64,000 nt of DNA from Granulicella mallensis MP5ACTX8 (GTDB taxonomy: Bacteria; Acidobacteriota; Terriglobia; Terriglobales; Acidobacteriaceae). Shown here piece by piece: positions 1 to 64,000 of the stretch. Under the pieces are notes generated by a model. The model saw only the letters and a program-made list of their open reading frames with translations, made no database searches and was not told where the DNA came from. The position numbers and the translations under genes are program-made. The stretch lies in contig NC_016631.1 of NCBI RefSeq assembly GCF_000178955.2, positions 6,138,001-6,202,000 on the forward strand. The letters are read 5' to 3'. Numbering within the stretch: the first letter of the stretch is position 1; the number at the start of each line of letters is the position of its first letter.

Positions 1-1086
1 GCGTCCGGTTTTCGCCGACTCGCGGGCCGCGTCGAGAATCTGCACCACGATCATGTTGGTGTCGAGCGCCGAAAGATCTCCATCCGGCTTGATCTCTCCG
101 CGCAACACCGCAGCCAGATAGTCCATCGAGTTCTGCCGCTCCGGCGTAAGCGGGGGAGCCGTCATCGTCGACTCTTTCTGCTCATGCGCATAGCGGACGC
201 GCATCTCGTCGGAGGCTACCGTGATGGCATAACCGGTCGCTCCATAGACCTCCATGTCCTTGCGGCTGAAGGGCCAATTCCACGAGGGCATCAGCACAGC
301 CTGCGCGCGGGGGTAACGCAGAATGATCGTCGCATCGTCGTCGACCTTCGGATAGATATCAGGCTTGTCGGTCTGGGCCACGGCGGTGACGCTGAGCGGG
401 GCCTTGCCGTGCATCATCTGCGTCATCAGGTCCGCGCCGTAGCAGCCGAAGTCGAACAGGGCTCCCGCACCGTTCTGGACCGGATCGGTAAGCCACGGCA
501 GCCACTCCGGACCGACGCCGATCTCCTTCGGCCCAAAGTGCCCATCATGGATGACGACCTTGCGCACGTCGCCCAGCTTGCCTGAGACCACTTCGTTGTA
601 AGCCTCCTGGTTGCTGGCGTACCAGGTCGTCTCATAGTTCACCAGCACCTGCACATGGTGCTCGGCCGCAGCCTTGCGAATGGCGAGCGCATCGGCCACC
701 GTGGTGGCGAGCGGCTTCTCCACCATCGAGCTGACACCGTGGCGCGCGGCCAGTTCAATCACCTTGCGATGGTCGAGGATCGTTGTGTACACCAGCACGG
801 CCTGCGGATGCACGGCGTTAAGCATGGCCTCGGTATCGGTATAGAAGAGGGCGTGGTCCAGGTGAAACTCTTTTTCGTACTGAGCCGCAACGGCGGTGTT
901 GGGTTCGGCGATGCCTACGAGTTGAACGTTCTTGTCCTTGGACAGCGGGCCAAACAAGCCCTGCGCATGACCATGCACCAGGCCGACGATGGCAACTCGC
1001 ACAGGAGCAGCCTGTGCGTGGACTGCCTGGGAGAGGAATGTTGTTACAAGGACGAGGAGTGCGCAACGGACGAACGAAAGCTTCAC
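1..1086 (-). CDS. Gfo/Idh/MocA-family oxidoreductase, secreted, partial at window edge
   Basis: NAD(P)-dependent dehydrogenase of the Gfo/Idh/MocA family; the substrate, probably a sugar or sugar derivative, is unknown. The minus-strand frame is open for 362 codons and runs off the left edge, so the C-terminus is missing. It starts at a GTG (1086-1084) preceded by an AAAGGAAA ribosome site. A signal peptide (about residues 1-26, ending HAQA) is followed by the Rossmann strand VAIVGLVHGHA and the family EKP motif in SSMVEKPLATTV. Secreted members of this family are often found in Acidobacteria and Bacteroidota near glycan-degradation genes. It is divergent from the brnT-like gene, with 78 bp between them. 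Confidence 0.85.
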   Translation of the reverse strand, partial: MKLSFVRCALLVLVTTFLSQAVHAQAAPVRVAIVGLVHGHAQGLFGPLSKDKNVQLVGIAEPNTAVAAQYEKEFHLDHALFYTDTEAMLNAVHPQAVLVYTTILDHRKVIELAARHGVSSMVEKPLATTVADALAIRKAAAEHHVQVLVNYETTWYASNQEAYNEVVSGKLGDVRKVVIHDGHFGPKEIGVGPEWLPWLTDPVQNGAGALFDFGCYGADLMTQMMHGKAPLSVTAVAQTDKPDIYPKVDDDATIILRYPRAQAVLMPSWNWPFSRKDMEVYGATGYAITVASDEMRVRYAHEQKESTMTAPPLTPERQNSMDYLAAVLRGEIKPDGDLSALDTNMIVVQILDAARESAKTGR

Positions 1087-1164
1087 GGCGTTTCCTTTGG
1101 TACAGCGAAATTGTTTCTATCTTAGAACTGTTCCTGAATCTGCCGTACTATCTGGAGTTGAAAG

Positions 1165-1452
1165 ATGAAACCTCCCCGGCAGATATTCGAGTTCGACGCG
1201 GCCAAAGCGGCCAGCAACCTGGAGAAGCATGGTGTTTCATTTGCAGAAGCAATGACGGTTTTCGACGATGCGCTCTCCTCCACACTTCCAGATGATCAAC
1301 GCTCGAACGACGAACTCCGCTTCATCACGGTTGGAATGTCTTCGCGGCAACGTCTGCTTTTTGTCGTTTACACTGACACTGTCTCCAGCATCCGTATCAT
1401 CGGGGCTCGTCTTGCCACTGCAACGGAGAGAAAACAGTATGAAGAAACGTGA
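1165..1452 (+). CDS. brnT: BrnT-family toxin
   Basis: Small basic protein of 95 aa matching the BrnT/RelE-fold ribonuclease toxins. It has the family opening FEFDAAKAASNLEKHGVSFAEA, then a VFDD segment, a DELRFITVGMSSRQRLLFVVYT core and the closing IIGARLATATERKQYE. BrnT cleaves RNA and is neutralised by the antitoxin encoded just downstream. A GGAG ribosome site sits 7 nt before the ATG. The gene overlaps the next frame by 14 nt, so the two are co-transcribed and probably coupled in translation. The family call is from motifs; activity is inference. Confidence 0.85.
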   Translation: MKPPRQIFEFDAAKAASNLEKHGVSFAEAMTVFDDALSSTLPDDQRSNDELRFITVGMSSRQRLLFVVYTDTVSSIRIIGARLATATERKQYEET

Positions 1453-1690
1453 ACTCGATCCCCTCGCTCCTCGACCGGCTCTGGATTTCAGCAAGGGCGT
1501 TCGCGGGAAGCACCATGGCCGCATGCAACAGGGAACGAATGTTGTTCTTATCGCTCCAGATCTCCTTGAAACTTTTCCAGACTCCGAAGCCGTCAATGAG
1601 GCGCTCCGCAGCTTGAAGAAGATAGCGGAACGAACTACGAAACCAGCTTCTCGCTCTACCCCTAAAAGATCTACCGCCCTGGCCAGCTAG
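1439..1690 (+). CDS. Putative BrnT-partner antitoxin
   Basis: Protein of 83 aa whose ATG (1439) lies inside the 3' end of brnT (14-nt overlap). The middle carries a short DNA-binding-like segment, NVVLIAPDLLETFPDSEAVNEALRSL in two halves, of the type seen in ribbon-helix-helix antitoxins that replace canonical BrnA in some BrnT loci. The tail is rich in Lys, Arg, Thr and Ser. Antitoxins of such pairs normally bind the toxin and repress the shared promoter. Position and overlap support the role more strongly than sequence similarity. The stop overlaps the stop of the convergent gene at 1687. Confidence 0.7.
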   Translation: MKKRELDPLAPRPALDFSKGVRGKHHGRMQQGTNVVLIAPDLLETFPDSEAVNEALRSLKKIAERTTKPASRSTPKRSTALAS

Positions 1691-1977
1691 TACCGGTCTA
1701 CCACCTGGCGATGCCGCTGCAACCACCAGCACGCCCCACTGCCTGCCTGCGGAAATAGAGAGTAGCTGCAATCCACCACGTTAACGTCTCCCAGGTAATA
1801 CTCCTCTTTGTTGTTCTTCATCTCCGCCGCAACGACGCTGATCACCTGAACCTTGCCCATTCCGTTGCCGTGGGAGACGCGCAACTTCCAGACCGCCCAG
1901 TCGACGGGATACGACAAGGCCGCAATGATCAGCAGTCCTACAAGCGTTCTAAGCAGAATCCGTTTCATGAGAGCCAC
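1687..1977 (-). CDS. Small membrane-anchored hypothetical protein
   Basis: Protein of 96 aa (93 if the second ATG, MKRILLRT, is used). One N-terminal hydrophobic segment (about residues 6-29, RTLVGLLIIAALSYPVDWAV) acts as signal anchor. The rest is a small domain with two cysteines (VDCSYSLFP, SGACWW). No function is recognised. It ends tail-to-tail with the antitoxin, the two stop codons overlapping, and its start lies about 1 kb from the LytTR regulator on the same strand. Coding potential rests on the clear membrane segment and the open frame. Confidence 0.6.
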   Translation of the reverse strand: MALMKRILLRTLVGLLIIAALSYPVDWAVWKLRVSHGNGMGKVQVISVVAAEMKNNKEEYYLGDVNVVDCSYSLFPQAGSGACWWLQRHRQVVDRY

Positions 1978-2077
1978 GCCCTATTATGCAGGCAGGCGAT
2001 GGTAGAAAGACGCTAGGCCCTCATCACAAGTCTCAGCACGGATATCAGCTTTGTTGCTGCACATAGCCCAACACAAG

Positions 2078-2956
2078 CTACAAGTTGAACAGCTCCCGCA
2101 ACCGCTTGGTCTGCGAGCGGCTCACCGGGATCTCGGTCTGCTTGCGGTCGTCCATACGGAGTTGATACGACGACTTGAACCACGGCACGACCTCGCGGAT
2201 GTGCTGGATGTTCACCACGAACGACCGGTGCGCGCGCCAGAACTGTTCCGGGTCAAGCTGATCCATCAACTCTTCGAGCGTTCGGCAGTTCGAATCGCCC
2301 TCCACCGTTTTGGTCACCACCGAGATCCTGCCGTCCTCGATCGCAGCGAAGCACACATCCTTCTGATCGGCGAGCAGCAGACGGTTCTGTGCCCTCACCA
2401 CCACCTTGCCCGATTTCGCCAAATTGTGCGCTCCCTGTGCGGAGAGTCCCGAAGCCTGTGCCGCCTGCTCCTCCACCATGCGCAGCAGGGCATCCAGCTT
2501 GGCTGCTGCATCCGAGCCGAACTCAGCGCCATTGCTACTCTGGGAGGCCACTGCCTCACTGCTCGGCCCATCGGATGCCAGGCGCGCGCGCACCTTCTCC
2601 AGCGTCTTCACCACGCGTTTGGCGTCGAAGGGTTTCAGCAGGTAGTCGACCGCGTTCACCTCGAACGCCTTTACCGCGTACTGGTCGAACGCTGTCGCAA
2701 AGACGACCTGCGGCATGTGGAACTTGCGGTCGAGCGCCAGCACCTTCTTGAGCACGGCAAAGCCGTCGAGCCCCGGCATGCGGACATCGAGGAAGATCAC
2801 ATCAGGTTTATGCGTCCGGATAAGGCTCACGGCTTCGATGCCGTTGCTTCCCTGGGCCAGCACCGAGACCTCGCCCGCGGCCTCCAGCAGATATTGCAGC
2901 TCCTGCCGGGCCAGCGGTTCGTCGTCGATGATCAGGGCGGTGAGCGGACTTGCCAT
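2078..2956 (-). CDS. LytTR-family response regulator
   Basis: Two-component response regulator of the LytR/AlgR type, 292 aa. The N-terminal receiver has the acidic pair D11-D12, phospho-acceptor D57 (FLDVRMPG) and conserved K in LLKPFDAKR. A linker of about 50 residues leads to a C-terminal LytTR DNA-binding domain (about 190-290) with the typical WRAHRSFVVN segment. Members bind direct repeats upstream of target promoters. No sensor kinase is adjacent, so the partner must be elsewhere. The next gene upstream on this strand, at 2998, starts a separate unit. Confidence 0.93.
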   Translation of the reverse strand: MASPLTALIIDDEPLARQELQYLLEAAGEVSVLAQGSNGIEAVSLIRTHKPDVIFLDVRMPGLDGFAVLKKVLALDRKFHMPQVVFATAFDQYAVKAFEVNAVDYLLKPFDAKRVVKTLEKVRARLASDGPSSEAVASQSSNGAEFGSDAAAKLDALLRMVEEQAAQASGLSAQGAHNLAKSGKVVVRAQNRLLLADQKDVCFAAIEDGRISVVTKTVEGDSNCRTLEELMDQLDPEQFWRAHRSFVVNIQHIREVVPWFKSSYQLRMDDRKQTEIPVSRSQTKRLRELFNL

Positions 2957-2997
2957 TACGGCATTCTAGTCTTTAGACCAGAGATCTTTGTTGTTGA

Positions 2998-3537
2998 CTA
3001 GTCGCTATACGACCTCAACCGCGCCGGAACGGAATCCTCGGCCAGGTCGTGTCCGCACTGCGTGCAGTAGACATCGGTGATCTTCACTCCGCGATGGCAC
3101 ACCCCGCACACCGGGGCCATCTGGAACTGGCACTGCGGGCAGAAGTGATAGCTGCCCTCCATCGCCGTGGCGCAGTGCGGGCAGCGCGACAGGATCGGCT
3201 GCCGCAGCATGAAGTACACCACCGAACCGATGCCGCCGGGCAGAACCACGCACACCAGCATCCACAGGCCCGCGGACATGCCGCGGCGCTTGACGTCGCG
3301 GCTCACATAGCCGAGCAGCAGGGCATAGCTGGCGACCAGTGCACCCCACCAGTAACCCGCCATCAGGCGCATCGGCAGGAGCTCATGCTTGTGGTGCGGC
3401 ATGACCTCGTGGAAGATGTACTGCATTCCCACAAACAGGGCGATGGCAAGCACCATCGACCACCGCGGGATCATCATCAATTCCTGGTCCCCGCTCGAGG
3501 AGGAGTCGCCCTGTTGTGATGTCACCCACTGGGTCAT
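2998..3537 (-). CDS. Membrane protein with C-terminal double zinc ribbon
   Basis: Protein of 179 aa with three or four predicted membrane segments (about 26-42, 60-80, 92-112) followed by paired zinc-ribbon motifs: CPHC..CPQC and CGVC..CTQC, eight cysteines in total. It is the last gene of a three-gene operon behind the sigma factor at 3902. Its start overlaps the stop of the 123-aa membrane protein by 4 nt. The zinc ribbon faces the cytoplasm if the last segment exits inward. Function is unknown; a role in sensing or in assembling the neighbouring protein is only inference. Confidence 0.75.
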   Translation of the reverse strand: MTQWVTSQQGDSSSSGDQELMMIPRWSMVLAIALFVGMQYIFHEVMPHHKHELLPMRLMAGYWWGALVASYALLLGYVSRDVKRRGMSAGLWMLVCVVLPGGIGSVVYFMLRQPILSRCPHCATAMEGSYHFCPQCQFQMAPVCGVCHRGVKITDVYCTQCGHDLAEDSVPARLRSYSD

Positions 3538-3905
3538 CGCGTCACCTCACTGTTGGACTGGCTGCGTTCACGCTGAAACCATACCAGGCCCAGCAGCACG
3601 GCCGTCACCGGCAGCGACCACAACAGTAGCAGGAACAACTGATCGCTGGCATCGGGAACACCATTCGGAGTCAGCTCGTCGTAACCCTCGAGTACAGCCC
3701 ATACGGCGTAGCAGAGCCCCATCAGCAGCATCGAGAAGATGCCCAGCGGAACCCACAGGCTGCGCGAACGCTGCTTTTGCTCCCGCATGACCAGCGCCTG
3801 CTCGCGCACCACGCGGTGCGTGCGGTTTACCACCGAAGCGCGGGCCGTGAAGTTCATGGGTCCCGTCTGCCTCGTTACATCTTTGAAGTCTTGAGGAGCG
3901 CTCAC
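3534..3905 (-). CDS. Small two-span membrane protein of the sigma-factor operon
   Basis: Protein of 123 aa with a cytoplasmic N-terminal half (about 45 residues, basic) and two membrane segments (about 52-72 and 90-110). It overlaps the sigma factor gene by 4 nt upstream and the zinc-ribbon gene by 4 nt downstream, so translation is probably coupled. Its position directly after an ECF-like sigma gene is where an anti-sigma factor is usually found, but no zinc-anti-sigma HxxxCxxC motif is visible. The anti-sigma role is therefore a hypothesis only. Confidence 0.7.
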   Translation of the reverse strand: MSAPQDFKDVTRQTGPMNFTARASVVNRTHRVVREQALVMREQKQRSRSLWVPLGIFSMLLMGLCYAVWAVLEGYDELTPNGVPDASDQLFLLLLWSLPVTAVLLGLVWFQRERSQSNSEVTR

Positions 3906-4549
3906 GCCTTCACCTCCAATGCCCTGGCCTCGGCCGCATGGCGTTCGGCGCGGAGACTGAGCAGTTGCGGCTTAAGCGAGGCCAAACCACGATACAGACG
4001 CGACTTCACCGTCGAAAGCGGTGCATGCGTTACTGTAGCGATCTCTTCGAGAGACATCTCCTCATGAAAGCGCAGTGTCAGAACTTCGCGGTAGCTGGGC
4101 TCGAGCGTCAGCATCACGGTCGCAAGTTCGGCTGCATTCTCACGGTACTGGAACTGCTCCAGGGGCGATGGCCCTTCCTGCACGATCTCAAAGGGACGCT
4201 CGTCTTCGCCGCCGTCCCGCATCTCGTCCAGGCTGGCCATGGTGCGCTTGCGCGACAGATCGATGACCAGATTGCGCGCTATGGTGAAGATCCAGGTATC
4301 GAAGCGGGCCTTGCCGTTGTACTGCGCGCCGCGCCTCAGCACACGGATCCAGACCTCCTGGAAGAGGTCTTCGGCGACCTCGCGCTTGCCTGTAAGGAAC
4401 ATCAGGTAGCGCATCAGGCGGTGCTGGTAGGTCTCGATGAGCTGGTCGAGAAGCTCGGGGTCCTGGCGCTTGAGCCCGCGCGCAATGGCGGCGTTTTCAC
4501 GCTCCACCTGCTTCGCCGCTTCGACCGTCAAGACCACGGATGTTCTCAC
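3902..4549 (-). CDS. ECF-type RNA polymerase sigma factor
   Basis: Sigma-70-family factor, 215 aa, starting at GTG (4549-4547). Region 2 spans about 25-95 with DLFQEVWIRVL and the -10 recognition helix region FDTWIFTIARNLVID. Region 4 (about 140-195) has the helix-turn-helix MSLEEIATVTHAPLSTVKSRLYRGL. An acidic linker joins the two. It leads an operon with two membrane proteins, each overlapping the next by 4 nt. Such factors direct transcription of stress or envelope regulons and usually autoregulate. No canonical promoter was assigned in the 236 bp upstream. Confidence 0.93.
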   Translation of the reverse strand: MRTSVVLTVEAAKQVERENAAIARGLKRQDPELLDQLIETYQHRLMRYLMFLTGKREVAEDLFQEVWIRVLRRGAQYNGKARFDTWIFTIARNLVIDLSRKRTMASLDEMRDGGEDERPFEIVQEGPSPLEQFQYRENAAELATVMLTLEPSYREVLTLRFHEEMSLEEIATVTHAPLSTVKSRLYRGLASLKPQLLSLRAERHAAEARALEVKA

Positions 4550-4785
4550 CTCAGTATGGACGCCAGTTTATAAGGAAAAGTCTCGGTTGTTGCACAAAAT
4601 ATGCGCCTTTTCGGTTCGCACTCCCTGGCTTTCCTCTTTACCCTGGCTTTTGCACTTGCTTTTCTCGTCATTCTGCCGGACGGCTTTACTGATGAGAGGC
4701 CGGCTTGACGTTATGAATCCGTAACAAGGGACTGGGGCAGATACTGCTAACGATCTGCTTGTCATAGCATGACGTTGGGGGTGGT

Positions 4786-5649
4786 GTGATGCGGTGTGTT
4801 CTTGCTCTTCTTCTTCTCTGCGGGACAATGATGCAAGCACAGCAGAATTCCGAGATCCCCTCTATAGGGAGCTTTTCGCGTGTGGACGGGGTCCAGTATG
4901 CACAAGGTAAGTCCGCCCCTCTGCTTGCCGACCTCCTCCTTCCGAAGAGCACTGCCCTAGCTCCGGCCATCATCTTTATCCATGGAGGGGGCTGGATAGG
5001 AGGGACCCGAGACTGGCCAGACGTGCTCATGAAGCCTTTCCCGGAGCACGGTTATGTTGCAATGTATATTGACTACGACCTGAGCCCTGGAGCCCGATTC
5101 CCCACTGCACTTGGTGAGTGCAAAGCAGCCGTGCGGTGGCTTCGTGCGCATGCAGCGCAGTACCACGTCGATCCAAATCGTATTGCCGTGGCAGGAGTCT
5201 CTGCCGGAGGCGAACTGGCAGCGCTAGTTGCCTTAACAGCAGGCGACCAGCGCTACGAGGGAATAGGTGAGTTCCGGGAGTTCAGCTCAAGCGTAAAGGC
5301 AGCGATCCTCTACAGCTCGGACCTGGACCTTACGACATTCTCTGAGAAAGACGAGTCGATCAACGCTTACCTCGGCGGCTCCTGCCTGGAACAGCACACT
5401 CTTTGCTTGCAGGCTTCTCCGCAGTTCAACTTGAGCGGTAAGCTCCCACCGATATTCATCGGGCATGGAAATGCCGACAAAGACGTTCCCTACTCGCAGT
5501 TCGTCAACTTTGTAGCCGCCTACAAGCAGGCGCATGGACCTATCACCACTTTCATCGCAGAACAGGGACCTCACTCCTATGTGAAGCAGCCCCAGTGGTT
5601 CCAGGCGAATATGGACGCCACGTTCCTCTTCCTTCAGAAAAACCTATAG
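4786..5649 (+). CDS. Secreted alpha/beta-hydrolase (carboxylesterase type)
   Basis: Esterase/lipase-like hydrolase of about 287 aa. It may start at GTG 4786 or at the adjacent ATG 4789. A short signal peptide (about 1-18, ending MMQAQ) precedes the oxyanion motif HGGGW, the nucleophile elbow GVSAGGE, the acid in GHGNADKDVPY and the catalytic His in GPHSY. These features place it in the BD-FAE/hormone-sensitive-lipase-like group that often de-esterifies plant polysaccharides. Codon use looks less GC-rich than in the neighbours. Two small palindromes, GCAGAT..ATCTGC (4737-4758) and GTCATAGCATGAC (4761-4773), lie just upstream and could be operator sites. Confidence 0.9.
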   Translation: MMRCVLALLLLCGTMMQAQQNSEIPSIGSFSRVDGVQYAQGKSAPLLADLLLPKSTALAPAIIFIHGGGWIGGTRDWPDVLMKPFPEHGYVAMYIDYDLSPGARFPTALGECKAAVRWLRAHAAQYHVDPNRIAVAGVSAGGELAALVALTAGDQRYEGIGEFREFSSSVKAAILYSSDLDLTTFSEKDESINAYLGGSCLEQHTLCLQASPQFNLSGKLPPIFIGHGNADKDVPYSQFVNFVAAYKQAHGPITTFIAEQGPHSYVKQPQWFQANMDATFLFLQKNL

Positions 5650-5731
5650 CCGCACCATTCGCTTGCTCGCAAAAACAAACCTGGCCGGGTGAGATGACGG
5701 AACAATCTGCCGCGAGCTTTATTTCGCTGTG

Positions 5732-6484
5732 CTACGCCAGCCGAAGCCAGCGGCGGGATTGGGCAAGGACGCAAGCCTCGGCGAGAAGGCAGAGGGTGTA
5801 GCCGGTGAGCGCAACAGCATTCGCTTCTCTTGCGCCGCCTATCAGGACGATGCGCGCGAGCGTTGTGGCGATCAACAGAAATGCGCCCCAGAACGCAGTG
5901 CCTGCCAAGGTGATGCAGCCGAGAACGCGGCGGCCCTGTGAGTCGACTAACGCGAGAGCGACAACGACGGCCAGTACCGGCAGGACAAACGCCAGAACAT
6001 GGTGCCCCCCCATGCAGCACGAGCCAAGGGTGAAGAGCGTGGCCAGCACTCCGCTGAGGCGGGCGATCGGGCTGCGCAGACCGTAGCGCAAGAGGGCCAG
6101 CGCTGATACGCTCCAGAGGCACACCGCCACACTGGCGAGGACCAGGCCCGTCAGCGCCATATCCATGGGCTGCGAGAGGCTGTTGGACACCTGGGTTTGC
6201 GGACTGCCGGCAAAGCCCTCTGCGAATCCTTTCGCGAAATCCTTCGCGACCCACATCGTCGTGTAGGGTGCGAGCGCCGGCGCCCCTGCGAGGCCAGCAG
6301 CGGGGAGTGCGATGAGCCAGCGCCACTGCCTGGCGAAGGCGATGCGGAGGATCGAAAGCCAGAGCGAGAAGATGCTTCCATGCTGTTCGAGATGGTCACC
6401 GACGACCTCGGCGGCACGCTCTTTTGAGGACACTGCAGCGAGAGTCCATTCCGCGATCGAGAGGACGGGGCTTGCGTTATCCAT
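5732..6484 (-). CDS. Polytopic membrane protein co-transcribed with PadR regulator
   Basis: Protein of 250 aa with a soluble N-terminus (about 1-45) and five or six hydrophobic segments from residue 46 on. Its first 8 nt (ATGGATAA) overlap the end of the padR-like gene, so it is the target gene of a two-gene PadR operon. Such partner proteins are common with PadR repressors and are often transport- or envelope-related, but no family motif is recognised here. It ends about 80 bp from the convergent esterase. Confidence 0.8.
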   Translation of the reverse strand: MDNASPVLSIAEWTLAAVSSKERAAEVVGDHLEQHGSIFSLWLSILRIAFARQWRWLIALPAAGLAGAPALAPYTTMWVAKDFAKGFAEGFAGSPQTQVSNSLSQPMDMALTGLVLASVAVCLWSVSALALLRYGLRSPIARLSGVLATLFTLGSCCMGGHHVLAFVLPVLAVVVALALVDSQGRRVLGCITLAGTAFWGAFLLIATTLARIVLIGGAREANAVALTGYTLCLLAEACVLAQSRRWLRLA

Positions 6485-6812
6485 GATGTTCTCCGATGAG
6501 TTCGAGGCCGTTTAGCATCTGTTGAAATGCGCGCTGCGCGGTAGCGAGTTGCCGCGTGCCGGAGGGGGTGGCCTTGTAGAAGCGTTTGGCGCGGCCGCCG
6601 CGTTCGGGGGTCGGCTTACCTGTGGTCGAGGCGACCATCCCTTTGCGCTCGAGGCGGTCGAGCGTGGTGTAGAGCGCTCCGGGAGAGACTTCGCGGCGGG
6701 TGCAAACGAGGATTTCGTTGCGGATACTAACGCCATAGGCGTCGTTTCCGAGGCGGAGGACGGCGAGAAGAATGAGTTGCTCGAATTCGCCAAGGGAGAC
6801 GGTGTGATCCAT
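6477..6812 (-). CDS. PadR-family transcriptional regulator
   Basis: Small regulator of 111 aa, the usual length for PadR subfamily 2. The winged helix-turn-helix covers nearly the whole chain: LGEFEQLILLAVLRLGNDAYG, VSPGALYTTLDRLERKGMV and the wing ERGGRAKRFYKATPSG. The C-terminal helix (LATAQRAFQQMLNGLEL) is for dimerisation. It sits in front of a membrane protein gene with an 8-nt overlap. A perfect 15-bp inverted repeat covers its start codon, which points to autorepression. The ATG has no ribosome site and lies close to the expected transcription start, so the message may be leaderless. Confidence 0.95.
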   Translation of the reverse strand: MDHTVSLGEFEQLILLAVLRLGNDAYGVSIRNEILVCTRREVSPGALYTTLDRLERKGMVASTTGKPTPERGGRAKRFYKATPSGTRQLATAQRAFQQMLNGLELIGEHHG

Positions 6813-6849
6813 AACAACTACTTTGTAGTTGTTATGGATGGAGTGTCAA
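6807..6849 (-). promoter_or_regulatory. PadR operator and promoter overlapping the start codon
   Basis: On the minus strand a -35 box TTGACA (6849-6844) is followed after 16 nt by a -10-like TACAAA (6827-6822). The -10 lies at the centre of a perfect inverted repeat, ATCCATAACAACTAC (6807-6821) with a TTT spacer and its exact complement (6825-6839). The right arm on the transcript contains the padR ATG (6812). A dimer bound here would block RNA polymerase directly. Confidence 0.75.
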
Positions 6850-6921
6850 GAAAAATCTCACAGTCTCGGGGCCGCGGTCTCCCCCGGCGGGACTCTTCAG
6901 CCCCCACCGGGATGGCGTGTT

Positions 6922-7461
6922 TCAACGCTTGCGGCTTAGCAGAATTCCCCCGACCAGGAAGTAGATCGCGCCGAAGATGGCGTACCCGCCTAAATCCTTG
7001 ATCTGAAACTTGCCACTAAGTCCACCGAGCACAAAGGCGATACCTGCGGCTGTCGATTGAACGCCGCTCAGGATCATGGCCCATTGTCCACCCAGGAGTT
7101 TTCTGCGGAGAATGCCTACGACAAGCTGCAGAAGCCCGGCGAGAAGCGCCCACACGCCAAAGGTGGCCACGGCATATGCGGGATGAGAGTAGACGGTGAG
7201 GCCGATCCCGATCGCCGTGAGGGTTCCCAACACAGCATTCACGTATCGTGTCGTTGCGGAATCAGATTCCGGAGAGGTCTTCAGGTCATAGAGGGTGCAT
7301 GCGACATCCCAAAGGGGATACAAAATCAGGAGGGTTGCGCCAGCCGCTGGATTCTTTACCGCAACGGCGATCACGGAAACTGCCCATACAAGTTGAACAG
7401 CAGTTCGAGTGAAGTAGAGGTTGCGCAAGCCTTGCGTCGCCTGTGGAGTTTGAGTCGTCAT
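6922..7461 (-). CDS. DUF308/HdeD-like membrane protein
   Basis: Protein of 179 aa with six hydrophobic segments arranged as three hairpins, typical of the HdeD/DUF308 family: segments around 20-40, 43-58, 72-90, 95-115, 125-145 and 155-175. Family members are associated with acid or general stress, but the mechanism is unknown. The ATG is preceded by GGAAAGGA. A CTAG-centred palindrome (7482-7499) and an AT-rich -10-like stretch (7501-7508) lie directly upstream, which suggests control by a TetR-type repressor encoded elsewhere. Confidence 0.8.
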   Translation of the reverse strand: MTTQTPQATQGLRNLYFTRTAVQLVWAVSVIAVAVKNPAAGATLLILYPLWDVACTLYDLKTSPESDSATTRYVNAVLGTLTAIGIGLTVYSHPAYAVATFGVWALLAGLLQLVVGILRRKLLGGQWAMILSGVQSTAAGIAFVLGGLSGKFQIKDLGGYAIFGAIYFLVGGILLSRKR

Positions 7462-7481
7462 GTTGATGTCCTTTCCCTTGG

Positions 7482-7499
7482 CTACCTTCTAGTTGGTAG
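7482..7499. promoter_or_regulatory. CTAG-centred palindromic operator candidate 1
   Basis: Sequence CTACCTTCTAGTTGGTAG: arms CTACC and GGTAG around a CTAG centre, 20 nt upstream of the DUF308-like start codon and next to an AT-rich -10-like stretch. It matches the core of site 2 at 7625-7642. The shape fits TetR-family operators; the regulator is not in this window. Confidence 0.5.
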
Positions 7500-7624
7500 G
7501 TTTATAAATCAAAAAATGCTTTGTGAACTCGCGAACCGGTCGGCCCTGACTCCGCGCTCAGCCAGGAGTCAATGGGCCACATCCATCATTCGCTCTGCAA
7601 TACTACCGCTCATACTTCATATGA

Positions 7625-7642
7625 CTACCTACTAGTAGGTTC
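7625..7642. promoter_or_regulatory. CTAG-centred palindromic operator candidate 2
   Basis: Contains the perfect 14-bp palindrome ACCTACTAGTAGGT (7627-7640). Aligned on CTAG it shares CTACCT.CTAGT.GGT with site 1, 143 bp away. It lies in a stretch with no recognised gene. Confidence 0.5.
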
Positions 7643-7945
7643 GGTTACAAAGTTTTTCCAGATGATTGCAGCGATTCATCGCAGACGCCCATCCAAGAGC
7701 TTCGTAACCGTCTCGTGCGGCCCGACTTTCTCTTCCGACCCATAAAGCTAGCTGAATGGACTTCCCTACGGCCTGCTCCTGCATCTAAGCAGGAATGCCT
7801 ACCAGCAAATCCACGCCTTTGTTTGCGATAATGACTAAGACAATAAGAGTTGCTGTGTAAGCACCAGCGACTCCCTCGCCTGCCTGTGTAACTTCGCCCT
7901 TGCGGCATTTTGGCCTTATCCCACTCCCCATGCAGGACCTTATAT

Positions 7946-9340
7946 ATGCAGCTATGGACCGACTATGAAGGCGTCACGATAGACGGCGTTTTCCCCTTGA
8001 AAAAACTGCTGATGCCCGAGGGCCGCAGCGCGTTCTACACCACCGCCGGGCTCACCGGCGAGCCAACCGTGCTGCGCCTCATCGAGTGCCACTTCGATGA
8101 GGAGGAGATTCTTGCCCGTTGGCGCTGCGTGGAGGCGTTGAACCATCCAAACTTCCTCAAGTTCGAGCGCTTCGGCCAGACCGAGCTCGATGGCCGCCCG
8201 GTCGTCTATGCCGTTTTGGAGAAGGTGGACACGAATCTTGCCGAGGTCCTCGACCAGGGCCACCTGACGGTCAAGGATGTGGCGCAGCTGGCATCCAGTC
8301 TGGTGGCAGCGCTCGATGTGCTGCACACCCATGGCTTCATTCACGAGCACATCAAGCCGAGCAATATCTTTGCCTTGGGCAACGCAGTCAAACTACGCAG
8401 CGACTGCATCCGCGAAGCGCCGGAGGGAGAGGAAGGCCGCGTCGCGAAGCAGCGCGACGTGCGCGATCTCGCAACCGTGCTCCTCCAGGCACTGACTCAA
8501 CGGAAGTCGGTCGAGGGCATTCCCGATTCCGCCCTGCCTCCGCCGTTCGGCCAGATCGTCCGCAACGGACTCGATGGCACATGGGGGCTGGAGAACATAA
8601 GGACCGTTCTCGAACGCCAGTTTGGTTCGAATCAACCTGCAGCCCAGCCTACAGCCCCGAAATCGGAGAATGCGGTTCCGGCAGCGACAGCCGTGGCCGA
8701 GCAGAAGGCTCCAGGTACCGCGGGTGCTGCCGCCAGGCAGTCCGTGCTGCCAGAGGCACAGCTTCCTCTCCCTCTCCTCAAGGAGGACCGGAACGCTGGA
8801 TCGGCCCGCGCAACCACCCGCAAAGATGCATGGGACCCCAAAGCTACTCAGAGCGACGATAAGAACTTCTCGCTGCGCTCCCCCTGGCTCGGCGCCGGCA
8901 TTGTTGCTATCCTCCTGCTTCTTTCCTTATGGGGACTGGCACACCATCGGAACAAAGCCCAGCAGGCTGCTACCGTTTCGCAACCAGCCGTTTCGCAGCC
9001 AACTGCACAATCAGCGGAACAGACCGCAGCCAGCCCTGCTCCCAAGCCAGTCACGGCGGATTTGCCGCCCGCGAGCCTCCCCGAATCAGCTGGCTCCCGC
9101 GCCGATTGGCGCGTGATCACCTTCACCTACAACCGCAGGACAGACGCGGAAAAGAAGGTCTCCGACTTGGCACATAGCCATCCTGAACTGGAGCCGGAGG
9201 TCTTTACCCCCAGCGGGCATGCTCCATTCCTGGTTTCCATCGGCAAGAGCATGGACCGGGACGCCGCCTACGCCCTTGCCCGCCACTCTCGTTCCCTGGG
9301 GCTACCGCACGACACGTACGCGCAGAACTACAGCCGCTAA
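7946..9340 (+). CDS. Pseudokinase with transmembrane segment and C-terminal SPOR domain
   Basis: Protein of 464 aa from ATG 7946 (MQLWTDYEG). Residues about 1-210 resemble a eukaryotic-type Ser/Thr kinase, but the key residues are changed: the beta-3 Lys position reads TVLRLIE (R44), the catalytic loop reads HEHIKPSN (133-140) with His where Asp should be, and no DFG is visible. A Pro/Ala/Gln linker leads to one membrane segment (PWLGAGIVAILLLLSLWGLA) and a second linker. The last 75 residues (WRVITFTYNRRTDAEK..) look like a SPOR domain, which binds denuded peptidoglycan at division septa. It is probably a non-catalytic envelope protein. Confidence 0.8.
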   Translation: MQLWTDYEGVTIDGVFPLKKLLMPEGRSAFYTTAGLTGEPTVLRLIECHFDEEEILARWRCVEALNHPNFLKFERFGQTELDGRPVVYAVLEKVDTNLAEVLDQGHLTVKDVAQLASSLVAALDVLHTHGFIHEHIKPSNIFALGNAVKLRSDCIREAPEGEEGRVAKQRDVRDLATVLLQALTQRKSVEGIPDSALPPPFGQIVRNGLDGTWGLENIRTVLERQFGSNQPAAQPTAPKSENAVPAATAVAEQKAPGTAGAAARQSVLPEAQLPLPLLKEDRNAGSARATTRKDAWDPKATQSDDKNFSLRSPWLGAGIVAILLLLSLWGLAHHRNKAQQAATVSQPAVSQPTAQSAEQTAASPAPKPVTADLPPASLPESAGSRADWRVITFTYNRRTDAEKKVSDLAHSHPELEPEVFTPSGHAPFLVSIGKSMDRDAAYALARHSRSLGLPHDTYAQNYSR

Positions 9341-9532
9341 CCCGCCTTTTCTTGCACAGTGCAGAGGTAACTCGATCACCTGCATGGAACCGGCGACGCG
9401 GCACCAGGTGAAGCGTCGGCGCCATGCTATCTAAAGCTGTTCCCGGCCCAGTGCAGTGTTTCGCAGAACAATGGTTTGCCGATCTAAACCCGACTGTGAG
9501 TGTAAAGCGGCGTTGGCGGAAATAACCGGACC

Positions 9533-9555
9533 GAAGTTGCCGAAAACGTGACTTT
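9533..9555 (+). repeat. 23-nt dispersed repeat, copy 1
   Basis: Begins GAAG and continues TTGCCGAAAACGTGACTTT. It lies just past the stop codon of the small minus-strand gene at 9568. Four related copies occur in 1.8 kb, all in the same orientation. Confidence 0.65.
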
Positions 9556-9567
9556 GCAGGGAATACG

Positions 9568-9780
9568 CTATTGCAAGAGTGCATAGAGTCCGGAGCAAAT
9601 GAAGACAGCACAGATCGCGCTGACACCTAGAGCCACCCAGATACTGATTCTGCGGTCGGCTCCCTGCCTCCAGTAACCGACCCACGTCAAAGCTAGAACC
9701 GCAAAGCCAGCGCAAAGATCAAATGTGGGGCTACTGTGGCCGCCCTTCGCTGCTTCTGCTACGGGTCCGAACGCGATCAT
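9568..9780 (-). CDS. Small two-span membrane protein, start uncertain
   Basis: From ATG 9780 this gives 70 aa: a short soluble start (MIAFGPVAEAAKGG) and two clear membrane segments (PTFDLCAGFAVLALTWVGYW and ISIWVALGVSAICAVFICSG). An AGAGGA sequence lies 11 nt before this ATG. The frame is open much further upstream, through the 9906-10310 gene, but that extension is antisense-like in composition and is not supported. A start a little further up (LLAYDTLSRESD) is possible. Function is unknown. It follows the 134-aa zinc-finger membrane protein on the same strand. Confidence 0.55.
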   Translation of the reverse strand: MIAFGPVAEAAKGGHSSPTFDLCAGFAVLALTWVGYWRQGADRRISIWVALGVSAICAVFICSGLYALLQ

Positions 9781-9871
9781 TCGCTTGATAATCCTCTGCT
9801 TATATCCCCTGCGGGTTATCCAAGCTATATCAGACTCCCGAGACAGGGTGTCATAGGCAAGCAATATGGTC

Positions 9872-9894
9872 GAACTTGCCGAAAATGTGACTTC
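9872..9894 (+). repeat. 23-nt dispersed repeat, copy 2
   Basis: Begins GAAC, then TTGCCGAAAATGTGACTTC, and is followed by GAGGAAG as in copy 3. It lies directly after the stop codon of the minus-strand gene at 9906. Confidence 0.65.
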
Positions 9895-9905
9895 GAGGAA
9901 GTGGT

Positions 9906-10310
9906 CTAACTGTGCAGCCCGTGAACGATCTCGGAGCTTTTCAATCTCCGAAGATTGCAATGACGACAGTGACGGCCAAACGGGTTTCGCACTAATGTTG
10001 AATGAAAGAAAGGTTCCCGACAGCGGGGACAAATCCAGCCTCCAAGTGTCCACATGAATCTGAACCATTGGAAGGCAGTAGCCAACAAGAAAAACGCTCC
10101 AATTGCGCCCAACACATTCATCATTATGGGATGTCGCTCTTGAGTTGAGTCTGGAACGATCACAAGGATCAGGGCTGAGATAGCGGCTCCGGCAGCGCAT
10201 TCAGCAAAACGTCGCATGATGTTCTGACGTTGGGCATAATACAGGCGCCAGTCTTCTTCGTAGGATGAGCCGTTGAGCACAGACTGAGTCGAAACTGTCG
10301 GTAGGGACAC
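9906..10310 (-). CDS. Membrane protein with C-terminal zinc finger
   Basis: Protein of 134 aa. After a soluble N-terminus (SSYEEDWRLYYAQRQNIMRRF) there are two membrane segments (about 38-55 and 65-90, NVLGAIGAFFLLATAFQWF), then a CPRC..CRHC zinc-ribbon-like motif (GGWICPRC, HCRHCNLRRL). The architecture, two spans plus a zinc ribbon, is similar to other small acidobacterial proteins in this window (2998, 26371). Function is unknown. The gene is flanked on both sides by copies of the 23-nt repeat. Confidence 0.65.
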   Translation of the reverse strand: MSLPTVSTQSVLNGSSYEEDWRLYYAQRQNIMRRFAECAAGAAISALILVIVPDSTQERHPIMMNVLGAIGAFFLLATAFQWFRFMWTLGGWICPRCREPFFHSTLVRNPFGRHCRHCNLRRLKSSEIVHGLHS

Positions 10311-10385
10311 AGATGTGATTATCTTGCTTTTTTCACCCGAACCCGCAAAGTTCGTGGAAACGGGGTTACAGGAGACGTCGACGTC

Positions 10386-10408
10386 GAACTTGCCGCAAAC
10401 ACGACTTT
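10386..10408 (+). repeat. 23-nt dispersed repeat, copy 3
   Basis: Begins GAAC, then TTGCCGCAAACACGACTTT, followed by CGAGGAAG. It is intergenic, upstream of the broken hydrolase gene. Confidence 0.65.
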
Positions 10409-10471
10409 CGAGGAAGCTCCGTTTTTCGCTATGCTTGCGAGTATGAAGGACCTGTCACGGGCAATCGGGCG

Positions 10472-11334
10472 ATGATGCGTCACCAGTACTGCCACGTGGT
10501 CATCAGAGGCGTTCGCCTGGCCTACATCGAGCGGGAAGCAATCGGAGGACAAGATGCATCGCCGATCCTGTTGCTTCATGCGTTGCTGGCTACCGCGGAA
10601 ACGCTGACGGAGCTAATTGCCGGGCTGCCGCCCGACCGTCGGATTGTGGCGATCGACCTCCTTTCGGCACAGCCTACCGATGAGGAGAAAAAGCTGGATG
10701 TTCATCAGGCAAGTCTTACTGGGCTGATCCACGATTTCATGAAGAATATTGGTCTGGTGCAACCCGTTCTTATCGGGCATTCACATGGCGGAGCGCTCGC
10801 CTTGCGGCGACGGCTGCAACGGCGTTGAAGGGGCTGGTACTGCTGTCTCCGGCGCATCCTTTTGGTGGCTATAGAAGCCGCGTTGTGAACTTCTATCTTC
10901 GACAGCCTGGCCGCATGCTTGCATTGAGTATTCCACTCGCTCCAAGCTGGATGATTCTACGCGCGTACAACGAGGCTGCGGGGTCGAAGAACCGTATCAG
11001 GATGCAGCATTTGCGCCCTCATCTCAGGGTGCTGCGCAATCGCAACACTCTGCGCCGAGTGCTCGAAATACTGAAGACGTGGGACGAGGATATGGATGGT
11101 CTGCGTGAAGCCTTGAAAAAGGCTGCAATCGCCATTCCAACTCTTTTGATCTGGGGAGATGAAGACCCGGTCGTCCCAATCGCCAGTGCAGCGGAGCTGG
11201 AAGAGCATCTTGAAGTTGGCGAGCGCGTGACGTTGGCGGGGATGGGTCATCTGCTGGCTGAGGAGGCGCCGGAAGAGTGTGCGAGATTGATCGGGGAATG
11301 GCTCGTTCGCCTTGATGCGCGAGGTTGCCGATAA
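10472..11334 (+). pseudogene. Alpha/beta-hydrolase interrupted by a frameshift
   Basis: The first part (10472-10828) carries the hydrolase N-terminus with nucleophile elbow GHSHGG. The second part (in a different frame, to 11334) carries LKGLVLLSPAHPFGG, the acid region LLIWGDEDPVVP and the catalytic His in GMGHLL. Reading on from GGALAL needs one extra base between 10803 and 10804. Adding it restores GGALALAATAATALKGLVL, the expected helix after the nucleophile. So a single-base deletion, or a sequencing error, breaks a gene of about 287 codons. The stop codon is supplied by copy 4 of the 23-nt repeat. Confidence 0.8.
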
Positions 11335-11343
11335 CGCGACTTT
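11321..11343 (+). repeat. 23-nt dispersed repeat, copy 4
   Basis: Begins GAGG, then TTGCCGATAACGCGACTTT. It overlaps the last codons of the broken hydrolase and provides its TAA stop (11332-11334). Confidence 0.65.
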
Positions 11344-11424
11344 TCAGTCGAAATCGTTCCGTGTGCGCTTTGTAACAGTTTCGTACCGCTCCAGTTTTCT
11401 CTCTCCACCCGGTAAACTAAACAG

Positions 11425-12228
11425 ATGGACGTTCTCTACGGCCTGCACCCGGTGGAAGAGGCCATTCGCGCGGGCATGCGGCAACTTGACCATGTAAGCG
11501 TCGCCCGCGAGCGAGAGGCCCGCCGCGATGCCCGTCTGGACGCGGTCCTCGATCTCTGCCGGGCCGCAGGCATCCGCGTCAACACCGAGTCGCGCGACCA
11601 GCTCACCCGCCACGCCAAGACCGACGCCCACCAGGGCATCGTCGCCTTCCTTCGGGAGCGCAAGTTTCTCGCGCTCGAAGACCTTCTGAACGCGCCCCCC
11701 GGACCCACCGGATTCCGGTTCTTCCTCGCGCTCGACGGCGTTGAGGACCCGCACAACCTCGGCGCACTATTACGTTCGGCGGATGGTTCCGGGATCGACG
11801 GCGTCATCGTGCCGGAGCGGCGGTCCGCGCCCTTGAGCGCAACCGTAGCCAAGAGCTCGGCGGGAGCCTCCGAACACGTGCGCATCGCGCAGGTGGTCAA
11901 CATCACGCGCGCGCTGGAGACGATGAAGAAGCACAACGTCTGGATCGTCGGCCTCGACGAGCGCGGAACCCCCGACTACACCGACTTCGACTTTCGCCAA
12001 GACTGCTGCCTCGTTCTGGGCAGCGAGGGCTCCGGCCTGCACGAGCTGGTAAAGCGCACCTGCGACCACCTGCTGCGCATCCCGATGGCGGGCAGCGTCT
12101 CATCGTTGAACGTGTCCGTAGCCGGCGCGGTCGTCATGTACGAGGCGATGCGTCAGCGCCGCTCCGGTGCGGTTCAGGCCCCGGCTGCGTCCAAAACACA
12201 GAAGCCTCGTAAAGGTTTGGGATCGTGA
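11425..12228 (+). CDS. rlmB: 23S rRNA (guanosine-2'-O-)-methyltransferase, TrmH/RlmB type
   Basis: SPOUT-class 2'-O-methyltransferase of 267 aa. An N-terminal RNA-binding substrate domain (about 1-80, YGLHPVEEAIRAG) is followed by the SPOUT domain with the three knot motifs: DPHNLGALLRSADGSG, LVLGSEGSGL and IPMAGSVSSLNVSVA. These bind S-adenosylmethionine and form the active site. The family methylates G2251 of 23S rRNA. A Gln/Ala/Lys tail of about 20 residues is added. The following M1-like gene begins 13 nt later from a TTG, so the two are probably co-transcribed. Confidence 0.92.
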   Translation: MDVLYGLHPVEEAIRAGMRQLDHVSVAREREARRDARLDAVLDLCRAAGIRVNTESRDQLTRHAKTDAHQGIVAFLRERKFLALEDLLNAPPGPTGFRFFLALDGVEDPHNLGALLRSADGSGIDGVIVPERRSAPLSATVAKSSAGASEHVRIAQVVNITRALETMKKHNVWIVGLDERGTPDYTDFDFRQDCCLVLGSEGSGLHELVKRTCDHLLRIPMAGSVSSLNVSVAGAVVMYEAMRQRRSGAVQAPAASKTQKPRKGLGS

Positions 12229-12241
12229 GGAGTCATTGACT

Positions 12242-14407
12242 TTGAGTTTGAAACGACTGCCACGCGCTTTGGCGGCGACGCTTGCGCTGGCTGGTCTGGG
12301 CCTTGCCGGCACCACCTGCGCGCAAACAACCACCCCTGCACCACCGCCCGCCACGCAGGACACGACCGCCCCGGCTCAGCCCCCTCCCCCCAAGGGCGAG
12401 GTCCTCTTCCAGAGCCACGGCACGCCTCCGGACGCGACACCTGAATCCGAGGCCAACGGGCGCACCGTTCTCGCCAAGCCCGAGGAGAAGCCTGCCGGGC
12501 CGGAGCTGACCGATATCGAACGCTCGGCCATCACCTTTACAGCCTACGATCTCGACGCACGCCTCGTTCCGGCGAGCTCGTCGCTGACCGTTCGCGCAGG
12601 CCTCACGCTTCGCAACGACGGCGACAAGCCCCTGACGCGCCTCGCGCTCCAGATCTCCTCGACTCTCAACTGGCTCGGCGCTACGTTGATCTCGAATACC
12701 GGCAACCAGAAGCTCGAACTGGCCCAGCATCTGATCGATACCGACGCCGATCACACCGGTAAGGCGCAGGAGGTGATTATCACCCTGCCTGCCCCGCTCG
12801 CTCCCGGCAAATCGATCACCTTGAACACGGTCTATTCCGGAACGGTCGAGGCCAGCGGCGGCCGCCTGGAACGCATTGGCGCAACGCACGAGCAGGCTCT
12901 CTCCACCGACTGGGACGCCATCTCCACCTCGACCATCGCGTTGCGCGGCTTCGGCAACGTGCTCTGGTATCCCGTCGCCTCGCCCCAGCTCTTTCTCGGC
13001 GATGGGGCGCAGCTCTTCAACGCCGTCGGCCGCATGAAGCTGCGGGAATCGGCCGCAACGATCCATCTGCGGCTGTCCGTCGAGTACACCGGCGAGCCGC
13101 CCGTCGCAGCCTACTTCTGCGGACGCCGTCAGGCCTTCCATGCCTTGAGCGACAGCGCCGACACTCCCACTGCTGCAGGCACGGGCATTGCAACGGCGGA
13201 CTTTGCCGCTGAACCCCTGGGCTTCCGCATGCCCAGCCTGTTCCAGGTCGCCCATGCGGAGACAATGACGGCTTCGCTGACAGAGCCCTCCGACTCAGCA
13301 TCGGCTCCGGCAACGACGCCCGATGCCGACTCCAGCTCGTCCTCCAGTTCCTCTTCAAGCTCGTCATCGAGCTCATCATCGAATTCCGCCGGGGCTCCTG
13401 GCCCGGCAAGTTCCAATGCCATTGCTGCGAGCAACGGCCCAGGCGACTCGCTGCTCGCGGTCGAGAGCAACGATGACGGCTCTCTGCCACCGCTCGCTGC
13501 CTCGGCACAGCACATCGCTCCGCTGCTGGAAGAGTGGTTCGGGCCGAAACCGCTATCGTCCCTGACGATCCTCGATAACCCCGGGCAGCCGTTCGAGGAT
13601 GGCCCGCTGCTGGTCGCTCCCATCTCCGCGCTGGCCGCTTCAACGGCCTCTCCGGCGCTGGCACATAGCCTTACCCACGCGTGGGTGCAGACCGGCCAGC
13701 CGTGGATGGATGAGGGCCTGGCACAGTTTTTCAGCCTGTTGTGGATCGAGCACGAGCAGGGTCGCGATGCCGCCATCGCACAACTGACCACCCTGATGCA
13801 GCCGGTGTCGATCGCCGAACCGGGCATCGAGCCCAATGAACCCGCTCCGATTGGCGAGCCGTTGGTCTCGGCAACCTCCGAACTCTACTTCCGCCGCAAG
13901 GCCGCAGCGGTCTGGTGGATGCTGCGCGGCATCGTCGGCGACAAGCCGCTGCAGGCCGCGCTGCAAGCGTGGCGCACACGCACTCCGGGGAACACGACGC
14001 CCGAGCAGGACGTGCGCGCCTTCGAAGCGCTGCTGGAGAAGACCCCGAAAGGCCCGATCGACCTGCGCTGGTTCTTCGACGACTGGGTGCTGCACGATCG
14101 CGGCCTGCCCGATCTCGCGATCACCGACGTAACACCGCGGCTGCTGCCGGCGGGCCAGGGCCACAGTGCGGGCTGGCTGGTGGCTGTCACCATACATAAC
14201 GATGGCGCTGCCGGTGTCCAAATCCCTGTCACGATCCGCTCCGGGACCTACAGTACGACCTCTCAAGTGCGGGTGGCGGGATTTGCCGATGCAACAGCGC
14301 GCGTCCTGGTGGAAGCTCCGCCCACCGAGGTCTGGGTGAACGACGGCAGCACGCCTGAACTCCGTACGTCGCTGCACCGCCGCGATGTTGTCGTCCACGC
14401 TCAGTAG
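12242..14407 (+). CDS. Secreted M1-like peptidase homologue lacking the catalytic Glu
   Basis: Protein of 721 aa from TTG 12242, chosen because GAGGAG lies 9 nt upstream and the signal peptide (KRLPRALAATLALAGLGLAG) then starts properly. After a Pro-rich segment comes a beta-rich domain (about 80-320) like the N-terminal part of M1 aminopeptidases. A low-complexity linker with about 17 consecutive Ser follows. The gluzincin-like region reads HSLTHAW (475-481) with WMDEGLAQF after it. In active enzymes the motif is HExxH; here Ser476 replaces Glu, so peptidase activity is unlikely, while zinc binding may remain. A beta-sandwich domain closes the chain. Confidence 0.82.
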   Translation: MSLKRLPRALAATLALAGLGLAGTTCAQTTTPAPPPATQDTTAPAQPPPPKGEVLFQSHGTPPDATPESEANGRTVLAKPEEKPAGPELTDIERSAITFTAYDLDARLVPASSSLTVRAGLTLRNDGDKPLTRLALQISSTLNWLGATLISNTGNQKLELAQHLIDTDADHTGKAQEVIITLPAPLAPGKSITLNTVYSGTVEASGGRLERIGATHEQALSTDWDAISTSTIALRGFGNVLWYPVASPQLFLGDGAQLFNAVGRMKLRESAATIHLRLSVEYTGEPPVAAYFCGRRQAFHALSDSADTPTAAGTGIATADFAAEPLGFRMPSLFQVAHAETMTASLTEPSDSASAPATTPDADSSSSSSSSSSSSSSSSSNSAGAPGPASSNAIAASNGPGDSLLAVESNDDGSLPPLAASAQHIAPLLEEWFGPKPLSSLTILDNPGQPFEDGPLLVAPISALAASTASPALAHSLTHAWVQTGQPWMDEGLAQFFSLLWIEHEQGRDAAIAQLTTLMQPVSIAEPGIEPNEPAPIGEPLVSATSELYFRRKAAAVWWMLRGIVGDKPLQAALQAWRTRTPGNTTPEQDVRAFEALLEKTPKGPIDLRWFFDDWVLHDRGLPDLAITDVTPRLLPAGQGHSAGWLVAVTIHNDGAAGVQIPVTIRSGTYSTTSQVRVAGFADATARVLVEAPPTEVWVNDGSTPELRTSLHRRDVVVHAQ

Positions 14408-15131
14408 AGCGATTTCGGATTCACATTTCGCTGGCAGAAAGAGGGGACGGGCTGGATGCGGAGAAAATCCCGATCTTTAGCTTGAGCGCAGAGTAGAGCC
14501 GTTCCGAAATCGGATAGGCGTCGGTTGCTTCTTGCTCTTGCCTTTCTGGTTGTCATTCCGAGCGTAGCGAGCGAACCTGCTGTCTCCCGTTTTTCGTTCG
14601 TGTTGCCACAAAGCTTATGCGGCAGCACGAACTCAGCCATCCAGTTCATGCCCAGTTATTTTATGGGCAGTGCAATCAAAGAGCGGGAGACAGCAGGTTC
14701 CTCGCTACGCTCGGAATGACAACCAGAAAAGCAAAGACACAGCGAAGCGGCCTACCAGGCCAAAAGCCGCTGTAGCCCACGCGGACAACCCCGGAATCTC
14801 TCCTTGTGAACGGGGCAATGAAGATCCGTAAATCGGAGCTTTAAGGAAACAATCACGCCTGCATCGCGGAGAGATTTATATTCGCGTCACGAAATATATA
14901 TATTCCATTCGAGCTATCAAAAAAAGCACTGACCTTTTCTCTTCGTTTCCCCTTGCATATTACTAATATTTTTGCGGTAAGCGTATTCTGCACCGTTACG
15001 CGGGGACGACAGCGCGTTTAGTTGTGTGCTAAGAATTATCTTCGGATTAAAGCCCCGGAAGACTGCGTGGTAAACCAGGCAGCATCGCGCAATCGCTCTT
15101 TGCGACAGAGAAGTAAGGACGGTACATTTCA
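14408..15131. other. 724-bp intergenic region with long hairpin and AT-rich promoter stretch
   Basis: No gene is supported. The first half contains hairpin element A (14541-14732). The part at 14870-15000 is unusually AT-rich (ATATATAT, CATATTACTAATATTTTT) and probably holds the promoter of the GH3 gene at 15132, with a leader of roughly 100-150 nt. Confidence 0.5.
14541..14732. repeat. Long hairpin element A
   Basis: Left arm 14541-14590 and right arm 14684-14732 are near-perfect reverse complements over about 49 bp. Shared landmarks are TGTCATTCCGAGCGTAGCGA and CAGCAGGTTC. The spacer is about 93 bp without coding signal. Elements B (17823) and C (59671) share the ends TTGTCATTCC and the core CTGCTGTCT. 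Confidence 0.8.
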
Positions 15132-17783
15132 GTGAATCGAAAAGTTGTGCACGCAGCGGCATTGGCATTCTTGATAGGCGGCTTCTCCGCTTCAGCACAA
15201 AGTCCGTCGCCTGCCGGAACCAGGACTCCTCTACTGCCTTACCAGGACACAACATTGCCCGCAGAGCAGCGGGCAGCCGACCTGGTGGGACGCCTGACGC
15301 TCGATGAGAAGGCCGCGCAATTGGTCACCAGTGCGCCGGGGATTCCACGGCTCGGCGTTCCGGCCTATGACTTCTGGAGCGAAGGCCTTCACGGTATCGC
15401 ACGCTCCGGCTATGCGACGCTGTTCCCTCAGGCCGTGGGCATGGCGGCCACCTTCGATGAGCCGCTGCTTCACCAGATCGGCGAGGTCATCTCCACGGAG
15501 GCACGCGCCAAGTACAACGATGCTGTTGCGCACGACCTGCGCTCCATCTTCTATGGGCTGACGATCTGGTCGCCGAACATCAACATCTTTCGCGATCCTC
15601 GCTGGGGACGCGGACAGGAGACCTACGGGGAAGACCCCTTCCTGACCGCTCGGCTCGGGACCGCATTCGTCGAGGGTCTGCAGGGCGACGACCCCAACTA
15701 CTACCGCGCAATCGGCACGCCAAAGCACTTCGCCGTGCACAGCGGCCCGGAGAGCGAGCGTCATCGTTTCAACGCCGACCCGAGCCCGCACGATCTATGG
15801 GACACGTACCTTCCCGCGTTCCGCGCCACGATCGTCGAAGGCAAGGCCGGCAGCATCATGTGCGCGTACAACGCCATCGAAGGTAAGCCGGCGTGCGCCA
15901 GTGATCTGCTGCTGGACGAGGTCCTCCGGAAGGACTGGGCCTTCAAGGGGTTTGTCACCTCCGACTGCGGCGCGATCGACAACTTCTTCGAGAAGGACGG
16001 GCATCACTACTCCAAGGATGCGGAACAGGCATCGGTCGACGGCATTCGCGCCGGCACCGACACCAATTGCGGCGGCACCTATCGGAACCTCGCCAGCGCC
16101 GTACGCAAAGGAATGATCCAGGAGAGCGAGCTCGATGTTCCGCTGCGCCGCCTGTTTCTCGCGCGATTCAAGCTGGGCCTCTTCGATCCTCCGTCTCAGG
16201 TAAAGTACGCCTCCATGCCCATCACGGAAAACATGTCCTCCTCGCATACCGAGCTGGCCCTGCAGGCCGCGCGCGAAGCGGTAGTGCTGCTGAAGAACGA
16301 GCATCACACACTGCCGCTGGATGCGCGTGTGAAGACCATCGCGGTGATCGGGCCCAACGCCTCCTCGCTGATCTCCCTCGAAGGCAACTACAACGCGATC
16401 CCGAAGAACCCCGTGATGCAGGTCGATGGTATCGCCCGTGAATTCAGGGACGCGAAGGTGCTGTATGCGCAGGGATCTCCCTATGCCGAGGGCGTCGCGC
16501 TGGTGATTCCAAGAACGCAGTTTCGTACCGCGCAGGACTCGCAGGAGCAAGGCCTGAAGGCCGAGTACTTCAACAACGACAGCCTGCAAGGCACGCCTGC
16601 GTTCACGCGCGTAGATCGCCAGATCGACTTCGACTGGGATGGATCATCGCCTGTCCCCTCGGTCAGCATGAAGGCCTTCTCGGTGCGCTGGCGCGGCACG
16701 TTGCAGGTGCCTGTACCCGGCGACTACCTCGTCGCTCCACATATCACGCACTTTTGGAATGGCGATGCCGTGGAGAAGGTCACGCTTAAATTCGACGGCA
16801 AAGACATGGGCTCTTCAGCGGTCAAGCTGCACTTCGACGATACCCGGCCACACGCGATTGAAATGACGTACTCGCATAAGGCAGAGCTCTTCGGCGGAGA
16901 GCTTTCGCTGCGATGGACTCCACCGGTCGAGCCCTTACGCGCCCAGGCGATGGAAGCGGTGAAGCAGGCAGATGCCGTCGTCGCCTTCGTTGGGCTGTCT
17001 CCTGAGCTGGAAGGCGAGGAGATGGACGTGCACATCCCAGGCTTCTCCGGCGGCGACCGCACCGATCTCGTTCTGCCTGCCGCGCAGCAGCAACTGCTGG
17101 AAGCCGCCAAGGCAAGCGGCAAGCCGCTGGTCGTGGTGCTGCTCAATGGCTCGGCGCTGGCCGTGAACTGGGCCCAGGAACATGCCGACGCCATCCTTGA
17201 AGCATGGTACCCAGGACAGGCTGGAGCGCAGGCGATTGCAGAGACACTGAGTGGCAAGAACAATCCCAGCGGACGCTTGCCGGTTACCTTTTATCGCAGC
17301 GTGAACGACCTGCCGCCCTTCACCGATTACGCAATGGCGAACCGCACCTATCGTTACTTCAAGGGCAAGCCGTTGTATGAGTTTGGGTATGGCCTGAGCT
17401 ACTCGACCTTCAGCTACTCCAATGCGCATCTGAGCAAGGAGCGTCTCGATGCCGGGGACACGCTACGCGTGGAAGCAGATGTAAAGAACACCAGCACGCT
17501 CGCAGGCGATGAGGTCGCAGAGCTATATCTGACACCTCCGCAGAATGGTGTCTATCCTCTGCGGTCCCTGGAGGGCTTTGAGCATGTCCATCTTCTTCCC
17601 GGACAGAGCAAACATGTGAGCTTTACGCTCGATCCGCGCCAGTTGTCCGAGGTGGATGAGAAGGGCATACGCGCCGTGCGGGCAGGGGTGTATTCCGTCA
17701 CTGTCGGTGGAGGCCAGCCAAGTGCCGGCAAGGATCTTTCGGCTCAGTTCACGGTCGAGGGCGTGCGGGAGTTACCGCGGTAA
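15132..17783 (+). CDS. GH3 glycoside hydrolase with PA14 domain (beta-xylosidase/glucosidase type)
   Basis: Secreted exo-glycosidase of 883 aa, starting at GTG 15132, with signal peptide about 1-22. The GH3 N-terminal barrel (about 45-350) holds the nucleophile Asp278 in FVTSDCGAI, a form typical of xylosidase-like GH3 enzymes. A PA14 domain (about 465-600, GLKAEYFNNDSL..) is inserted in the C-terminal alpha/beta domain, which resumes with ADAVVAFVGLSPELEGEE. A fibronectin-III-like domain (about 770-875) closes the protein. It releases terminal sugars from oligosaccharides in the periplasm. Exact substrate is not predictable from sequence alone. Confidence 0.92.
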   Translation: MNRKVVHAAALAFLIGGFSASAQSPSPAGTRTPLLPYQDTTLPAEQRAADLVGRLTLDEKAAQLVTSAPGIPRLGVPAYDFWSEGLHGIARSGYATLFPQAVGMAATFDEPLLHQIGEVISTEARAKYNDAVAHDLRSIFYGLTIWSPNINIFRDPRWGRGQETYGEDPFLTARLGTAFVEGLQGDDPNYYRAIGTPKHFAVHSGPESERHRFNADPSPHDLWDTYLPAFRATIVEGKAGSIMCAYNAIEGKPACASDLLLDEVLRKDWAFKGFVTSDCGAIDNFFEKDGHHYSKDAEQASVDGIRAGTDTNCGGTYRNLASAVRKGMIQESELDVPLRRLFLARFKLGLFDPPSQVKYASMPITENMSSSHTELALQAAREAVVLLKNEHHTLPLDARVKTIAVIGPNASSLISLEGNYNAIPKNPVMQVDGIAREFRDAKVLYAQGSPYAEGVALVIPRTQFRTAQDSQEQGLKAEYFNNDSLQGTPAFTRVDRQIDFDWDGSSPVPSVSMKAFSVRWRGTLQVPVPGDYLVAPHITHFWNGDAVEKVTLKFDGKDMGSSAVKLHFDDTRPHAIEMTYSHKAELFGGELSLRWTPPVEPLRAQAMEAVKQADAVVAFVGLSPELEGEEMDVHIPGFSGGDRTDLVLPAAQQQLLEAAKASGKPLVVVLLNGSALAVNWAQEHADAILEAWYPGQAGAQAIAETLSGKNNPSGRLPVTFYRSVNDLPPFTDYAMANRTYRYFKGKPLYEFGYGLSYSTFSYSNAHLSKERLDAGDTLRVEADVKNTSTLAGDEVAELYLTPPQNGVYPLRSLEGFEHVHLLPGQSKHVSFTLDPRQLSEVDEKGIRAVRAGVYSVTVGGGQPSAGKDLSAQFTVEGVRELPR

Positions 17784-17822
17784 GGTCGTTCTTTAGCAAG
17801 TTGCTTGTGTTGTCTTGTTGTT

Positions 17823-18003
17823 GTTTTTCTTGTTGTCATTCCCGCAGGGAATCTGCTGTCTGCCGGCCCAGCACTGATAGCTTGCGAGGCGTCGCCAGAG
17901 AGAAACCGTTCGAATCATGCCCTGTCCCTCTCGCCCCCTGGGAAGAGCAGCCAGGGTACGAACAAGCAGCAGATTCCCTGCGGGAATGACAACAAGAAAA
18001 GCA
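17823..18003. repeat. Long hairpin element B
   Basis: Left arm 17823-17861 and right arm 17966-18003 pair over about 36 bp (TTGTTGTCATTCCCGCAGGG and complement). It lies between the convergent GH3 gene and the beta-barrel gene, so it may also serve as a terminator. It shares the ends and the CTGCTGTCTG core with elements A and C. Confidence 0.78.
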
Positions 18004-18035
18004 AATACGTGGTTCGTCGGTATTTCAGACACTAC

Positions 18036-18587
18036 TTAAGGCAGCCGCACCACCAGGCCAAGGCCGAACTGCTGCACCGTCTGAGCGTTGGAATGAAATA
18101 CCGCGCTCAGGCGCCCGATTCCGTACTCGCCGCGCAGCGAGACATGTGGAATCAGGGTATAGTCGGCTCCAAACTGAAACTGGCTGGCGAAGCTGCCCGT
18201 GTTGAAGCCGTAGTTCGTGCCGCCACCACCGATCTCAGCCTGCGCATAGGGCTGAAGGAGGGGAGAACGCAGCGCCAGCCGCACTCCCACAAGCCCTTCA
18301 TGAAGATGGCCGCTGCCGGACGACTGCGTCTCATAACGCACATCGCCGCCAAAGTTCAGCGGGCCGACACGCGCAAAGTTGTCATAGAGCCCAAAGGTAC
18401 CGCCGCCCGCGGTCAGGCTTCCGGTAGTCGTCGTCCCATTGGGATTGCTGGCGATATCGACGCCGCCAATATGGCCGAGGCTGCCCATCGCGTAAAGTCC
18501 ATACTGCTGCGCCTTCGCGGCCGCAGACGTCAGTGCAACGCACAGCAGGCAGAGCCATAGGCAATGTTTTGTGATGAAAGTGCTCAT
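18036..18587 (-). CDS. Outer-membrane beta-barrel protein
   Basis: Protein of 183 aa with a signal peptide (about 1-26, ending AAAKAQ) and alternating polar/hydrophobic strands rich in Gly, Tyr and Phe: YGLYAMGSLGHIGG, LNFGGDVRYETQ, LQPYAQAEIGGGG, FQFGADYTLIPHVSLRGEYG and QFGLGLVVRLP. It resembles the eight-stranded OmpA/opacity-like porin fold. It ends in Leu-Pro rather than the common terminal Phe. Function is unknown; a structural or adhesin role is possible. Confidence 0.8.
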   Translation of the reverse strand: MSTFITKHCLWLCLLCVALTSAAAKAQQYGLYAMGSLGHIGGVDIASNPNGTTTTGSLTAGGGTFGLYDNFARVGPLNFGGDVRYETQSSGSGHLHEGLVGVRLALRSPLLQPYAQAEIGGGGTNYGFNTGSFASQFQFGADYTLIPHVSLRGEYGIGRLSAVFHSNAQTVQQFGLGLVVRLP

Positions 18588-18714
18588 GGCAGGGCCCCCG
18601 TGGCGAGATACGCCAATGTTAGGTTAACGCGGTGTAATCAGGAAAAGTCGCGCAGGGAAACCAAAGAGGTACCTGGTTGTTCAAGACCCTGCGACAGGGA
18701 TTTACCCGCGTCCT

Positions 18715-19497
18715 CTACCGCGAAGAAGCGATCTGCGCTGCAACCCGCATCATGCTGTTCTGATGAACACGAATGAACCCCGAGCGCGAACTGTCGAGAT
18801 CGAGGATGAGTGCAAAAACAACGCCGACAACGATAGGCAAAATCGCGAGCAGCCTCTTCGACCGTGACGTAATGCTGATTCCAATCAGCGCGCTGGAAAC
18901 AAAGGCCATGAACAGCAAAATGGCCCACGCCAGGAAGGGAATGCGATTCTCCAGCGCGGCGGTGCGCTTCTCCGTGACATCGATCATGTCGTTGAGCGAT
19001 GAGACAAAAAGCGCGCTAATGGGATCACGGCGAGCCGACGCATCCCCGGCTGCGATCTTCCAAATCTGCGCCTGCAGCTCACCGCTTTGGGTGAGGCTGC
19101 GCTGTATCGCCTGGGCATCCGTTCCGGCAGCAACAAAGTTCAGGCGCACAGGCACGTACTGCTGAAGCAGCTGTCGCTCGGCCGTGCGTGCAGGTTCCAG
19201 CAGCGTATCGGTGCGCAGCCAGGTAGTGCCGATGGCATTGGCCTCTTCCACCTCCAACTGCCTGCGGAGGTCGTAGCGGTTGACCGCCATCGCAAAGCTG
19301 AAGCCCAGCAACAGGGCAAACAGCCCCAGCACCGCTCCTTCGAGCGCCTTGAAAGACCCCGCATCCCGCGCAACAACCTCCGCTCTCCGAACGCGAACCC
19401 AGGCACCCAACAGGCTCCCGAGGAACAGAAAGAGAATGACAAAGGGACAGAAGAGAAGAGGATGGTCCAGCAGAGTCAGCATGGCCGCAGTGTACAA
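18715..19497 (-). CDS. DUF4239 (bestrophin-like) membrane protein
   Basis: Protein of 260 aa (256 if the second Met, MLTLLDHP, is the start). Two N-terminal membrane segments (about 13-33 and 50-72), a long soluble helical region (about 75-190), and two C-terminal segments (about 190-210 and 218-235). The family signature VEEANAIGTTWLRTDTL is clear. The DUF4239 family is described as bestrophin-like, but ion-channel function is not shown for bacterial members. It stands alone, separated from the radical SAM gene by a terminator. Confidence 0.85.
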   Translation of the reverse strand: MYTAAMLTLLDHPLLFCPFVILFLFLGSLLGAWVRVRRAEVVARDAGSFKALEGAVLGLFALLLGFSFAMAVNRYDLRRQLEVEEANAIGTTWLRTDTLLEPARTAERQLLQQYVPVRLNFVAAGTDAQAIQRSLTQSGELQAQIWKIAAGDASARRDPISALFVSSLNDMIDVTEKRTAALENRIPFLAWAILLFMAFVSSALIGISITSRSKRLLAILPIVVGVVFALILDLDSSRSGFIRVHQNSMMRVAAQIASSR

Positions 19498-19524
19498 CCG
19501 TCAACGCTTCGAGCAGGTCAGCGG

Positions 19525-19564
19525 CAATGAGAAAGGCCACCCCTGCGGGTGGCCTTTCTCATTG
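19525..19564. terminator. Hairpin terminator after the radical SAM gene
   Basis: An 18-bp perfect stem (CAATGAGAAAGGCCACCC, 19525-19542) with a CTGC loop and right arm 19547-19564. It lies between the stop of the radical SAM gene and the start of the DUF4239 gene, both on the minus strand. Confidence 0.85.
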
Positions 19565-19591
19565 CTTGTTGCGCGAAGCGCATCCAGCGAA

Positions 19592-21727
19592 CTAGTCGCC
19601 GGCTACGGTCTCTTCGATGTTGTTGACGACCTCAGCCTTGCTGGTGACGGGAGCCGCGGGCTTGATGCCGCCCAAGCCGCCGATCTCGCCGATCGCTACA
19701 AAGCCTGCGGGAGCTTCCGCCTCCTGGAGGATCTCCTTGCGATACAGCTTGGCCATGCGAGCGTTCTCGGCATCCTGCTTCAGCTTCGCGTCGCGTGCGC
19801 GGATCTTTTCTTCGCGCGCGTTCTTGGCGATACCACTCTTGTCGAAGGTATCGTTCGCAGCCGAATCAACATGCTCCTGGTTGAGGACGAGGTCATACTT
19901 CGATTCCTTCTCGAGGCCAACCTTCTTGCCGCCCGCGAAGATCTCGTGACGACCGTGCTCCTCATACCACTTGGTGAGCGACGAGGTCATGTGCATCTTC
20001 TCGATGATGTTGCGCCAGCCCACACCCGTGTTGTACGCGCAGAAGCTGATCTCGCCTTCCTGCGTCGCGTACGGGATGATGCACTGCTCGGTGCGGCGGA
20101 AGTCGTAGTTGAAGAGGTCCTGGAACCACATGCCGGCGATGAAGAGGAAGTTCCAGCGATCGGCGCGGCGCTTCTCGATGTCCGCCTGGGTGCGGTCGGC
20201 GGTGACCTTGCCGTAGTTGCGGCCGGTCGCGCCAAAGCACTTATCGAACTTGGTCAGCAGCGAGAAGATGCTGAAATGGGTGGGAGCGTTCTTCGGCTCG
20301 TAGTTACGGATGAGCGCGAGGGCAGCGCCAACCATGGTCAGGTACTTGCCGCGAGCCGCGTCGTTGACGCGCGCGATGTCCTTGGCCAGACGGTCGGCGT
20401 TCAGGAAGGCCGTGACGGGCACAGCTTCCTTGGTTTCCTTATCGATCATCAGCGCCATGCCGATACCGCAGTTCGGGTGGCAGCCACAGGAGAGCTGGCC
20501 CCAGTCGTGGTTCGGTCCGTGCACCAGATCGGCCCAATCGCTGAAGGTCGACATGAAGCTGATGGGGAACCAGTCGCGAACAGGCTCGCCGAGACCGGTC
20601 TGGTTCTTGACGTCGTGTGCGAGATGGCTGAGCGTGTAACGCTGCGCCATACGGCGCTCGTCCGAAACCTCTTCATCGCGGCCCGTGAACGAGACCGGCT
20701 GGAAGCTGAGGAAGTTGATCTTCTTGGGGTTGTCGAGAGCGAACTCGATGATGCGGCCAACCTGCTCGTTGTTGATGCCGTTGATGATGCAGGTGACGGG
20801 GACGATATCCACACCGGCCTCGTGCAGGTTGTGGATCGCCTGGAGCTTCACGTCGAACGAGTTGCCGACCTTGCGGTGCGAGTTCGCCGCATTGCCGATA
20901 CCGTCGAACTGCAGGTACGCATAGCGAAGACCTGCTTCAGCGGCAGCCTTTGAGAACTCCTTGGACTTCGCGAACTCGATGCCGTTGGTCGCAGCCTGCA
21001 CCGAGGTGTAGCCGACCTTGCGGGCATAAGCGACCGCGTCGAGGAAGTAGGGGCTCAGTGTGGGCTCGCCGCCCGAGAACTGAACCGACATCTGGCGCTT
21101 GGGCTTGATCGTGACCGCGTTGTCCAGCATGGTCTTGATCTCGTCCCATGTGAGCTCGTGGACGAAGCCGACCTGGTTGGCGTCCATGAAGCAGGGATCG
21201 CACATCATGTTGCAGCGGTTGGTGAGATCGATGGTGAGAACCGAACCGCGGCCATGGGTGACGGTCGAGGTGCCGTGGTTGTGCAGCTTCTCATCGTTGT
21301 GGGCGCGGATGTCGCGGCCCGGGAAGACCTCTTCGAGGTGCTTGAAGAAGGCCGTGTCGATCGACATGACGTCTTCAAAGTGGCCGTGGATCGGGCAATC
21401 CTTGACCATCAGGATCTTGCCGTCGCGCTCGATGATCTGCGCCTTGATCTCGCCGACCTTCTCGTTGAGCAGGATCTCGTGGGGCAGCTTGCCGTCCACG
21501 ATCTGCTGGCGAATCTCGGGAACGCACTTGGGGCAGAGGGAATCAGTGGTACGGGGCCAGCCGAGGGGCGGCTTTTCCTTCTGGTAGGACTTCAGCAGGG
21601 GCTTATCGCTCCACTTGGGAGTAAAGCTCTTGTTGGGGCTGATCGAATTCAGCTTGTTGAACACGCTCCAGCCAGCCTTAGCGGTGAGCACCACGCCTTT
21701 TTCAAAGAGCTTCGTTGCCTTTGCCAT
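19592..21727 (-). CDS. Radical SAM protein of the tetraether/membrane-spanning lipid synthase type
   Basis: Large radical SAM protein of 711 aa from ATG 21727, which has an AGGAG site upstream. The N-terminal part has a rubredoxin-like set, C65/C68 (SLCPKC) with C111 and H114 (DCPIHG). The radical SAM core has C172, C176, C179 (RCNMMCDPC) and GGEPT at 219-223. Auxiliary-cluster cysteines follow at 414, 416, 420 (SCGCHPNC), 497, 549 and 563. This layout matches the COG1964 group, which includes the archaeal tetraether synthase and bacterial relatives proposed to couple fatty tails into membrane-spanning lipids. A charged helical extension of about 110 residues at the C-terminus is extra. Confidence 0.8.
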   Translation of the reverse strand: MAKATKLFEKGVVLTAKAGWSVFNKLNSISPNKSFTPKWSDKPLLKSYQKEKPPLGWPRTTDSLCPKCVPEIRQQIVDGKLPHEILLNEKVGEIKAQIIERDGKILMVKDCPIHGHFEDVMSIDTAFFKHLEEVFPGRDIRAHNDEKLHNHGTSTVTHGRGSVLTIDLTNRCNMMCDPCFMDANQVGFVHELTWDEIKTMLDNAVTIKPKRQMSVQFSGGEPTLSPYFLDAVAYARKVGYTSVQAATNGIEFAKSKEFSKAAAEAGLRYAYLQFDGIGNAANSHRKVGNSFDVKLQAIHNLHEAGVDIVPVTCIINGINNEQVGRIIEFALDNPKKINFLSFQPVSFTGRDEEVSDERRMAQRYTLSHLAHDVKNQTGLGEPVRDWFPISFMSTFSDWADLVHGPNHDWGQLSCGCHPNCGIGMALMIDKETKEAVPVTAFLNADRLAKDIARVNDAARGKYLTMVGAALALIRNYEPKNAPTHFSIFSLLTKFDKCFGATGRNYGKVTADRTQADIEKRRADRWNFLFIAGMWFQDLFNYDFRRTEQCIIPYATQEGEISFCAYNTGVGWRNIIEKMHMTSSLTKWYEEHGRHEIFAGGKKVGLEKESKYDLVLNQEHVDSAANDTFDKSGIAKNAREEKIRARDAKLKQDAENARMAKLYRKEILQEAEAPAGFVAIGEIGGLGGIKPAAPVTSKAEVVNNIEETVAGD

Positions 21728-22018
21728 AACTTTTAATGTCTCCTGAGGGTTCGCCACAGCCATTCTTGCGGCGACCATGTCATCTCTAAGCCTATACCGC
21801 TAACCCATGATCCGAGAAGTACTTTGCGGGTTTCCTGCCTTAGAAATCAAAGACACGGTTCCCCTGTACCGTCCAGCCTAGTGAAGGCTCCTAAGGAAGT
21901 CCTCGGGAAAACAGCGAATGGCGATATTTTGCAGCGAACGGGGACAACCCCAGCCCCAGCGGATACCCCAAAAACGCCCGATTCCGACCCAGCCGGACAA
22001 CCGCCTTACACTGGTTCC

Positions 22019-23065
22019 ATGCGCTACCGGATTGCCAGCCTCCTGTCTCTCGGTATTTCGCTCGGCCTGCAGGCCCAGACCGCAGACCAGAATCAGCCGG
22101 TAAACCAGAATCAGTTACCGGCTCCAACCCTGCAGGTGCAGTCGCAGCTTGTGCTCGTGCCGACCACCGTCGAGACCGGCAAGGGCGATATGGTCTACGG
22201 GCTCAAGGCCTCGCAGTTCCTCACCAAAGATAACGGCATCCACCAGGACGTTCGGCTGGAAGATGCAGGGAACGATGCCCGCCCCCTTTCGCTCGTCGTC
22301 GTGGTGCAGTGCTCGCGTTCCGCGGAGCGTGAGTTCCCGAAGCTGCGCGGGGTAGCGACAATGGTCTCGGCGCTGGTCGGAGGAGCCCCGACCGACACCG
22401 CCGTCGTGCAGTTCGGCACCGGCGAAGAGCTGCTTTCGGGTTTCACCCGCGACCCCGCCGCACGAGAGAGGGCCTTGAACAGACTGGCACCGTGCAGCGA
22501 TGACGAAGACACGATCTTCGATGCCGTCGACTACGCCAACACCCTGCTCGATAGTCGCAAGACACCCGGCCGCCGTGTCATCCTGCTCATCAGCGAAACC
22601 CGCGACCACGGCAGCGAGACCAAACCCATGGACGTGATCCGTGCGCTGGGACGCACCAATACCGTGGTGGACACGGTGTCGTTCTCCCCAGCCAAATCAC
22701 AACTGATCGATGAGGGGGAGCATGGTCCCCCGCCAGGCGCCACCACCAATTGGCTTGCCCTGGTGGTGATGGCGGTCGAGGCCGCGCGCACGAACGCTCC
22801 GAAGGAGTTTGCCGGCCTTTCGGGCGGCGAATACATCAATTTCACCACGCAGCACGGCTTCGATCGCAGCCTGAACACGCTGGCCAATCACGTCCACAAC
22901 TACTATCTGTTGAGCTTTGTGCCCAGATTCCCGGCAGACGCTTCGGGAAGCAGTGCAGCAGCACCGGGCCTGCACAATCTCAGCGTGAAGATTCCCGACT
23001 ATCCCTCGGCGACGGTTCGCCACCGCGAATCGTACTGGGCCAATGACATGGAACCTGCGAAGTGA
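22019..23065 (+). CDS. VWFA-related protein of the acidobacterial type
   Basis: Secreted protein of 348 aa from ATG 22019, with signal peptide about 1-20 (LLSLGISLGLQAQ). After a short N-terminal beta segment (LVLVPTTVETGKGD, VYGLKASQF) comes a von Willebrand A-like fold (about 85-310): LSLVVVVQCSRSA, DTAVVQFGTGEELL and RRVILLISETRDHGSE. The metal site is degenerate (CSRSA for DxSxS). The C-terminal NYYLLSFVPRFPAD segment is typical of the VWFA-related family found almost only in Acidobacteria. Its partners are unknown. It is divergent from the radical SAM gene. Confidence 0.88.
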   Translation: MRYRIASLLSLGISLGLQAQTADQNQPVNQNQLPAPTLQVQSQLVLVPTTVETGKGDMVYGLKASQFLTKDNGIHQDVRLEDAGNDARPLSLVVVVQCSRSAEREFPKLRGVATMVSALVGGAPTDTAVVQFGTGEELLSGFTRDPAARERALNRLAPCSDDEDTIFDAVDYANTLLDSRKTPGRRVILLISETRDHGSETKPMDVIRALGRTNTVVDTVSFSPAKSQLIDEGEHGPPPGATTNWLALVVMAVEAARTNAPKEFAGLSGGEYINFTTQHGFDRSLNTLANHVHNYYLLSFVPRFPADASGSSAAAPGLHNLSVKIPDYPSATVRHRESYWANDMEPAK

Positions 23066-23184
23066 AGCCAGCAGGTTTCCGGCCGCCTCCGCAACCAACG
23101 CTCTCATTGTCTTCCCGCATCTGAATCCTTAATCTGTACAGAAAACGCTGCAAAACAACCGCAGCTACGGGAGAGACGCTTTTC

Positions 23185-23676
23185 ATGCCTTGGGGTACGA
23201 CTGCCAGAACTGCTGCATGCATCGCCCTGGTAGCGACGACGATGGCCGCTACAACTTCCTCCGAACCGCTGCCTTCGCAACTGGCTGGCACCTGGCGAAT
23301 TACACGAGTGCTGCCCACAAAGAACACAGCCTGCTGGAGCGACGAACAGGCGCGTCCCCTCGTCGGTTCTACGTTGACATATCGCGCCAATGCCATGCGC
23401 TGGCGCGGCGGCCAGGTGCCGCTTGAAGACATCAACACGCGCCAGGTGACGGACAGGGAGTTCCGCAAGGAGAACGCCGGTGCGGACTTCGAACAGCTCG
23501 GCATTCATTCGCCGAAGGTGCTGGAGGTGGATCTGCAGCACGAGGATGCCGACATTACCGGAGCTTCGACCGAGGTACCTGGGGACTCAGTACTACTGGT
23601 GGGGCCTGGGCGCATTGTTGTCAGCGCTTGTGGGGTGTACTTTGAGGCGATGCGTCCAACGAGGGCTAAGAATTAA
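23185..23676 (+). CDS. Secreted hypothetical protein
   Basis: Protein of 163 aa with a probable signal peptide (about 1-23, ARTAACIALVATTMAATT). The mature part starts with LAGTWRITRVLPTKNT, resembling small lipocalin-like beta-barrel domains that begin with a GTW motif. Two cysteines (ACWSDE, VSACGVYF) could form a disulfide. No family assignment is certain. It follows the VWFA-related gene after 119 bp and ends at a strong terminator. Confidence 0.65.
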   Translation: MPWGTTARTAACIALVATTMAATTSSEPLPSQLAGTWRITRVLPTKNTACWSDEQARPLVGSTLTYRANAMRWRGGQVPLEDINTRQVTDREFRKENAGADFEQLGIHSPKVLEVDLQHEDADITGASTEVPGDSVLLVGPGRIVVSACGVYFEAMRPTRAKN

Positions 23677-23686
23677 AAAGTTTTTA

Positions 23687-23725
23687 CTTTGAAGGGGCCG
23701 GGGCTTCAGCCCCGCCCCTTCAAAG
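23687..23725. terminator. GC-rich hairpin terminator between convergent genes
   Basis: Left arm 23687-23704, loop TTCA, right arm 23709-23725; stem CTTTGAAGGGGC with one bulge, then GGGGC. It sits between the hypothetical gene and mutS2 and can act for both. Confidence 0.8.
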
Positions 23726-23760
23726 CAATGAGTCTAGGCTAAGGCAGGGTGTCTGTTCCA

Positions 23761-26253
23761 TCACTGCCTTAGCTCCACCAGCGTCGCACCCTGACCGCCC
23801 TCGTTATAAGGCGGCTCCGTCACCGAGACCACATGCGGATGGTTCTTTAGAAACGTCCGCAGCGTTCGCCGCAAAATCCCCATGCCGACGCCGTGCACTA
23901 CGCGGATACTCGGCAGTCCGGCCAGGAAGGCACGCTCCACAAACCGCTCGACCTCGCTCTCGGCCTCGTCGGCGGTGCGACCGATCACGTTGATCTCCGA
24001 TGTCATGTACTCCGCGTCGTCCGAACCGGTCGAGGTGGAGACCGTGACGCCGCCACGTCTGCGCGCACCCTGCACCGGAGTCTCCTTCGCGACGGCGACC
24101 ACCTCCGCCACATCGGTGCGTGGCACGCGCATCTTCATCGCGCCGACCGTGACCTCCAGCGTCTTGGCATCAATCACCCGCGCCACACGCCCCTCGCGGC
24201 CCAGGGACTTCAGCCGCACGAGATCGCCCACTCCGGGCTCGCGCTGGCGGTCCGCCGTCTTCTTCTGGCTGGCGGGATCGTTCTCGCTGGTGTGCGTGGC
24301 CACCGTCGATTGAAACTGCGCCGAAAACTCGCGCCGCAACTGAGCAATCCGCAACGCCGAGTCGCGAGCGATCTTCTGCGCGACGGTCTTGTCGTCGATG
24401 GCCTTCACCGTATCGCGAAGCTGGGACTCGAAGTCCTCGATCAGCGACTTCAGCTGCCGCTCCAGCTCACGCGTTCGCGCCTGCTGCTCCGCGCGGCCTT
24501 CGGTGGCAAGCTTCAGACGCTCCGCATTCAGCTTCTTCTGCAACTCCGCGAGGCCTTCGCGCTCGTCCTTGGCTGCCGCAAGCTGTGCGTGCAGTTCGTC
24601 GAGAAAGCGACCGATATCGATCTGCTGCGTCGTCATCTGAGCACGGGCATTCGCCACGATCGCCGGATCGAGCCCCAGCCGTGCTGCGATGTTTAATCCT
24701 GCCGAGGCCCCCGGCACACCAAGCCGCAGTTCATAGGTTGGAGCCAATCGCGCTTCATCAAAACCTACCGCCGCATTCAGCACGCCCTCGTGCTTGGTCG
24801 CATAGACCTTGAGCGAGGTGAGATGCGTCGTAATGAGGCACCACGCGCGCTGCATGAGAAAGTGCTCGGCCACGGCGACGGCCAGTGCCGCGCCCTCCTC
24901 GGGATCGGTCGCCGAACCCAGCTCGTCGAGCAGGACCAGCGAAGTGTCGTCAGCCACGCGAGCGATGCGGTTCACGTTCACCACGTGCGCGGAGAAGGTC
25001 GAGAGGTTCTGCTCGATCGACTGCGCATCGCCGATGTCGGCATAGATCGCCGTGAACAGCGGCAGCTTCGCTCGCGCCGCAGGCACCGGCAGCCCCGCCT
25101 GGGCCATCAGCGCGAGCAGTCCCGCCGTCTTGAGAGCCACTGTTTTGCCGCCGGTATTCGGTCCGCTGACGATCATCTGCCGCATGCCCAGCGGCAGGGC
25201 AATCGTCAACGGCACAATGGCCGCATCCTGCTCACGCAGCCGCAGCTCCAGCAGAGGATGCCGCGCCGCTGCCAGCTCGAACTCATAGCCATCGTCCTCT
25301 GCGTTGACATCCTCTGCGGAAGCGAATGCCGGACGTACGCACTCGAGCAACTCCGCGAAACGCGCCACCGCCTGATGGGCATCGGCCTGTGCGAGCACGC
25401 CCGCGCCCAGCAGCAGAGCCTGCGCCTGTGCCGCTACCGCGCGAGTCATGGCCACAAGAATCCGGTGCACCTCGGCCTGCTCTTCGTCGAGCAGCCGTAC
25501 CAGCTCGTTGTTCTGCTCAATGGTCTCCATCGGCTCGACGAACACGGTCTGCCCGCTCGAACTCGACCCATGCACCACGCCGCCAACTTTGCGTTTGAAC
25601 TCAGCCTTGACGGGAATCACGAAGCGCTCGCCACGCACGGTGATGAGTTCGTCCTGCGTGCTGCCGCTCTCCGAGAGCTTCGACAGGGCCCGGCGCAGGC
25701 TGTCTTCAATCGCGCGGTGCTGTCGTTCCATGGCACGCCGAATGCGCCGCAGCTCCGGCGAGGCGTCGTCGCTCAAACTGCCATCGGCCTCGATCTTGCC
25801 GCGTAAAAAGGTCAGAAGGTTGCCAAGATCGTGCGTCAGGAGCGGCGCTGAAAGCTCTTCAATAGCGGGCCACTTGCCCTGTACCGCGCCCGGTGGAGCG
25901 AGTAGCACCTGCCGCCACGCCTCGACGCGTTCCGCCAGTTCCAGCGCCGCCAGCAGTTCCACGGGCTCCAGCGCCGAGCCTTCGATGCGAGCCTTGTCCA
26001 ACGTGACCGACGGATCGAAGATGCCGCGAAACTGAAATCCGCCTCCGCCTGCTACCAACCGGCGCATCTCTTCGGTGCGCTGCTGCTGTCGTTCGATCCA
26101 CGCCAGATCGGCTGAGGGCTGCAGCGTCAGAACGCAGGCCCGCCCCAGCGACGACTGGGCGCGTTCGGCAAGCTGTAGCTGCAGGTCGGCCCATTGCAGC
26201 GCTTTCGCGCCGATCTCGGACAACGGATTCGGAGTTTGGGGCAGGAGTTCCAC
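23761..26253 (-). CDS. mutS2: MutS2-family DNA endonuclease/ATPase
   Basis: MutS-like ATPase of 830 aa when started at GTG 26253 (VELLPQTPNPLSEIGAKALQW); the frame stays open to 26367, but that longer form would be unusual and would almost meet the next gene. MutS2 core (about 160-600) with Walker A GPNTGGKT, Walker B LVLLDELGSATDP and the ST(T)HL segment. A long coiled coil (about 600-690) and a C-terminal Smr nuclease domain (about 755-830, HGVGMGILRRTLRTFLKNH) complete it. MutS2 limits recombination and rescues stalled ribosomes in some bacteria. It lacks the mismatch-recognition domain of MutS. Confidence 0.93.
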   Translation of the reverse strand: MELLPQTPNPLSEIGAKALQWADLQLQLAERAQSSLGRACVLTLQPSADLAWIERQQQRTEEMRRLVAGGGGFQFRGIFDPSVTLDKARIEGSALEPVELLAALELAERVEAWRQVLLAPPGAVQGKWPAIEELSAPLLTHDLGNLLTFLRGKIEADGSLSDDASPELRRIRRAMERQHRAIEDSLRRALSKLSESGSTQDELITVRGERFVIPVKAEFKRKVGGVVHGSSSSGQTVFVEPMETIEQNNELVRLLDEEQAEVHRILVAMTRAVAAQAQALLLGAGVLAQADAHQAVARFAELLECVRPAFASAEDVNAEDDGYEFELAAARHPLLELRLREQDAAIVPLTIALPLGMRQMIVSGPNTGGKTVALKTAGLLALMAQAGLPVPAARAKLPLFTAIYADIGDAQSIEQNLSTFSAHVVNVNRIARVADDTSLVLLDELGSATDPEEGAALAVAVAEHFLMQRAWCLITTHLTSLKVYATKHEGVLNAAVGFDEARLAPTYELRLGVPGASAGLNIAARLGLDPAIVANARAQMTTQQIDIGRFLDELHAQLAAAKDEREGLAELQKKLNAERLKLATEGRAEQQARTRELERQLKSLIEDFESQLRDTVKAIDDKTVAQKIARDSALRIAQLRREFSAQFQSTVATHTSENDPASQKKTADRQREPGVGDLVRLKSLGREGRVARVIDAKTLEVTVGAMKMRVPRTDVAEVVAVAKETPVQGARRRGGVTVSTSTGSDDAEYMTSEINVIGRTADEAESEVERFVERAFLAGLPSIRVVHGVGMGILRRTLRTFLKNHPHVVSVTEPPYNEGGQGATLVELRQ

Positions 26254-26370
26254 CTCTCTAGGATAGAGGTTCCCCAGCGCTGACGCCGTGATTTGCGGAA
26301 CTGAAACCGCGTGGATTGCGTAGATCATCCTGTGCGAGCCCGCAAGTGCCGGTTCGCGGAGGTTCACCCC

Positions 26371-26919
26371 ATGCTTTGCCCCACCTGTGGAAACGATCTC
26401 GCCCAGGATGCGCGTTTTTGCACCCGCTGCGGCACCCAGACAGGCTTTCCGTCACAACCCGGCTCTCCCACTCAGCCCTTCTCGGGTTACGGAGCGCCTC
26501 TTCCTTACAGTCGCGTCGGCAACCACATCCAGACACTCGGCACGCTCTGGCTCATCTATGCCGCCGTCCGGTTCATGACCAAGCTCGCGGGCCTGCTCTT
26601 CCTTCACGGTATGTTCGGCCATCACGCGCACGCCGGCTGGATGTTTGGCAGCGGGCCCTTCAGCAACGCCTGGATGGCCGCCTTCTGGCCGTTTGCGCTC
26701 ACCTCGTTGATGGTTTCGGTTGCACTCTGCCTGCTGACGGGCTACGCGCTCATCACTCGCCAACCCTGGGGCCGCGTCTTCGGCATTATCTTCGGAATTC
26801 TGGCGCTGTTTCACCCGTTCCTGGGCACGGCACTCGGCATCTACACGCTATGGGTACTGGCCCCTGGAGCCAGCGGCGTGGAGTACGAGGCGATCTCCCG
26901 TTCGACACCGCGAAGCTAA
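26371..26919 (+). CDS. Zinc-ribbon membrane protein
   Basis: Protein of 182 aa. It starts at ATG 26371 with a zinc ribbon at the very N-terminus (MLCPTCGNDLAQDARFCTRCG in two CxxC pairs), then a Pro/Ser linker. Four membrane segments follow (about 50-75, 85-105, 110-130 and 140-160). It is a common architecture of unknown function in Acidobacteria. It is divergent from mutS2. The following 480 bp contain a MITE-like palindrome rather than a gene. Confidence 0.8.
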   Translation: MLCPTCGNDLAQDARFCTRCGTQTGFPSQPGSPTQPFSGYGAPLPYSRVGNHIQTLGTLWLIYAAVRFMTKLAGLLFLHGMFGHHAHAGWMFGSGPFSNAWMAAFWPFALTSLMVSVALCLLTGYALITRQPWGRVFGIIFGILALFHPFLGTALGIYTLWVLAPGASGVEYEAISRSTPRS

Positions 26920-27402
26920 ACGAAGCGAAGGCTATGGTGACAGCGTGTGAACACTCTGCCATGGCACGACTCGGAAGGGCAGGGTTTCAACCCTGCCACA
27001 AATGCAGGGGAAAGACCCTTACCGCTCTGCCGAAGGCCGAAGTGAAGGCTCAGCCGGAACGACTGAATTGCTTTCTTCTGCTAGGCCTAAATCCTTTGGC
27101 CTTCACCTCAGAGCAAGGCCAAGTCCAGACGGCGCATCCGTTGCCATTCCCTTTGCATTCGAGGCGATTCAGAAGAAGGCAATTCAGTCGTTCCGGCTTC
27201 GCCTTCACTTTGGCCTTCGGCAGAACGGTACGAGCTTTCAGCTCGATCTTTGTGGCCCGGCTGAAGCCGGGCCCTTCCGGTTCGTGTCTCAGCACAGTAT
27301 TTACACGCTACTCAGAACTGGACGAAGGCGGCTCGCACGAAGGACGATGGGGAACGTATCGAACTCCGTCATACCGGCTCCTCTCGCCGTAGACTTAAGT
27401 CT
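26920..27402. other. 483-bp intergenic region dominated by a palindromic element
   Basis: No gene is supported. Most of it is the element at 26972-27279; the remaining about 120 bp before hemB presumably hold its promoter, which was not assigned. Confidence 0.5.
26972..27279. repeat. 308-bp MITE-like palindromic element
   Basis: Bounded by 9-bp inverted ends CGGAAGGGC (26972-26980) and GCCCTTCCG (27271-27279). Inside, two short GC hairpins (26978-26997; 27255-27272) flank a long inverted repeat: 27025-27080 pairs with 27170-27225 with few mismatches over 56 bp. No coding frame is convincing and no target-site duplication is obvious. Confidence 0.7.
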
Positions 27403-28392
27403 ATGCACTTTCCCGCCACGCGCCTACGCCGTCTACGCTCCACCCCCGCCATGCGCTCACTGGTGCGCGAGACGCACCTCCACCCCGGCGCATTCCTCTA
27501 TCCGCTGTTCCTCTGCGAGGGAGAAGGCGTCCGCCGCGAGGTCAGCTCGATGCCCGGCGTCTTCAACCTCTCGATCGACGAGGCCGTGAAGGAAGCCGAG
27601 CAATGTGCGGCACTGGGTATCGGGGGTCTGCTGCTCTTCGGCATCCCCGACGAAAAAGACGAGCAGGGCAGTGGAGCATGGGCCGCGGACGGCATCGTCC
27701 AGCGCGGTCTGCGGGCGATCAAGGCGACGAAGGCGTCAGCCTCGCTCGTCACCATCGCCGATGTCTGCCTCTGCGAGTACACCTCGCACGGCCACTGCGG
27801 GATTGTCGCGCGCGACGGCGAACATTATCAGATTGAGAATGATGCGAGCATTGCGCTGCTCGCCAAAGCCGCCGCCTCGCTGGCGGAGGCGGGGGCCGAC
27901 ATCGTCGCTCCCAGCGACATGATGGACGGCCGCATCGCGGCCATGCGCGAGGCGCTCGACGCAGCGGGCCAGCAGAACACGCCGATCATGAGCTACGCCT
28001 CCAAGTTCGCCTCGGCATTTTATGGACCGTTCCGGGAGGCCGCCGACAGCACGCCTCAGTTCGGCGACCGCCGCACCTATCAGATGGACGGCGCGAACCT
28101 GCGCGAGGCCATGCGGGAGATCGAACAGGACATCGCGGAGGGCGCGGATATGCTGCTGATGAAGCCCGCCATGCCGTATCTCGACGTGATCCGCGAGGCC
28201 CGCAACAGCTTCGATCTGCCGATGGGGGCCTACCAGGTCTCAGGCGAGTACTCCATGCTGCACGCCGCCTTCCAGCGCGGCTGGCTCGAACCCGAACGCG
28301 CCATGCTGGAGAGCCTGCTGAGCATTCGCCGCGCGGGAGCGGACTTCATCGTGACGTACTTTGCAAAGGACGCAGCGAAGGTGCTGGGATAA
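27403..28392 (+). CDS. hemB: Delta-aminolevulinic acid dehydratase (porphobilinogen synthase)
   Basis: Condenses two 5-aminolevulinate molecules to porphobilinogen, the second common step of haem and cobalamin synthesis. It has 329 aa, the normal length. The zinc site is C122, C124 and C132 ([13 protein letters not shown]). The two Schiff-base lysines are K201 ([14 protein letters not shown]) and K254 ([10 protein letters not shown]). The terminal segment [16 protein letters not shown] is also typical. The next gene starts 2 nt after its stop, although it is unrelated in function. Confidence 0.97.
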
Positions 28393-28394
28393 AG

Positions 28395-29282
28395 ATGCCA
28401 GACACAACGCCTAAAACAATCGAGATCTTTTTGCCGAATGGCGACCCTCGCGGAATACGTTCTGCTGAAATCACAACTCGGATAGTCCGAGCCATCGAAG
28501 TACCGCGAGCTTTGCTGCCAGCGTTCCTGCAGATGCAGGAATCCGATCAGGTCGGCCTGTACTTTCTCTTTGGTCAAAGCCTCGAATCAGACCCCGAACT
28601 CTATATTGGGCAGACCGGCACTCTCCGTGATCGGTTGAAGCTACACGAAAAAGAAAAGGCGTTTTGGAATCGTGCCGTAGTAATCGTTACGCTCACAAAC
28701 CGGCTGACGCAGACACATGCACTCTTTCTGGAATGGCGTGCTATCAACGAAGCGAAGTCCGTAGGTCGGTATAGCCTCGTCAACGGGAACGCTGGCGGAA
28801 AGCCCCATACACCCGCACCGCTGGAAGCGGAGTGCGTGGAAATATATGAAACGACGCGAATACTTCTTGCCACACTTGGACATCCAGTCTTTGAACCGCT
28901 CATTACGAAGCAGCCTGTAACTACTGAAGCCTCCAACGAACAACAGATCTTCTTCTGCAAAGCCTCCGGTGCGGAGGGTCGAGGCGTCTTTACACAAGAC
29001 GGCTTTGTCGTACTGCATGGATCAAGCGGGAGGAAAGAAAGTGTCACTTCCATCAAAGGCACGACAGATGACGAATATCGCGAGAAACTTATAGCCGATC
29101 AAGTCGTTCGTGTTGAAGGGGATCGAATCATCTTCATGAAAGACCACCTCGTTGGATCGCCGAGCAGGGGGGCGATGGCGCTTTCAGGCCGAACTGCAAA
29201 TGGCTGGCAGGAATGGAAGACAGTCGATGGTCGCACAGCCGACGAGTTGATACGTCAGAGGTCTATTGGTTCGAAAGACTAG
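28395..29282 (+). CDS. GIY-YIG nuclease-like protein with DUF4357
   Basis: Protein of 295 aa. The N-terminal half contains a GIY-YIG-like fold: GLYFLFG and LYIGQTGTLRDRLKLHEKEK (about 53-85), with the helix ending in FLEWRAINEA. The C-terminal half (about 180-290) matches DUF4357-type domains (FFCKASGAEGRGVFTQDGFVVLHGSS; WQEWK near the end). Such proteins are usually scattered accessory genes thought to be nucleases. The DNA is visibly less GC-rich than hemB and lpdA on either side, suggesting later arrival. The 2-nt gap to hemB means it borrows hemB transcription. Confidence 0.82.
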   Translation: MPDTTPKTIEIFLPNGDPRGIRSAEITTRIVRAIEVPRALLPAFLQMQESDQVGLYFLFGQSLESDPELYIGQTGTLRDRLKLHEKEKAFWNRAVVIVTLTNRLTQTHALFLEWRAINEAKSVGRYSLVNGNAGGKPHTPAPLEAECVEIYETTRILLATLGHPVFEPLITKQPVTTEASNEQQIFFCKASGAEGRGVFTQDGFVVLHGSSGRKESVTSIKGTTDDEYREKLIADQVVRVEGDRIIFMKDHLVGSPSRGAMALSGRTANGWQEWKTVDGRTADELIRQRSIGSKD

Positions 29283-29493
29283 TTACAGGAGTGACCTCAT
29301 TCGCACCTCCCCGCAGATATCTTCATTAGGGATCATGGCGATTGTTCGGCTTCACCGACAGATCGCCACTGCGAATCCAAAGCCGATACTCGAACATCGA
29401 ATACCGTGGTCTTACACGGGCGGCGTAAACTAAGCTGTCCCGGCCTAATTTGGGCTTGGCAAGCACCTGCACACACGATTGGAGCGCATTCCC

Positions 29494-30942
29494 TTGGCAG
29501 ATACCACTTACGACCTGGCAATAATCGGCGGCGGCCCCGCCGGCTATACCTGCGCGATCCGCGCCGGACAACTCGGATTGAAGGTTGCACTCATTGAAAA
29601 GACCGACAAGCTCGGCGGCACCTGCCTGCATGTGGGCTGCATTCCCACCAAGGCCATGCTGTTCTCGGCAGAGGTCTGGGACCACCTGAAACACGCCGAA
29701 AGCTACGGCATCGAGGGCGTCAGCGCTCCCAAGCTCAACTGGCAGAACGTGCTCAAGCGCAAGAACGACATCACCGTAAAGCACACCAAAGGCCTCGACT
29801 TCCTGATGAAGAAGAACAAGGTCACCGTCGTGCGCGGCCATGGCCGGCTCACCGGCGGCGCAAAGGACGGCGTATTCACCATCGACGTGACCACCGAGGA
29901 CAAAGGCAAAGGCCAGGGTGCCGAACTGCAGGCTGCGACCAAGATCCTGACCAAAAAGGTTGTCATCGCCACCGGCTCTGACGCCCGTATGCTGCCCGGC
30001 TACCAGGCCGACGATGCCATCCTCACCAACATCGAGATCCTCTCGCTGCCCGCCTTCCCGAAGTCACTCGTCGTCATCGGATCGGGCGCAGTCGGCGTCG
30101 AATTCGCGTCGATCTTCAAGAGCTTCGGCGCTGAGGTCACGATCATTGAAGCCCTGCCCCGCATCGTTCCGGTCGAAGACGAAGAGGTCTCGAAGGAACT
30201 GACCCGCGCCTACAAGAAGCGCGGTATTGATGTGAACGTCAGCTGCAAGGTCGAGAAGATCGAGAAGACCAAGGACGGAGTCAAGGTCAGCTTCGTCGAT
30301 GCCGCCGGCAAACCGCAGGTCAAGGAGGCCGAAAAGGTCCTCGTCGCCGTAGGCCGCGGCCCGCGTACCTACGATGCCGGTCTCGACAAGACCAAAATCC
30401 AGCTCGACCGCGGCTTCGTGCCCGTCAATGAGTGGATGGAGACCTCCGAGCCGGGCGTCTATGCCATCGGCGATATCGTCGCGGGTCTGCCGCAACTGGC
30501 ACACGTCGGCGCCATGGCCGGTGTGGTCGTTGCCAGCAAGGTCGCGGGCAAATACGCCCGCCCTGTGCGGAAGGACCGCGTCCCGGGCTGCACCTACTGC
30601 GACCCGCAGATCGGCAGCGTCGGCCTGACCGAGGCGCAGGCCAAGGAGAAGGGCTACCAGGTGAAGGTCGGCAAGTTCCCGTTCGTCGGCAACTCGAAGG
30701 CGACCATCCTCGACTCGCACGACGGCTTCGTCAAGGTCGTCTCCGACGCGAAGTACGGCGAGGTGCTGGGCGTCCACATCATCGGACCGAACGCCACCGA
30801 GCTGATCGCCGAGTGCGTCGTCGCGATGGAACTCGAGGCCACGGTCGAAGAGCTGATGTTCACTATCCACGCCCACCCCACCCTCGCGGAGAGCCTGCTG
30901 GACGGCTTCTCGAGCGTCGAAGGTATGGCGATTAACGCGTAA
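29494..30942 (+). CDS. lpdA: Dihydrolipoyl dehydrogenase (E3)
   Basis: FAD-dependent E3 of 2-oxoacid dehydrogenase complexes; it reoxidises the dihydrolipoyl groups and makes NADH. It has 482 aa from TTG 29494, chosen because GGAG sits 9 nt upstream. FAD-binding motif IIGGGPAGY, redox disulfide C44/C49 (GGTCLHVGC), NAD-binding GSGAVGVEFASIF, the second FAD motif YAIGDIV, and the C-terminal His-Glu pair in HAHPTLAESL are all present. lipB and an E2 gene follow on the same strand. Confidence 0.95.
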   Translation: MADTTYDLAIIGGGPAGYTCAIRAGQLGLKVALIEKTDKLGGTCLHVGCIPTKAMLFSAEVWDHLKHAESYGIEGVSAPKLNWQNVLKRKNDITVKHTKGLDFLMKKNKVTVVRGHGRLTGGAKDGVFTIDVTTEDKGKGQGAELQAATKILTKKVVIATGSDARMLPGYQADDAILTNIEILSLPAFPKSLVVIGSGAVGVEFASIFKSFGAEVTIIEALPRIVPVEDEEVSKELTRAYKKRGIDVNVSCKVEKIEKTKDGVKVSFVDAAGKPQVKEAEKVLVAVGRGPRTYDAGLDKTKIQLDRGFVPVNEWMETSEPGVYAIGDIVAGLPQLAHVGAMAGVVVASKVAGKYARPVRKDRVPGCTYCDPQIGSVGLTEAQAKEKGYQVKVGKFPFVGNSKATILDSHDGFVKVVSDAKYGEVLGVHIIGPNATELIAECVVAMELEATVEELMFTIHAHPTLAESLLDGFSSVEGMAINA

Positions 30943-31014
30943 ATGTAAATAAGGTTGCTGATTCTGCCAGGGTCAAGAAACCCTTGCCCCTGGCAGATTG
31001 CACCACCGAAATTC

Positions 31015-31755
31015 ATGTCTAACGTCCTCCATCTCCTCCAACCCGGCCGTATCTCCTATACCGAGGGCCTCCGCCTGATGGCCGAGGTCGTCGCAGCACG
31101 CAAGGCCCAGCAGATCGGCGATACGCTCCTGCTGCTTGAGCATCCTCCGGTCCTGACGCTGGGCCGCAACAGTACGCGCGCCAACATCCTCGCGACGGAC
31201 GAAGCCCTGGCCCGCAAAGGCGTTGAGATCCACGAGATCAACCGTGGCGGCGATGTGACGTATCACGGCCCCGGCCAACTCGTCGGCTACCCGATCTTCG
31301 ACTTGCGCGGCGACCTTCCGGGCAAGCGCGGACCGCATCTGGGCCCGGTCGACTTCGTCCGCCTCATGGAAGAAGCCCTCATCCTTACCTGCAAGGACTT
31401 CGGCGTTCCCGCGCAGCGCATCTGCAAGCTCACAGGGGTCTGGACGCTGGCGGGCGGTTCGATCGCCGAGAAGAAGATCGCGGCCATCGGCGTCCACGTC
31501 TCGCAGGCGGTCACCTCGCACGGCTTCGCGCTCAACGTCACCACCGACCTCCGCGACTTCGACTGGATCGTCCCCTGCGGCATTACCGACCGCACCGTGA
31601 CCTCGCTCGAGCTGGAATCGCCCCAACAACCGCTGCCGACTCTCCAGCAGACCGCAAACAGCGCAGCCTCCAACTTTGGCCGTGTCTTCCAGCGGCAGGT
31701 GCTGGCGGTCGATTCGCTCGAGGAGCTGCTGGCCCCCACAACCCAAGAGGCTTAG
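31015..31755 (+). CDS. lipB: Lipoyl(octanoyl) transferase
   Basis: Moves octanoyl groups from acyl carrier protein to lipoyl domains, the first step of lipoate synthesis. It has 246 aa from ATG 31015. Conserved motifs are RGGDVTYHGPGQLVGYP (77-93), the catalytic Lys in KKIAAIGVHV (about K154) and the acyl-thioester Cys188 in WIVPCGI. It lies between lpdA and a two-lipoyl-domain E2, so the modifying enzyme and its target are made together. LipA is not in this window. Confidence 0.95.
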   Translation: MSNVLHLLQPGRISYTEGLRLMAEVVAARKAQQIGDTLLLLEHPPVLTLGRNSTRANILATDEALARKGVEIHEINRGGDVTYHGPGQLVGYPIFDLRGDLPGKRGPHLGPVDFVRLMEEALILTCKDFGVPAQRICKLTGVWTLAGGSIAEKKIAAIGVHVSQAVTSHGFALNVTTDLRDFDWIVPCGITDRTVTSLELESPQQPLPTLQQTANSAASNFGRVFQRQVLAVDSLEELLAPTTQEA

Positions 31756-31848
31756 TTCGCTAAACGCACGCCCTGAGCGGACGTTCGCACGATCCTCGTA
31801 TAATCCAATGTTGCGCAGTACCCTAATGAACCCGGAGAACCGATCGCG

Positions 31849-33498
31849 ATGCCGACCGAAGTAGTCATGCCCCAGATGGGCGAATCCATCACCGAAGGCA
31901 CCCTCACCAAATGGCTCAAAAAGCCCGGCGATACCGTCGCGCGCGATGAACCGCTCTTTGAGATCTCCACCGACAAGGTCGATGCCGAGATCCCCTCGCC
32001 CGTCGCCGGAACACTGGGCGAGATTAAGGTCCAGGAAGGCGCGACCGTCAGCATCAACACGGTCGTCTGCACGGTCGAAGAGGGCGGCGCAGCCGCTGCT
32101 CCAAACACCGCTTCGGCTCCGAAGAAGGAAGATACGGTGACCCCTGCTGCCGTTGCTACCGCAGCGAAGGACGTAGCCGCAGCCGCTGAGGCCACTGCTC
32201 ACGCAGCAGCAGCGCCTGCCGCAGCCGGTCCTGGCACAGAGGTTCTGATGCCGCAGATGGGCGAGTCCATCACCGAGGGCACCATCACCAAGTGGCTCAA
32301 GAAGATCGGCGACACCGTCCAGCGCGACGAGCCCATCTTCGAGATCTCCACCGACAAGGTTGACGCCGAGATCCCTTCGCCCGTCGCCGGAATACTCACC
32401 GCAATCAAGGTGGAAGAGGGCGCGACCGTCACCATCAACACCGTGGTCGCCGTCATCGGCGGCGGAGCCGCGCCGGCAGCCAAGGCACCGGCAGCCGCTG
32501 CTCCCACCCCCGCTGCAGCTTCTGCCCCCGCAGCCACACCTGCTCCTGTCGCAGCTTCCGCCTCTGCCGGAGAAGGTCTGCGCTCCTCGCCGCTGGTACG
32601 CAAGATCGCCTCGGAGAACAATGTCAATCTCTCCCAGGTCCCGGGCACCGGAGCTTCCGGCCGCATCACCAAGCAGGACATTCTGGGCCACCTCGAAGGC
32701 GGCGCACCCGCTGCCCAGCCTGTAGCTGCAGCACCTGTTGCCGCTCCAACACCGGCCTCGAAGCCTGCGGCACCCGCTGCACCTCAGCCGCAGCCCGGCG
32801 AGCTCGTCCCCATGACAAAGATGCGCGCCATCATCGCCAAGCGCATGGTCGAGTCCAAGGCCACCAGCGCGCACGTCCACACCGTCTTCAAGGTGGACAT
32901 GACCCGCATCGTGAAGCTGCGCGAGAAGGAAAAGAACAAGTACGAGCAGCGCAACGGCGTGAAGCTGACCTACATGCCGTTCATCACCCGCGCGGCCGTG
33001 CAGGCGCTACGCAAGCACCCCATCGTCAACTCCACGACGCAGGGCGAAGCGATCCTCTACAACAAGAACATCAACATCGGCATCGCGGTAGCGCTGGAGT
33101 GGGGCCTGATCGTTCCGGTCATCAAGCAGTCGGAGGAGAAGAGCTTCCTCGGCATCGCCCGTTCCATCGTCGATCTCGCCGACCGCGCCCGTTCGAAGAA
33201 GCTGGCTCCGGACGATGTGGCTGGCGGCACCTTCACGCTGACCAACTCGGGCATCTTCGGCGAGCAGTTCGGTACGCCGATCATTGCGCAGCCGCAGTCG
33301 GCCATCCTCGGCATCGGCGGCCTGAACAAGGAAGCTGTCGTGCTTACCGACAAGGACGGCCAGGACACTATCGCCATCCGCTCGATCCAGCGCTTCACCC
33401 TCGGCTTCGACCATCGGACGATCGATGGCTCGGACGCGGGCAAGTTCATGACGGACTTCAAGTCCTATCTCGAGAACTGGACCGAAGAGATTGGGTAA
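31849..33498 (+). CDS. 2-oxoacid dehydrogenase E2 with two lipoyl domains
   Basis: Dihydrolipoyl acyltransferase of 549 aa. Two lipoyl domains (about 1-78 and 130-204) have lipoylated K43 and K170, both in the motif EISTDKVDAE. Ala/Pro linkers separate them. A peripheral-subunit-binding domain (about 245-285, SSPLVRKIASENNVNLSQVP) precedes the catalytic domain (about 310-549) with LTNSGIFGEQFGTPII and the active-site DHRTIDGS. It could serve a succinyl, branched-chain or pyruvate complex; no E1 gene is nearby to decide. It ends at a palindromic terminator. Confidence 0.93.
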   Translation: MPTEVVMPQMGESITEGTLTKWLKKPGDTVARDEPLFEISTDKVDAEIPSPVAGTLGEIKVQEGATVSINTVVCTVEEGGAAAAPNTASAPKKEDTVTPAAVATAAKDVAAAAEATAHAAAAPAAAGPGTEVLMPQMGESITEGTITKWLKKIGDTVQRDEPIFEISTDKVDAEIPSPVAGILTAIKVEEGATVTINTVVAVIGGGAAPAAKAPAAAAPTPAAASAPAATPAPVAASASAGEGLRSSPLVRKIASENNVNLSQVPGTGASGRITKQDILGHLEGGAPAAQPVAAAPVAAPTPASKPAAPAAPQPQPGELVPMTKMRAIIAKRMVESKATSAHVHTVFKVDMTRIVKLREKEKNKYEQRNGVKLTYMPFITRAAVQALRKHPIVNSTTQGEAILYNKNINIGIAVALEWGLIVPVIKQSEEKSFLGIARSIVDLADRARSKKLAPDDVAGGTFTLTNSGIFGEQFGTPIIAQPQSAILGIGGLNKEAVVLTDKDGQDTIAIRSIQRFTLGFDHRTIDGSDAGKFMTDFKSYLENWTEEIG

Positions 33499-33501
33499 AG
33501 A

Positions 33502-33615
33502 CAGGGATTAGGGAACAGGAATTAGGGATTAGAAAACAAGCGCCACGACTCCTTTGCGAGCGTGGCGTTTGTTGTTTTGTCCCCTAATTCCTAATCCCTG
33601 TTCCCTAATCCCTGC
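33502..33615. terminator. Large palindromic terminator with nested simple repeat, copy 1
   Basis: Core stem near 33536-33547 and 33561-33572 (GCCACG with loop ACTCCTTTGCGAG). It is flanked by inverted runs of GGGATTAGGGAACAGG and its complement (33502-33530; 33581-33615). It separates the convergent E2 and DUF3037 genes. The loop and stem are nearly identical to those at 36881-36923. Confidence 0.8.
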
Positions 33616-33617
33616 TC

Positions 33618-34430
33618 TTACGCTCTCAGCTCTCGCTTAGCCGTCTCCGCCACGCGACCCAGATCGGAAACCGTCAACACGCGGATCGCCTCATGCTCCA
33701 TGACGCTGATGCCAAAGCCATACTGCTCGGGATCGCTGATGCGGGCGAACGGTTCCACCACTGCAGTCAGCTCCAGTTCTATGCCTTCTACCCGCTGCAC
33801 GCCGGCACGCAACGCCGCAGCCGAGTAGGCTAGGCCCTTGGCGCCCTCTGCATCGCTCTCCAGGGACACCGCATGGAACATCCGCACCTTGCCGTTGCGA
33901 TACCCACAGTCCAGCTTCAGGGGATCGCCCGCCTGCGTGTACTGCGCGGCGGAGATACGTTTGTGCATCAACCGCCAGACACCGGCACTCTCAAACTCCT
34001 CGCGCATCGTACCCACGATCGCCGCGCGTCCGCTCGTCTTGCGGCGCGTTGCCGGAGCCTTCAGAGGCTCGACGTACATCCGCATCAACTGCTCCATCTC
34101 CGCAGGCAGGTTCTCGGCCAGCGTGGCGCGCATAGCTGTGATCTGCACGCTGTTGGAGAGCGAATCTTCCAACACTTCGAGCACGGGTTTCGCGTTGAGT
34201 TGCGGTGCTGTTTCCAGTCGCGCTCCCAGCTCGGCTTCCAGCGACTCCAGCAGCGCGACGTCAGCCTCGGCATCCATACAGCGAACGCGGCTCCAGTCCC
34301 GCGTAAACCGGACGACCGCCTCCGGGTGACCGGCTTCGCGCAGCACTACGCCGATATTCGCGAACTCGCCCTTCACCACATCCGGCACATAGCGGATCAG
34401 CGAGAACTCGCACTGCATGCGTTCGGACAT
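33618..34430 (-). CDS. DUF3037 family protein
   Basis: Protein of 270 aa from ATG 34430, with AGGAG 7 nt upstream. The N-terminus shows the DUF3037 signature FSLIRYVPDVVKGEFANIGVVL followed by VRFTRDWSRVRC. The remainder is mostly helical with no recognised catalytic motif. DUF3037 genes are repeatedly found beside HipA-like kinase genes, as here (the kinase gene at 34562-35410 lies directly upstream on the same strand). The function of the pair is not established. Confidence 0.85.
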   Translation of the reverse strand: MSERMQCEFSLIRYVPDVVKGEFANIGVVLREAGHPEAVVRFTRDWSRVRCMDAEADVALLESLEAELGARLETAPQLNAKPVLEVLEDSLSNSVQITAMRATLAENLPAEMEQLMRMYVEPLKAPATRRKTSGRAAIVGTMREEFESAGVWRLMHKRISAAQYTQAGDPLKLDCGYRNGKVRMFHAVSLESDAEGAKGLAYSAAALRAGVQRVEGIELELTAVVEPFARISDPEQYGFGISVMEHEAIRVLTVSDLGRVAETAKRELRA

Positions 34431-34561
34431 GTTGAATCTCCTGTTCTTAGCTTATGGGTTTCCTTCAGCTACGAGCGATGAGAAAAACGGCGATGAGTCG
34501 AAACAGATTCTCGTAACTCGCAGCTCACAACTCGCCTCTCATAATCGAAAACCAACCTCCG

Positions 34562-35410
34562 CTACATCACAAACTGTTGTACACCCGCCGCTACCGCAAC
34601 GCTCTTTGACGGGAGCCAGTTCGGAAATGGATTCCGCTGCGACTCCCGGAAGGCAGTGATACCCTCTCGCACACCTGAGCGCCGCTGCAAAAGCGTCTGC
34701 ATCAGCTGCTCGATCGTTGCGGTATCGCCTCCGTACCACTCGGGCGGCACGGCCTCGGCGATCTGCCAGAGTTTACTCTCTGCAAACTCTTCGATGCGAC
34801 TGAGCCAGGGCTCGAAGCTCTGCCAGCCTGTCACACCGGCATACACATAGTTGCGCGGAAACACGCCGCGTAGCACAGGATCGGGAAACGTCCACTCCCC
34901 CGCATTGAAGCAGAAGCCCTGGTCGATGAAGATCGCGCGGTATCGCCGTTCGCGCGGGCGGCGCTCGAAGACTGCCTGCCGTCCGTTGCAGTTGCCCGTC
35001 CACTTGTCCAGGCAGAAGATCCCCGCGAACTCCGCGAGGTTGCGCAGCTCGGCCATCTGCGACTCGGGCAGGTAGTCGACGACCTGCCCGGGATTCAGTC
35101 CACCCACAAACTGGCTGCCGAACTGCAATCCCGCCGCGCAGGGCTCGGACACATTGCGCCTGCGCTCGACGACCATCTCCGGGCTGTTGGCGATCAGCCA
35201 CGGACTTACTTCGATCACGTCGGTCTTCGGCACGCTCAGGCCGACGGCCTCCGCCAGGCGCGTGGCGATGAGCTCGTTGGCGAGCACCCGCAGGTGCTGC
35301 GGGTTGTTCTGAAACTTGACGACCCACAGGTTGCCGTCAGAACCCAGCATCAACAGGCTCTGCGCACCGCCGCGCAGACGGTGAATCGCTTGGGTTGCAA
35401 TGACGGCCAA
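34562..35410 (-). CDS. HipA-like kinase
   Basis: Kinase of the HipA_2 type, 282 aa from TTG 35410 (LAVIATQAIHRLRGG), with GGAG 8 nt upstream; a start at 35467 is also open but would run into a repeat. Nucleotide-binding Lys in LWVVKFQN, Glu in LANELIATRL, catalytic Asp and Asn in CLDKWTGNCNGR, and the metal-binding Asp in FIDQGFCFN are intact, so activity is likely. HipA itself phosphorylates glutamyl-tRNA synthetase; the target here is unknown. It forms a pair with the DUF3037 gene 131 bp downstream. Confidence 0.85.
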   Translation of the reverse strand: MAVIATQAIHRLRGGAQSLLMLGSDGNLWVVKFQNNPQHLRVLANELIATRLAEAVGLSVPKTDVIEVSPWLIANSPEMVVERRRNVSEPCAAGLQFGSQFVGGLNPGQVVDYLPESQMAELRNLAEFAGIFCLDKWTGNCNGRQAVFERRPRERRYRAIFIDQGFCFNAGEWTFPDPVLRGVFPRNYVYAGVTGWQSFEPWLSRIEEFAESKLWQIAEAVPPEWYGGDTATIEQLMQTLLQRRSGVREGITAFRESQRNPFPNWLPSKSVAVAAGVQQFVM

Positions 35411-35437
35411 AGGGGTATCTCCACAGCCATGATAGTG

Positions 35438-35492
35438 AAAAGTGGCAGTTGCAGACTCACTTGTCACTTATCACTTGCCACTTTCCACTCTG
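35438..35492. repeat. Short inverted repeat around the kinase leader
   Basis: AAAGTGGCA near 35438-35446 and TGCCACTTT near 35477-35485 form an inverted pair with related GTGA/TCAC steps between. It lies just upstream of the HipA-like start and argues for the 35410 start over 35467. Confidence 0.5.
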
Positions 35493-35534
35493 TCTCTGTT
35501 GCCCCCACACACGTTCACCCGCTACCATCGCGAG

Positions 35535-35759
35535 ATGGAACAAAGTCCCAGCTCTGCCGCACGCCGTACCGAAGACATCGCGCTCGACCTCCTGAAGTTT
35601 GTCGCCGGACACGCCAACCTGGGCCGCCCTGCGGCCTCGTCCACGCCCGGCTTCGGATTGCCCTCCTCCGCAAAGCCCGAAGACCAGGTCAACGCTCTGC
35701 TCGAGCTCTATGGCCGCTGCCGTGAGGCCGTGGAATCTCCAGCCCCAGCAAAGAAGTAA
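35535..35759 (+). CDS. Small hypothetical protein upstream of oxidoreductase
   Basis: Protein of 74 aa from ATG 35535 (MEQSPSSAARRTEDIALDLL). It is mostly helical, with a KFVAGHANLGRPA segment and an Ala/Pro/Lys tail. The next gene starts 2 nt after its stop, so the two are translated as an operon. No family is recognised. The longer upstream frame contains the short inverted repeat and is unlikely to be translated. Confidence 0.65.
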   Translation: MEQSPSSAARRTEDIALDLLKFVAGHANLGRPAASSTPGFGLPSSAKPEDQVNALLELYGRCREAVESPAPAKK

Positions 35760-35761
35760 CC

Positions 35762-36907
35762 GTGAAGCCCCTTAAAGTTGCCGTCGTTGGGGCCGGAGCC
35801 TTCGGCCACAATCACCTGCGCGTGTATCGCGAGCTGGAGAGCGCACATCCCGAGCTCGTCCAACTCGCCGCGCTTGTCGAGGCCCACGCCCCAACCCGCG
35901 AAGAGGCTGCCGCGCGCTACGGCATCCCTGCCTTTAGCTCTGTAGAAGAGTTATTCGCCGCCGGGCTCTCCCTGGACGCGGCTTCGGTCTGCGTGCCCAC
36001 GGTCCACCACGCCGCACTCGCCGAGCAGCTCCTGAACGCCGGGCTCGATGTCCTCATCGAGAAGCCCTTCGCCGCCTCTCTGGCCGAAGCTGATCGCGTC
36101 CTCGCGCTGGCCGGCTCGCTAGGCCGCATCGTCCAGATCGGTCACCTCGAGCGCTTCAACCCGGCGGTCACCGCCGTCGCCGAGCGGCTCAACAACCCCA
36201 TGTTCTTCGAGTCCCACCGGCTCAGCATCTTCACGCCACGTTCGCTGGACGTGGATGTCGTGCTCGACCTGATGATCCACGACCTGGATGTGGTTCTCTC
36301 GCTGACCAACTCCCCGATCCGCGAGGTGCGTGCGGTGGGACTGGCCGTCCTCTCCCGCAAGGTGGATATCGCCAACGTGCGGGTGGAGTTTGACTCCGGC
36401 TGTGTCGCGAACTTTACCGCCAGCCGCGTCAGCACGGAGCAGGTGCGCAAGCTGCGGCTGTTTCAGCCGCACCAGTACCTGTCGCTGGACTTCGCACGGC
36501 AGGAGCTGCTGTCGATCGACGTCGATCCCTCTGCGGCAGCCGCCTTCCTGTCTCGTCCAAGCCCCCAGGACTTGTCCGTCACACCTGCAACCGGGGCGGG
36601 AGCAATTCTGCAGCACCCCTCCGCCGGACTCAACCTGCAGAAGTTCGACCTGCCGAGAGCCGAGCCGCTACGGCTGGAGCTCGAAGACTTCCTTCGCGCC
36701 GTGCGAACCCGTACCGCGCCACGCGTCACGGGCGAGGCAGGACGAGCAGCGTTATCCCTGGCGTTGGAGATCAATCGAGAGATTGAGGAACACGCAGAAA
36801 GAGCAGGGATAAAGCAGGGATTAGGGATTAGGGAACAGGGAACAGGGAACAGGGAACAGGGAACAGCGAACAGCAATACAAATACAAACGCCACGACTCC
36901 TTTGTGA
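35762..36907 (+). CDS. Gfo/Idh/MocA oxidoreductase with repeat-derived tail
   Basis: NAD(P)-dependent oxidoreductase of 381 aa from GTG 35762. Rossmann motif VAVVGAGAFGHNH, EKPF catalytic motif (LIEKPFAASL) and IGHLERFNPA are conserved; the last is shared with UDP-sugar dehydrogenases of lipid A biosynthesis. About the last 38 residues (KQGLGIREQGTGNREQG..) are encoded by a simple AGGGAACAGGGAAC repeat and do not look like native protein. The TGA stop (36905-36907) lies in the loop of the terminator hairpin. The original stop was probably lost and the frame reads into the repeat. Confidence 0.85.
   Translation: MKPLKVAVVGAGAFGHNHLRVYRELESAHPELVQLAALVEAHAPTREEAAARYGIPAFSSVEELFAAGLSLDAASVCVPTVHHAALAEQLLNAGLDVLIEKPFAASLAEADRVLALAGSLGRIVQIGHLERFNPAVTAVAERLNNPMFFESHRLSIFTPRSLDVDVVLDLMIHDLDVVLSLTNSPIREVRAVGLAVLSRKVDIANVRVEFDSGCVANFTASRVSTEQVRKLRLFQPHQYLSLDFARQELLSIDVDPSAAAAFLSRPSPQDLSVTPATGAGAILQHPSAGLNLQKFDLPRAEPLRLELEDFLRAVRTRTAPRVTGEAGRAALSLALEINREIEEHAERAGIKQGLGIREQGTGNREQGTANSNTNTNATTPL
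36811..36875. repeat. GGGATTA/GGGAACA simple repeat inside a coding tail
   Basis: Tandem 7-nt units GGGATTA and GGGAACA in register, about nine copies. It encodes the GNREQGT-like residues at the oxidoreductase C-terminus. The reverse complement of the same units follows the hairpin at 36925-36957. Confidence 0.8.
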
Positions 36908-36923
36908 GCGTGGCGTTTGTATT
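36881..36923. terminator. Hairpin terminator holding a stop codon in its loop, copy 2
   Basis: A perfect 15-bp stem AATACAAACGCCACG (36881-36895) and 36909-36923, loop ACTCCTTTGTGAG. The loop contains the oxidoreductase TGA. It lies between convergent genes. Confidence 0.85.
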
Positions 36924-36963
36924 TTCTAATCCCTAATCCCTGTTCCCTAATCCCTGCTTTTTG

Positions 36964-37860
36964 CTAATCAAGCTTCTGTACAGTCACTCCGGGCGGAATC
37001 GGCAGCTCGAACTGGTCGTCGTCCAGCTTCTCATTGAGTGTCAACTGAGTGATCTCAACCTTCAGCGAGTACTCGTCGAGCGGGCGTTTGATCGTGATGA
37101 GCGCGGGAAACTGCTGGTCGCCATAAGGCTGGTAGTGATCGTAGGTCGCCTGCGTTTCGACCTGCCCGTCGTTGTTGTAGATATCCTGCTGGAAGGGCAG
37201 CATTGTTACGCGGTTGATGTGGATCGTACGCGTGCGCTGCAGGATGGCCGGATTGCCATCCTTCTTCTTCATGATGGTGAGTTCGTAGTCGGGCTCTTCG
37301 ATGGCTTCGTGATGCTTCTTATCAAGCTCCAGCACGCGCGTCGACTCGGTCAGCGTAACGAGCTCGTCCGCACCAACACCGGGAATCATGAACGAGTCGA
37401 AGAACACGGGGGGGCGCAGATTCTCCAGCCCATTCTTGGAACGCTTCGTCACCGTATTCGATCCCTGCCGCCAGATGTAACCGTGTGTCGAGGCGTTTTT
37501 CAGGGTGAACGTATCCCCGTTGCTGACCATGTCCAGCGCTTCCGAGCCCAGCAGCGGCAGCGTCATAATCACACGGAGATCATGCGGCTTCCGGACAAAG
37601 ATGTAGCCCTTAAACGAGGTGTACTGGACAACTTTGCCCTCTTTGCCCCCACCCGTAGTAGCTGTAATCTGCACAGAGGCTTTGAGGCTTTTGATGGCCG
37701 CATCGCGGTCGGAGACTTCCTTCTGCAGCTGCTCGACGCCTGCGGAGCGGTAGACTTCGGGGGCCTGGGTCTTCTGGACAATACGCGTCGTCCTGTAGCA
37801 TCCGGTCAGACCGGTAGACAACAGCACAAATAACAACGGAAACGCTTGAGATCTCTTCAT
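36964..37860 (-). CDS. DUF4292-like outer-membrane lipoprotein
   Basis: Lipoprotein of 298 aa from the second Met (37860). The lipobox LTGC (around residue 20) follows a signal sequence, so the mature protein starts at Cys and is lipid-anchored. The body (about 35-298) is beta-rich and resembles the LolA/LolB-like fold of DUF4292: LKASVQITATTGGG, FVRKPHDLRVIMTLPLLGSEALDM. It may carry or chaperone lipids or lipoproteins, which is inference. It follows mltG on the same strand, though separated by about 110 bp in the upstream direction. Confidence 0.8.
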   Translation of the reverse strand: MKRSQAFPLLFVLLSTGLTGCYRTTRIVQKTQAPEVYRSAGVEQLQKEVSDRDAAIKSLKASVQITATTGGGKEGKVVQYTSFKGYIFVRKPHDLRVIMTLPLLGSEALDMVSNGDTFTLKNASTHGYIWRQGSNTVTKRSKNGLENLRPPVFFDSFMIPGVGADELVTLTESTRVLELDKKHHEAIEEPDYELTIMKKKDGNPAILQRTRTIHINRVTMLPFQQDIYNNDGQVETQATYDHYQPYGDQQFPALITIKRPLDEYSLKVEITQLTLNEKLDDDQFELPIPPGVTVQKLD

Positions 37861-37972
37861 TCGGTGCAAGTTTCAGTATATCGACTAGCGCAGACCCCGT
37901 GCGGATTCAGATATTCGGAGGTATGTAGTCATTTGATACCGGAGCCGCCAAAAAGTTTGCACTTTCTTGCTT

Positions 37973-38941
37973 TTAACGTCCGGCCCGATAGGCCGCTACG
38001 TTCGTGTCATGTTCCGCCAACGTCCGGGCGAAACGAGTCGCCCCATTCGCATCCGCCACGAAATAAAGAAAGTCCGTCTGCGCTGGATGCAGCGCCGCCT
38101 TCAACGCCGCCATACCCGGGTTGCAGATCGGCCCGGGAGGCAGGCCCGTGTGCGTGTAGGTGTTGTACGCCGAGTCCGAGTGCAGCTCACTCTGGTGGAT
38201 CACTCCCGTCCACGTTCCATGCAGCAGCGACGCGTAGATCACCGCCGGATCGGTCTGCAGGGGCATCCCCGCCTCCAGCCGGTTCTCGAAGACCCCCGCG
38301 ACCACCGGGCGTTCCGCGTCGATGTGGACCTCTTTTTCGACCAACGAAGCCATCGTGACGGCCCGTGCCGTGTTCCCATCAGCCAGCCCCAGCCGCGCCG
38401 CCTGCTGTCCGAAGCGCCGGGTCATCACGGTCAGCATCTGCAACGGCGTCGCGTGACGGCTGAACTTGTAGGTATCGGGGAAGAGGTACCCCTCAAGCGA
38501 AGCGGCCTTGGGGCTCCAGCGGGCGATCAGCTCCGTATGCTGCTGCGCGGCGCTCAGGAAACCTTCGCGAGAACCCAGCCCCGCCACGGCAATCGCCTGC
38601 GCGATATCGAAGAGGTTATAGCCCTCGGGAATGACCAGCGTCAGGGTATAGACATCGCCGCGATGCAGCCGGGCGTAGATCTCGGGGAGCGAAGCCGGGT
38701 GGTCGAAACGATACTCGCCAGCCTTGAGCGAACCGTTTTTCAGCGTTTTGAAAAGCTCGAACGCCAGCTTGCTGCGGATGATGCCCGCCTGCTGCAACTG
38801 TGCCGCAGCCCCCGCGGTCCCAATGCCCGGCGTGATCTCGACAAAGGTCTCCGACGAAGGCCCATAGGGCAGAAACACGTAAAATCCCGCCGCAGCAGCA
38901 GCCAGAACGATCAGCACCAGGAGAAACTTCAGCAGTCGCAC
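37973..38941 (-). CDS. mltG: Endolytic murein transglycosylase
   Basis: Cuts nascent glycan strands in peptidoglycan and so sets strand length. It has 322 aa from GTG 38941, where a single N-terminal anchor (LLKFLLVLIVLAAAAAGFYV) begins at once. A LysM-like domain (about 40-115) and the YceG/MltG catalytic domain follow with LEGYLFPDTYKF, the catalytic Glu in ASLVEKEV and DPAVIYASLL near the end. The longer frame upstream (to 39088) is antisense to the adjacent lyase and is rejected. Confidence 0.94.
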   Translation of the reverse strand: MRLLKFLLVLIVLAAAAAGFYVFLPYGPSSETFVEITPGIGTAGAAAQLQQAGIIRSKLAFELFKTLKNGSLKAGEYRFDHPASLPEIYARLHRGDVYTLTLVIPEGYNLFDIAQAIAVAGLGSREGFLSAAQQHTELIARWSPKAASLEGYLFPDTYKFSRHATPLQMLTVMTRRFGQQAARLGLADGNTARAVTMASLVEKEVHIDAERPVVAGVFENRLEAGMPLQTDPAVIYASLLHGTWTGVIHQSELHSDSAYNTYTHTGLPPGPICNPGMAALKAALHPAQTDFLYFVADANGATRFARTLAEHDTNVAAYRAGR

Positions 38942-38964
38942 GCACCCCACCCCTGCTTCGCATT

Positions 38965-40167
38965 CTAATGACTGCTCGAGACTCCTTGCCCTGCCGAGGA
39001 CACATCGGCTCCATGCGTCAGCGGCTCGAAGACGAACATGTGCATATCCACCGGCACGGGATACTGCTCCACATGCTGCTGGATCCACTCCTTCGTCTCA
39101 GGCAGAGGCACTCCGAGCCGGTTGTGGTACTCGTTATACCCCACCACAAACGTCGCTCCCTGCGCGTAGTGCACCGCGCCTCCGCAGACGAGGGTCGGCA
39201 CAGGGTCCTTGCGCAATAACAGGTGCGCGTGGAACTCCAGTGCAGGCAACAGCCGCTTCTCTTCGGCCTCATAGAGCTTGTCGCCCTGGATATGCGCCGT
39301 CTCGGCGGCGGCCATCGTCGACGAGATGCCGTAGCTCGTATGACCGAGGTCGCGGCACGTCTCCTGCGCCATGCCGTCCACGCTGGCGTTCAGATTCGTC
39401 GTACCGTACCAGCTCGTCTCTCCGCTTGCGCGCGGCAGCCGGCGGGGGTGCGCTCCATCCAGCGCCGAGTTGTAGAAGTAGGCCGGCACGCGCTGCAGCC
39501 ACAGGTCCTCGGCATGCTTCAGCAGGGCGTGGTCGTCGGTAAATACCGCGATGCCGGTCATCGCGTCGATCATGCTCAACTCCCAGTTGCCGTTCGAACC
39601 GGAACCGTCGTGAATGAGCGGCAGGATGACCTTCGTCAGCATCGCCGAAAAGGCCGCAATATCCTCCGGCTTCCACCCTGCATGGCTGTAACGCAGAATC
39701 TCCGCTGACCGCGGCCAGGTCTCGCCGCTCCAGGCGGCCTGCAGCGGGGCGTTCGAGTTGGTATAGCCGTGCAGGTTATGCCCATAGGCGTTGACGATGC
39801 GGATCGCATTGTCCGCGTAGCGATGGTCCCCGCTGATGTACCAGAGCACGGACTGCAGGTACGCCGCGCTGGCATCCGCATCCTCGGCATGACAACCATG
39901 GTCAGGATGAGAGACCGGCCCGCAGTCGATAATTCCTGTCGAAGGCGGTCCCTGCAACTGGTAGTCCAGCGCTCCGTACTCGCTCGCCACGGCCTTCTGG
40001 TACTCGCTGTAGAAGGGCTCTGCTTTGGCCTTGACCTGGGCCTTTACAAAATCGAGCTGGGGCCCGCTCACCAGCACCCCGGGATGCTGAAACGCCTGGG
40101 CAACACAGATTCCGCTGAAAAACGAGACCGCCAGGACGACCGGCGCAATACGACGCAGCAGAGACAT
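38965..40167 (-). CDS. Alginate-lyase-family protein, secreted
   Basis: Secreted polysaccharide lyase of 400 aa with signal peptide about 1-24 (VVLAVSFFSGICVAQA). The alpha/alpha toroid carries family segments HPGVLVSG, NGNWELSMIDAMTGIAVF with an Asn and Trp in the active-site cleft, and DGMAQETCRDLGHTSYG with a catalytic-type His and Tyr. These match the alginate-lyase superfamily (PF05426). Alginate itself need not be the substrate in a soil acidobacterium; another uronic-acid polymer is as likely. It lies between mltG and ruvX. Confidence 0.85.
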   Translation of the reverse strand: MSLLRRIAPVVLAVSFFSGICVAQAFQHPGVLVSGPQLDFVKAQVKAKAEPFYSEYQKAVASEYGALDYQLQGPPSTGIIDCGPVSHPDHGCHAEDADASAAYLQSVLWYISGDHRYADNAIRIVNAYGHNLHGYTNSNAPLQAAWSGETWPRSAEILRYSHAGWKPEDIAAFSAMLTKVILPLIHDGSGSNGNWELSMIDAMTGIAVFTDDHALLKHAEDLWLQRVPAYFYNSALDGAHPRRLPRASGETSWYGTTNLNASVDGMAQETCRDLGHTSYGISSTMAAAETAHIQGDKLYEAEEKRLLPALEFHAHLLLRKDPVPTLVCGGAVHYAQGATFVVGYNEYHNRLGVPLPETKEWIQQHVEQYPVPVDMHMFVFEPLTHGADVSSAGQGVSSSH

Positions 40168-40365
40168 GAACTTCTCCTTGGATGGCTGGGGGGGACGGGA
40201 ACGACTGGGGAACGAAACAGCCGTGCTTCAAAACGCAGAGAAGTGTAGCATTCACGCGCTTGAGTAGGCCACGTTCGCCACAACCCGACCTTCCTGCTGA
40301 ACCTAGACGTACCGCACTCAAACTTAGTCTCATGGACAGGGCTCGGGTTCCGTACACTGGTCTTC

Positions 40366-40860
40366 GTGGAGACTTCCCCTCGCATTCTCGCGCTCGACGT
40401 CGGCGACCGCCGCATCGGTCTTGCCATAACTGATCCGCTGGGTCTTACGGCCCAGCCGCTCTTCACGCTGCATCGCACCTCGCTCCGGGCCGACCTGAAG
40501 TCCGTAGCCCGGTTCATTCGCCAGCACAAGGTCACGACTGTCGTGGTCGGCAATCCGCTCCACGCCGACGGCTCTCCCAGCCCCCAGGCCGCCAAGGCCC
40601 TGGCCTTTGCCGCCGCCGTGCGCGAGGAGCATCCCACGCTTGCACACCATCTGCTCGACGAGCGGCTGACCACGCTTGAGGCCCACGCCCTGCTGGATGC
40701 CGCCGGACACAGCGCCCGCACCGCAGGCCGGAGCCACGGCAAGACGATCGACCGCAAAGACCTCATCGACCAGGTTGCCGCGACGCTGCTGCTCGAAAGC
40801 TTCCTCTCCGGCGACAAGCCAGCGTTGCTCCCAGACCCGGACGCCGACGGAAACACCTAA
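40366..40860 (+). CDS. ruvX: Putative pre-16S rRNA nuclease / Holliday junction resolvase-like protein
   Basis: YqgF family protein of 164 aa from GTG 40366. The RNase H-like fold shows the first acidic motif LALDVGDRRIGLAI, the VVVGNPLHADG strand, DERLTTLEAHALL and the last Asp in DLIDQVAATLLLE. The family matures 16S rRNA ends and was first proposed to resolve Holliday junctions. It is divergent from the alginate-lyase gene with about 200 bp between. Confidence 0.92.
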   Translation: METSPRILALDVGDRRIGLAITDPLGLTAQPLFTLHRTSLRADLKSVARFIRQHKVTTVVVGNPLHADGSPSPQAAKALAFAAAVREEHPTLAHHLLDERLTTLEAHALLDAAGHSARTAGRSHGKTIDRKDLIDQVAATLLLESFLSGDKPALLPDPDADGNT

Positions 40861-40994
40861 GCTTCCGGCACGGATGAGCACTCCTCATCGCTCTCTCCCT
40901 CGCAGCTCGTGGCTCTACAGGAAACAGCCGGTGTTCCCTGGCCACAAGCGCCGTGCACAAGGGCATCGGACGCGGGGCGGAAGGGCAAGTCTCG

Positions 40995-41000
40995 TATAAT
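40995..41000 (+). promoter_or_regulatory. -10 box TATAAT ahead of greA
   Basis: Perfect TATAAT 62 nt before the greA ATG. No convincing -35 box is visible 17 nt upstream, so this is likely but not certain. Confidence 0.5.
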
Positions 41001-41061
41001 GGAGTTTTCACTCCACCGCCCTGTCGGCACCCGCCGAAGGCCCAGCAAAGCAGACCCAAGC

Positions 41062-41532
41062 ATGGAAGACATCAAAAAGGCTCTTGAAGAGCAGATCAAG
41101 GCACTCGAATACGAACTGACCACCGAACTCCCCGCCGAGATTAAAAAGGCAGTCGCGCTCGGAGACCTCTCCGAGAACGCCGAGTATCACTCGGCCAAGC
41201 AGCGTCAGGAGTTCGTGAACGCGCGTCTCGGCCAGCTCAAGAAGCGTATGGGCGAACTCGCCATGGTGAACCTCGACAATATCCCGAGGGATAAGGTCGG
41301 CTTCGGGTCTACGATTGTCGTCTTCGACAGCACTAAGGACGAAGAGATTACCTACAAGCTTGTGACCAGCGAAGAGGCAGACGTAACCAAAGGCCTCATC
41401 TCGACGACTTCACCCATCGGCCGCGCGCTGCTAGGTAAAGAGATCGGCGACACCGCCACGGTCGTTACGCCCAATGGCAAGCGCGAGCTTGAAGTACTGA
41501 AGCTGACGACGATTCACGGCGTAGCGGCATAA
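41062..41532 (+). CDS. greA: Transcription elongation factor GreA
   Basis: Stimulates cleavage of the transcript 3' end in backtracked RNA polymerase. It has 156 aa from ATG 41062 (MEDIKKALEEQI). The N-terminal coiled coil (about 1-75) has the tip residues in LGDLSENAEYHSAKQRQ, where the acidic D and E reach the active site. The C-terminal FKBP-like domain has ISTTSPIGRALLGKEIGD. The length and sequence are canonical. The longer frame upstream is not supported. Confidence 0.95.
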   Translation: MEDIKKALEEQIKALEYELTTELPAEIKKAVALGDLSENAEYHSAKQRQEFVNARLGQLKKRMGELAMVNLDNIPRDKVGFGSTIVVFDSTKDEEITYKLVTSEEADVTKGLISTTSPIGRALLGKEIGDTATVVTPNGKRELEVLKLTTIHGVAA

Positions 41533-41705
41533 CGCTGTCTATCCTTCGAGTATCCTGGTACCCCTCCACTGTTGACCTCTTTTATCGGGCTCTGGCAGTC
41601 CTATCGAGAGCCTTCGATCAAGAGGTCAACCTTGTTTATGGTCGTAAGAGATTCATAAACGTCGCACTTCGCGAGCCATCGCGATAAACTAATCCCTGTA
41701 CCCTC

Positions 41706-42338
41706 ATGACCTGGACACGCGCATTCGGTAAAGGCAGCGGCTGGCTGCTGCAGAAGATCGTCAACGGTCTTGCGCTTTCGCGCATCTCGCCGAACACGCT
41801 TACTTTCATCGGACTCATCATCAACGTCGTTGCGGCCTTCTTCTTCGGCTACGCACGCGCGGATAACAATGTCCGCATGTTCCTCTACGCCGGCCTGGTC
41901 ATCATCGGCGCGGGGCTGTTCGATATGGTCGACGGCCGCGTTGCGCGCCAGACCAACCAGGTCTCCGTCTTCGGAGCCTTCTTCGACTCCGTGCTGGACC
42001 GCTACTCCGACGTCGCGCTCTTCTTCGGCCTGCTGGTCTACTACGCTCGCGGCAACCGCTTCTTTTATGTCTTTCTCGCGGCCTTCGTCATGACGGCAAG
42101 CCTGATGGTCAGCTATACACGCGCTCGTGCCGAAGCTCTCATCGGCTCCTGCAAGGTCGGCTTCATGGAGCGGCCTGAGCGGATCGTCCTGGTGATTCTG
42201 GGCGCGCTCTTCAACCGCTGGGGAGCGATGGCTCCTGCGCTCTGGGTGCTCGCCGTGCTCTCGACCATTACCGTCATCCATCGCATCCGTTACACGTACC
42301 TCGAGACCGAGCGGCGCAAGCTGGCGTTGAACACGTAG
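41706..42338 (+). CDS. CDP-alcohol phosphatidyltransferase
   Basis: Membrane enzyme that joins a CDP-linked lipid to an alcohol such as glycerol phosphate, serine or inositol phosphate. It has 210 aa and about six membrane segments. The catalytic motif is DMVDGRVARQ..GAFFDSVLDRYSD, the full set of D residues for metal binding. The alcohol cannot be told from sequence, though the form is close to the PgsA and inositol-phosphate groups. It lies between greA and the CHAD gene with no tight coupling. Confidence 0.9.
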   Translation: MTWTRAFGKGSGWLLQKIVNGLALSRISPNTLTFIGLIINVVAAFFFGYARADNNVRMFLYAGLVIIGAGLFDMVDGRVARQTNQVSVFGAFFDSVLDRYSDVALFFGLLVYYARGNRFFYVFLAAFVMTASLMVSYTRARAEALIGSCKVGFMERPERIVLVILGALFNRWGAMAPALWVLAVLSTITVIHRIRYTYLETERRKLALNT

Positions 42339-42443
42339 AACAGTACCGATCTATCCCTCTACAGCGGGCGGCCCCGAACGCAAACAAGCACAAAGCGGCG
42401 TGTAGACTTATTCTTCATGCGCCCGGTACGACCCCAATAAACT

Positions 42444-43280
42444 ATGGCCACGGCTACCGCATCTCCGGTTCGAACCCTGCGTGAGCACGTCCTCGCGCTC
42501 GAGGGCGCGATTGCCCTCTGCCTGGACAAGCCACGCCCTAAAGCTGTCCACAAGGTTCGTACCGAAGCCCGCCGGATCGAGGCGCAACTCGAGTTACTGG
42601 GCCTGCTCAAGAGGCTGCCCTCCTACCGCTCTGAGATGAGTCGCTCCCTGCGGCTGCTCAAAAAGATTCGCCGGGCTGCCGGACGCGTCCGCGATCTCGA
42701 TGTTCAGCGCAAATTATTAAAGACTCACACCGCTGAAGACGAAAAGCAGATCGAACAGCCTACGGATGCCAAGCTCAACGAACTCGCCGAGCTTGGAGAG
42801 CTTCGCCAGATCCGCAAGCAGCGCCGCAAGCGTGCTGCCCGCAAGCTTCTGAAGCTGCTCAACAAGCGACAGGCAAAGCTTGCCTCCGCCTTCGACGCGC
42901 TGCTGACCGCGCTCGAGCCTGCGCAGGAACTTCAGCTGCCCGCAGCCGAGCTCCTGCGCCTGGTCGATCAACACTTTCGCGGCACGCATGCTCTCATCAT
43001 CCGCCACCCTTCGAGCGAGCATCTGCATTCCATTCGCAAGGCTGCGCGCATTGCACGTTACCAGGCAGAGCTCGCGACGAACTCCGCAGCCGCCACGCGT
43101 TCGGCACAGCGCTATGAGGCGCTCCAGGTCGCCGGCGGCCAGTGGCATGACACACTCGCACTTGCCGCCGAAGCAGCAACCGAACTGGGTGACAACCACA
43201 GCACCGCTGTCTGTTTTAGCCAGCTGCGCGACCAGCACCTCGCCGACTATCGAGCCTTGCTCGAACGTGTCCGCACCTGA
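42444..43280 (+). CDS. CHAD domain protein
   Basis: Protein of 278 aa with the alpha-helical CHAD fold: HKVRTEARRIEAQLELL near the start, and HSIRKAARIARYQAEL in the second half. Conserved His, Arg and Lys line a positively charged groove known to bind polyphosphate. No thiol-adenylate-cyclase-type (CYTH) domain is attached. It precedes nadD by 9 nt, so the two are co-transcribed. A role in polyphosphate metabolism or localisation is inference. Confidence 0.88.
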   Translation: MATATASPVRTLREHVLALEGAIALCLDKPRPKAVHKVRTEARRIEAQLELLGLLKRLPSYRSEMSRSLRLLKKIRRAAGRVRDLDVQRKLLKTHTAEDEKQIEQPTDAKLNELAELGELRQIRKQRRKRAARKLLKLLNKRQAKLASAFDALLTALEPAQELQLPAAELLRLVDQHFRGTHALIIRHPSSEHLHSIRKAARIARYQAELATNSAAATRSAQRYEALQVAGGQWHDTLALAAEAATELGDNHSTAVCFSQLRDQHLADYRALLERVRT

Positions 43281-43289
43281 GAGTTTTCC

Positions 43290-43895
43290 ATGCGCATTGG
43301 CTTCTTCGGCGGCAGCTTCGACCCACCTCATCGAGGCCACCTCACTGTGGCTCGTACAGTAGCAGCTACTTTCAGGCTCGACCGTCTCCTGCTGGCCCCC
43401 ACCGCACAGCAGCCACTCAAGCCAGGCGGCGCTGCTGCTTCCTTCCAGGACCGCCTCGCCATGGTCGAGATCCTCTGCCGGGGAGAGGCTCGATTCGAGC
43501 CCTCCGCGTTGGATGCCCCACGAATCCACAACGGACCCAACTACACCATCGATACCCTTCGACATCTACGGGCCGAGTTCGCCCACTACCCGGAGGTCTA
43601 CAGCATCGTCGGTGCAGACTCTTTCCTGGACCTGCGCCGCTGGCGTTCGCCCGATCTACTGCTCGACATTGTGAATTGGATCGTCGTCAGCCGTCCAGGC
43701 TTTGCTCTTTCAGCACTCAACAAACTCGATTTGACGCCTGAACAACGCGCGCACGTCTACCTGCTGGAGGGCGTTACGGAACCTGTAAGCGCCACCGAGG
43801 TTCGCGCCTGTCTGCGTGAGGGCCGCGACTGCAGCGAACTCGTTCCGTACGACGTTCTCAGCTACATTCGGGAACACCATCTTTACGGCGCCTAG
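43290..43895 (+). CDS. nadD: Nicotinate-nucleotide adenylyltransferase
   Basis: Makes deamido-NAD from nicotinate mononucleotide and ATP. It has 201 aa. The nucleotidyltransferase motif GGSFDPPHRGH lies at residues 7-17, and the second signature appears as VSATEVRACLREG (in place of ISSTxIR). The middle segment VGADSFLDLRRWRSPDLLL is typical. It follows the CHAD gene closely and lies upstream of rsfS, as in many bacteria. Confidence 0.94.
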   Translation: MRIGFFGGSFDPPHRGHLTVARTVAATFRLDRLLLAPTAQQPLKPGGAAASFQDRLAMVEILCRGEARFEPSALDAPRIHNGPNYTIDTLRHLRAEFAHYPEVYSIVGADSFLDLRRWRSPDLLLDIVNWIVVSRPGFALSALNKLDLTPEQRAHVYLLEGVTEPVSATEVRACLREGRDCSELVPYDVLSYIREHHLYGA

Positions 43896-44068
43896 AGCTG
43901 TCTCCGGCTCTGAACGAAGTCAAGAGGGAACCTGCTGTTGTTACTCACCCCTACATTTCAATGCGGCTCAAACCGGAAGGGCGCAGTTTCAGCCATACTG
44001 ATTACTCACGACTCTTTCGTCCTTACAGCGCCTCACCTGTACTAGGATGGAATGTCTAAAGGAGTTTC

Positions 44069-44701
44069 ATGCCCAGTACCGAAGTAAACCAGATGCTCGC
44101 CGCCGCCGCTGCTGCCTGCGAAGACAAGAAGGCAGAGGACATCCGCATTCTTGCACTAGATCCATCGGAGAGCGGCCTGACCGACTACTTCCTCATCTGC
44201 AACGGCACCAACGATCGCCAGAACGTCGCGATCAGTGATGAGATCGAAATTCGCCTGAAGCGCGAATTCGGCACCTATCCCAATTCGGTCGAAGGCCGCC
44301 GCCAGGGCGACTGGGTCCTGATGGATTATGTCGACTTCATCGTCCACATCTTCTCCCCGGAGAAGCGTGCGTTTTATGGACTGGAGCGTCTGCGCAAGAC
44401 GGCAACGCGGTTGAGCATCGAAGATCTGAACGCGGAACTCAGGTCTCAGATCAACGCTTCGCGAAAGAAGAAACCCGCACCGGCAGCCGTGGCTCCGAAG
44501 AAAGCCGCCCCAGCTAAAAAGAAGTCGGCAACGGTCAAGAAAACCGTAGCAGCAAAGAAAGCCGTCCCCGCAAAAGCCGCGAAAAAGGCTCCTGCAAAGG
44601 CCTTGAAAAAGGCTCCCGCGAAAAAGGCAGCCCCTGTGAAACCAGCAAAGAAAGCCCCCGCCAAGAGCGCTGCGAAGAAGACTGCGAAATCGCGCTCGTA
44701 G
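44069..44701 (+). CDS. rsfS: Ribosome silencing factor with Lys/Ala-rich tail
   Basis: RsfS binds ribosomal protein L14 and blocks subunit joining when nutrients are scarce. The standard domain occupies about 1-115 with EDIRILALDPSESGLTDYFLICNGTNDRQ, NSVEGRRQGDWVLMDYVDFIVHIF and the closing YGLERL. The remaining about 95 residues are a Lys/Ala/Pro-rich tail of KKAPAKKA type repeats like histone H1 tails, absent from most RsfS. The tail probably binds RNA or DNA (inference). rlmH, normally next, is displaced by 4 kb. Confidence 0.93.
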   Translation: MPSTEVNQMLAAAAAACEDKKAEDIRILALDPSESGLTDYFLICNGTNDRQNVAISDEIEIRLKREFGTYPNSVEGRRQGDWVLMDYVDFIVHIFSPEKRAFYGLERLRKTATRLSIEDLNAELRSQINASRKKKPAPAAVAPKKAAPAKKKSATVKKTVAAKKAVPAKAAKKAPAKALKKAPAKKAAPVKPAKKAPAKSAAKKTAKSRS

Positions 44702-44764
44702 CAGCTAGTGAGTTAGGCAAATCCCTGTACCCGGATCAGAGCTGCACGAAAGATAGAAACAAAC

Positions 44765-44796
44765 GAAAGGCGGAGAGCCGAAGCTCTCCGCCTTTC
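44765..44796. terminator. Hairpin terminator between rsfS and TonB receptor 1
   Basis: A perfect 14-bp stem GAAAGGCGGAGAGC (44765-44778), loop CGAA, right arm 44783-44796. It is nearly identical to the terminator at 49301-49330. Confidence 0.88.
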
Positions 44797-44814
44797 CTTA
44801 TTGAGTAGTTGTGG

Positions 44815-47800
44815 TTAGAACTCCAGACGCAGTGCTAGTTGCAACACGCGGGCTCCGTTGTTCAAGTTTCCAGCCGGTTCAACTGTATTGCTGATCTGAC
44901 CGAAAGTGTTGCTGACCGTGTCCTGCTGATCAAGACCGTTGAAGGTATTCTCAGACGGCAAGCCGAAGTTCGGGTGGTTGAATACGTTGAAGGCATCGGC
45001 ACGGAACTTCAGGTTGACGCTGTCTTTGTAGACGGGGAACGTCTTAGCCAAGCCCAGATCCTGGTTGCCGAAGCGTGGCCCACGCAAGCCGTTACGAGCA
45101 CCGATCTGGAAGCCGATCGGTCCAACGTAGGCGGACTGCGCTGCAGATTGGCTTGCGAAGATATTGACTCCGCCACCAGCTGCCTTAGTCAGATGGGTTG
45201 CCACTGCAGACTTGGGTCCGACAAGGATACCAGGCGCATCGTTCGAGTAGCTTGCATCGAAGGCATCGGAGTTCGTTCCCCATGCCTGTCCGGTGTGCCA
45301 TGTCGTGATGCCGCTGATATCCCAGCCGCCGATCGCTTCTTCCGCCCACAGAGGAATCGTGGCGAAGAACTGGCGATGACGTCCGATGGGCAGTTGGTAC
45401 GTTTCGTCCGCCGTGATGTAGTGGGTCACATCAAAGTCGGAGTTGGCACGGCACTCGCGAGGACGTACAACGTCACAGATCAGACCCGTGCCACCGATAC
45501 CTGTATCACCTTGCGAGTTAGCGAAAGCTGAGACGTTATCAATGGAGTGCGAGAAGGTGTAGTTCACATCGAACTGCAGACCGTGTGAAAGGTTCTTCTG
45601 CAACGACACCAACATGCCGTTGTAGGTGGAGAATCCTTTATTGGTAAAGAACGTGTTTTCAGAGAACTGGGCGGCAGAACCTACATTGAGTGCGGTGAAG
45701 TTAGAGAGCGCCTGGACAAAGTCTCCGAAGTCGCCGTTCTGAGCCAGACCACTAAAGGTATAAGCAAGATATTGCGTGTTGTTGGCGAAGGCTTGAGTGA
45801 TATTACCGTTGCTATCCTTGACCGGGTTTGCAACTCCAAGCCCAGGTGTCACGAGGTGCTCAAACCAGGGCTGTGCAGCAAGACTGGCTGGGTTCGCACC
45901 GGCTCTGAGTTGAGTCGTAATTGCCGCAAAGGCATTGGAAAGAAGCTCGCCAGAGGAAGGATCTTTGAAATCGATAATCTGGTTTGCATCGGCCTGCGCC
46001 AAAAGGCGACGGCCCAGGCGGCCCGCGTAGCTGAGCTTGAAGACAAAGCCTCCCTCAAACTCGTGCTGCATGCCAAAGTTATAGGCGATGGAATACGGCG
46101 TCTTCAAAGAAGGGTCGATGGTTGCGTTGAAGGCCGTTCCATTCTGGAGACCGAAAGGTATTCCGTTCGCCACAAATGGCTGGTAAGGAGCCTTCGGTGA
46201 GGCAGGGGCTGCGGGAATCTGGCCGATGTTTCCACCTGCACCGATGCGTGGATCGTTCCGGAGGGAAGCAACCGGATCGCCGGGAGTGCCCGAGGGAGTG
46301 GACTTCGTCTGTTGGAAGAGATACGAGTCTGTGTCCTGATAACTCTGAACCGCGTTGATGATCGTGCGGTCATAGACCACGCCGATACCACCGTTGAATA
46401 CGGTCTTCTTGTCGAAATCAGGGTTGTAGGCAAAGGCAAAGCGAGGTGCGAAGTTCTTGTACTGAGGCTGGTAAATCGGTGGGCCGTTATTGGCCTTTCC
46501 ACCCAGGATATAGGTGATCAGGGGCACGGCATTCGGCCCAGTTTGTCCCGCAGCGCTCTGCGCCAGACGAGCATTGAAGTACTGGTCAAAGGTCAGAGGC
46601 TCCAGACTCTCAAGGCCACGGGTTTCATAGGGCACCGAGAACAGCTGATAGTTCACACCGTACGAAAGAGTCAATTGGGAATTAGCTTTCCAGGTGTCAG
46701 CAAAATACAACTGGGTCTGGTAGTTCTGGTAGATACGCTGATCGCCTGTGAGTTGCGGCAGCACATTACCGTTCTTGTCGTAGTTGAAGTCACTCTGGAT
46801 GCTTCCGACGCGGCCCAGAATGTAGGCAAGGGCCTGATCGTAAGGAGCAGTAGAAGCACTCGCCGTGTTGATGTCCGTAGGACGCAGTTGAGCATTGAGG
46901 TTCAGGGTCTGGCCGCCCAGACCGATCTCAACCGTGTTGTAGTCGATGGAGCTATTGTTTTTGGGCTTGATGTCCTTGAAGGTCCCGCCGAACTGGAAGG
47001 TGTGACCACCCTTTGTCCAGGTAAAATCGTCGCCGATCATCTCAACAGGGACACGGCGGCTCTGGGTGGCCGGATTCAGATAGAGGGAAGAGGCAAGAGC
47101 GGCCTGGGTACCATCTCCGAAGGTAAAGAAATTAGGGCCATCCGGATTGAAGTTATTGCCGAGATCAATCTTCTGAACCGTTTCACCGATGACGAACTGG
47201 TTCGTCTTGTTGGAACCAATCACCCAGGTATGGCCGATGACAAAAGCATACGAACGGTCGACGAGAGGATCGGTAATAGGATCGCCCGGAAATTCATTCG
47301 GGGCGTTGACAGCGTTCTCGCGGGTGATCGTAAAGCGCGCGAACAGCTTCATCTTGGAGTTCAGGTTGTAATCAACCCTGCCCACATAGTTCGTGTTGAA
47401 GTCGTTGTCGGGGGCGTTGAAGGAGAAGCCTCCCGAGTTGAGGCCGTCTCCACTGGACTGGTTGTTGGAATGGGGGAAGCGCGCATTCGTAAGAGTCTGC
47501 CAGTTGCCGTTTACACCGTTACCCTGAGGATCGAGACCCAAGATCTGGGCTTCGTTCAATGTTCCAACCGATCCATCGGCCCTGTTGTAGTTAATATTGC
47601 CAGCGCGGAGCGAATCGAGAGGAACGGTCCTCTGAACAAGCGAGGTTCTAATAATGCGGGAGTTGTTGTAGTCGAAGAAGAAGAACAGCTTGTCCTTGAT
47701 AATCGGTCCGCCAATATTGCCGCCGAACTGATTCTGGATCAGGTGGTTGCGGGGAATAGCGGGCGTTGCATTGTTGCTGAACCAGCTATTGGCCACAAGC

Positions 47801-48603
47801 GACGGATCACGATGATACTCGTTGATGTTGCCGTGAAACTGATTGGTACCGCTCTTCGTAACGAGCTGGAACTGTCCGCCGCTGGAGGGGCCGCCAGTTG
47901 CCGGGATACCGCCGACCGTGCCGCGGAACTCCTGAACCGAGTCGATAGGCGCATGGCCTACGATGGTACTGCTGCTAAAGCCCGAAGTGATTCCAGCGCC
48001 GGTGTTGCTTTGGATAGCGCCGCCATTCGAAAAGTCGTTAACATCCAGGCCGTCCAGCGTGACGTTGTTCTGGTCGACACGCGCACCCGTCGTGGAACCT
48101 GTATCCGTTACACCCGGCTGCAGCGTAAAGAGCGCCGTAGGATCTCCTCTTTGCTGTACAGGAAGATCGTTGAGAAGTTTTACGTCGAAGTTGTTGCCGA
48201 TGGAGGCATCCGTCGTGTTGATTGTGACTTCCGAGTTCGAAGCCGTTACCTCAACCTGCTGATTCGAGCCGGCAAGCAACTGCGCATCCTGGGTGCGGGT
48301 CGTCGCTACCGCCAGATAGATATCTCTAACAGCCAGCGCGGCAAAGCCGGCGTGTACGAAGTTAGCCTCATACCCAGGCCCCGGAGGAACGTTCGAGAAG
48401 CGGTAAGAACCGTTATCGCTCGTGGTTTGGGTGTACTTCAATCCCTTGGTCTTGTTGGTTAGGGTCACAACAGTACCCGGTACAGCAGCCCCCGTTGCGT
48501 CAGTCACGGAACCCACCATGGCGGATACATCTTGTGCTTTCAGAAGGGATGATGCGGAGAATGAGACTGTCAGAAAAACGATAAACGCGAAAATCTTCTT
48601 CAT
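44815..48603 (-). CDS. TonB-dependent receptor, Oar-like, 1
   Basis: Outer-membrane receptor of 1262 aa from ATG 48603. Signal peptide about 1-24 (ending LLKAQ), then a carboxypeptidase-regulatory-like domain (about 25-110, VGSVTDATGAAVPGTVVTLTNK), a plug domain (about 130-280) and a long beta-barrel ending LQLALRLEF. This is the Oar-like type greatly expanded in Acidobacteria, presumed to import oligosaccharides or other large nutrients with TonB energy. No SusD or regulator is beside it. It is oriented against the rsfS-rlmH direction. Confidence 0.92.
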   Translation of the reverse strand: MKKIFAFIVFLTVSFSASSLLKAQDVSAMVGSVTDATGAAVPGTVVTLTNKTKGLKYTQTTSDNGSYRFSNVPPGPGYEANFVHAGFAALAVRDIYLAVATTRTQDAQLLAGSNQQVEVTASNSEVTINTTDASIGNNFDVKLLNDLPVQQRGDPTALFTLQPGVTDTGSTTGARVDQNNVTLDGLDVNDFSNGGAIQSNTGAGITSGFSSSTIVGHAPIDSVQEFRGTVGGIPATGGPSSGGQFQLVTKSGTNQFHGNINEYHRDPSLVANSWFSNNATPAIPRNHLIQNQFGGNIGGPIIKDKLFFFFDYNNSRIIRTSLVQRTVPLDSLRAGNINYNRADGSVGTLNEAQILGLDPQGNGVNGNWQTLTNARFPHSNNQSSGDGLNSGGFSFNAPDNDFNTNYVGRVDYNLNSKMKLFARFTITRENAVNAPNEFPGDPITDPLVDRSYAFVIGHTWVIGSNKTNQFVIGETVQKIDLGNNFNPDGPNFFTFGDGTQAALASSLYLNPATQSRRVPVEMIGDDFTWTKGGHTFQFGGTFKDIKPKNNSSIDYNTVEIGLGGQTLNLNAQLRPTDINTASASTAPYDQALAYILGRVGSIQSDFNYDKNGNVLPQLTGDQRIYQNYQTQLYFADTWKANSQLTLSYGVNYQLFSVPYETRGLESLEPLTFDQYFNARLAQSAAGQTGPNAVPLITYILGGKANNGPPIYQPQYKNFAPRFAFAYNPDFDKKTVFNGGIGVVYDRTIINAVQSYQDTDSYLFQQTKSTPSGTPGDPVASLRNDPRIGAGGNIGQIPAAPASPKAPYQPFVANGIPFGLQNGTAFNATIDPSLKTPYSIAYNFGMQHEFEGGFVFKLSYAGRLGRRLLAQADANQIIDFKDPSSGELLSNAFAAITTQLRAGANPASLAAQPWFEHLVTPGLGVANPVKDSNGNITQAFANNTQYLAYTFSGLAQNGDFGDFVQALSNFTALNVGSAAQFSENTFFTNKGFSTYNGMLVSLQKNLSHGLQFDVNYTFSHSIDNVSAFANSQGDTGIGGTGLICDVVRPRECRANSDFDVTHYITADETYQLPIGRHRQFFATIPLWAEEAIGGWDISGITTWHTGQAWGTNSDAFDASYSNDAPGILVGPKSAVATHLTKAAGGGVNIFASQSAAQSAYVGPIGFQIGARNGLRGPRFGNQDLGLAKTFPVYKDSVNLKFRADAFNVFNHPNFGLPSENTFNGLDQQDTVSNTFGQISNTVEPAGNLNNGARVLQLALRLEF

Positions 48604-48828
48604 GTACTTCGATTGCTCCTCAAATACCGGGGGGGCGGGTGGCATACAAACGCGGGCCGAATGCCCAGCGGTGCATGCGAATCTACGATGAGCCTTTGCA
48701 TTTTTCATGCCAAATCATGCCATTCGCCAAATATTGATATTTGCGCCTTCCAGCTTTTGGTTTTGTGTAAAAAAATATTGTTTTCCGTCCTTGATTTGCA
48801 GGCGCCTATGCAATTCTGTAGATCAACG

Positions 48829-49281
48829 ATGGAAATCCTCCTCGCAACCATCCGGCCACGGCGCTCGGCCGCCTCAGAACCTGACGCCCAACTGCTCCAG
48901 CGCTATATCCAGCGCTCCAGCCGATATGTTCCCTGTGAGCAGCGCGAGTTTTCCTCTGAGGCTGCACTGTTCGCCCACCTCGATCGTCCTGCCCGACGCA
49001 CGACGCCCTACCTCATCCTGACCGACAGCCGGGGAAAACAGATGTCCTCTGAGGAGTTTGCCTCCACACTTGGGGGTGTTCAGGATAGCGGTGTCCAACA
49101 GGTGGTCATGGCCATTGGCCCGGCCGACGGCTGGTCGCCCGAAGCCCTCCGTCGCGCCAGCCTTACAGTGGCTTTCGGGCGAATTACTCTGCCACATGAG
49201 CTGGCCGCTGTCGTAGCCTCCGAACAGATCTATCGCGCCCTGACCATTCGTGCCGGGCATCCGTATCATCACGGGCACTAA
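48829..49281 (+). CDS. rlmH: 23S rRNA pseudouridine(1915) N3-methyltransferase
   Basis: SPOUT methyltransferase of 150 aa from ATG 48829. The SAM-binding knot appears as MAIGPADGWSPEALRRASLTVAFGRITLPHEL, and the end HPYHHGH is the near-invariant RlmH terminus. It modifies helix 69 of 23S rRNA. An ATG 21 nt upstream (48808) is possible. The usual partner rsfS is 4.1 kb away, with a TonB receptor gene between them. Its own promoter must lie in 48604-48828, which is AT-rich. Confidence 0.92.
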   Translation: MEILLATIRPRRSAASEPDAQLLQRYIQRSSRYVPCEQREFSSEAALFAHLDRPARRTTPYLILTDSRGKQMSSEEFASTLGGVQDSGVQQVVMAIGPADGWSPEALRRASLTVAFGRITLPHELAAVVASEQIYRALTIRAGHPYHHGH

Positions 49282-49300
49282 AACACTCACCATAAATAAA

Positions 49301-49330
49301 AAGGGCGGAGAGCCTAAGCTCTCCGCCTTT
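49301..49330. terminator. Hairpin terminator between rlmH and TonB receptor 2
   Basis: Stem AAGGGCGGAGAGC (49301-49313), loop CTAA, right arm 49318-49330. It matches the hairpin at 44765-44796 almost base for base. Confidence 0.88.
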
Positions 49331-49351
49331 CGCTACTGCAAAATCAACGAG

Positions 49352-52300
49352 TTAGAAGCTCAACTGGAGTTGAAACTCTATCGTGCGCGGCGCACCTTGA
49401 TCGAAGGTTCCCGATTGGCGAGATACGCGATAGGCGTTCTGAACATCCTGCCCATTGTTGAAGGTTGGTCCGTTTACGCTGCCAGGCCCTGGCGAACCAA
49501 GATTGCCCTGGAAGGTTGCGGCGCTGGGATTGCCGGAGGTATCTCCAAAGTTAGAGAAGTTAGCAATATTGTAGAAAGCGACCTTCGGTTCGAGCGTTAC
49601 GGCATCGCCGAGTGTATGCACGTAGTGACCTAAACGAATCGGGTAGGCGAACGTGAGATCGACCTGCCGGTAATCGGCATTGCCAGGAGCCACACCATTC
49701 TGGATGGAATTGACCAGTGGCTGCACCGTACCACCGAGGGCGATGAGTTGGGCCTGGGTGAGAAGACCGCTACCGACCAGCACCTTGCCTGCCGGTGTGA
49801 GCGAGCCTGCCACGGTCGAGTTGAAGTTGTTGATGTAGTGAGATAGATTGCTGGGCTTGATGCGGTGCATGTAGTCGCCAGGCATTGTCCCCGGAGCAAG
49901 GTCACCCGTCGTTCCATCGCCGGTCAAATCGGAACGATAGATGTTGCCGACAGCAGAAGCGGTATTGTCCAGCGTCAGCGTCTGCGGAAGCGCCGAGTAG
50001 AAATGACCGATGATCCCAACCTCCGGACCGTACTTCAGCAGGAAGGAGCCTCCGAATGAGACCTGGTGTTTACGGTCGAGTTCGGAACGGCCCATGTAAG
50101 CGGTCGGATGGTCATTGTCGAAGGAGAGGTTGTTGAAGAACTGGTCTCCCGTGGTGTTGTTCGAGGTCGAAAGGATGCGGGACAGATTGTAGGAGACCTG
50201 AAGATTGGAGCGCTCGATGCCCCGTATAGGATGTGACGACTGTTGGCGGAAGACGACCTGAAGCGCATCGTAGCCAGACCGGCCAACCGGGAGGATAAAA
50301 GAGCCGCTACCCAGAAGCGGGTTCTGGCCAGGGAATGCCGCGCCGGTTGCAACCGTCTTGCCATTGCTCGCTGGCGAGTTGGCTCCAAGGAACTCCTTGG
50401 CCCCGTCCAATCCCTTGCCGGCAAAGTCGTCGATTGTCGCTCCGTTAGCAATGGCGCAGTTAATAGCTGCCGAAGTGTATCCCTGCGGACACATGGGATA
50501 ACCGGCGTAATTGTTCGCCGGATCCGGCGCAAGTGTGGCCGCAATTGCATTCTGCGCCGCAGTGGGGTTGAAGTAGCGAGCGGCGCCAAGGTGGTTGACG
50601 TCCAAGAGCTGCCCGACCTTCAGAGTGCTGTTGTGGATGTAATCCACGGAGAGGACAGCGCCCTTGAAAAGCTCATGCTGCGCGCCGAGATTCCACTGTT
50701 CCGAGTAAGGCGTACGGTAGGGAGCGCCATAGATTCCGCTGGCGCTCAAGGTTTCTCCGATGAAGCCGCTATTGGTGCCCTGAGGATTTTTCGCTGCGAT
50801 GCTCTGGAAACTTTGTGAAAGCGCAAGGACGTACGGGGCTGCCTGGCCAACAGGAAGGGCGCAGATCTGGGAGATGTTCAACGTTGTTCCGTTGACCGTT
50901 GCACCGGACGTAATACTGCCGTCAGCGTTCGCATATTGGCCGGAGCAGAACGACTGTCCATCAGCCTGCGCGAAGAACGGGCCTTTGGCCAGCAGAGAGG
51001 TGCGGGCATTGGTGGTGTTATTGAAGACGTCGCCATCATAGAAGATGCCAAAGCCGGCGCGGATAACAGTTTTGTGATTGCCAGGGGCATAGGCAAAACC
51101 GATCTGCGGGCCGAAGTTGGCGTACGGCTGATGGACGCTGGGGGCGAACTGGGGACCAAACTGGCCGAGGAGCGAAGTGCTTCCAGAGCAGGGAGCCTGG
51201 TTCGGACCGCCAGCTGGGTTGTAGACGGCGGGGTCGAGGGCCGAGCACGGGATCGGCGCCACGTCCTGGTTCGCGCGGTCTGTATCGACAGACCAGCGCA
51301 GACCGGCGCTGAGGGTAAAGTTGGGGGTTACCTTCCAGCCGTCCGCCACATAAGCACCTTCGCGCCAGTCGTGAGTACCGCCGCCAATCAGGCCGAATCC
51401 GGGATTTTCCGTGAAGAAGCCGAGATTGTTGCCGATGGCAATCGTGCTGGCATGGTAGCCGTTGAGAGGATCGGAGGGACAGGCAGCCGCGCCTACGACA
51501 TTGCCGCAACCAGGCGCTGTCGGATCCCCATCGACCGGTCCGGTAAACAAGGTGGCAGAGTTTTCGCGAAGCCGGGGACCAAGGCCGAAGAAGTTAGCAA
51601 AACCGCCGCCGAGGATGTGATTGATGCTGTAACCGAAACGGATGGTATGCGCACCCTTGGTCCAGGAACCGTCATAACGAGCCTGGGCGTCCGTCTGGAA
51701 CGTGCCCTGCGGGGCATCGACGTTCGGCCCGGTGGCCAGCAGAGGCGATGTGCCGGCAACATTCTGCAAGGCGATGCCGGGGATCAGGTCCAGCGGAGAT
51801 GAGGTTGAGGTGTCGCTGATGAGATTATGGAATTTTTCGTAGCTTCCACGGAAGGAGTGCGTAAAGTGACCGAGTTGGAAGTCTGCGCCACCCGCGATGC
51901 CCGGCGTATTGTCGCGATTCGCATAGGTCTCGAACTGCTCACCAAAGTTGCCGGCAACCGAGTTGACGTTATAGTTCACGCGGGCGAAGTAGTGACCGCC
52001 GAAAGGACCGTTGTAGTCCAGACGAATCGTTGAATAGGTTTCCCGATAGGAGAAAGGAATATTCAGGTTTTGGTATTGGGGGAAGATCGACGAAACACCT
52101 GCTGCCTGCGAGGCGTCCTGCTTGATGCGCTCGGCGTTGCCGAAGAAGAAGAGTTTGTCTTTGAAGATCGGGCCGCCAAGAGAGCCGCCAAACTGGTTCC
52201 GCTGGAAGGGGGTCTGGGTGCCAAACTCCGTGGCAAAGCCCGCACGGGAATCCTGGAAGTTGTAGAACAGTTCACCGTGGAAGCCGTTGGTACCGGATTT

Positions 52301-53026
52301 GGTAGCAACCAGAACCTGTCCAGTCGAGGTGACCTCGCCGGAGACGTCCTGCGTTGAACGGTTTAACTGAAATTCGCCGATGGAGCCCTGCGACACGTTG
52401 AAGATGGTGGTACCGACGGTTTCGTCGGTGATGTCCTGACCATCGAGAAGGATACGAGTGGTGCGTCCCGCAATACCACCGATGGACAAGGCCGAGTAGC
52501 CAGCCTTCGTAGGATCGAAGGAACCGCCAGACTGCAGAATGACGCCGGGTTCGATCTGGGCCACATCGAGGAAGTTACGGCCATTGATGGGAAGCGAGCT
52601 AATCTGCTGAGAGGTCAACACATCGCTGACACCCGGTTGATCGGTGTTAACCTGGACACCGCCCGCGCTAACTTCAACGGTTTCAGTCGATTTGCCTACC
52701 GTGAGCTTGTAGGTCCCGGTGGTGGCTGTACCGATGCGGATCGACGTATTGATCGCAAGCGTTTCGAATCCGGACATGCTCACCGTGACCTTATAGGAGC
52801 CTGGAAGCAATGGGCCAACCGCATAGTAGCCGGAGCCGTCCGTCTTGGCTTCTTTTACCGAACCTGTATCGACGTTGCGAACGCTGATCTGCGCACCCGG
52901 TATGGCCGCGCCACTAGGGTCCGTAATGGTCCCCTCAATCGATCCACCATTGGTTGAGGTCACCTGGCCGTAAGCAATCGTCAGTGACGCCATGAGCACA
53001 ACTAAAAGCGCAAAAATTTTCTTCAT
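49352..53026 (-). CDS. TonB-dependent receptor, Oar-like, 2
   Basis: Outer-membrane receptor of 1224 aa from ATG 53026, preceded by a GAGGA ribosome site. Signal peptide about 1-21 (ending TIAYGQ), a carboxypeptidase-regulatory-like domain (about 28-105, IEGTITDPSGAAIPGAQISVRN), plug (about 115-260) and barrel ending IEFQLQLSF. It is a paralogue type of receptor 1 but clearly diverged (different barrel loops and Cys content). It lies in the same orientation, with rlmH between them on the other strand. Confidence 0.92.
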   Translation of the reverse strand: MKKIFALLVVLMASLTIAYGQVTSTNGGSIEGTITDPSGAAIPGAQISVRNVDTGSVKEAKTDGSGYYAVGPLLPGSYKVTVSMSGFETLAINTSIRIGTATTGTYKLTVGKSTETVEVSAGGVQVNTDQPGVSDVLTSQQISSLPINGRNFLDVAQIEPGVILQSGGSFDPTKAGYSALSIGGIAGRTTRILLDGQDITDETVGTTIFNVSQGSIGEFQLNRSTQDVSGEVTSTGQVLVATKSGTNGFHGELFYNFQDSRAGFATEFGTQTPFQRNQFGGSLGGPIFKDKLFFFGNAERIKQDASQAAGVSSIFPQYQNLNIPFSYRETYSTIRLDYNGPFGGHYFARVNYNVNSVAGNFGEQFETYANRDNTPGIAGGADFQLGHFTHSFRGSYEKFHNLISDTSTSSPLDLIPGIALQNVAGTSPLLATGPNVDAPQGTFQTDAQARYDGSWTKGAHTIRFGYSINHILGGGFANFFGLGPRLRENSATLFTGPVDGDPTAPGCGNVVGAAACPSDPLNGYHASTIAIGNNLGFFTENPGFGLIGGGTHDWREGAYVADGWKVTPNFTLSAGLRWSVDTDRANQDVAPIPCSALDPAVYNPAGGPNQAPCSGSTSLLGQFGPQFAPSVHQPYANFGPQIGFAYAPGNHKTVIRAGFGIFYDGDVFNNTTNARTSLLAKGPFFAQADGQSFCSGQYANADGSITSGATVNGTTLNISQICALPVGQAAPYVLALSQSFQSIAAKNPQGTNSGFIGETLSASGIYGAPYRTPYSEQWNLGAQHELFKGAVLSVDYIHNSTLKVGQLLDVNHLGAARYFNPTAAQNAIAATLAPDPANNYAGYPMCPQGYTSAAINCAIANGATIDDFAGKGLDGAKEFLGANSPASNGKTVATGAAFPGQNPLLGSGSFILPVGRSGYDALQVVFRQQSSHPIRGIERSNLQVSYNLSRILSTSNNTTGDQFFNNLSFDNDHPTAYMGRSELDRKHQVSFGGSFLLKYGPEVGIIGHFYSALPQTLTLDNTASAVGNIYRSDLTGDGTTGDLAPGTMPGDYMHRIKPSNLSHYINNFNSTVAGSLTPAGKVLVGSGLLTQAQLIALGGTVQPLVNSIQNGVAPGNADYRQVDLTFAYPIRLGHYVHTLGDAVTLEPKVAFYNIANFSNFGDTSGNPSAATFQGNLGSPGPGSVNGPTFNNGQDVQNAYRVSRQSGTFDQGAPRTIEFQLQLSF

Positions 53027-53434
53027 AAGTCCGTTTATCCTCAGCAAAGAAAGCAGCCCCTATGGAGACATTCGCAGGCATCGCGAACACCACGTACAAA
53101 GTGTCTGTTTATGAAACTTGCGATTAGCCTTGCACGTCTTATACCAAACATAAAAACCGGGGAATACTGAGGATATTCCGATCTGCAAAGTTATCGGACT
53201 GCGGGATACTACACTTTATAACGAGTGTTACTTATCAAAACTATGTAATTTTGTATTCACGGCTCAGCTCTTCAGTGTTCCAACCTCTAGAGTCATGATC
53301 ATTCCGCCCTCAAAACATCCACCGCGCAGCCTCATCCAGCCGGACGCGGGCTGGAACAAGAGGGTCTTCGCACTCGGAATGACAGAAGAAAGAGCGAAAG
53401 CCAACCCTGCTCAACCTGCGTTAACATCATCCGC
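53027..53434. other. 408-bp intergenic region upstream of TonB receptor 2
   Basis: AT-rich from about 53140 to 53270, which likely carries the promoter of receptor 2 and a leader. At 53371-53393 there is a fragment, CACTCGGAATGACAGAAGAA, resembling the end of the hairpin-element family. No gene is supported. Confidence 0.45.
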
Positions 53435-53917
53435 ATGAGCACACTCTCCCGCCGCGATCTCTGTCAGAGTCTTCCCCTACTGGCGCTTCTCCCCACATTG
53501 AGCGCCCATGCCCAGACCCCGCAAACCGCAGGCGAACCAGCGGCCGCCGCCGACTGCACAATGCTCACCACCTGCGAGGCAATTCCCACGATCCCTGGCA
53601 CCTCCACTCATCCGGGAATTACGAGCCATGGAATCCTTCACGGCCAGATCCCCGGCATCACGCACATCGAGGTCCACGAGACCAAGCTCGATCCCGGCAA
53701 GGCCCCTCATCCGCCGCATCGCCATCCGCACGCCGAACTGATGCTCATCCGCGAGGGCTCGCTCGAGTTCACCTCCGACGCTCCGCCCGTAACCATCACC
53801 GCCGGAGGCACGATCTACTGCGCCCCCAACCAGCTCCATGGCATCCACAATAATGGCAATACGCAGACCGTTTACTACGTCGTGGAGATCGGTGGCCAGC
53901 AGCCCTGCACGAAATAG
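53435..53917 (+). CDS. Cupin-domain protein with Tat-like signal
   Basis: Protein of 160 aa. The start MSTLSRRDLCQSLPLLALLP has the SRRDLC pattern of a twin-arginine signal peptide, so it is likely exported folded. The cupin core (about 75-150) has the first metal motif HPPHRHPHAELMLIREG and the second His in NQLHGIHN. Cupins range from sugar isomerases to oxidases; no substrate is indicated. It stands before the ICMT-like gene, with 63 bp between. Confidence 0.85.
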   Translation: MSTLSRRDLCQSLPLLALLPTLSAHAQTPQTAGEPAAAADCTMLTTCEAIPTIPGTSTHPGITSHGILHGQIPGITHIEVHETKLDPGKAPHPPHRHPHAELMLIREGSLEFTSDAPPVTITAGGTIYCAPNQLHGIHNNGNTQTVYYVVEIGGQQPCTK

Positions 53918-53980
53918 CGGCGGGGCCGGATAAACTGGAGGTTCATCGCGCTTCAGGTTTATCGCGCTTCAAGGAGATCC

Positions 53981-54730
53981 ATGTTCAAGGCCAGTCGCTT
54001 TGAGTACCGCTTCCGTTTTCTGATTCACGCCTTGATCTTCACGCTGGCCTTCTGGGCGCCGTGGGTCGAGTGGATCCCGGGGCTCGACCTGACGCGCAAG
54101 ACGACCTGGCTGGTCGCGTCGTTCTGGCTATCGCTCCATGGCTGGATGAGCTTCCAGGTCGCGACGATTGTCCTGCTGGTGGTCGCGCTGCTCTTTACCG
54201 GCCTCGGAGCGTGGCTGCGCACCTGGGGAGCGGCGTACGTGGGTGTGGGAGTTGTGGCCTCACGCGCGATGCACGGCACAGCCATGCTGACCGATGGGCC
54301 CTATCGCCGGACGCGCAATCCGCTCTACCTGGGCACGCTGCTTCACACCATCGGCATTGCGATCCTGATGCCTCCAAGCGGTGCGATCTTTGCGATCATA
54401 CTGATCTGGGTCTTTCAGATTCGCCTGGCACTTGCTGAGGAGCCGTTTCTCGCGGCGCAGTTCGGCCAGCCCTATCTCAACTACGCCGCAGCGGTGCCAA
54501 GGTTTTTGCCGTATCCCACTCCCCGTGCAGAGGCTGCGGGAGCCTCACCCCGCTGGGGGCAGGCTGTACTGGGCGAGCTGTACTTCATCGCTGTGTTTGC
54601 CGTGTTGGCCGTCCTGGGATGGAACTTCAATGCACAGTGGCTGCGCCAGGGCATTCTGATCTCGCTGGGTGTGTGGCTGGTGGCGCGTGCGTTTATGCCG
54701 GCAGCGAAGGCGGAGACCGTGGCAGCGTAG
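53981..54730 (+). CDS. Isoprenylcysteine carboxyl methyltransferase-family membrane protein
   Basis: Protein of 249 aa with six or seven membrane segments. The ICMT/PEMT-like SAM-binding region is clear: GPYRRTRNPLYLG, then EEPFLAAQFGQPYLNYAAAVPRFLP, in which the tail RNP-Y and EE are the classical residues. Bacterial members methylate small or lipid-like substrates, so a lipid role is possible but unproven. It ends near a half-copy of the hairpin-element family. Confidence 0.87.
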   Translation: MFKASRFEYRFRFLIHALIFTLAFWAPWVEWIPGLDLTRKTTWLVASFWLSLHGWMSFQVATIVLLVVALLFTGLGAWLRTWGAAYVGVGVVASRAMHGTAMLTDGPYRRTRNPLYLGTLLHTIGIAILMPPSGAIFAIILIWVFQIRLALAEEPFLAAQFGQPYLNYAAAVPRFLPYPTPRAEAAGASPRWGQAVLGELYFIAVFAVLAVLGWNFNAQWLRQGILISLGVWLVARAFMPAAKAETVAA

Positions 54731-54761
54731 CGCTCTCGAAGGCAGTCGTGCCCCTACGAGC

Positions 54762-54812
54762 AGACAGCAGGTTCCTCACTGCGCTCGGAATGACAACCAC
54801 AAAAGCAAAGAC
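54762..54812. repeat. Half copy of the hairpin-element family
   Basis: Contains GACAGCAGGTTCCTCACTGC followed by GCTCGGAATGACAACCACAA, a right arm like that of element A, but without a left arm nearby. Confidence 0.6.
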
Positions 54813-54840
54813 AAAAACGGCGGCAAAGTACAAAGCAAAA

Positions 54841-54884
54841 GCGCCCCATTCTGCGACGATGAAACCGTCGCGCGGATGGGGCGC
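54841..54884. terminator. Hairpin terminator of the HU gene
   Basis: Outer stem GCGCCCCAT/ATGGGGCGC with an inner GCGACG/CGTCGC helix. On the minus strand it is followed by a T-run (TTTTGCTTTG), fitting an intrinsic terminator for the HU gene. Confidence 0.8.
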
Positions 54885-54903
54885 CTTTGGCTAAAGAAAG
54901 AAA

Positions 54904-55200
54904 CTACTTCTTGGGCGGAGCGATGGTGTCCTTCGCGACCTTGGCCACGCGGAACTTAACAACGGTCTTAGCCTTGATCTTGATGGCCTCGCCGGTCTGG
55001 GGGTTACGACCCACGCGGGCCTTGCGCTCAGCCTTCACCAGCTTGCCGATACCGGGGATGGTGAACTCACCGTTCTTCTTCGTCTCCTTGACGGCAGTTT
55101 CTGCCAGCAGTTCGAGGAAGGCTGCGGTCTGCTTGTTCGTGAGCTCGAGCTTCTCTGCCAGCAGGCGGACAAGCTGTGTCTTTGTAATTCCCTTTGCCAT
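54904..55200 (-). CDS. HU-family DNA-binding protein
   Basis: Nucleoid protein of 98 aa. Sequence MAKGITKTQLVRLLAEKLELTNKQTAAFLELL forms the helical dimerisation part; the beta arms show GEFTIPGIGKLVKAERKARVGRNPQTGEAIKIKAKTVVKFRV with the conserved RNPQTGE and Pro at the arm tip. It bends DNA without strict sequence preference. The last residues add a PPKK tail. Upstream 55201-55444 is AT-rich and probably holds a strong promoter. Transcription ends at the hairpin downstream. Confidence 0.96.
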   Translation of the reverse strand: MAKGITKTQLVRLLAEKLELTNKQTAAFLELLAETAVKETKKNGEFTIPGIGKLVKAERKARVGRNPQTGEAIKIKAKTVVKFRVAKVAKDTIAPPKK

Positions 55201-55444
55201 GTTGTGTACTCCTTCGTTTCCGAATGATTGAGCATGGGCTTTCGCCCATTCCCCGCAGCTTGAATACGGACACTAATCGCCAGTGTTCATGCGGGTGCGG
55301 AGAAAACCGCGCCGAACATCACCTTCAACCTTCCTGAACTCTTTGTCAACGGGAAATATCGTGTTTCCACAAGTTTTTTATGGGTTTTTCCGATATTTCA
55401 CGGTTTTTGTCCCTAAACAGGTACAAAACAGGCAAAATCGTCCA

Positions 55445-56185
55445 TCAAAAGAGGGGTCTGGAGGGTTTGCGAACCGCCTCCGACGCCTCAAGAATCGCTC
55501 CATTCAGGGCATGTACCAGGGGTGCCGCGAGACGAAATCTCTGCACCGCTTCCTTCAGGAGTGCAGGCTCGAGCGCGATCTCGGAAGGCAACGAAACCTG
55601 CACACCCCAGTTCTTCGCGCGCAGCAGTTCGTCCGCGGGATGGTCCGCGGGAAAGCCCTTGGGCATACGCGTCAGGGACGATGAATCGATCCCCGACATC
55701 GGCGGTTGGATCTTGCTTCCCGCGCTGCGGGCGCGCGGCTTGAGGATCGCAGCCTGCAGAGCGCGATACTCCTCATGGTGCTCCGCCAGCCAGCGGCGGA
55801 TAGCCAGCAACTGCTCGCGCTCGGGCATGTAGACGCCGGCGGAGATATGCACCTCCTTGGGGCTGACGTGCAGATAAAAGCCGCCGCCGGAGGTCTTCTC
55901 CATGCCGCGCCGCGCCCACCAGGCGGCGACCTGGCGTTTGTACGGACGCTTGTCGGAGCTGAAGCGCGTGTCGCGATAGATGCGCATCATCGTCTTATTG
56001 GCCGGACGCACGTGCTCGGGCGCGAAGTCGTCCATGGCCTTATTGATCTCGTCGATGAACGCGAGCATCGGCTGTTTGAGCGCGCGATCGTAGACGTCGC
56101 GCCGCGCTTCGAACCACTCGCGATCGTTATAACGTGCGAGGCCGCGAAGAAATTTGAGGGTCTCGGGGGTGAAGTACGTAGACAT
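55445..56185 (-). CDS. DUF2461 family protein
   Basis: Protein of 246 aa from ATG 56185 (MSTYFTPETLKFLRGL). The family start YFTPETLKFLRGLARYNDREWFEARRDVYD and IYRDTRFSSDKRPYK, then GGGFYLHVSPKEVHISAGVYMPE, are clear. DUF2461 (TIGR02453) proteins are widespread, single-domain and of unknown function. It stands alone, in the same direction as HU, which is about 240 bp downstream. Confidence 0.88.
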   Translation of the reverse strand: MSTYFTPETLKFLRGLARYNDREWFEARRDVYDRALKQPMLAFIDEINKAMDDFAPEHVRPANKTMMRIYRDTRFSSDKRPYKRQVAAWWARRGMEKTSGGGFYLHVSPKEVHISAGVYMPEREQLLAIRRWLAEHHEEYRALQAAILKPRARSAGSKIQPPMSGIDSSSLTRMPKGFPADHPADELLRAKNWGVQVSLPSEIALEPALLKEAVQRFRLAAPLVHALNGAILEASEAVRKPSRPLF

Positions 56186-56228
56186 AACGACTCTGATGCT
56201 ATCGGACTTCAACTCCACTCAAGAAAAA

Positions 56229-56252
56229 CAGCGGAGACCGAAGTCTCCGCTG
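56229..56252. terminator. Hairpin terminator after the M28 peptidase gene
   Basis: Stem CAGCGGAGAC (56229-56238), loop CGAA, right arm 56243-56252, then on the minus strand a T-rich run. The CGAA loop also occurs at 44779-44782. Confidence 0.85.
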
Positions 56253-56276
56253 TGGTCGCATCGTCGCTCAAGCGGC

Positions 56277-58067
56277 CTATTTCGCCGGTTCAACGGCATT
56301 CGGATACAGCCCCGGAATCGGCGCGGACAACTGCTTTTCCAGCTCCGGATGCGGGAACGGCTTGCGCGGCATCATCTCGTCGCGCTGGCTGGTGTTCCAG
56401 AGAAAGATCGCCTCTACGATGGCAGCCTGTTCGAGATCGGCCTGGTGCAGGCGGTCATAGGTATCCATGTCCGAGTGGTGAGTGCGCGTCTCGTAGTCCA
56501 ACGGGTCCTGAATAAACTGGAAGCCCGGCAGGCCTACGGCGTCGAACGACAGGTGATCCGTACCTCCCGTATTGCGATTGCTGATGGTCGTTACGCCAAG
56601 ATCGTGCAGCGGGGCAATCCACTGCGCGAAGATCGGCGCAATCGCAAAGTTCTCCTGCGTATAGACGCCACGTACCTTGCCGGTGCCGTTGTCGAGGTTG
56701 TAGTAGGCGTCCAGCGTCTCCCACTCTTTGGTCGTCTGCAGAGGGCCGCGATTGCGGCTCATGTAGCTGGGCGTGCCGACGGGGTCAGGCGTAGCGGGAG
56801 CGGCGAAGGTGCCGAAGTGCTGTTTCACATAGCCCTGCGAGCCGAAGAGACCCTCTTCTTCTCCGGACCACAGCGCGATCCTGATCGTCCGGCGCGGATG
56901 CAGATCCAGCGCCTTCAGGATGCGCACAGCCTCCATCGCGACGATGGAGCCTGCACCGTTGTCCGTCGCGCCCGTACCGGAGATCCAGCTATCGAGATGG
57001 CCGCCGACCATGACGACCTGATCCTTGAGGTCGGAGCCGGGAATCTCGGCAACCGTGTCGAAGCCGTGCTCGTGGTCGCCGGTAAACTTCGTCTCAATGT
57101 TGACCTCAACCGTAACAGGCACGTGCGCCTGCGCCATGCGTGCGAGGCGGTTGTAGTGCTCGATCATCATGACGGCGTTGGGAATCTTGACCGCATTCTC
57201 CATCGTCTGCGCACCACGGATAAGGTTTGCTCCGTTGTCGTCGAAGATGATGCCTGTGCCTCCGCCGTTGCCGCCATCGCGGCTGGGCGTGATGATGGCT
57301 GCAACACCTTCTTCGATCATCATCTTGAGTGCCCGCTGACGAAGCGCCGCGAGGCGCTGCCGCTCCGCCATCAGGGTCTGAATATTGACCGCCGGGGCGG
57401 CGTTCGCACGACGGCTCTCGGCGTTCTCCATGTCCTTGAGCTCTTCGTCAGTGTAGCGATGGAAGAGAGGCTCGGTGATATCGGGCGTCGGGCGCATGGC
57501 TCCAAGCAGCACGATCTTGCCTGCCAGCGTGCCGTGCAACTTGTCCAGCTCTTCCGCGTCGGCCAGCGGCACATAGACGATCTCTCCGGTCACGGGACCT
57601 TTCGTAGCAGGCGACCAGGGAGCGGCCTGCATCCAGAGGGGCTCTGGGTCGGGCGAGACCATGCGCGCCCAGGTGTTGATCTGCTGCCAACCCATGCCGA
57701 ACTCGCCCCAGTCTTCGAGGTGCGCGTTTTCGAGGCCGATCTTGCTCAAGGTATCGCGTGTCCAGGCGTTGGCCTTGGCCATGTTCGGCGAGCCGGTGAG
57801 TCGCGGACCGATGCCGTCGGCCAGTGCCGCGCCAAAATCCATCACCTTGCCGTGCTGCAGGCCCTCCGCACGAATACGCGCGTACATCGTGAGATCGAGG
57901 TTTTCGGTAGAAGGCTGTGGACCGTAGTAGGACGGAACGTTTTTAGATTCCGTCCTGGCCTCGGCGGGCTTTTTCTTCTCGGTGGCGTGGGCTGCCGTGG
58001 AGAGCAACGCAGCAAGGGCAAACAGGGTCGTGCTACAGCGCAAAGAGGTGCGGAGGAAGGCGGGCAT
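56277..58067 (-). CDS. M28-family zinc peptidase, secreted
   Basis: Carboxypeptidase-Q-like peptidase of 596 aa with a signal peptide (about 1-29, AALLSTAAHA). An inserted protease-associated domain (about 165-330) precedes the metal site. The two-zinc ligands are visible: His in GGHLDSW, Asp in GATDNGAG, the catalytic and ligand Glu in WSGEEEGLFGS, and the terminal His in THHSDMDTYD. It probably trims peptides in the periplasm. It is monocistronic, with a clear terminator downstream. Confidence 0.92.
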   Translation of the reverse strand: MPAFLRTSLRCSTTLFALAALLSTAAHATEKKKPAEARTESKNVPSYYGPQPSTENLDLTMYARIRAEGLQHGKVMDFGAALADGIGPRLTGSPNMAKANAWTRDTLSKIGLENAHLEDWGEFGMGWQQINTWARMVSPDPEPLWMQAAPWSPATKGPVTGEIVYVPLADAEELDKLHGTLAGKIVLLGAMRPTPDITEPLFHRYTDEELKDMENAESRRANAAPAVNIQTLMAERQRLAALRQRALKMMIEEGVAAIITPSRDGGNGGGTGIIFDDNGANLIRGAQTMENAVKIPNAVMMIEHYNRLARMAQAHVPVTVEVNIETKFTGDHEHGFDTVAEIPGSDLKDQVVMVGGHLDSWISGTGATDNGAGSIVAMEAVRILKALDLHPRRTIRIALWSGEEEGLFGSQGYVKQHFGTFAAPATPDPVGTPSYMSRNRGPLQTTKEWETLDAYYNLDNGTGKVRGVYTQENFAIAPIFAQWIAPLHDLGVTTISNRNTGGTDHLSFDAVGLPGFQFIQDPLDYETRTHHSDMDTYDRLHQADLEQAAIVEAIFLWNTSQRDEMMPRKPFPHPELEKQLSAPIPGLYPNAVEPAK

Positions 58068-58333
58068 GAAGACTCCTTGGAGGGTGGTGCCAGTGGTAGA
58101 TGTGGAGAATACGCCTGGCTGGCGAGGATAGTTTCGCTGATGGGGTGATTGGTCTGAATTACCCCAAAATTGTCATCTCGACCGAAATGCAGGGCGCGGC
58201 GAACGCGTTTTTGTTTGTTGGGGTGCGCGCATGTTGGCTTTATCGTGGCTATCCAGCCCGCCTTGTGGTGGGCGATCCCATGAACACAAAGGGGGCCCAG
58301 AGGATCAAACGGCCGCGGCGGCGCAAAAGCGCG
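58068..58333. other. 266-bp region between M28 gene and a small membrane protein gene
   Basis: No gene is supported. The stretch around 58160-58200 (TTGTCATCTCGACCGAAATG) resembles the ends of dispersed repeats elsewhere in the window but has no partner arm. Confidence 0.4.
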
Positions 58334-58645
58334 CTAACTGTGCCGTGACTTCCGTGCCATGCGCCGGGCCCACTGTACGCCCAGATAGCTCAGAGCCAGC
58401 GCCATGACCACGACACCCACCGGAAAACCAGCGCGGCGATAGGCGATCGCGAAGTCCACCGGATGGTGCGTCACGGACATATAGACCAGCAATACTAGGA
58501 TCGCGCAGAAGGTCGTCGCGAAGAACGCGGCGAAACCTGTCGCCAGTCCCATGAGCAGCGATTGGAACCAGCCGAGATCGCCCAGCGGGATTCCCAGCAA
58601 CACACCGTCGCGCCTTGCGCGTTCTACATCGTTTGCAGTCGCCAT
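58334..58645 (-). CDS. Small membrane hypothetical protein
   Basis: Protein of 103 aa with two membrane segments (about 31-57, LLMGLATGFAAFFATTFCAILVLLVY, and 72-92). The C-terminus is very basic (RRMARKSRHS) and so presumably cytoplasmic. No family recognised. It is divergent from the gene at 58665, with starts 20 bp apart, and they may share a promoter region. Confidence 0.7.
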   Translation of the reverse strand: MATANDVERARRDGVLLGIPLGDLGWFQSLLMGLATGFAAFFATTFCAILVLLVYMSVTHHPVDFAIAYRRAGFPVGVVVMALALSYLGVQWARRMARKSRHS

Positions 58646-58664
58646 ACTCAGCTAGAATAAGCTA

Positions 58665-59588
58665 ATGGCTGAGACTCTGCAGAGCGGCGCTGTACGTACG
58701 CCGCAACTGGTACGCGCGGCACAGGTTGCGCGCGAGGCGGAAGTTCGCCAATCGGCCAACGGTGTGGCCTTTGCCACCTATGGCGAAACTGGCGTTGACG
58801 CCCCCGACCTCGACCGCATGCTGGAGACGGTGCCTGCGGCCATCGTCGCCGCCCTCAAGAGCAATACCTATTACTTTGTGCCACTGGCGCTGCGCGAGAA
58901 TCCCGAAACCGGCGAGAGCACCGAAACGGATGCCAAAGCCAGCACCCCTACCAACGAGCCGACGATGGTGGCCGGCGAATATACCGACGCCTTCAGCGAT
59001 GCGGCTATCTGCCATCGCAATGTAGAGCTGGGCAGCGGCAATCGCGGTGTGTTCATCTCGACGCGGCTGCTGGGCGACCGCTTCGCGCTAAGCTTTGAGT
59101 TCTTTATCAACGTCGCGCATGCGTTCGTCGACCAGGCGGGTGTGCCCGCTTCGTTTGCCGACCTCGTGTGGAAGCAGGCCCTCGACAATGTACGCGGCGA
59201 AACCAGCCTCGATGCCTGGGAGTCGCGCAACCTTGCCTTTGGCCGCCCGGCAAACGCGGAGCCCGAACCTTTAGCCTCGCTCTCGCGGCGCGGACCGGGA
59301 CTGGTCACGAAACCGCGTTCGTTCAGCGGAGCCTCTTCGAATGCCCCGGCAACACCGGCCACCATCAACGAGAAAGAGCGCGGCTTGTATATCGATTCGG
59401 CGTTCTCGGATGCCGTTGCGCTGTACCTGCTGTCGTTGGCGCTGGACTTCGACTACAGCGAGCTGCGTGAGCGCGAGTACCCGCTGCTGGCTCCGGCTGC
59501 GCTGGCGGCGCGGCTACGGCTTGTAGCTGATTTGTTTCCACCGAACCAGGGATATGAGTTTGCGGTAAGGTATCGTCGCAGGGCGTAG
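58665..59588 (+). CDS. Conserved hypothetical protein
   Basis: Protein of 307 aa without signal peptide or membrane segment. Two conserved-looking blocks are visible: GVAFATYGETGVDAPDLDRMLETVPAAIVAALKSNTYYFVPLAL and the C-terminal GLYIDSAFSDAVALYLLSLALDFDYSELREREYPLLAPAALAARL. A Pro/Ala linker (about 215-250) separates them. No motif points to an enzyme. It is followed by a perfect terminator. Confidence 0.75.
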   Translation: MAETLQSGAVRTPQLVRAAQVAREAEVRQSANGVAFATYGETGVDAPDLDRMLETVPAAIVAALKSNTYYFVPLALRENPETGESTETDAKASTPTNEPTMVAGEYTDAFSDAAICHRNVELGSGNRGVFISTRLLGDRFALSFEFFINVAHAFVDQAGVPASFADLVWKQALDNVRGETSLDAWESRNLAFGRPANAEPEPLASLSRRGPGLVTKPRSFSGASSNAPATPATINEKERGLYIDSAFSDAVALYLLSLALDFDYSELREREYPLLAPAALAARLRLVADLFPPNQGYEFAVRYRRRA

Positions 59589-59620
59589 CAGTTCATAGCC
59601 TTCAGCAAACTTCTTCTGAA

Positions 59621-59660
59621 AAGCAAAACGGACTGCACAAAAGTGCAGTCCGTTTTGCTT
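59621..59660. terminator. Perfect hairpin terminator
   Basis: An 18-bp stem AAGCAAAACGGACTGCAC (59621-59638), loop AAAA, right arm 59643-59660. It follows the hypothetical gene and abuts hairpin element C. Confidence 0.88.
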
Positions 59661-59670
59661 TCGTCTTTGC

Positions 59671-59879
59671 CTTTGCTTTTCTTGTTGTCATTCCGACCCT
59701 GAGCGTAGCCGAAGGGGAGCGAACCTGCTGTCTCCCGTTTTTAACCACTGCCGGCGCAGACCATGTTTTTCGGTTGTTGCCCTACGCTTTTCCGGGTGAC
59801 GCGAGCAAAGAGCGGGAGACAGCAGGTTCGCTCCCCTTCGGCTACGCTCAGGGTCGGAATGACAACAAGAAAGGCAAAA
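59671..59879. repeat. Long hairpin element C
   Basis: Left arm 59671-59737 and right arm 59813-59879: about 67 bp, almost perfect complements, including CTGAGCGTAGCCGAAGGGGA. The spacer is 75 bp. It shares TTGTTGTCATTCCGA and GAACCTGCTGTCTCCCG with element A, 45 kb away. Confidence 0.85.
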
Positions 59880-59881
59880 AC

Positions 59882-60763
59882 TTAAAACGTTTGCAGCTTC
59901 CGCAAAGGCGGCGTGGGCCAGCGCTGCGAGCGCATTAACTCGCGCACCTGCTGTTCGCGCTGGGCTGCCGGAGGATGCGAGCGGAAGTAACCCGCGACGG
60001 TCTGCAATGAGACCTGCGCGGCCTCATCGACCGGAGTGGCCGGCTTATCGTCAGACGCATTTGCCTGCTGCTCCAGCTTCTCGAACTCCCCCAGGAGCTG
60101 CAGAATCCCCTGCGGAGAGTAGCCTGCCTTGACCGCCAGCGTCGTGCCATCGCGATCGGCCTCCATCTCCTGCTCTTTGCTATAACCCGCAAGAAAGACC
60201 TCAACCGGCAGACCTACAACGGCGCCGAGCGTTCCAAGCTCGCGCAGGTGCGCCTCTGTCTGCATGCGCTCCGCGCAGTGCCGCAGGTCGATGTGTTCCA
60301 CCTCATGGCCGAGCACCGCGGCGAGTGCGTCCTCGCTCTTCATGAGCACGATCACTCCCTGGCCGACGAAGACATGTCCGCCGGGAAGCGCGAAGGCGTT
60401 CACGAAGGCAGGGTCGGGGATGTAGTGGAACTTCCACGGCAACTTACGCCGCACACCTGCGGCGGCACGTTCGCCAACGATCTGAAGGTAGGCTTCGATG
60501 GCGCGATTTTTCGCCGCATCTGCTGGGGACGAAGGCCAGCGTTCTGCATACTCGCTCGCGAGTTCATCGCCTAGAGCGATCTCGTCGGCATCGGACATTG
60601 GATCGAAGTGTGTGGGCACCCGCGTCGCCTCATGCTGCGCATCCGCCGCGGCCGAGAGGATGCCCTGCGCCGAAGGCCGCGCAGCGATGCGCTGCCACTG
60701 TACAGCCACGATGGCGAAGATGCCCGCGATCACGATGAGGGAAAGAGGAAGCCAGCGTCTCAT
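59882..60763 (-). CDS. M48-family metallopeptidase
   Basis: Zinc protease of 293 aa from ATG 60763, with one N-terminal anchor (WLPLSLIVIAGIFAIVAV). The zinc motif HEVEH is in VLGHEVEHIDLRHC, with the third ligand Glu in EQEMEADRDG. The protein resembles the BepA/YcaL group that acts on outer-membrane proteins in the periplasm. Its start codon overlaps the stop of the DUF2339 gene (ATGA), so the two are coupled in translation. The longer frame upstream is antisense to that gene. Confidence 0.92.
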   Translation of the reverse strand: MRRWLPLSLIVIAGIFAIVAVQWQRIAARPSAQGILSAAADAQHEATRVPTHFDPMSDADEIALGDELASEYAERWPSSPADAAKNRAIEAYLQIVGERAAAGVRRKLPWKFHYIPDPAFVNAFALPGGHVFVGQGVIVLMKSEDALAAVLGHEVEHIDLRHCAERMQTEAHLRELGTLGAVVGLPVEVFLAGYSKEQEMEADRDGTTLAVKAGYSPQGILQLLGEFEKLEQQANASDDKPATPVDEAAQVSLQTVAGYFRSHPPAAQREQQVRELMRSQRWPTPPLRKLQTF

Positions 60764-63700
60764 AGGAATTTGAGGATCGTCTCCCGGTAACGTGAGTAGA
60801 GGAACGAGACTAGCAGCAGCGCGAGGCCCATGACGATGAGTGTGAGGATGCGGTCGTTCGTCGAGGCGTGCCAGATATCGTAGAGGATGACCTTGCCCAC
60901 GCCCAGCAGCAACAATCCGAGCCCCGCGAGCCGGTAGCTGCGTTCGCCCACCGTGAGCGCGAAGAGGAAGGCGATCAGGCCGAGTACAACCCAGCCGGTC
61001 GTGATCATGCCGGCGTGCAGCTGGATGAAAAGCAACACCGCAATCAACGCGAGCGGCACAAAGAAGAAGGGCTGCTCGGGACGAAACAACGTGTATCGGC
61101 GCCAGCCCGATTTTGTGTCGGCGGCCTGCGATGCGAGCTGGCCACGGACACGGAAGGCTATCGGCAAAGCAAGCAGCATCAGCGCGCAGATAACGCTGAC
61201 ACAGAAGACGCGCGAGCTTGTGAATGCCGTCGTCAGGGGTTCCGGTGAGAAGAGATGGAACATCGACGCTCGGATCGCCACTGCCAGCAGTAGCACAAGA
61301 GACTGAGCGACGAAGAGTGTACGCTGCAACCACCAACCGAGAGCAAGCAGCACCAACGCGAAGAGTGCCCAGGCGATGCCAACCCAATCCGGCCACACCT
61401 CAAAGTAGAGCAGGGCAGTCGCGGCGATCGTGCCGAGCCACGCGGCGATCATCCCTGCATTCTTCTCGAAACTCGAAACTCGCGTCTCGGCACTCGACTG
61501 TTCTCCCTGCAATCGCTGATAGACCCAGAAGTAGGCAGCGATCAGTGGCAGCACCGTATAAAGACGCGGACTGAGCGTATGTGACGCATCGCCAACGTTG
61601 AGGTTGGAGAACCAGATCCGCACGAAGCTCGCCGCCAGCAACGCGTAGCCCTGGTGACGGAAGTAGCTGCGCCGCAGCATCGTGCCAATCTCAAACAGCA
61701 ACAGACCGAAGACTCCCCAGGCGACGGCAACCGCGATGGGCTCGAGCTCATACCAGAGCAGTGTGCCGAGTAGCGCTGCCGCAGCCCATGAGTAAGCCGG
61801 AGCGATGTAATCGAGAGCCACCCCGAAGGCGCGTGTCTTGCGGCGCATGCCCAGGTAGAGCAGAATGCCGCTGAGCGTTACGGTGATGGCTCGTAGCGAG
61901 AGCCCATGCCAGTGATCCGTGAGAGAGAAGTTGAGGATGGCCGCACGAATGATCGCGCACACAGCCAGCGCATCGGCCTGCGTGGCGAGATCGCGTGAGG
62001 AGAGTCTGTCCGCAAACCAGGCCAGCACAATTACTGCGAGCAGCCACACCACGATCGTCCAGGTACCTGGGAAGCACACCCACAGCCCAGCAGTTGCGGC
62101 AATCAAAGCAAGGCACGAAGTAACTCTCAGGCCAACGCGGTCCAGCTCATTCTCTGCAATGTAGCTCCAACGCCGCGTGCAGAACTCCGCGTTGAGCCAG
62201 AACAAGACGGCAGCGCAGAAGAGAGTAATCGCGAGGTGCAGATGATGCGTTGAATCGACATTTGCCTGGCGGTAGAGAAAGACGGAGGAGACGCCGAAGA
62301 TCAGCAGTTGCCACGCTGTCGCAAAGCCTGCGAGAACACCTAGCCGACGGAAGACGACCTCCTTCATGCGTACGCCGGCGATAAAGAGAACTTCGGCTTC
62401 GAGCAGCCAGAGCAGCGTCCAGTGCGATCCGCTGAAGCGGAAGGGAATTGCAGCGAGCAGAAGAGCAGAAGCCAGGGTCGAGAGCACGATGAAGGAGCCG
62501 CGCCACTTGCGCCGCCCCAGGAAGGCGAACACGAACTCGACGATACCGAGGATCAGCAATCCTCGAAACGCCCACTCCGGATGCGACGACTGGTACTTCA
62601 ACAGCGACAGCAGACCGGCGGAGTTGAGGATCGCCGTGAATGACGAGACCATCTCCTGGGTACGCGTCTTCGGCACACGCAGCACGTAGAACAGCCGGAA
62701 GAGGAGCCAGTAAAACAGCAGGAGAGCCGCGCTCGAGATGAACTCAGGAAACGGATGGCCGGGCTGGCCGCCATCGGGGAGCACGCGATGCAGCCACAGG
62801 AAATGATTGAGGTAGACACCGACGAGACCGGCGAGACCGAGCTCGAACCAGTACTCACGCGCCGCGACGTAGACGAGGCCCAGAGCCAGCAGCGCTCCCG
62901 CAACCAGGCTGAACATCGTGACGTGGCTGATGCCCACGGTAACGAATGCCAACAGAAACGCGAGGCTGGTGACGACCTGTGATTTGTACTTGAGCGAGTG
63001 CGCCACCATCGCCGCGGTAACGATCAGCATCAGGACAAGGTCGATGCCTTGCGAGTACAACACCTGCATCGCCTCCACGTGATACAGCGCGAAGGTAACG
63101 AAGAAGGTCAGCGCCCAGCCACCGCCGATCAGTGCGCGCGCGAAGATGCGGTACTGCTGCTTGCGCTCCAGCAGTACCCCTCCAGCCAGGATGGCGAGGC
63201 TGAGTACGATCCCGATGGCACTCTTGCCCGCAGGCCCGATCGTACGCAGCAGAAGGCCGAGTCCGCCCGCGAGACCGATGACCAGAATGACGATGCCCGC
63301 CTTGTTCAGCCAGTTCTGGCCCAGCCGCTCTTCGATGGAGACGCGCCGTTTCGGCGGCGCAGGAGGGAGCGTTGTGGGGAGATGTGGGGGAGATGGCAGA
63401 TCCGGTGAGGCGTTGCCGGCGGATGCAATCGAGGGGGCGTCGGAAGGCTTTTCTAGAAAAGTGGCAGAAGAAGACTGTGGTGCAAACGAAGCCTGCTCGC
63501 CGGAAGCATCTTCTTTCGCCAGGAGCACAGGCTCGGGGACTGCTTTGTTGTCTGTAACGAGAGGCGTGGAAGGAATGAGGTCTTCCTTCGGCTGGACAGA
63601 CGATGCAGGAAAGGGTCCTCCGCGTACGACAGGCGCAGCCGCTTGCTGCGCGACAGGGCTCTGTTGTGCTGCGGCAGCCTGCTCCAGCGCAGTCACACGC

Positions 63701-63825
63701 TGGTGCAGACGACCGATCAGGTCGCTGTGCTGTTCGAGCTTCTTACGGTTAGCGGTTTGCCCACGGAGCTTTACGAAGAGCCACAGCACCGCGATCACGA
63801 GTACAACGATGACAAAGTCTTCCAT
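60760..63825 (-). CDS. DUF2339 giant polytopic membrane protein
   Basis: Protein of 1021 aa. An N-terminal anchor (VIVVLVIAVLWLFVKLRG), a short coiled coil (about 28-55, KLEQHSDLIGRLHQRVTALEQ) and a Pro/Ala/Ser linker precede about 25 membrane segments from residue 170 on. The start of the core, RRVSIEERLGQNWLNKAGIVILVIGLAGGLGLLLR, is the family signature. Function is unknown; such proteins are thought to act in the envelope. The M48 protease gene is coupled to it by a 4-nt overlap. Confidence 0.9.
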   Translation of the reverse strand: MEDFVIVVLVIAVLWLFVKLRGQTANRKKLEQHSDLIGRLHQRVTALEQAAAAQQSPVAQQAAAPVVRGGPFPASSVQPKEDLIPSTPLVTDNKAVPEPVLLAKEDASGEQASFAPQSSSATFLEKPSDAPSIASAGNASPDLPSPPHLPTTLPPAPPKRRVSIEERLGQNWLNKAGIVILVIGLAGGLGLLLRTIGPAGKSAIGIVLSLAILAGGVLLERKQQYRIFARALIGGGWALTFFVTFALYHVEAMQVLYSQGIDLVLMLIVTAAMVAHSLKYKSQVVTSLAFLLAFVTVGISHVTMFSLVAGALLALGLVYVAAREYWFELGLAGLVGVYLNHFLWLHRVLPDGGQPGHPFPEFISSAALLLFYWLLFRLFYVLRVPKTRTQEMVSSFTAILNSAGLLSLLKYQSSHPEWAFRGLLILGIVEFVFAFLGRRKWRGSFIVLSTLASALLLAAIPFRFSGSHWTLLWLLEAEVLFIAGVRMKEVVFRRLGVLAGFATAWQLLIFGVSSVFLYRQANVDSTHHLHLAITLFCAAVLFWLNAEFCTRRWSYIAENELDRVGLRVTSCLALIAATAGLWVCFPGTWTIVVWLLAVIVLAWFADRLSSRDLATQADALAVCAIIRAAILNFSLTDHWHGLSLRAITVTLSGILLYLGMRRKTRAFGVALDYIAPAYSWAAAALLGTLLWYELEPIAVAVAWGVFGLLLFEIGTMLRRSYFRHQGYALLAASFVRIWFSNLNVGDASHTLSPRLYTVLPLIAAYFWVYQRLQGEQSSAETRVSSFEKNAGMIAAWLGTIAATALLYFEVWPDWVGIAWALFALVLLALGWWLQRTLFVAQSLVLLLAVAIRASMFHLFSPEPLTTAFTSSRVFCVSVICALMLLALPIAFRVRGQLASQAADTKSGWRRYTLFRPEQPFFFVPLALIAVLLFIQLHAGMITTGWVVLGLIAFLFALTVGERSYRLAGLGLLLLGVGKVILYDIWHASTNDRILTLIVMGLALLLVSFLYSRYRETILKFL

Positions 63826-64000
63826 AGCCGTTTGCAGATGAGTATTCCACGAATGCTGTTGGCTTTATCCCAACTTTTCGGAGTAGCGATTATTTCTTGG
63901 CGATCAGCCAAAGGTTGGCTTCTCAATAAGGCCCTCGAGTCCGCTCCGCAACCTAACTCCGTTTAATCTCGTCCACTTGTATGAAAGTTGTGTGTTTTTC
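63826..64000. other. Right-edge region upstream of the DUF2339 gene
   Basis: No gene is supported in the last 175 bp. It probably holds the DUF2339 promoter and runs into the next locus. Confidence 0.4.

What the first reader, a model, noticed from the sequence alone, without database searches (positions are those of the whole stretch)
19592..21727. Candidate membrane-spanning (tetraether-type) lipid synthase in an acidobacterium
The sequence shows an N-terminal CxxC plus CPxHG metal site, a CxxxCxxC radical SAM core, and further cysteines at 414, 416, 420, 497, 549 and 563. That layout is the one known for the COG1964/Tes group, which couples lipid tails using several iron-sulfur clusters and a rubredoxin-like iron. 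Acidobacteria are known to make iso-diabolic acid, a membrane-spanning lipid. The protein is longer than archaeal Tes, with a charged C-terminal extension of about 110 residues of unknown role, and it stands alone with its own terminator. If correct, it is the enzyme for bacterial membrane-spanning lipids in this organism.
Basis: partly seen in the sequence, partly recalled or inferred. Interest (0 to 1): 0.78.

Follow-up and report, generated by a model that had tools for sequence, protein, structure and literature searches.

The report
Acidobacterial membrane-spanning lipid synthase candidate
A soil bacterium carries a cousin of the archaeal enzyme that welds lipid tails together across the membrane; almost all genomes checked in its class have it, which makes it a strong, still untested candidate for making a membrane-spanning lipid of these bacteria.

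The parts
19592..21727 (-). CDS of the Tes-related radical SAM protein (P0001, 711 aa plus stop)
21644..21721 (-). N-terminal helix (residues 3-28) of the ~60-residue N-terminal extension; predicted with high confidence
   Evidence: model pLDDT 88-96 in that stretch; residues before C65: median 64 and 67.5 in the two clade sets, 43 in bacterial Tes, 8 in M. jannaschii Tes; membrane contact is inference and not supported by the helical moment
21386..21535 (-). rubredoxin-type iron site C65, C68, C111, H114
   Evidence: aligns with C9/C12/C33/H36 of MJ0619; Pfam Zn_ribbon_HMPTM 5.7e-13
21257..21289 (-). place of the lost N-terminal auxiliary [4Fe-4S] cluster (K147, H151, S154, T157 in place of C73, C77, C80, H83)
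   Evidence: 0 of 115 clade members keep C73/C77/C80/H83; 31 of 31 bacterial Tes do
21191..21214 (-). radical SAM CX3CX2C (C172, C176, C179)
20678..20701 (-). loop Q343-P-V-S346-F-T-G-R350, equivalent of the SAM-closing loop Q268/S271/R275 of Tes
   Evidence: 115 of 115 identical at the three positions (in bacterial Tes S271 is A in 21 of 31); role from PMC9433317 passages
20468..20488 (-). C414-G-C416-H-P-N-C420: C420 is the first ligand of the C-terminal [4Fe-4S] cluster; C414 is invariant in the clade and not seen in the Tes sequences aligned
20129..20131 (-). M533, equivalent of the labile Met439 ligand
   Evidence: 115 of 115
20081..20083 (-). C549, C-terminal cluster ligand (C455 of MJ0619)
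   Evidence: 115 of 115
20039..20041 (-). C563, C-terminal cluster ligand (C470 of MJ0619)
   Evidence: 115 of 115
19595..20038 (-). C-terminal extension (148 residues after C563), with a long charged helix at residues 633-665
   Evidence: residues after C563: median 140 in 81 SD1/SD3-type members, 109 in 34 divergent members, 34 in 31 bacterial Tes; helix in the model
19524..19565 (-). perfect 19-bp hairpin downstream of the stop, possible transcript end
   Evidence: z -9.1; not a hit of the terminator scan

Best explanation
[quoted passage not shown] Proposed mechanism, by analogy with Tes: the 5'-deoxyadenosyl radical made at C172/C176/C179 takes a hydrogen from one tail end, the carbon radical is parked on a sulfide of the C-terminal [4Fe-4S] cluster (C420/M533/C549/C563), and a second hydrogen abstraction on the other tail completes the C-C bond. 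The N-terminal auxiliary cluster of Tes, whose role is unknown, has been lost. Shown here: homology, fold, ligand conservation, distribution. Inferred: substrate, product, mechanism.
Against: No activity data. Score below the Tes equivalog cut-off. All four ligands of one Tes cluster are lost. Solibacter usitatus has Tes homologues but no detectable iso-diabolic acid, while it makes brGDGTs; whether one of its homologues belongs to this clade was not tested. A review gives a lower count for the 2011 survey, substantial iso-diabolic acid in 3 of 17 strains (PMC11767167), in conflict with PMC13274423; the original paper is not held. Mss, another enzyme with the same proposed reaction, could not be searched for lack of a reference sequence. 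One other unassigned radical SAM protein (R2) is as universal (57 of 61); nine further unassigned ones were not profiled and eight of the 28 others were not scanned. 6 of 200 class genomes lack the gene. No iso-diabolic acid measurement for G. mallensis was found in the search made. The model is poor around the active site (pLDDT below 50 at 139-162, 170-189, 347-353 and 536-593), so cluster geometry is not tested.
Confidence: 0.6

Rival explanations
1. The coupling of iso-C15 tails in these bacteria is done by another radical SAM enzyme (Mss, or the universal partner R2), and the protein here acts on the same lipids in another step, for example coupling only after ether formation, or modifying the spanning chain.
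For: R2 is found in 57 of 61 class genomes and is linked to the clade gene in some lineages. Mss is the proposed coupler in Bacillota and Mss hits are reported in 11 of 97 Black Sea acidobacterial MAGs. S. usitatus makes ethers and tetraethers without detectable iso-diabolic acid.
Against: R2's Pfam hits are Radical_SAM and Fer4_12 only, so nothing shows a Tes-type C-terminal cluster domain. The C-cluster with Met, tied to C-S bond formation in Tes, is invariant in the clade.
Confidence: 0.22
2. The protein works on a non-lipid substrate: an unexplored COG1964 function that kept the Tes fold.
For: Below the Tes cut-off, one cluster lost, an invariant Cys (C414) not seen in Tes, long N- and C-terminal extensions.
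Against: Retention of the labile Met and all C-cluster ligands; the clade nests among Tes sequences in a quick tree; its distribution follows a class with much iso-diabolic acid.
Confidence: 0.1
3. It is a canonical tetraether synthase that makes brGDGT from diethers.
For: Proposed for acidobacterial Tes homologues in PMC8941075 and PMC10087280.
Against: The SD1 strains in the passages read hold much iso-diabolic acid and little or no brGDGT or glycerol ether. True Tes (over the cut-off) is found in only 33 of 395 acidobacterial genomes and, among the 50 of the window's own family in that sample, in three that also have the clade gene, so the two are different proteins.
Confidence: 0.08

Closest known systems
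Tetraether synthase Tes / GDGT-MAS (MJ0619, PDB 7TOL/7TOM; NF045702)
   Same: Fold, rubredoxin-type site, radical SAM core, SAM loop, C-terminal [4Fe-4S] ligands with labile Met; 142 of 469 aligned residues identical
   Different: No N-terminal [4Fe-4S] ligands; extra invariant C414; longer N- and C-terminal ends; 319.6 bits against a cut-off of 450; organism with bacterial fatty-acid lipids
Bacterial Tes homologues of Acidobacteriota (33 of 395 genomes over the cut-off)
   Same: Nearest sequences in the tree; gene adjacent or near in three genomes of one family, possibly one event
   Different: Keep the ligands of all four metal sites (31 of 31, one truncated row with gaps at the first site); rare, while the present clade is near-universal in its class
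TrsS-like radical SAM protein (paralogue at G000 C1 ~1.249 Mb, L002)
   Same: N-terminal metal site and radical SAM core
   Different: Keeps the N cluster ligands, loses the C cluster ligands (SVTD); scores higher with TrsS than Tes
Mss, membrane-spanning lipid synthase of Bacillota and Thermotogota
   Same: Same proposed reaction; said to share catalytic architecture with Tes (PMC13274423, passages)
   Different: Thermotoga maritima has no hit to the Tes profile at 1e-30 (control); no Mss sequence was available for comparison

Membership tests
Tetraether synthase Tes (NF045702, GDGT-MAS) | profile score at or above the curated cut-off (450 bits) | tested here: not met
   319.6 bits
Tetraether synthase Tes (NF045702, GDGT-MAS) | rubredoxin-type iron site CX2C...CX2H | tested here: met
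   C65/C68/C111/H114; 113-115 of 115 in the clade
Tetraether synthase Tes (NF045702, GDGT-MAS) | N-terminal [4Fe-4S] cluster: C73, C77, C80 and His | tested here: not met
   0 of 115 clade members, 31 of 31 bacterial Tes
Tetraether synthase Tes (NF045702, GDGT-MAS) | radical SAM CX3CX2C cluster | tested here: met
   115 of 115
Tetraether synthase Tes (NF045702, GDGT-MAS) | C-terminal [4Fe-4S] cluster ligands C338, C455, C470 and labile Met439 | tested here: met
   115 of 115 by alignment; geometry not tested, since the model is weak there
Tetraether synthase Tes (NF045702, GDGT-MAS) | overall fold | tested here: met
Tetraether synthase Tes (NF045702, GDGT-MAS) | coupling of two sp3 lipid tail ends | not testable with these tools
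   needs enzyme assay or gene deletion
TrsS radical SAM (seleno)protein (NF045646) | profile score at or above 490 bits | tested here: not met
   202.3 bits
Mss membrane-spanning lipid synthase | sequence similarity to Mss of Bacillota/Thermotogota | not tested
   the 2022 Mss paper is not held; no Mss sequence was at hand

The most novel reading that the evidence does not exclude
Many Acidobacteriota use a conserved pair of radical SAM enzymes for their membrane-spanning lipids: a Tes-derived coupler that works with two [4Fe-4S] clusters instead of three, and an unnamed radical SAM partner (R2) that acts on the same lipid. Coupling ester lipids directly would make iso-diabolic acid first and brGDGTs later, in strains that add ether bonds or acquire a true Tes.
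Probability: 0.3. Interest if true: 0.78.

Novelty: new variant of a known kind. Interest (0 to 1): 0.6.

Why it matters
iso-Diabolic acid is a major lipid of many cultured Acidobacteria and the presumed building block of the brGDGTs used to reconstruct past temperature and pH; its coupling enzyme was called 'still unknown' in 2022 (PMC10087280, passages). A defined, near-universal and usually single-copy candidate makes the question testable by one deletion or one in vitro assay. If a Tes-type enzyme works without the N-terminal auxiliary cluster, it would also show that this cluster is not needed for sp3-sp3 coupling.

Tried and rejected
Canonical Tes: rejected by the cut-off and the lost N cluster. 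Operon with lipid genes: not found. In 101 clade loci the commonest neighbours were a ~317-aa protein without Pfam hit upstream on the same strand (18 loci, all from the search for related loci set) and a lytic-transglycosylase/SPOR protein on the opposite strand (16 loci, L119 and L120 among them) (Pfam); another recurrent 'family' (16 loci) is antisense frames of the gene itself. Independent linkage of the clade gene and true Tes: seen in L119, L120 and L121, but in the tree the three genomes group together for both genes, so it may be a single event and is weak support. A second structure prediction of the core alone gave lower confidence (pLDDT 66) and was not used. A membrane-binding N-terminal helix was considered: helical moment not outstanding (first 14 windows rank 38-211 of 694). 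A plasmid search gave 18 records, at most 28.9% identity. PADLOC and PHROGs were not searched.

Full report
Observation. The ORF is as described: 711 aa, minus strand, 19592-21727. The genome is one contig of 6,237,577 bases, the size in Table 3 of PMC3910553 for Granulicella mallensis MP5ACTX8T (passages; the running text of that paper gives 6,211,694). The listed cysteines are all there. 78 of the 80 bear acidobacterial titles; two are titled Rhodanobacteraceae, probably mis-binned contigs (inference).

Metal sites. PMC9433317 (passages) describes Tes with a rubredoxin-type iron (C9, C12, C33, H36), an N-terminal [4Fe-4S] (C73, C77, C80 and a conserved His; H83 is my reading of the alignment), the radical SAM cluster and a C-terminal [4Fe-4S] with labile Met439; [quoted passage not shown] It also says the roles of the remaining metallocofactors are not clear. 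C338, C455 and C470 as the C-cluster cysteines are my reading of the alignment, not a passage I saw. I aligned MJ0619, 31 bacterial Tes sequences (all from places over the cut-off) and 115 sequences of the window's clade, its own copy included. Clade: first two rubredoxin Cys 113 of 115 (two gaps), the other two ligands 115 of 115; radical SAM 115 of 115; C338/M439/C455/C470 115 of 115; N-terminal cluster ligands 0 of 115, against 31 of 31 in Tes. C414 is invariant in the clade and not seen in the Tes rows; C416 is in 115 of 115 and in 26 of 31 Tes; C497 in 36 of 115. A repeat with more distant relatives shows the TrsS-like paralogue of this genome with the N cluster but no C-cluster ligands, a haloarchaeal and a mycobacterial protein with the C-cluster cysteines but no Met, and a second paralogue in Acidicapsa dinghuensis (L167) with neither set complete. 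So the clade keeps what Tes chemistry is known to use and drops one cluster of unknown role.

Phylogeny. In a quick tree of 80 rows (43 clade, 33 Tes, 4 others) the clade is one group (support 100; L167 falls inside it) and sits, with the Tes of families f51 and f6, inside the Tes part (support 99). The program flags long branches that meet, so the nesting is provisional.

Distribution. The Tes profile at 1e-30 hits 210 of 395 acidobacterial genomes, 33 of them over the Tes cut-off. With a profile of the clade itself, 194 of 200 genomes of the window's class have it at 1e-120; the six without are outside the window's family. Of nine genomes searched through named loci, seven have one Tes-like match at 1e-30, among them Granulicella rosea, Edaphobacter lichenicola and Acidipila rosea; Acidicapsa dinghuensis has the paralogue as well and one Bryobacteraceae MAG a true Tes as well. 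iso-Diabolic acid is reported at 20-40% of fatty acids in 17 SD1/SD3 cultures and in SDs 1, 3, 4 and 6 of a survey of 46 strains from 7 SDs (PMC13274423, passages), 11.8-30.4% in six Edaphobacter strains (PMC11354219, passages), about 30% in two strains (PMC6252331, passages), 26.8-49.2% in five strains of the Occallatibacter group (PMC12935467, passages) and among the main fatty acids of Chloracidobacterium (PMC12816986, passages). Against this, a review says 3 of 17 strains for the 2011 survey (PMC11767167, passages), and S. usitatus makes brGDGTs but no detectable iso-diabolic acid (PMC10087280, passages). I found no measurement for G. mallensis itself; its iso-C15:0 is 45.3%.

Other candidates in the genome. 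Pfam Radical_SAM gives 29 hits. Of the 28 others I scanned 20 against NCBIfam; six are over a cut-off (HpnJ, HpnH, PqqE, YhhB, MoaA, HemW); eight were not scanned. Five unassigned ones were profiled in 61 class genomes at 1e-60: 7, 26, 25, 12 and 57. Nine were not profiled: the TrsS-like protein, the four of the cluster near 1.07 Mb, L181, L183, L186 and L191.

Partner R2. The fifth, R2 (G000 C1 409592-410665), is a 358-aa radical SAM protein without a named family; its cysteine-rich end looks SPASM-like by eye. Its relative lies next to the clade gene in 6 of 115 clade loci (5 of the 101 longer than 7 kb, plus L151): upstream on the same strand in L083, L139, L141, L143 and L151, downstream in L074. 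Coordinates show the same pair in G286, G304 and G363. Across the phylum R2 is in 130 of 395 genomes; by eye, 125 of these have a Tes-like hit, and outside the class 71 of 76 against 34.8 expected. The p-value there ignores relatedness, and the Tes-like hits counted include true Tes and TrsS-like ones. Five genomes have R2 without a Tes-like hit (G059, G116, G205, G300, G345), and many genomes have the clade or Tes without R2. Of the 61 class genomes R2 is missing in four and the clade gene in three, two of them shared. In Granulicella the two genes are unlinked.

Context. In the window the neighbours are a bestrophin-like protein, a beta-barrel protein, a VWA protein and MutS2, with no lipid gene. 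In three genomes of the same family a true Tes gene lies near the clade gene: about 3.4 and 5.7 kb away in L120 and L119, about 250 bp in L121, possibly one inherited event. A 19-bp perfect hairpin follows the stop codon.

What is known. PMC8941075 (passages) already names a Tes homologue in Edaphobacter aggregans (32% identity) and better ones in Koribacter and Solibacter as possible brGDGT synthases. PMC10087280 (passages) proposes the S. usitatus homologues and calls the iso-diabolic acid coupler still unknown. PMC11868695 (passages) says bacterial Tes activity is unconfirmed. PMC13274423 (passages) treats Mss as the coupler of Bacillota. The Mss paper of 2022 is not held. In the listings and the passages I read I saw no test of an acidobacterial coupler and no account of the lost N cluster; only searched for auxiliary clusters, supplements were not readable, and the library holds open-licence papers only.

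Verdict. Homologue of Tes: shown. Canonical Tes: no. Membrane-spanning lipid synthase of these bacteria: likely, untested.

Noticed in passing
G000 C1 409592-410665 (L162:6590-7666:-): R2, an unassigned radical SAM protein, near-universal in the class (57 of 61) and next to the Tes-related gene in several other lineages: candidate partner enzyme.
   Followed up: partly
L167 (Acidicapsa dinghuensis, G398 C9 126500-131000): A paralogue that has lost the ligands of the N-terminal cluster and the cysteines of the C-terminal one: possible new function or a degenerate copy.
   Followed up: partly
L002 / G000 C1 ~1249390-1250862: TrsS-like radical SAM protein shortly after an Lgt-like (prolipoprotein diacylglyceryl transferase-like) gene; it lost the Tes C-cluster ligands.
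   Followed up: partly
L163 (G000 C1 1067000-1081000): Cluster of four radical SAM genes (478-515 aa, two of them weakly BchE-like) with a methyltransferase-domain gene among them; no NCBIfam family over a cut-off.
   Followed up: no
L020:4735-5688 and relatives in 18 of 101 clade loci: A ~317-aa protein without Pfam hit recurs upstream of the gene on the same strand; not seen upstream of the gene in the window.
   Followed up: no
window 19524-19565: Perfect 19-bp hairpin (z -9.1) between the gene and its downstream neighbour, without a T-run.
   Followed up: partly
L018 and L023: Contigs titled Rhodanobacteraceae that carry genes 88-90% identical to the window's: probably mis-binned acidobacterial contigs.
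   Followed up: no
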